IMG/VR virus record: IMGVR_UViG_3300034418_011036 | Coordinates: 1-21,219 of that record | From: a virus | Strand: one strand, 5' to 3' | Length of the DNA: 21,219 nucleotides | In this document: positions 1-21,219 of the stretch, piece after piece | Position numbering within the stretch: the first letter of the stretch is position 1 | Layout of the letters: each line of letters opens with the position of its first letter | Translations under genes and position numbers: made by a program | Notes under the pieces: generated by a model | What the model was told of the DNA's origin: nothing | The model's input: the letters and a program-made list of their open reading frames with translations, nothing else | The model's database searches: none

Positions 1-1
1 T

Positions 2-796
2 GAGGACATTCGTGATAATGGTACAATCGAAGGTAAAAGGGCGTTCTTTTATCTTGAGAAGGCTTACAACTTTGCAAAAAGACAAAGAGCACTTGGATTA
101 GGAGTATTAGGTTGGCACTCATTACTTCAGTCTAAAAATCTTCCATTTGATAGTAGAGAATCAGCAAGACTAAATGTTGAGGTGTTTAAATTAATTAAAG
201 ATAAATCATATCAGGCGTCTTCAGAATTGGCTAAAATGTTCGGAGAACCTGAAACTTTGGTTGGTTACGGTCGTAGAAACGTTACACTTAACGCTATTGC
301 TCCAACAACATCGTCAGCATTTATTTTAGGACAAGTATCACAGTCAATTGAACCAATTTGGTCAAACTGTTATGTTAAGGATGTTGCTAAATTGAAAGTT
401 ACCATTAAAAATCCAGTACTTCAGAAGTTGTTGGCATCAATGAAAAAAGATAATAAAACAACATGGGATAGTATTAAGAAACATGATGGTTCTGTACAAC
501 ATTTGGAATTCTTGACAGATGAACAGAAAGAAGTTTTTAGAACATTTGCTGAAATTAATCAGTCATCAATTATCAACATGGCTGCGGTTAGACAAGATTA
601 TATTGACCAAGCTCAGTCTTTAAATCTTATGGTTTCACCCGACATGCCAACTAAAGATGTAAACAAACTTCTTATTGACGCATGGCAAATGGGAGTTAAA
701 ACGTTGTATTACCAACACTCAATGAATTCCGCTCAAGCATTTGCAAGAAAGAAATTAAATTTGAATGATTTAGTTTGTACTTCATGTGAAGGATAA
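2..796 (+). CDS. nrdA: Ribonucleoside-diphosphate reductase large (alpha) subunit, class I, C-terminal part
   Basis: The large subunit of class I ribonucleotide reductase makes deoxyribonucleotides from ribonucleoside diphosphates; phages carry it to supply DNA synthesis. The frame is open from base 2, so the gene starts upstream of the window; 264 residues are visible. They include the family segment RALGLGVLGWHSLLQ near residues 27-42 and the loop APTTSS before GQVSQSIEP, matching the substrate-phosphate loop (PSETSS ... GIEP in E. coli NrdA). The tyrosine pair in KTLYYQ (Y236-Y237 of the visible part) corresponds to the Y730-Y731 radical-transfer pair. The protein ends in CTSCEG, and C259 and C262 fit the mobile C-terminal cysteine pair that re-reduces the active site. 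The N-terminal regulatory cone and the catalytic cysteines lie outside the window. A GTG at 182 is internal, not a start. The gene is followed by a terminator, which separates metabolism from tail genes. Confidence 0.93.
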   Translation, partial: EDIRDNGTIEGKRAFFYLEKAYNFAKRQRALGLGVLGWHSLLQSKNLPFDSRESARLNVEVFKLIKDKSYQASSELAKMFGEPETLVGYGRRNVTLNAIAPTTSSAFILGQVSQSIEPIWSNCYVKDVAKLKVTIKNPVLQKLLASMKKDNKTTWDSIKKHDGSVQHLEFLTDEQKEVFRTFAEINQSSIINMAAVRQDYIDQAQSLNLMVSPDMPTKDVNKLLIDAWQMGVKTLYYQHSMNSAQAFARKKLNLNDLVCTSCEG

Positions 797-823
797 AAGT
801 TGTTTTTAACAAACAAAAAATAT

Positions 824-851
824 AAAAGAGGACTTTGGTCCTCTTTTTTTT
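824..851 (+). terminator. Intrinsic terminator after nrdA
   Basis: A perfect 10-bp stem (824-833 AAAAGAGGAC with 838-847 GTCCTCTTTT) closes a TTTG loop, and its 3' arm runs into a tract of eight T residues (844-851). It lies 27 bases after the nrdA stop codon. This is a classic Rho-independent terminator. It isolates the reductase transcript from the baseplate genes that follow. Confidence 0.92.
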
Positions 852-877
852 ATAAATTACTATACTAATATATTTAT
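851..877 (+). promoter_or_regulatory. Candidate promoter region before the gp25-like gene (TATAAATT and TATTTAT)
   Basis: The gap after the terminator holds TATAAATT (851-858), a 7/8 match to the T4 late promoter box TATAAATA, and TATTTAT (871-877). The second element recurs in the other three intergenic gaps of the window. Here TATTTAT ends only 5 bases before the ATG, closer than at the other sites, so the upstream box may be the functional one at this gene. The call is inferred from position and recurrence; a match this short is weak evidence in AT-rich DNA. Confidence 0.4.
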
Positions 878-882
878 GGGTA

Positions 883-1344
883 ATGGCAGATGGTTTTACA
901 TATGGTGTTAATTTTCCCTTTAGAGATAGTCTTCAGGGTAAGTACTTATCTCTATCACAAACAAGTGTTGAGGAGATAAGAACTGATTTACTGCATTTGA
1001 TTTTAACAAGAAAAGGAAGTAGATATTATTTACCCGATTTTGGTACAAGAATATATGAGTTCATTTTTGAACCAATGGACGGACCAACATTTGAGGCGAT
1101 TAAATCAGATATTAGAGACGCGGTTGAAAAATACATACCAAACTTAACTATAAAAGACATTAGTTTAACACCATATTTGGATGACCTAGAAGCTCAAGGT
1201 GAATTAAATTACGAAAAGTTAGGAGGTACTGTTTATAAAATTCCTGGAAAAGGAACAGAAGAGTATACCGCTAAGTTAAGAATAGATTATTCAGTTGATG
1301 ATAAGGCATTTGAGTCAAAAGATTTTATAATTATCAATATTTAA
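883..1344 (+). CDS. 25: Baseplate wedge protein, gp25/GPW family
   Basis: A 153-residue protein of the gp25-like/GPW family, part of the baseplate wedge next to the sheath in contractile phages and also found in type VI secretion and related injection systems. The signature runs from about residue 29 to 65: a helix (EEIRTDLLHLILTRKGSR), then YYLPDFGTRIYEFIFEP. This is the family pattern in which a conserved loop after the LTRKGSR helix leads to FG...FEP. The segment DAVEKYIPNLTIKDISLTP then gives the usual helix-strand ending. About 30 residues rich in E, G and Y (around 100-130) look like an insertion. The ATG at 883 is preceded by no Shine-Dalgarno sequence. An ATG at 876 is in another frame. 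The gp6-like gene follows after 6 bases, so the two are probably co-transcribed, as is common for wedge genes. Confidence 0.9.
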   Translation: MADGFTYGVNFPFRDSLQGKYLSLSQTSVEEIRTDLLHLILTRKGSRYYLPDFGTRIYEFIFEPMDGPTFEAIKSDIRDAVEKYIPNLTIKDISLTPYLDDLEAQGELNYEKLGGTVYKIPGKGTEEYTAKLRIDYSVDDKAFESKDFIIINI

Positions 1345-1350
1345 TAGTAT

Positions 1351-3189
1351 ATGGCAAATAGAAAAATATCCTATACGGAAAGAGATTTTGAAGGACTAAG
1401 ACAAGACCTCATAAATTATACGAGACAATATTATCCTGAACTCATTGACAACTTCAATGACGCATCTGTATTTTCGGTATTTTTAGATTTGAACGCTGCG
1501 ATTGGTGATAACCTTCACTACCATATGGATAGAAGTATACAGGAAACTGTGTTACAATATGCACAACAACGTTCTTCTGTTTATAATATTGCTAGAACTT
1601 ACGGATTAAAAATTCCTGGATATAGACCATCTATATCTATGGTTGATTTTTCCATAACTGTACCCGCTTACGGTGATAAGGAAGATGCTCGATATCTTGG
1701 TATTCTAAGAGGGGGTTCCCAAGTTGTTGGTGGAGGTCAAACTTTTGAAAATCCATATGACATAGATTTTGCCTCACCTTATGATGCTAATGGATTCCCT
1801 AACAGAATTAAAATTCCAAATTTTGATTCTAATAATAGACTTATTAATTACACAATCACAAAAAGAGAAACGGTTGTTAACGGTATAACAAAAGTATTTA
1901 AACAAATTATCAACCCAAATGATGTTGTTCCTTTTTATGAAATATTCTTACCTGAAAGAAATGTTTTAGGTATTACATCTGTTATTCAAAAAGATGGTAC
2001 AAACTATCAAGCAACACCAACATATGGTGAATTTATAAGTTCACCAAATAAGTGGTATGAAGTTGATGCATTGGCCGAGTCAAAAGTTTTTATTGAAGAC
2101 CCAACAAAACCTGCAGATTCTACGGGAATTAAAGTGGGTAAATGGTTAGAGACAGAAAATAGATTTATAACAGAATATACTCCAGAAGGATTTTTAAAGA
2201 TGACATTTGGAGGGGCAACAACAACGGCAAATGAACAACTAATACAATTTGCACAAACTGGAGTTCCAATGAGAATACAAGATTATCAAAATAATATTGG
2301 ATTAGGTCTTACAGTAAAACCAAACACTACTTTGTTTATTCAGTATAGAATTGGTGGAGGTACATCATCTAATATTGGTGTAAATGCTATTAATCAATTA
2401 GGTACTGTGAACTTTTCTGTTAATGGTCCATCAGACAATATTAACCAAACAGTGATTAATTCATTAAATGTGAATAATGTGACGGCAGCCATTGGTGGGG
2501 CTAATCAACCAACAACAGAAGAAGTTAGAAACATGGTTAGTTTTAACTTTGCATCACAAAAAAGAGCGGTAACCATCAACGATTACCAATCTTTAATTGA
2601 TATTATGCCTGGTAAATTTGGAGCACCGGCTAAGGTTAGTATAACTGAAGAGGATAATAAAGTACTGGTTAAAATGTTATCATTCAATGCGGATGGACAA
2701 TTGACTGAAATTGTTTCTAATACATTAAAAACTAACATTGCTACATATCTCTCTAACTATAGAATGATTAATGATTATGTACAAATTAGTAATGCTCAAG
2801 TTATAGATTTAGCATTTGATTTATCTGTGGTATTTGATTCAGTACAAAATCAGGGACAAGTTATAACTGAAATTGTTAATCAAATATCTCAATATATGAG
2901 CCCAACAACAAGAGGATTAGGTCAAAATTTGAATGTGTCTGATATTAGACGAATCATTCAAGATGTGTCTGGTGTTATTGCACTTTCAGATATTAAAATA
3001 TACAACAAGACCGGTGGTGAGTATTCTTCATCACAAACCTCACAACGATATTCTGACGCTGCAACAAAACAAATTGAAATTATTGACGATACTATTTTTG
3101 CTGAACCTAGTCAGATTTATCAAGTAAGATTCCCAAACAAAGACATCATGATAAGTGCTAAGTCACTTAAAGGTGTTGCATTTTCTTAA
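1351..3189 (+). CDS. 6: Baseplate wedge protein, T4 gp6 / baseplate J-like family
   Basis: A 612-residue protein resembling T4 gp6 (660 residues) and its relatives in marine T4-like phages. In T4, gp6 dimers form the continuous ring that joins the six wedges around the hub. The N-terminal segment is the most telling: SYTERDFEGLRQDLINYTRQ followed by FNDASVFSVFLDLNAAIGDN, DRSIQETVLQYAQQRSSVYN and LKIPGYRPS. This is the gp6/J-like opening, with a family-typical Y-P-(E)...D...D.NA..GD pattern. The C-terminal half contains RAVTINDYQSLIDIMPGKFG and a ferredoxin-like alternation (VLVKMLSFNADGQL), also typical of the J-like core. It lies 6 bases after the gp25-like gene without a Shine-Dalgarno sequence. 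The stop is followed by a 73-base gap with repeats and a candidate promoter, so the first tail transcription unit may end here. Confidence 0.88.
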   Translation: MANRKISYTERDFEGLRQDLINYTRQYYPELIDNFNDASVFSVFLDLNAAIGDNLHYHMDRSIQETVLQYAQQRSSVYNIARTYGLKIPGYRPSISMVDFSITVPAYGDKEDARYLGILRGGSQVVGGGQTFENPYDIDFASPYDANGFPNRIKIPNFDSNNRLINYTITKRETVVNGITKVFKQIINPNDVVPFYEIFLPERNVLGITSVIQKDGTNYQATPTYGEFISSPNKWYEVDALAESKVFIEDPTKPADSTGIKVGKWLETENRFITEYTPEGFLKMTFGGATTTANEQLIQFAQTGVPMRIQDYQNNIGLGLTVKPNTTLFIQYRIGGGTSSNIGVNAINQLGTVNFSVNGPSDNINQTVINSLNVNNVTAAIGGANQPTTEEVRNMVSFNFASQKRAVTINDYQSLIDIMPGKFGAPAKVSITEEDNKVLVKMLSFNADGQLTEIVSNTLKTNIATYLSNYRMINDYVQISNAQVIDLAFDLSVVFDSVQNQGQVITEIVNQISQYMSPTTRGLGQNLNVSDIRRIIQDVSGVIALSDIKIYNKTGGEYSSSQTSQRYSDAATKQIEIIDDTIFAEPSQIYQVRFPNKDIMISAKSLKGVAFS

Positions 3190-3205
3190 TATAAGTTTAC
3201 ATACA

Positions 3206-3249
3206 CCAATTAAGTTTTATTTTTAAAATTGGATAAATAACTATTTATC
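3206..3249 (+). promoter_or_regulatory. Intergenic inverted repeats and candidate promoter before the 1539-residue gene
   Basis: The gap of 3190-3262 holds a pair CCAATT (3206-3211) / AATTGG (3227-3232) and, directly after it, a perfect 18-base palindrome-like repeat GATAAATAACTATTTATC (3232-3249; 8-bp arms, 2-base centre). The right arm contains TATTTAT (3242-3248), which ends 14 bases before the ATG. This matches the spacing before the genes at 17975 and 20428. The left arm GATAAATA is a 7/8 match to the T4 late box TATAAATA. The site could be a promoter or a binding site for a dimeric regulator. There is no T tract, so an intrinsic terminator is less likely. Confidence 0.45.
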
Positions 3250-3262
3250 TTAAAAGTAAAAT

Positions 3263-6200
3263 ATGCCAAAATCATACAGAATAAGAACACAACCTGGTGT
3301 TGATAAAAACATCAGAGTAGAAATAGCACAAGATTTTGATTTTCTTGAAATATTGTCTTTAAAATTAAGACAAGAAGATGTATATACAAGATTTTGTGCC
3401 GACTATGGTGTTGTTGTTGGTAGAGTTATAACTAATGGTGGGTATGGAGTACCAAATGCGAGAGTTTCGGTATTTGTTCCATTAGAAGAAATGGATGAGA
3501 ATGACCCAATAATCTCTACATTATATCCTTATAAAAATTTAGGACAAAAGAATGAGGATGGATATAGATATAATCTTCTTCCATACGAACAAAGTTATCA
3601 AGGACACACACCAACAGGTACATTCCCAACTGAAGATGATGTATTGACAAGACAAGAGGTTTTAGAAATTTATGAAAAGTATTATAAGTTTACTGTAAAA
3701 ACAAATGAGTCTGGTGACTTTATGATTGTTGGTGTTCCTTTGGGGATACAAAAGGTTGTGATGGATTTAGATTTGTCAGATATGGGATGTTTTTCTTTAA
3801 GACCGTCAGATTTGATAAGAATGGGATTGGCTAGTGAAACCCAAGTATCAGGACAAAGTTTCAGGTCATCTACGGATTTATCAACCCTACCTCAGATTAT
3901 CAATGGTATTAAAGACGTTGATGTTGCATCTTTTTGGGGGCAAGAAGACTTATGTAACATTGGAATAACAAGAGTTGATTTTGATTTAAGAGACTATGGT
4001 ATTGACCTTAAACCTCATAGTGTGTTTATGGGTTCCATATTTTCTACTGACGATGATGATGCAATAAAAGAAAGTTGTTTAATAAAACCGTCTACGGGTA
4101 GACTTTGTGATTTAACAGCAGGACCTGGTCAAATTTTGGCAATCAGACAAACTATTAATGTTGAGGAAGATACAGGATATCCAATTCTCGAAGAATACAA
4201 ATTAGAAAATGGTGGAAACATAATAGACCCTGAGGGTACTTGGTTAATTGAGTTACCTATGAACTTAGATTATGTGGTAACAAATGAATTTGGTGAGCAG
4301 GTATTATCAAATGACCCGTCTGTTGGAATTCCTACAAAATCAAAATATAGATTTAAGATAAAATGGCAAAATGAAGGAGGATTAACTAATGAGGTTCAAA
4401 GGGCAAATTATTTAGTACCAAATATTAAAGAATATACAGGAACTGATGTTGACACAAATGCCTCTTATGCTTTCTCAGTAGATTGGAATGATTATGGGGA
4501 TAAAATAATTGGTAGTGATAATTTATCTACTTTAGGTCTGCAAATGGTACAAGAGGCTATAGATTGTAAAGACCGTTTTTATGAATTTAATTATAATAAA
4601 GTATATACAATCTCATCACATATAGACCGTTTTAAACATGGATTTGGAGATAGGAGACATTTAGGTATTAAGGCTATTGATGATACATTATGTAAACACA
4701 CTATAAATAAATTTCCTGTTAATGATGGGGAACAAAATCCTGCGAACATGCTTTCGTTGGATTATGGATTAATGTTCCTTAAAATAAGTTTTTTACCAAT
4801 ATTAACTGTTATTCATGTTATCTTTTTAATAATTAGTATTTTTATAGCCATAATAAATTTAGTTTTATGGCTTGTAAGACTTTTTGGTGGAGATGGTCCT
4901 GCTCTTGAACCTATAGCATTACCTAGAATGAATCTACCTATGTTATCATATCCTGATTGTGAAAATTGTAATTGTAGTCAGGAATATAATGTTTCTAGCG
5001 GTAGTGAATATACTCTTGGTGCTAATCAGTCAGTATTAGCGAATGTCAATGATAGAGGATATTTTAGTAATTTTACACCTGAAGGTCCATCAGAAGAAAC
5101 AACTAAAAAGTTAAGGTGGTTATTAGCTGGTAACGAATCAGGTAATTTACAAAGAGTTCCATTTTATGATGAAGGTTCTGGTGATTGGGGGGTTTCTGAA
5201 GGACCCACATTAGCACAAAAAATAAACTTAGCCAACCAAAGAAGTCGTTATTTCTCATCAACAAATCCAAATTTGATAAAAACAACGGTTAGAAATACTC
5301 ATCCTGTGACTAACAATGTGATGTTTTCAGACCCTATGTATGATAATGTAATGATATTATTATGTGACCCTGGTACTTTACAATCTTTTGGTCCTGGTAG
5401 TTTAATTACCTTTAGTAATCTTGATAATATAAACGACCCTAATTTAACAGGCGCAACAACAAATCAATTTGGATTTGATTCAATTACGGGGACATCTCTT
5501 TCAAATAGTAATGATTTAGTTAATGTCACTCAAACATTTATTGCGGTAAATGGTAATGAACAAACCGCAAATTTAAAAATTCTTTCAAACAAAGGTAATG
5601 AACAATCATATCAATTTAAATCAGGTGTTGAGTATTTACAAGTTGTTACGGGTGGTACAGTATCAAATTATGCGGATATTTTATGGAGTACAAGAGCTAA
5701 TAGTATTTTACATAACTATATAATTAGATATCAACAAAAGATATTTTGGAGAAAAGGTTCATTAAGTAGTCTAAAAGAGGAAGAGTTTTATCCATTAACT
5801 AAAATGCCAGATTATCAACAATATGAAATTTTGTTTTTAGTTAGGGGTGTTGACCCATATACCCAAAGGCAAACGATAGAATATGATTTATCTAAATTAT
5901 TTGGTAAAGTATATGGTGAAGTTAAAGTTCAAGGAAATTATTATTTAAATATACCAATACAAAAAAACAATGGAGGTTCTGAAACATCAGGGTATTTAAG
6001 TCCTCAAGGGCATAACATCCCTAATAATACTCAAAATTCTGGTTCTAAATTATTTTTTCCATCATATACTTTCACACCTGATAGTACTAACTTTAAAAGT
6101 TTCAAAAGTTTAGAATTAACTAGATATTCTCGTTTAGATAAAACAAGAGTTGGGTTTAAATCTTCACCTGGTGACCAAAAGAATGTCGGTAGCTATACAT

Positions 6201-7882
6201 TCCCTGGTGGTGTTACCTCTAGTTCTGCAAACTTATATATTGGTCAGGGTAGAATAGAAGGTGTTGGATTATTAGGGTTAGATAAAAGAAAAAGAGACGG
6301 AGAGGCTAGATTTTTTAGTCCGAGTTATTGGGATGGTAATAATGGTATAATACTAAATGATAGTGGTCGTTTAGTATTTAGAAGTGATAGGTTACCAACA
6401 TCCGACCAAATGGAATCACATTATGATTCGTATTTCCCATTACATCAAAATCAAAAGTTTGCTATGTATAAAATTAGTGATGTTGGTGCGGTTGCCTACA
6501 CACCTAACATTCCGGTTGATACTAACAGTACAACAGGTTCTCAGGATTTTACAGGAGAAACTCCAAGTTTTGTTACTACGGTTATTGAATCTTTAAGTTG
6601 TACAGGTATGGTTAAGTTAGGTGCGTACGAAGGGTATGGCAGTAGCTTTACTGTAGACCAAAGCGAAAATCTTAATAATTTAGGTGAGCCACACGTAAAA
6701 GAGGGATGTTATAAATTAGTTAAAATACCGATTGTTAACCTACTTGATGGTACAGATATTAATTTATGGTTTGAATGGATGGCGAGGTATAGAGTTATGT
6801 ATGCGGCATGTAATGGTGTGTTTGGGCAAATGTTCCAAAACAATTGGGTAAATGGAACTTTATATATGCCATCATTCAATAAAAGTACAGTATATAAGTT
6901 GACTAGTAATGATGTTAGTCACTACACGTATTGTGGTAATCCTGAAAATGTGTTTAGAAGAGGACGAGGACCAATTTATTTTAATACAGATTCTAATAAT
7001 TTTTATTATAAATCAACAAAGTATGAAAATGGTGCGTTTCAGGGACAAGAAAAAACGGTTTTACCTATTGTGGGTGATTATGGTGGTGTTAATGATAGAA
7101 ACTTATGGTTCCCAACTACTATTATGGATTTAGGTCCAAGAGATGAGTTTACAAAACAAATTTGTTTTGACCCTAATTTTCAAGGATATTTGGTAGATAC
7201 CTTAAGGTCAACATCATATAGTGATACGAGTGATTTAACAAACATGTTTATTATATCTCGTTTGGCTAATACAAATTTTTGGGAAAGAGCTTTTGGTCTT
7301 GGAGAAGCTTCAATAAACGCAATGTTTAGTAGAAGTGGTGACCGAATTGATGGTGATATTGCACAATTGTGGAGTATAAATTCTGAATATGGGGTAATTC
7401 CATTCTTGGGTTCAAATTACGATGATAGTAAAATTTATGTTAGTCAGGATGGTGTATTTAAGACACCAATATTAGGGATATTTTTTGATAGTGATAGAGA
7501 AACAAGACAATTAATAACTCCTGGTAAAACACCATATACAACATTTGGTTATCCTAAAACACAGGAAGTACCTTTTTATAGGTGGCAATTAGAATCTACC
7601 GATACTATTTTTGGTTATGATGAAAATAATTGGTTAACAAGTAGACCAATACTGACAAGAAAATATCAGGACTTAGATTTTGATACTTCTCCATATTTCC
7701 ATACTAGTAATGGTGAAAACTTAGGATATATATACAACAGGAACGGACAAGGAAATGTTTCGGCTAATTTCCCACAGAATCAAACACGATATTTTATGGT
7801 TGGTGCTCCATATCATTTTTATTTTGGTATTAGCAAAGGAAAATCGGCAATGAATAGATTTATTACAAAATATATTATATAA
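3263..7882 (+). CDS. Very large baseplate/tail structural protein with carboxypeptidase-regulatory-like domain and hydrophobic segment
   Basis: A 1539-residue protein, the largest in the window. Residues about 49-172 read as a carboxypeptidase-regulatory-like beta sandwich: VVVGRVITNGGYGVPNARVSVFVP at one end and VKTNESGDFMIVGVPLGIQK at the other, the family's G.V....GVP.A.V and T...G.F.I.GVP.G motifs. A segment rich in charged and aromatic residues (about 74-140) splits them. Residues 503-541 form an unbroken hydrophobic stretch (one long or two short membrane-type helices), followed by a C566-x2-C569-x-C571 cluster. The remaining 950 residues are rich in G, N, S, T and Y, as in beta-structured phage fibres. 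It follows the gp6-like gene, the place of gene 7 in T4 (1032 residues), so a wedge periphery role like gp7 is possible by position only. The stop overlaps the next start as TAATG. The product is virion-associated by inference; its exact function is unknown. Confidence 0.7.
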   Translation: MPKSYRIRTQPGVDKNIRVEIAQDFDFLEILSLKLRQEDVYTRFCADYGVVVGRVITNGGYGVPNARVSVFVPLEEMDENDPIISTLYPYKNLGQKNEDGYRYNLLPYEQSYQGHTPTGTFPTEDDVLTRQEVLEIYEKYYKFTVKTNESGDFMIVGVPLGIQKVVMDLDLSDMGCFSLRPSDLIRMGLASETQVSGQSFRSSTDLSTLPQIINGIKDVDVASFWGQEDLCNIGITRVDFDLRDYGIDLKPHSVFMGSIFSTDDDDAIKESCLIKPSTGRLCDLTAGPGQILAIRQTINVEEDTGYPILEEYKLENGGNIIDPEGTWLIELPMNLDYVVTNEFGEQVLSNDPSVGIPTKSKYRFKIKWQNEGGLTNEVQRANYLVPNIKEYTGTDVDTNASYAFSVDWNDYGDKIIGSDNLSTLGLQMVQEAIDCKDRFYEFNYNKVYTISSHIDRFKHGFGDRRHLGIKAIDDTLCKHTINKFPVNDGEQNPANMLSLDYGLMFLKISFLPILTVIHVIFLIISIFIAIINLVLWLVRLFGGDGPALEPIALPRMNLPMLSYPDCENCNCSQEYNVSSGSEYTLGANQSVLANVNDRGYFSNFTPEGPSEETTKKLRWLLAGNESGNLQRVPFYDEGSGDWGVSEGPTLAQKINLANQRSRYFSSTNPNLIKTTVRNTHPVTNNVMFSDPMYDNVMILLCDPGTLQSFGPGSLITFSNLDNINDPNLTGATTNQFGFDSITGTSLSNSNDLVNVTQTFIAVNGNEQTANLKILSNKGNEQSYQFKSGVEYLQVVTGGTVSNYADILWSTRANSILHNYIIRYQQKIFWRKGSLSSLKEEEFYPLTKMPDYQQYEILFLVRGVDPYTQRQTIEYDLSKLFGKVYGEVKVQGNYYLNIPIQKNNGGSETSGYLSPQGHNIPNNTQNSGSKLFFPSYTFTPDSTNFKSFKSLELTRYSRLDKTRVGFKSSPGDQKNVGSYTFPGGVTSSSANLYIGQGRIEGVGLLGLDKRKRDGEARFFSPSYWDGNNGIILNDSGRLVFRSDRLPTSDQMESHYDSYFPLHQNQKFAMYKISDVGAVAYTPNIPVDTNSTTGSQDFTGETPSFVTTVIESLSCTGMVKLGAYEGYGSSFTVDQSENLNNLGEPHVKEGCYKLVKIPIVNLLDGTDINLWFEWMARYRVMYAACNGVFGQMFQNNWVNGTLYMPSFNKSTVYKLTSNDVSHYTYCGNPENVFRRGRGPIYFNTDSNNFYYKSTKYENGAFQGQEKTVLPIVGDYGGVNDRNLWFPTTIMDLGPRDEFTKQICFDPNFQGYLVDTLRSTSYSDTSDLTNMFIISRLANTNFWERAFGLGEASINAMFSRSGDRIDGDIAQLWSINSEYGVIPFLGSNYDDSKIYVSQDGVFKTPILGIFFDSDRETRQLITPGKTPYTTFGYPKTQEVPFYRWQLESTDTIFGYDENNWLTSRPILTRKYQDLDFDTSPYFHTSNGENLGYIYNRNGQGNVSANFPQNQTRYFMVGAPYHFYFGISKGKSAMNRFITKYII

Positions 7883-9591
7883 TGGGAAATCAAAATGAAA
7901 TAATATATATACCTGGTTCTAAAAGATTTAAAGGTAATTCTGATAAGGATGTATTAATTCAAGTCCCATTTGAATCGACCCAAAAGAATTATACACAAGG
8001 TGATAGAACTGTTTTATTAAATCTAGCACAAAGATTTGATGATGAAAGACAGTCGAGTAATACTGTAAGAGTCTCTGGTAAAATTTCTAACATTATAAAT
8101 AATAGTGTTAGTGGTAAAACCACGTATACACCATTTCTTAATGATTTATATTATTTAAATCCTGAACAATCAGTTATAAATAATGTTTGGCAAGGATATC
8201 CACAATATAAGGAATTTACATTTATAAGAGAAGAAGGTATAAGTGGACACACAACATACATACCAAAAAGTGCTTCATCATATAATTGGAACATTTATAT
8301 TTCATATCCATTTAGTAGTGACACCACACAAAAGATTAGATACTATAGTTCTAGATTTAATGTATCTGTAGGTGATACAATAATATCTGACGGCATACCA
8401 TTTATAATTAGAAATAGATTCTTCAATGGTAAACCGTTAATAAGTTTCTATTGTGCCACTCAACATAATCTAAGTGTTGGTGAATATGTGAAATTAAGTT
8501 TTTCTGTTAATGGTAAAGATACATTTCCTGTTTTTTCTTTAGGTGATGAGTATTATGACTCAGAAGAGGTTGTATTTTCAATATATGATGTTGGATATGA
8601 TAGTTTAGAATTTTTAGATAATAATACGGGAACATTTAAAAGAATTATTGATTTAAAAAATATTGAAGAAACAACATCAAAATATTATGTAAGACTTCAT
8701 AAATTATTAACCGATGGTGATGAGGTTGATTTAGTAAAAGCTGGTTTTGAAAATACTGCTTTTATTAATAGGAGAAAATTAGAATATAGTGGGCTAACAC
8801 CAAATAAAGTTGAAAGGATTTCAAGTAAACAAGGCGGTCAGGCTTTTACATTTTCTTTTGATAAAGATATTAATATAACAGGATTAAAGGATAATAATTT
8901 AAAACCTGTTACTGATTTATTTGTAACCATTATAAATAAAGGTTATATGGGTTGGTTTAATAAACCATATAACCCAAACACTGATACATCGGGAATTGAT
9001 ATTGGATGGGAGTTTAACTTTAATAGTGTGAATGTCGATGATTGGTGGAATCATGCATCGGTAGAGAATAAAGATAACATTCCTTTTGAAACTTACACCC
9101 TACAAGGTAATAATTTTTACTACAATCAATCTTTAAGGGCTGGTCATGTAATTAAAGGTGATATATGTGAATGGAATTACTATGAACAAAAAGAAACGGT
9201 GTTATCTCCAATATATCATAAGTACAGTTTTAACTCGTCCGTTTTTCAAAATGACAGTACACCTGAATTCCCTTCAGGATATTCTTATAAACCACATTAT
9301 CAAGTACCAATCAGGGCATTTTCTGATTATGTTGAGACAGGAAACAAAAACGAGGTGACAGGTATACCTGAGTATTCTTATTTTTCTCAGAGTGATAATT
9401 TATGGAGATGGAGAGATTTGTATCCGTATGGTTATGTTGACAATGATGGTATTGGGGTAGATAATCCATTTATCAATAATAGTCATTATCCTTTTAAGAG
9501 TATTATTTTCCTACAAACACCAATACTAAGAAATACGAGTGGTATTTATTACCAAGAAATAAACGACCCAATAATTGACGACTGTGAATAA
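7882..9591 (+). CDS. Phage structural protein of unknown function (tail/baseplate, 569 residues)
   Basis: I do not recognise a family. The 569-residue product has no signal peptide, membrane segment or enzyme motif that I can see. It is rich in N, S, Y, T, F and I, with alternating short strands (for example KPLISFYCATQHNLSVGEYVKLSFSV split around residues 185-210), as in beta-rich virion proteins. Aromatic-dense stretches stand out: VDDWWNHASVEN near residue 380, GDICEWNYYEQKE near 430, and NLWRWRDLYPYGYVDND near 510. They could form structured carbohydrate- or protein-contact surfaces. The start codon overlaps the stop of the 1539-residue gene (TAATG at 7880-7884), and the end overlaps the next gene. 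Tight packing between baseplate-type genes supports a tail or baseplate role, by inference only. Confidence 0.6.
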   Translation: MGNQNEIIYIPGSKRFKGNSDKDVLIQVPFESTQKNYTQGDRTVLLNLAQRFDDERQSSNTVRVSGKISNIINNSVSGKTTYTPFLNDLYYLNPEQSVINNVWQGYPQYKEFTFIREEGISGHTTYIPKSASSYNWNIYISYPFSSDTTQKIRYYSSRFNVSVGDTIISDGIPFIIRNRFFNGKPLISFYCATQHNLSVGEYVKLSFSVNGKDTFPVFSLGDEYYDSEEVVFSIYDVGYDSLEFLDNNTGTFKRIIDLKNIEETTSKYYVRLHKLLTDGDEVDLVKAGFENTAFINRRKLEYSGLTPNKVERISSKQGGQAFTFSFDKDINITGLKDNNLKPVTDLFVTIINKGYMGWFNKPYNPNTDTSGIDIGWEFNFNSVNVDDWWNHASVENKDNIPFETYTLQGNNFYYNQSLRAGHVIKGDICEWNYYEQKETVLSPIYHKYSFNSSVFQNDSTPEFPSGYSYKPHYQVPIRAFSDYVETGNKNEVTGIPEYSYFSQSDNLWRWRDLYPYGYVDNDGIGVDNPFINNSHYPFKSIIFLQTPILRNTSGIYYQEINDPIIDDCE

Positions 9592-10408
9592 TCATTATAG
9601 AGTAACCATATCGCCAAACACCCAACAAATTAATATCCCAATCCAAATTGATTTTGATAATTTAGGTAAGGAACAAGGGTTTGTTGAGTTTGAAGATTAT
9701 GCTTTAAATCAAGTTATTAATCCTGTCCAAGATTTTGAAGTTACAAGATTCCCACACTCTTTTTGGGACGATTCAACAACAGAAACTAGTATAAAATATA
9801 ACTTTTATTTTTATTCTGGTAATACTGCAAATGTAGGTTCAACAACAAATTGTAATAATTGGGGTACTTCATACAAAAATTTAGGATTTACTTCAGAAGA
9901 AATATATTATTATGTTAATTCATTTAAAAATAGTTTCTTTAAGTTGGATTTTTATGATACAAAATCATCCGAGAGTCAAAAAAATTATTTTACAGTAATT
10001 ATACCAACACAACAGGGAAAATTTGAAACATCATCGATAGGAAATTCTGTTAATCCACCTATAGTTAATATAAGAAAACCAGAGTACTCTTTAGATTATG
10101 TTGGAGATAAAGAGGGGTTTTATTTGTATTGGTTAAAAAATACCGATTATTTAGATTTGAATGAATTTTATATGAGTGCTAAATTTTTTGACGCAAAAAA
10201 TGGAGACTTTATAAGATTAACTAATCAATGCCAAGGTACATTTACAAATAAGTTTACGTTTAATAAAGATGATAAATTCTACTATAAATGTATTTTAGAT
10301 TATTCGACATACGAATATAAAATTTATTTTGAAGACCCTCAGGGTAACTTAAGTAGGGTTGGGACTACATCTAATCCCATAAATTGGTATCAATATGTTA
10401 ACCCATGA
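9584..10408 (+). CDS. Phage structural protein of unknown function (about 274 residues)
   Basis: Unrecognised protein, 274 residues from GTG 9584 or 277 from TTG 9575; no ATG start is available, because the first internal Met is far downstream. I prefer GTG because it gives the smaller overlap (8 bases) with the previous gene and because TTG is usually the rarer start. The sequence looks all-beta and soluble: VTISPNTQQINIPIQIDFDN, then NSFFKLDFYDTKSSES and NYFTVIIPTQQGKFE, and a C-terminal half with strands around KFFDAKNGDFIRL and YYKCILDYSTYEYKIYFEDP. No signal peptide or membrane helix is seen. The stop TGA overlaps the next ATG (ATGA at 10405-10408). Its place in the cassette suggests a tail or baseplate part, possibly a small adaptor between larger proteins. 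Confidence 0.6.
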   Translation: MNNHYRVTISPNTQQINIPIQIDFDNLGKEQGFVEFEDYALNQVINPVQDFEVTRFPHSFWDDSTTETSIKYNFYFYSGNTANVGSTTNCNNWGTSYKNLGFTSEEIYYYVNSFKNSFFKLDFYDTKSSESQKNYFTVIIPTQQGKFETSSIGNSVNPPIVNIRKPEYSLDYVGDKEGFYLYWLKNTDYLDLNEFYMSAKFFDAKNGDFIRLTNQCQGTFTNKFTFNKDDKFYYKCILDYSTYEYKIYFEDPQGNLSRVGTTSNPINWYQYVNP

Positions 10409-11481
10409 TAGAGAATGAAAACATATATATTAGAATTTCACCTGAAGTTTTAAGTACTGATATAGTATCTGAAACACTTAGTGGTAATACTTTTGGGGTC
10501 TATTCAGGAATGTCTGAAATCTTAAGTGGTGGTACTAATGGTGATAGTTTACTTACAGGATTGACTATACCTATTTTATTGACAGAAACTTTCAATGATT
10601 TAGGGTATTATTCACCATTTGATGGGCTTGCCTTACAATATAACGTTATTACTAACTTTTTATTCTCAGCTGAAACTGCAAACAAATATAATATAACACT
10701 TTATAATACATCGGATGAATTTTTTGGGGTAAACCAATTCTCAACATATCAAGTAGATTGGGGAGATAATAGTGCGGTGGATACTATGTCATTAAGTAGT
10801 ATAACACACAACTATCAAAATATTAGTGGGTCGTATGATATTAAATTAACACAAACAAACCCTTTTGGTACTATTAATATTGTTAAACCAATTACGTTAC
10901 CTCTAACAGGGGTCACTATTGATAATTTAAATGGTAATATAACATTTAGTTCTGATGGAGGTAATTGGTCAGGTACACCATCCAATTATAATTATATTTT
11001 TAGTGGGGATTCGTCAAATACCGTTGCAGACCAAGTAACATCACATTTTATTAGTGTACCTTATATTGTAAGTGGGTTTACTAAATCTATGTTAACTAAT
11101 CTAAAAAATTACGGAAAAACTCCGTATGACCCTGCGGTGACAATATATAAGGAAAATGAAGAATATGGTAGAGTTTTAACCATAGACCCGACATATACAT
11201 CCTATACGATAAACGGTATTACATATTATGATTATCCAAACGGAAGAACATTATTCATTTTTGAATCATCAGGATTTACGGAAAACGACTTAGTTGCGGT
11301 ACCATTAACAAAAGAAGAAAATTTATTAGACGTTGCCATGCAACCGGAAATTCAATCACAAATATTTATTGAAAGAGGTAAGAATTCAGCGTTTGAAGGA
11401 TTACAGAGACTTGGAGAAGTCGATAACATCGGAGACCTTGTCCGTTATGGGTATGGTTTCTACAAAATAAACGAACAATAA
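10405..11481 (+). CDS. PKD-domain tail/baseplate protein
   Basis: A 358-residue protein with an immunoglobulin-like PKD domain at about residues 112-165. It shows TYQVDWGDNS (D118-W119-G120-D121), then a THNY segment and a GSYDIKLTQTNPFG segment, the classic (V)(D/T)WGDG ... HxY ... GxYxVxLxxxNxxG pattern. PKD domains usually act as spacer or binding modules in surface proteins and occur in some phage tail proteins. The C-terminus is distinct: LLDVAMQPEIQSQIFIERGK, then a segment ending RLGEVDNIGDLVRYGYGF, which reads like a conserved, ordered attachment segment. The rest is G/S/T/N-rich beta sequence. It starts inside the previous stop (ATGA) and is followed after 1 base by the next gene, so it is part of the same transcript. 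Which virion part it forms is not evident. Confidence 0.68.
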   Translation: MIENENIYIRISPEVLSTDIVSETLSGNTFGVYSGMSEILSGGTNGDSLLTGLTIPILLTETFNDLGYYSPFDGLALQYNVITNFLFSAETANKYNITLYNTSDEFFGVNQFSTYQVDWGDNSAVDTMSLSSITHNYQNISGSYDIKLTQTNPFGTINIVKPITLPLTGVTIDNLNGNITFSSDGGNWSGTPSNYNYIFSGDSSNTVADQVTSHFISVPYIVSGFTKSMLTNLKNYGKTPYDPAVTIYKENEEYGRVLTIDPTYTSYTINGITYYDYPNGRTLFIFESSGFTENDLVAVPLTKEENLLDVAMQPEIQSQIFIERGKNSAFEGLQRLGEVDNIGDLVRYGYGFYKINEQ

Positions 11482-11482
11482 A

Positions 11483-12391
11483 ATGGCGTTAGGAACATAC
11501 GGAACAACAAGACCAGCAGACATGTCACCTGAAGATGTGGAGATTATTCTTAATTATACACCTTCAAGAGACGTAACAGAGAATTTTATTTTAAAGAAAT
11601 TAGATGCCGCGAGTATTTTAAAACCATATTTTCACAATTCAGATACAGGTGGAAATGCGGGTGTAGAAATATTGGGTGGTTTGTACAATTTAAAACTACC
11701 ATCATCTGAATTTAATCAACTAGGAATTTATACATTATACCTTAGACCCGCAGAGATTAGAACATCAATCACCGATTGTGGTGTTTTATCTTCTTTGCCG
11801 AATGTTAAAGGTATTATAATAGATTTAAATAATGTGCCACAGAGTTATCGAAATAGATTTGTAAATCAGGGTCTTGTTGGATTTAGAATAGAATATTTAA
11901 ATTCAGATGGTACAAAAGTTCCTAACTTTTATAGAATTATTACATCTTCATTCTTTTGTGAGCCTGTTGTTACTAATTTAGTTAACAGTTCACAAAAATC
12001 TATTAGATATAGATATGTGGATAGTGGTAGTGATTTATTATTTTGTACAGTTTCACCAACGAGTGCTCCTACAAACAAACCATCGGCTACACCATACATA
12101 GGTCAACCAAATCAAAACATAATTGTAACAAACACATTTTTTAATCCAATAAGTATTGATATTCAAGTTGCAAACTATGACTTAGATACTCTTGGAATTG
12201 CTCTTTACGGTAACCAAACTAAGAGTATTGAAGATGGTATCTACACAATCTATGATACTCAGAACAATATCTACAAACAATACAACTTATTTGAGGTTAG
12301 AGATGACTTTAATAACTTGTTGTTTGAAGTTCGTCAAGATAGAGGTGATAATATTGATTTTAGTAAAAACTTTACAAACGTAATTAGTTAA
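11483..12391 (+). CDS. Phage structural protein of unknown function (302 residues)
   Basis: I recognise no family. The N-terminus (MALGTYGTTRPADMSPEDVE, then an IILNYTPSRD segment) looks like a helical or extended arm. It is followed by a probable beta domain containing YNLKLPSSEFNQLGIYTLYLRPAEI and GLVGFRIEYLNSDGTKVPNFYRI split across residues about 70-160, then a short S/P/T-rich linker (about 190-210). The C-terminal section has regular strands (GIYTIYDTQNNIYKQYNLFE and EVRDDFNNLLFEVRQDRGDN). No membrane segment or signal peptide is seen. The gene is 1 base after the previous stop, and its own stop overlaps the next start (TAATG at 12389-12393). The setting suggests a baseplate or tail component working with the 358- and 987-residue products. 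Confidence 0.6.
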   Translation: MALGTYGTTRPADMSPEDVEIILNYTPSRDVTENFILKKLDAASILKPYFHNSDTGGNAGVEILGGLYNLKLPSSEFNQLGIYTLYLRPAEIRTSITDCGVLSSLPNVKGIIIDLNNVPQSYRNRFVNQGLVGFRIEYLNSDGTKVPNFYRIITSSFFCEPVVTNLVNSSQKSIRYRYVDSGSDLLFCTVSPTSAPTNKPSATPYIGQPNQNIIVTNTFFNPISIDIQVANYDLDTLGIALYGNQTKSIEDGIYTIYDTQNNIYKQYNLFEVRDDFNNLLFEVRQDRGDNIDFSKNFTNVIS

Positions 12392-15354
12392 TGGCAAGTA
12401 ATAAGTACAGATATCCTCCCGCACCTGGAAACGGTAGTGGAACTTTTTCCGACAACATTGTAGGTTTACAAACTGTTGATGGGGGAGGACTGACTCAAGG
12501 AAACTTTGAGTTCAGTACTTCTGTGTTTGAAAAAGTTAATAGAAACTTTAATACTGGTACGTTTTCACAACCAATAAGTCTTAATGATTTAAATGTTGGT
12601 AATTTATTAGAATCAAGAATACTTGCGGCAAAAAATTATAGAGTATACCCAAATTATGATATTAGTCAGGTTACTAATTTTACTTTATATGGTTCTTTAA
12701 GAAAAAGGTTTGATGCATCCGTAACTAAAATTATTAATTATTTTCCTGCTGCAATTCAAATAAATCAAACATCTAATGACTATACAACTGCAAATACTGC
12801 AAATAATATAAGTTATGATATAACTGAAAATTTAACAACATTTGATGTTGATGTTACTCGTATATATAATCCATTTGACATTGATTATTCCGAAAATTCT
12901 ACACGTAATATTTCAGTCAGACCACTTGCGGTTAGTCCATTGAGAAATCTTACTGTTGAGTATGGTAGGTATTCAGTATATGTAAACAATTTAGATACTG
13001 AGTATTTGGTGTATGATTTCACACCGTCACCAAAATTATCTGCAGGGACTATGACTTTTGTGGTTATAGGTAACCCATTTTCGGGTAGTAGTTCATCAAC
13101 TAACACTATTGTTATTAAACCAAATAATCTTGAAACCGAAAAAGCATTTCAAGACCCGTTCGATGAGGTTGAAGATTTTCTATTAAACAGATTAATAAAC
13201 CCAAAGTATACTGCCGACTTTAAAGTGCCGGTTGCAGATGACAATGGAAGATATCAAATACTTACTAAATCAGTAACATGGAATACCGATGGATTATGGA
13301 ATTTGGATATTAGAACAAATAAGTTTGATAATTACTTAACACAACTTAATTCTATTGCAGAAAATCTTGATGAATTTAAAACTAATTTAATTAGTCGTTT
13401 TTTAACTACCGCGGCATTCCATGAGTTTGATACTGAAGACCAAAAAGTAGAAAAAGTATTACAACTCTATGGTAGAAGTTTTGACGAAACAAAAAAGTTT
13501 ATTGATGCGTTAGCATATATGACTTCAGTGAACTATACGCCTAATAATGATATACCTTCACAACTTTTATTTAATTTGGCTCAAACATTAGGTTGGAATC
13601 CAAATATATCACCAATAACTAATGATGGTTTCTTAGATTCAATTTTTGGTACATCAAATAAAACAAAATATTCTGGTCAGGATAGAGAAAAAACACCAAA
13701 TGAAATAAATTATCAGTATTATCAAAATCTAATACTTAATTCTGCATATCTATTCAAATCTAAAGGTACTCGAAAATCGGTTGAATGGGTAATGAGAGCT
13801 ATTGGTGCACCGGATGCGTTAGTAGAATTTAATGAAATAATTTATTTGGCTGATGGACCAATAAATGTAAATCAATTTGATACACAATACGCCAATCTTT
13901 CGGGTGGTACATATGCAGATGTAATACCAACACTTGATAGTAATATTACATTTAAAATTAAAGGAACAGTTTACACTGGGTTTACTACGGATTCTTCAGT
14001 TACAAGTATTAGTGTGAATAGAAATACATACCCTATGGATTCTGATGGTTATCCATTAGCACCGACAAATACGTCTACATTCTTTTTTGAACAAGGTTCA
14101 GGTTGGTATGAAAGTACTCCAGAACATAGGTCACAAGAAGTTAATCGAGTTAATGCCACAAAATACACAGGCTCAAATCCAAATAATCAAACTATCTTGG
14201 AGCCATACACTTACGGACAAAAATATTTTGATAGATTTAGGTATTTCCCATATATGACCTTAGGTTATGGTTTAACTAAGACTTTTGATAATAAAAAATC
14301 ATGGGTTGATACCCATTTAGGTCTAAGAAACACATCCAATGGGTTTAATGCGTACTACAGAGTATCAAATGAGAAATTAGTATTAAACGCCAAAAATATT
14401 GATTTGTATTTAAACATGGGACAAGGTCTTGAATATGATGTTTGGGATATGAGTAGGAAATATAATTACCCAATACCTAATTCAGGACTTACTTCACCAT
14501 ATCCTTCACCTGGCGGTATTGATTGGACGGTTATCGACCCAAAACCAAAGGAAAAAACATTCTTTGAATTTGCTCAAACATTCTATAATAACATGATTAA
14601 TGTTAGAAACCGTCAAACTATTAGTGATGGTAAGGGTGGAGGTTATCCAACACTTCAAAAAATCTATTGGGATTATTTAAATTCTGAAGAGGCAATAAAT
14701 GTACCTTCAAATCAATTCACATACCAAAAAATGATTGATTACACTTTAGGTATTGGTGATTATTGGATGAGATTAGTGGAACAAATGTTACCAGCGTCTA
14801 CATTGTGGATGGGGGGACAAAAAATGGAGAACTCTGTGTTCCATAGACAGAAGGTTGTATGGAGAAGACAAAGAGGTTGTGAGATTATTCCTGTTGAGTG
14901 TATCCCATGTACGTTTGAAGGTCAAATATTGGGGTATGATTGTATTGACCAAACTGTTACTTGTGGTGTTTACCCCTGGATTGAACCAACTTCAACATCA
15001 ACTGCGGGTAATTTCCAACAGATGTTAACCGATACTGTCACTCAAGTTACTTCATCTTATACTACATGTAACCAAAATACAATTGTTAGTCAATGGTATG
15101 TTGATTTAAGGTTAGATAACACAATATTAGTTCAAGAAAAGTTTTATACAGGTTATGGGGGTAATGATGTACCATCAAATTCTGATTGGATTACTGCGTT
15201 GGACGAAAAACTTGAATTATTATATCAAGATGGCCTTAACTATTTTATAAATGGTAATAATATTATTATAGCCAATTCATCATGTTATGATGATTTTACA
15301 AATAAACGATTATACTTAAATGTAGGTATAGATTTAACAATTAGTTGTCAATAA
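12391..15354 (+). CDS. Large baseplate protein with gpI-like segment and shared C-terminal domain
   Basis: A 987-residue protein. Its middle (about 325-480) resembles phage tail protein I (P2 gpI-like) regions: helical segments (ENLDEFKTNLISRFL, KVEKVLQLYGRSFDETKKFI, LLFNLAQTLGWNP), then YYQNLILNSAYLFKSKGTRK with K458-G459-T460 and VEWVMRAIGAPDALVEF. The KGT...lg pattern is typical of gpI, which joins the wedge to fibres. The segment after it (about 780-830) contains YWMRLVEQMLPASTLWMGGQ and a basic stretch with WRRQRG. Five cysteines follow within 29 residues (C830, C837, C840, C851, C858). The last 70 residues (918-987) are homologous to the end of the next gene's product. The N-terminal 300 residues are beta-rich and unassigned. 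It overlaps both neighbours as TAATG. I infer a wedge-to-adhesin connector. Confidence 0.7.
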   Translation: MASNKYRYPPAPGNGSGTFSDNIVGLQTVDGGGLTQGNFEFSTSVFEKVNRNFNTGTFSQPISLNDLNVGNLLESRILAAKNYRVYPNYDISQVTNFTLYGSLRKRFDASVTKIINYFPAAIQINQTSNDYTTANTANNISYDITENLTTFDVDVTRIYNPFDIDYSENSTRNISVRPLAVSPLRNLTVEYGRYSVYVNNLDTEYLVYDFTPSPKLSAGTMTFVVIGNPFSGSSSSTNTIVIKPNNLETEKAFQDPFDEVEDFLLNRLINPKYTADFKVPVADDNGRYQILTKSVTWNTDGLWNLDIRTNKFDNYLTQLNSIAENLDEFKTNLISRFLTTAAFHEFDTEDQKVEKVLQLYGRSFDETKKFIDALAYMTSVNYTPNNDIPSQLLFNLAQTLGWNPNISPITNDGFLDSIFGTSNKTKYSGQDREKTPNEINYQYYQNLILNSAYLFKSKGTRKSVEWVMRAIGAPDALVEFNEIIYLADGPINVNQFDTQYANLSGGTYADVIPTLDSNITFKIKGTVYTGFTTDSSVTSISVNRNTYPMDSDGYPLAPTNTSTFFFEQGSGWYESTPEHRSQEVNRVNATKYTGSNPNNQTILEPYTYGQKYFDRFRYFPYMTLGYGLTKTFDNKKSWVDTHLGLRNTSNGFNAYYRVSNEKLVLNAKNIDLYLNMGQGLEYDVWDMSRKYNYPIPNSGLTSPYPSPGGIDWTVIDPKPKEKTFFEFAQTFYNNMINVRNRQTISDGKGGGYPTLQKIYWDYLNSEEAINVPSNQFTYQKMIDYTLGIGDYWMRLVEQMLPASTLWMGGQKMENSVFHRQKVVWRRQRGCEIIPVECIPCTFEGQILGYDCIDQTVTCGVYPWIEPTSTSTAGNFQQMLTDTVTQVTSSYTTCNQNTIVSQWYVDLRLDNTILVQEKFYTGYGGNDVPSNSDWITALDEKLELLYQDGLNYFINGNNIIIANSSCYDDFTNKRLYLNVGIDLTISCQ

Positions 15355-17678
15355 TGGCTTGTTTTTCAGGAGTAACTACGGGAAGTACATGGACCTACAC
15401 AGATTGTTGTGGGGTAGAACAGAATGGATACAATGCTGGTAGTTTAATTTGTGTTGATACATCATATTCTTATGATGGTGTTGAAGTTTATTCTGAGCCT
15501 TGTGTTGGTGATTGTACGGCATTAGATGCTACTTTTTCTATAACTGGTGTTTGTGAGAACATTGGTAATGGTGCGGTTAGTATACAACCGTCAGGTGGTG
15601 TTGCCCCATACTCAATATGGAATACTGTGCCTGACAACCCATCACTTTCTGGTGCTGCTAGCAATGGTCCATTTATATTTACAGGATTAAGTGGTGGGAC
15701 ATATGTATGGCAAATAAATGATAGTACTTCTCCTGATAACCAAGAAATTTTTGTCAACATTATTGTTAGTGACTGTTTTTGTGGTGAAATAAATGATGTT
15801 GCCGGTACAACCTGTGGTAACAGTAATGGGAGTTTTTGGGTAAGTGGCTCATCAACATCCGCACCTTATAATATCGATATATATAGTGGTGATACCTTCT
15901 ATAGGGGTGATACTGCTTCATTCTTCCCATATCAGTTCACTAATATGCCGAGTGGTATCTACCATGCATTTATTACAGATTCAGGTGGTGCTACCGCTCA
16001 AACTGAGAGTGTTTTAGTTTCAGGTAGTTCTGAGCTTGATTATGGTTTTTGGGTTGTAAACAGTTCTTATTGTGCACAAAATCAAGGTAAATTATCAGTA
16101 ACAGGATTAACAGGAGTTAGTCCATATACGTATTTGTGGAGCAATGGAGAAACAGGTAACACAATTACAGGTTTGACAGTTGGTACATACACTGTAACTG
16201 TAACTGATTCGGCAGGATGTACAACATCCAAAGATAAAGAGATTGTTGTTACTCCTCAATTAGGGTTAGGGTCATTAAGTGCAATAACGCCAAGTTGTTT
16301 CACATCAGATGGGGAGTTAATTTTTACCATTACAGGTGGAACATTACCTTTTTATTATTATGGTAGTACAGGTCAAGTATCTTATAGTTCATCAAGACAA
16401 TTTAGGTTAACAGGATTGACATCGGGTAGTTATACTATTTCAGTTACCGATGCTGATTTATGTAAAGATTTATTTGGTGGGTATATAACACCTCCTGGTG
16501 GATTTGACGTGGTAGACTTAACAGTTGTTAATTCAACGTGTAGCTCAACAAACGGTAGTATTTCTATTACCATAGCGGGGGTGAGTTCAAATAATTATGT
16601 TTATAGTATATCGGGACAAACAACAGGTGTGGTACAAACTCAAACTACACCATCTCAATCGGTACTTTTTGGTAGTTTATCAAATGACACTTATTTGGTT
16701 TCAATATCGGGAACAGGGTCTAATTGTTTATATGAAACAACAAAAACAATAAGTTCAAGTGATAAGTTTAATGTTAGTTATGCAATCACAGGGTCTACAT
16801 GTGGTGATGTCAATGGTTCAGTTGAGGTAAATGTTGGTGTGGGGTATACAAGTCCACTTGATTATGCATTGGTGAATAACGGTACTTTATTTAGACAAGA
16901 TATCATAGATACAACGGCTTCGGGGTATACTTTCTACAATGTTGATGCAGGTTCATATACTTTAACGGTTACAGATGGAGATAATTGTTCTGTTATCAAA
17001 ACATTTAATGTTACCTCATCGGGTTCTATGAATTATTCATTATTTGGTACTGATTGTGTTAATGGTAATGATGGTTCTGCTGAGGTTGTTGTGACGAGTG
17101 GTAATCCACCATTTACATATTTGTGGAGTAATGGTGAAACAACCCCCACAATATCTAATTTGTCGGGGGATACGTACAGTGTAACTGTTACGGATAGTGA
17201 CGGATGTGCAAAATTAAAATATGTCACTATAATTTGTAATTCTTCAACAGTAACGGCATATAGTGCTGTTAGTGTATGTCAAAATTTATTTACTACTGTT
17301 TCTAATACAAAGAGAAGTATGTCAAAAATGTTGAATGAAGGATTTTTGGATATTACATCTGGAAATACCAATTGTGCTCTTGTAACGGCTGAGTTTTTTG
17401 CGGATGTATCAATAACAGGGTCTACAGGTTGGGTAAGTGGTTCTACAGTTCCATTTTATACTGCAACGACATTAAACTCTGTACCTTCTGACAGTCAATG
17501 GATAACCACTGTTGAGGGGATTTTAAATACTATTGACGAAGTTGGTAGTGTTACTATAGATTTATTAAATAATACAATTATTATAAAATCAAATTGTGAT
17601 GGTGATGATGACCCACTTAAGGGGGCAACCATTAGTATACAATTACAAATAATCTACGATATCAACTGCGTTTCATAA
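15354..17678 (+). CDS. Tail adhesin-like protein with seven SprB-type repeats
   Basis: From ATG 15354 the product has 774 residues. I choose this start because TAATG overlaps the previous stop exactly, as at three other junctions; a TTG at 15345 would add three residues. The N-terminus is cysteine-rich (MACFSG, TYTDCCG, EPCVGDC). Then come seven repeats of about 70-90 residues, each opening with a C...NG(S/K/A) motif and closing with G(T/S)Y.V.V.D..GC, for example YTYLWSNGETGNTITGLTVG leading to TYTVTVTDSAGC. These match the SprB repeat of Bacteroidota adhesins (SprB carries gliding motility in Flavobacterium). The last 74 residues are homologous to the end of the 987-residue protein. No signal peptide is seen, as expected for a virion protein. 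A role in host attachment is inferred. The 75-residue gene follows by TAATG. Confidence 0.8.
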   Translation: MACFSGVTTGSTWTYTDCCGVEQNGYNAGSLICVDTSYSYDGVEVYSEPCVGDCTALDATFSITGVCENIGNGAVSIQPSGGVAPYSIWNTVPDNPSLSGAASNGPFIFTGLSGGTYVWQINDSTSPDNQEIFVNIIVSDCFCGEINDVAGTTCGNSNGSFWVSGSSTSAPYNIDIYSGDTFYRGDTASFFPYQFTNMPSGIYHAFITDSGGATAQTESVLVSGSSELDYGFWVVNSSYCAQNQGKLSVTGLTGVSPYTYLWSNGETGNTITGLTVGTYTVTVTDSAGCTTSKDKEIVVTPQLGLGSLSAITPSCFTSDGELIFTITGGTLPFYYYGSTGQVSYSSSRQFRLTGLTSGSYTISVTDADLCKDLFGGYITPPGGFDVVDLTVVNSTCSSTNGSISITIAGVSSNNYVYSISGQTTGVVQTQTTPSQSVLFGSLSNDTYLVSISGTGSNCLYETTKTISSSDKFNVSYAITGSTCGDVNGSVEVNVGVGYTSPLDYALVNNGTLFRQDIIDTTASGYTFYNVDAGSYTLTVTDGDNCSVIKTFNVTSSGSMNYSLFGTDCVNGNDGSAEVVVTSGNPPFTYLWSNGETTPTISNLSGDTYSVTVTDSDGCAKLKYVTIICNSSTVTAYSAVSVCQNLFTTVSNTKRSMSKMLNEGFLDITSGNTNCALVTAEFFADVSITGSTGWVSGSTVPFYTATTLNSVPSDSQWITTVEGILNTIDEVGSVTIDLLNNTIIIKSNCDGDDDPLKGATISIQLQIIYDINCVS
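15520..17240 (+). repeat. Seven degenerate SprB-like protein repeats (about 210-265 bases each)
   Basis: The repeats begin near 15530, 15780, 16035, 16265, 16500, 16765 and 17035. Repeats 3 and 7 are closest to each other (both contain YLWSNGET and a TYxVTVTDSxGC ending). The others keep the early cysteine and the terminal D-x2-C but differ elsewhere. They are too diverged at DNA level to be recent duplications. Boundaries are approximate because they were read by eye. Confidence 0.75.
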
Positions 17679-17905
17679 TGTCATCAAAGATAACAATAAC
17701 ATCTGTTTCAGGGGCTACAACACCATATACATTATATGTATGTGATAGTAACGGTAATAATTGTTCCGTACTAACAACAGACGCTTCACCGACAGGAAAT
17801 TTCACTTTATCTTCATTTTTTGATGGTGCACCCGCAGTAATGTTAAAAATTATTGATGGTAACAACTGCGAGTATTTTGAAATTCTTCCTTGTCAATCTG
17901 CCTAA
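17678..17905 (+). CDS. Small single-module beta protein (75 residues), tail-associated
   Basis: A 75-residue protein starting at the TAATG overlap with the SprB-repeat gene. It reads as one compact beta module: ITITSVSGATTPYTLYVCDS, then an NNC, then a middle strand NFTLSSFF, then VMLKIIDGNNCEYFEILPC. The PYTLY and IIDGNNC elements resemble the start and end of an SprB-like or related Ig-like module, and of residues 1-70 of the next gene's product (PFDIYTG ... [10 protein letters not shown]). Four cysteines could pair if the particle is exposed to oxidising conditions. There is no signal peptide or membrane helix. It may cap or decorate the adhesin, or be a detached repeat unit. The function is unknown. 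It ends the second transcription block, before a hairpin and candidate promoter. Confidence 0.65.
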   Translation: MSSKITITSVSGATTPYTLYVCDSNGNNCSVLTTDASPTGNFTLSSFFDGAPAVMLKIIDGNNCEYFEILPCQSA

Positions 17906-17917
17906 TTAATAAAAATT

Positions 17918-17945
17918 AAACAAAATATCAAAGATATTTCTGTTT
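17918..17945 (+). terminator. AT-rich intergenic hairpin, possible terminator or processing site
   Basis: The sequence 17918-17929 (AAACAAAATATC) pairs with 17933-17945 (GATATTTCTGTTT) as 12 bp with one bulged C and an AAA loop. No continuous T tract follows, so it is a weak intrinsic-terminator candidate. It lies between the 75-residue gene and the next candidate promoter, where an end of transcription would make sense. Confidence 0.4.
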
Positions 17946-17952
17946 GATAAAG

Positions 17953-17959
17953 TATTTAT
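17953..17959 (+). promoter_or_regulatory. Candidate promoter element TATTTAT before the 800-residue gene
   Basis: TATTTAT followed by TATTAAAAAAA, ending 15 bases before the ATG at 17975. The same element with a similar A-rich spacer occurs before the genes at 3263 and 20428. It is the right distance to serve as a -10 type box for a short-leader transcript. No Shine-Dalgarno sequence is present. Confidence 0.42.
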
Positions 17960-17974
17960 TATTAAAAAAAGTAG

Positions 17975-20377
17975 ATGGCGCAATTTATTATAAGACTCAC
18001 ATTAGATTCTAATGCGGTAGGTCCGTTTGATATATATACAGGTTCAACTTCCACAACTCCGATTAAAACTAATCAGACAAGAGACCAATTAATCGCAGGT
18101 GTTTTGATTAATTTACCTGGTGCTACTTTCGGTACCAATTATCCTATCTACATTATTAATACACAAGACGGTTGTGATGACTTAGTGGTTAGTCACAATA
18201 TAGTTTCTTACACAACATATGCCGTTACTATTAGTGTAACTGATGGTAGTACTAGGGCGACGTATACCGCAGTTGCGGATTCTGCAGTATCTGAAAATAT
18301 AACTGTAAATTTTACAAATACTTTAGGTTTAACAACAGGTGATAATCTTGTATTTACACCATCTATTCCTATTTTAAGTGGTTCTACAACCGGAACGTTA
18401 GTTTTAACTGCAACAACAGCCTTTAATTTGTTAAATGGTGATTGTACAAATACTGCCTTTACTGTTAGTGGAGGTACAGGTGTTTTATCTAGTATACAAC
18501 ATACATATGATTGTAATATTCAATCAGTAACACCAACACCAACATCAACTCCAAATGTTACTCCAACAAATACACCAACACCTAGTGGTACGGCATCGGT
18601 GACTCCAACACCTACAGCTACAATTATTAGTATAACACCTACACCAACGGGTAGTAGTACAATTGTGACTCCAACACCAACTAATACTCCAACAGGAACT
18701 GCTAACGTAACTGCGACGCCAACTAATACTCCGACTAATACTCCAACAGGAACTGCTAATGTAACTACAACACCTACTAATACTCCAACTAACACTCCAA
18801 CAGGAACGGCTAACGTAACTGCAACTCCAACTAATACTCCTACACAGACACCTACAGGAACGGCTAACGTAACTGCAACTCCTTCAGTTACACCAACTAA
18901 TACGCCTACAGGAACGGCTAACGTAACTGTAACGCCAACTAATACACCTACACAAACTCCAACAGGTACTGCTAACGTAACTACAACTCCAACCAATACG
19001 CCAACTAATACGCCTACAGGAACGGCTAACGTAACTGCAACTCCAACCAATACTCCAACTAATACGCCTACACAGACTCCGACAGGTACGGCTAATGTAA
19101 CTGTAACACCGACTAATACTCCTACCCAAACTCCGACAGGTACGGCTAATGTAACTGCAACTCCAACCAATACGCCAACTAATACGCCTACACAGACTCC
19201 GACAGGTACGGCTAATGTAACTGTAACACCGACTAATACTCCTACACAGACACCAACAGGAACGGCTAATGTAACTGCAACTCCAACTAATACTCCGACA
19301 GGAACGGCTAACGTAACTGCAACTCCAACCAATACGCCAACACAGACTCCGACAGGTACGGCTAATGTAACTGTAACACCGACTAATACTCCTACACAAA
19401 CTCCGACAGGTACGGCTAACGTAACTGCTACACCAACTAATACTCCGACACAGACGCCAACAGGAACTGCTAACGTAACTGCAACTCCTTCAGTTACGCC
19501 AACCAATACTCCTACACAAACTCCGACAGGTACTGCTAACGTAACTGCTACGCCAACTAATACACCTACACAGACACCAACAGGTACTGCTAATGTAACT
19601 GCAACTCCAACAGTAACACCAACTAATACACCTACTAACACACCTACTAATACTCCGACAGGGACTGCTAACGTAACTGCTACGCCAACACAGACTCCAA
19701 CACAGACTCCAACAGGAACTGCTAACGTAACTGCAACTCCAACAGTAACACCTACCAATACTCCTACGAGTACCGCAAATCCTACACCAACACCATCAGG
19801 AACACCTAATTCTACACCGACACCAACAGCAACTAGTGCGGGTGCATTGGCTTACGTATTTTTATCAACAGATGATGATTTTCAGTTTAATACAGGTGAT
19901 TTAGATGACTATATGTTCAACAATGGTGCGACATCATGGTTAGGGTTCAATGGTGGAGCTGCAGGATTTAATAATAGTGAAGCTCAGATTTGGATGGACT
20001 GGCCTGGTTTTACAGGTGGGACCGCAAATGGTTCTCAAGTATTAACAACAACTGTAGACCAAGCAACATATTTATTTAATTCTGTAACATTACCTGCGGG
20101 TGAGGTAAATGTTGGTGATACAGTATATCCTGCAATTGTTATTCCTGTTAGTTCTATGAATAGTGATACCTATCAAATAGATGAAATTGGGTATGATTAT
20201 GATAATGGTGGATTTGACCCAACATCGGTAAACAGTACCGTCAGTGGAGTATTAGTAACATATTCAGGTAGTTATTGGCCGAGTGGTGATTATAGAGTGT
20301 ACTATAGTGCTTCTTTACCTTCAAATACTAATAGTTCGTTTGATTATATATGGAAGGGTAATACTAAAACTCCTTAA
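17975..20377 (+). CDS. Fibre-like protein with long Thr/Pro-rich stalk and C-terminal globular domain
   Basis: An 800-residue protein in three parts. Residues 1-185: beta modules, the first ([27 protein letters not shown]) resembling the preceding 75-residue protein, the second around [20 protein letters not shown]. Residues 186-620: a stalk in which almost every second residue is Thr, built of [12 protein letters not shown] and TANV units, with 19 copies of GTANVT. Residues 621-800: a globular domain with [21 protein letters not shown]-rich loops ([13 protein letters not shown]) and a C-terminal beta region ending [10 protein letters not shown]. The stalk would form an extended rod holding the C-terminal domain away from the particle, so that domain is the likely binding end. 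No signal peptide or anchor is seen. The role as a fibre or receptor-binding protein is inferred from architecture and context. The stop is followed by an 11-A run. Confidence 0.75.
18530..19834 (+). repeat. Tandem coding repeat array of the Thr/Pro stalk
   Basis: The core period is 12 bases (four residues, T-P-T-x), grouped into units mostly of 42, 54 or 66 bases that each end in GTANVT. There are 19 such units between about 18665 and 19735, flanked by less regular Thr/Pro sequence. Third codon positions vary freely among A, T, C and G. A few longer exact copies exist: 19055-19125 equals 19175-19245 (71 bases, offset 120), and 55 bases from 19071 recur at 19191 and 19341. Confidence 0.95.
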
Positions 20378-20389
20378 AAAAAAAAATGA

Positions 20390-20414
20390 TTATAAAATTA
20401 TAACAGATATTTAT
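20390..20414 (+). promoter_or_regulatory. Candidate promoter region before the last gene (TATAAAAT, TATTTAT)
   Basis: The 50-base gap holds a short inverted repeat TTATAA/TTATAA (20390-20395, 20398-20403) overlapping TATAAAAT, and TATTTAT at 20408-20414, which ends 13 bases before the ATG. The spacer TAAAAAAAATAAA closely resembles the one before 17975. The position and likeness support a shared promoter type; the call is tentative. Confidence 0.42.
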
Positions 20415-20427
20415 TAAAAAAAATAAA

Positions 20428-21219
20428 ATGGCATTCGAATATCAAAACCCCTTAGTTAGTTCAACAGTTACAGGACCTGTATCTCCAACATCTTTAGATA
20501 GAGATTATGGTACAAATTTTAGCGTATATAATATCGGAGGATATATGGAAGTTGAATCACTAAGTGATTTGGACTATTCATGGGAGGGAACAGGTAATAT
20601 ATTTAACTCAGGAAATACTATACCAATTAAATTTTATAAATCACCAAATCCTTTAAGTGATAAAGTATTTTTATGGAATGATAAAATATCTTCAGGACGA
20701 AGAAGATTGGGTATGTTGGTTTATGTACAAGAAAATCAACAAACGTACCAATATACTATTGATAACTATGAAACTTTATATAACAATGCAGATTCTGCTG
20801 GTGTCGTAGTTTATGATGGTAGTACCTACTATGAAATAAGAAATAAGATTGGTACTACACCAAATGCTGCGGGACAAGCATTAATGGATGCGTGGACTGG
20901 CTCAACAATTGAAGGAGTTAACGGTGTTACAAGAACAAATGCAAGATGGAGAATATTTTGGGGTACTGACTGGCAAGTAACTGGTGGTACAATAACATAT
21001 GATTCAACAGGTACTTTAGCCTTAGATTCGAATTCAGGTAATACTGTTAATATTACCGGATTTACAACAATTACTGGTGGTACATACAGTAGTGGTACTA
21101 CAACAATGACTCTTGTTAATAATTTGGGTCAAGAAATAAATGTTACAGGTTTTACATCAGGAGGTGGTAGTGGTACTGACATATATGCAACAGGTGGTAC
21201 ATTAGTTAATGATGTTTTA
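20428..21219 (+). CDS. Tail fibre-like protein, N-terminal part (cut by window end)
   Basis: The frame is open from ATG 20428 to the last base, giving 264 residues with no stop. The N-terminus (MAFEYQNPLVSSTVTGPVSP) is followed by a folded-looking region with YMEVESLSDLDYSWEG, KVFLWNDKISSGRRRLGMLV and a helix-like NAAGQALMDAWTG. From residue 184 there are short beta repeats: VTGGTITYDSTGTLALDS then NTVNITGFT; ITGGTYSSGTTTMTLVNN then QEINVTGFT; then the start of another (TGGTLVNDVL). Such GT..L...G..V.VTGF repeats occur in phage tail fibres and other trimeric beta-structured fibres. RRRLGMLVYVQEN suggests a conserved head domain that docks to the particle. A fibre or adhesin role is inferred. 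The start is preceded by an A-rich leader without a Shine-Dalgarno sequence. Confidence 0.7.
   Translation, partial: MAFEYQNPLVSSTVTGPVSPTSLDRDYGTNFSVYNIGGYMEVESLSDLDYSWEGTGNIFNSGNTIPIKFYKSPNPLSDKVFLWNDKISSGRRRLGMLVYVQENQQTYQYTIDNYETLYNNADSAGVVVYDGSTYYEIRNKIGTTPNAAGQALMDAWTGSTIEGVNGVTRTNARWRIFWGTDWQVTGGTITYDSTGTLALDSNSGNTVNITGFTTITGGTYSSGTTTMTLVNNLGQEINVTGFTSGGGSGTDIYATGGTLVNDVL

Follow-up and report, generated by a model that had tools for sequence, protein, structure and literature searches.

A conserved chain of seven SprB-type repeats in the baseplate locus of uncultured large myoviruses: a proposed tail arm with exchangeable ends

The stretch of DNA analysed here (the window) is a virus contig of 21,219 bases. 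Its plus strand carries a gp25-like baseplate wedge gene at 883..1344 (PF04965, 2.8e-11), a gp6/gpJ-like baseplate wedge gene at 1351..3189 (PF04865, 4.5e-7; PHROG 219, baseplate wedge, 3.4e-22), a gene for a 987-aa protein at 12391..15354 and, directly downstream, the gene on which this work centres (15354..17678), whose 774-aa product starts with ATG and matches the Pfam family SprB (PF13573). The wedge matches bear out the preliminary description of the locus as a T4-like baseplate cassette, and the position of the SprB gene downstream of the gp25- and gp6-like genes is conserved in its relatives. Two further ORFs follow on the same strand, one of 75 aa (17678..17905) and one of 800 aa (17975..20377); the latter has a long linker of Thr/Pro-rich repeats followed by a globular C-terminal part, and matches PHROG 15511 (1e-10), whose function is not known in that collection. 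The ATG of the SprB gene overlaps the stop codon of the 987-aa gene (TAATG at 15352-15356), and its own stop overlaps the ATG of the 75-aa ORF in the same manner (TAATG at 17676-17680), which suggests that translation of the SprB gene is coupled to that of both neighbours. Small ORFs of 69-109 aa recur near the position of the 75-aa ORF in most relatives. Right before the baseplate genes, positions 2-796 encode what appears by eye to be the C-terminal part of a ribonucleotide-reductase-like protein.

The whole 774-aa protein scored 49.4 bits against PF13573 (3.4e-13), above the curated cut-off of 28, while no match to this family was found in 14 control genomes. No other Pfam family reached its own cut-off on the protein, the next best being CarboxypepD_reg (24.8 bits vs 32.3); an unrelated family for the repeats was thus ruled out, and with it the prospect that they would score clearly better elsewhere. 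A PHROGs search with the protein returned nothing significant. The repeats span residues 56-630, flanked by two non-SprB parts: a Cys-rich N-terminal segment (residues 1-55, 15354..15518), which has no Pfam match, is modelled with a pLDDT of about 44-53 and is absent from some relatives, whose matches start only at residue 56-61, and an alpha/beta region from about residue 631 to 774. When the repeats were scanned singly, only the last one, R7, a classical SprB repeat (residues 556-630, 17019..17243), exceeded the cut-off, with 42.1 bits. Three gave weak matches under it, namely R1 (residues 56-141, 15519..15776, 21.7 bits), R3 (225-301, 16026..16256, 19.6 bits), which is the most conserved repeat, and R4 (302-383, 16257..16502, 18.1 bits). 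R2 (142-224, 15777..16025), R5 (384-467, 16503..16754) and R6 (468-555, 16755..17018) had no SprB match alone and are recognisable only via orthologues, although each is modelled as a beta-sandwich; together with R1, they are assigned by positional orthology. The repeat-by-repeat search that had been proposed against PF13573 therefore succeeded in part, for R7 and weakly for three others. Even so, the earlier count of seven repeats of the SprB pattern was correct, since the repeats align with each other, seven beta-sandwiches are modelled and the same order is found in the orthologues.

The AlphaFold model is a chain of seven beta-sandwiches from residue 56 to 626, with pLDDT mostly of 75-91; its pTM of 0.35 means that the mutual placing of the domains is not fixed by the model. 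In a Foldseek search the top four PDB matches were all GhpA of Aureispira (E 2.8e-19 to 8.6e-13, 14-18% identity), with TM-scores of about 0.2 over the whole chain, as expected for flexible multidomain proteins. The cysteines are strongly conserved, with 24 of the 25 retained in no fewer than 30 of 31 orthologues; two cysteines were also counted in 1202 of 1607 cellular SprB repeats.

Downstream of the repeats lie a linker and a C-terminal domain (residues 631-774, 17244..17675), modelled from about residue 652 to 774 with the order alpha-beta-beta-alpha-beta-beta-beta. This proposed docking domain shares homology with the C-terminal ~117 residues of the 987-aa protein encoded upstream: blastp gave an E of 0.001, hhalign of the two C-termini a probability of 96 and an E of 5e-9 (0.07-0.76 in five column shuffles), and a profile of the SprB protein C-terminus retrieved the 987-aa protein at 1.6e-9. 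The order of helices and strands is identical in the two structure models. This homology suggests docking; it could also stem from oligomerisation alone. For the 987-aa protein itself, no match below E 0.1 was obtained by fold search, nothing convincing by profile searches, no homologue among 50,697 phage records and no relative in 395 genomes of the phylum Bacteroidota. As the protein has no known homologue and its model is poor (pLDDT 54), its placement in the tail is taken from gene order alone.

A profile-based scan of IMG/VR yielded at least 561 confirmed relatives, and some contigs of this phage group reach 270-292 kb. No homologue of the SprB protein was found among the 50,697 phage records, nor in phages of hosts other than Bacteroidota. 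The SprB ORF is the one that immediately follows the 987-aa gene in 137 of the 145 loci bearing the 987-aa C-terminus; among the other eight, most have an ORF that is extended far at its N-terminus or truncated by a contig end. In an independent sampling via the gp6-like gene, 9 of 12 suitable contigs carried the SprB gene; of the three that did not (L033, L034 and L063), L033 stops about where the gene would start and L034 is a truncated N-extended case. A full array of at least seven repeats was present in 135 ORFs, which represent 81 distinct cores and group into 69 clusters at 95% identity (43 at 70%); R1-R7 stood in the same order in 131 ORFs. One contig, L131, entered the orthologue alignment with the wrong ORF, its SprB core sitting in the next one; the repeat, cysteine and pairwise-identity counts exclude it, whereas the family scans, the structure input and the per-domain conservation figures include it. 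Relatives (L149:20576-22189, L140:21243-22862) encode another SprB-repeat protein, about 540 aa long, 5-8 kb past the end of the first gene.

The core of the orthologues is alignable end to end, and their differences in length fall almost wholly outside the 774-aa core, as extensions of 0-1844 aa on its N-terminal side and 0-385 aa on its C-terminal side. Thr/Pro linkers occur in the extensions of 38 of the 81 distinct cores; the extensions also hold VWA domains with a DxSxS motif and, in one member, a FISUMP-type (Fib_succ_major) module. Two long orthologues, L090:12949-19968 (2340 aa) and L095:12940-21771 (2944 aa), have N-terminal VWA domains (1.9e-20) with DxSxS, connected by Thr/Pro linkers. 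The window protein consists of the core without fused extensions, and a Thr/Pro linker with a similar end module is encoded apart from it in the 800-aa ORF, whose linker repeat is long and nearly regular; in the relative L090, a linker and end module like those of the 800-aa protein are fused to the SprB core. The likeness between the linker of the 800-aa protein and the L090 stretch FMDWPGWFDGTA was judged by eye.

The relatives offer a further observation downstream of the SprB gene, where a GlcNAc glycosyltransferase (PF11397, 224-237 bits) was found at a distance of about 1-6 kb in 9 of 10 large contigs tested, as in L098:16607-17845, L115:18986-20230, L116:19165-20397, L124:16875-18068 and L148:20906-22153. 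It adjoins Thr/Pro-rich and collagen-like proteins, such as a 260-aa protein with collagen triple-helix repeats (PF01391) encoded between the SprB and glycosyltransferase genes at L098:15777-16556; the window ends short of that place. This enzyme may glycosylate the Thr/Pro-rich and collagen-like stalks of the relatives.

With regard to the age of the array, position-specific profiles gave medians of 109-132 bits on their own position in the training phages, scores that are inflated as the scored sequences also built the profiles; the order R1-to-R7 was recovered outside the training set too. The same profiles gave at most 76 bits on any other phage position or on any of 1,607 cellular repeats. 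Each repeat being closest to its own position, in a fixed order, the seven-repeat array predates the divergence of the group; and as cellular repeats score at least as high as repeats from other positions of the same proteins, the array does not originate from recent duplication. Both a recent capture of the repeats and their recent duplication within the phages were ruled out by these scores. The trees rest on about 80 columns, too few to fix the number or direction of transfers: a quick tree gave p 0.985 for a single phage clade, and in a more careful one R3 and R7 fell among cellular repeats, with a single phage clade not rejected (p-AU 0.19). The idea that the phage took its repeats from its host agrees with the nearest cellular repeats being nearly all of Bacteroidota, and is not supported as a recent event.

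Selection on the repeats is purifying. Their dN/dS was 0.05-0.11 in close pairs and 0.15 in one near-identical pair, compared with 0.04-0.07 for the upstream gene, all rough values as dS in those pairs was often near or above 1. The repeats are all similarly conserved (median pairwise identity 41-61%), and the faster or positively selected change expected of a diversifying receptor-binding protein was not detected. The impression is of a structural arm that is old and conserved, and not of a receptor binder that was borrowed recently and changes fast; purifying selection is compatible with the binding of a conserved ligand.

The nearest cellular sequences belonged to Bacteroidota in 79 of 80 loci among the matches listed, in agreement with the distribution first ascribed to the family; the sole other title among them was that of a MAG named Rickettsiales (L184), possibly misbinned. 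Shine-Dalgarno-like starts made up 4% of 565 ORFs of the phage group, a set in which ORFs overlap between contigs, vs 5% in shuffled leaders; the corresponding figures were 8% for a Flavobacterium phage, 8% for Bacteroidota cell contigs, 33% for a Microcystis phage and 83% for Salmonella phage Munch. The phage group thus showed the Shine-Dalgarno-free starts looked for in a Bacteroidota phage (4% and 3% vs 5-7% by shuffle). Judged from the sequences, these starts and the nearest cellular loci make a Bacteroidota host likely. The Bacteroidota promoter motif was uninformative as a host sign (23 seen vs 24 expected), and the 395 genomes of the phylum, in which relatives of the 987-aa protein were looked for, gave no direct host link.

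A conserved core, variable ends, a C-terminal domain shared with the neighbouring protein and purifying selection fit a tail-docked arm that presents exchangeable modules. We propose, as a moderately probable reading, that the 774-aa protein serves as a conserved structural component of the tail apparatus for adsorption in uncultured large myoviruses, whose host would probably be a member of the Bacteroidota. The protein would be part of the virion. The seven Ig-like repeats would make up an extended arm in which most repeats are probably braced by one disulfide each; tail assembly in phages being cytoplasmic, such disulfides would need to form after lysis. The C-terminal domain would dock the arm onto the tail, beside or on the 987-aa protein. 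The end modules, fused to the arm or supplied by neighbouring genes, vary by phage (Thr/Pro linkers with head domains, VWA, FISUMP-type) and, more than the repeats, would set what is bound. As for the repeat fold, it was most likely acquired from a surface protein of Bacteroidota, earlier than the radiation of the group.

The foremost alternative, in line with the preliminary description, is that the repeats themselves are the main adhesin and bind polysaccharide of the host surface or the environment. SprB-type repeats derive from surface adhesins, the gene lies in a tail locus, and the core of the window, being free of fused extensions, leaves no other obvious binder in the 774-aa ORF. However, in long multidomain adhesins such repeats often act as spacers; all seven are under purifying selection and similarly conserved, the variation being found at the ends, and no binding site was identified in them. 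We regard this alternative as possible but unlikely, and a role of the repeats as the variable receptor binder is not supported.

Ig-like domains are common on phage capsids, and weak profile matches to the phage decoration protein 5lxk and to the neck whisker protein gp24 would agree with a Hoc-like decoration of the virion, adhering weakly to particles, mucus or biofilm, in place of a tail part. Nevertheless, the match to 5lxk covers a short stretch (E 3.7e-4 with the profile, 1.3 with the single sequence), and both the gene order inside the baseplate/fibre cluster and the C-terminal homology to a baseplate-locus neighbour make a decoration protein rather improbable. As to a mimicry or engagement of the SprB/gliding (T9SS) machinery of the host, also raised in the preliminary description, its sole support is that the repeat family is shared and that the host is probably a member of the Bacteroidota. 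Weak, unconvincing matches to a T9SS sorting domain appeared in 2-3 of 32 orthologues and none in the window protein; where a cellular SprB gliding adhesin would have its sorting domain, the window protein has a phage-specific C-terminal domain. There is no other link to gliding, and SprB repeats occur in many Bacteroidota proteins, so the family name is no pointer to it; we consider this last reading exceedingly unlikely.

A bolder version of the docked arm can be put forward only tentatively, and we think it doubtful as a whole. A lineage of large Bacteroidota phages would have adopted, long ago, SprB-type repeats complete with their paired cysteines from adhesins that the host secretes, and fixed them as a seven-domain arm braced by oxidation. 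This arm would dock by means of a domain that arose as a duplicate of part of a baseplate-locus protein, and would present exchangeable modules on Thr/Pro stalks, which the GlcNAc transferase encoded nearby by the phage possibly glycosylates; in this view the phages have their own equivalent of the grappling hook of Aureispira.

These results connect an uncultured and widespread group of phages with Bacteroidota by way of its adsorption apparatus and highlight a host-type surface repeat that was fixed as a probable building block of the virion, not as a quickly exchanged receptor binder. They also name a candidate docking domain common to two neighbouring tail genes. Should the cysteines of the 774-aa protein be oxidised in the virion, it would be an unusual phage protein that matures chemically outside the cell. 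A phage protein called 'SprB repeat' is already known from UniProt, as a table name only, and we found no paper on SprB repeats in phages; what is new here is the C-terminal homology with the 987-aa protein, the fixed core with variable ends and GhpA as the best structural match.

Among known systems, the best viral structural match was that very UniProt/BFVD entry, A0A6J5LD72, a 714-aa protein of an uncultured Caudovirales phage, which is 31% identical to the 774-aa protein over 733 columns (E 5e-57) and probably its orthologue. The baseplate loci of Flavobacterium phage vB_FspM_immuto and Microcystis phage Mel-JY01 encode a homologue of the gp6-like protein (26-27% identity), and their large genes are similarly ordered; over about 20 kb, no counterpart of the SprB core or of its C-terminal domain was detected in either. 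GhpA, the grappling-hook protein of Aureispira sp. CCB-QB (PDB 9flp, 9fly, 9flw and 9flv), resembles the phage protein in its tandem beta-sandwich domains and as a Bacteroidota surface structure, but it is cellular, has at least 5,009 residues, gave no match by sequence alone and showed none to the C-terminal domain. Cellular SprB and SprB-repeat proteins (PF13573) share with the phage the repeat motif and, mostly, two cysteines per repeat; in contrast, the cellular arrays often extend much further (two genomes gave 80-odd matches each, in ORFs of up to ~5,000 aa), and the matches stop short of the phage C-terminal domain. In general kind, the 774-aa protein belongs with the Ig-like tail, fibre and capsid proteins of phages (BIG2, FN3, PKD, BACON), which carry tandem beta-sandwich repeats on virion proteins, and differs from them in its fixed number of seven repeats, its conserved cysteines and a docking-like domain held in common with the product of a neighbouring gene.
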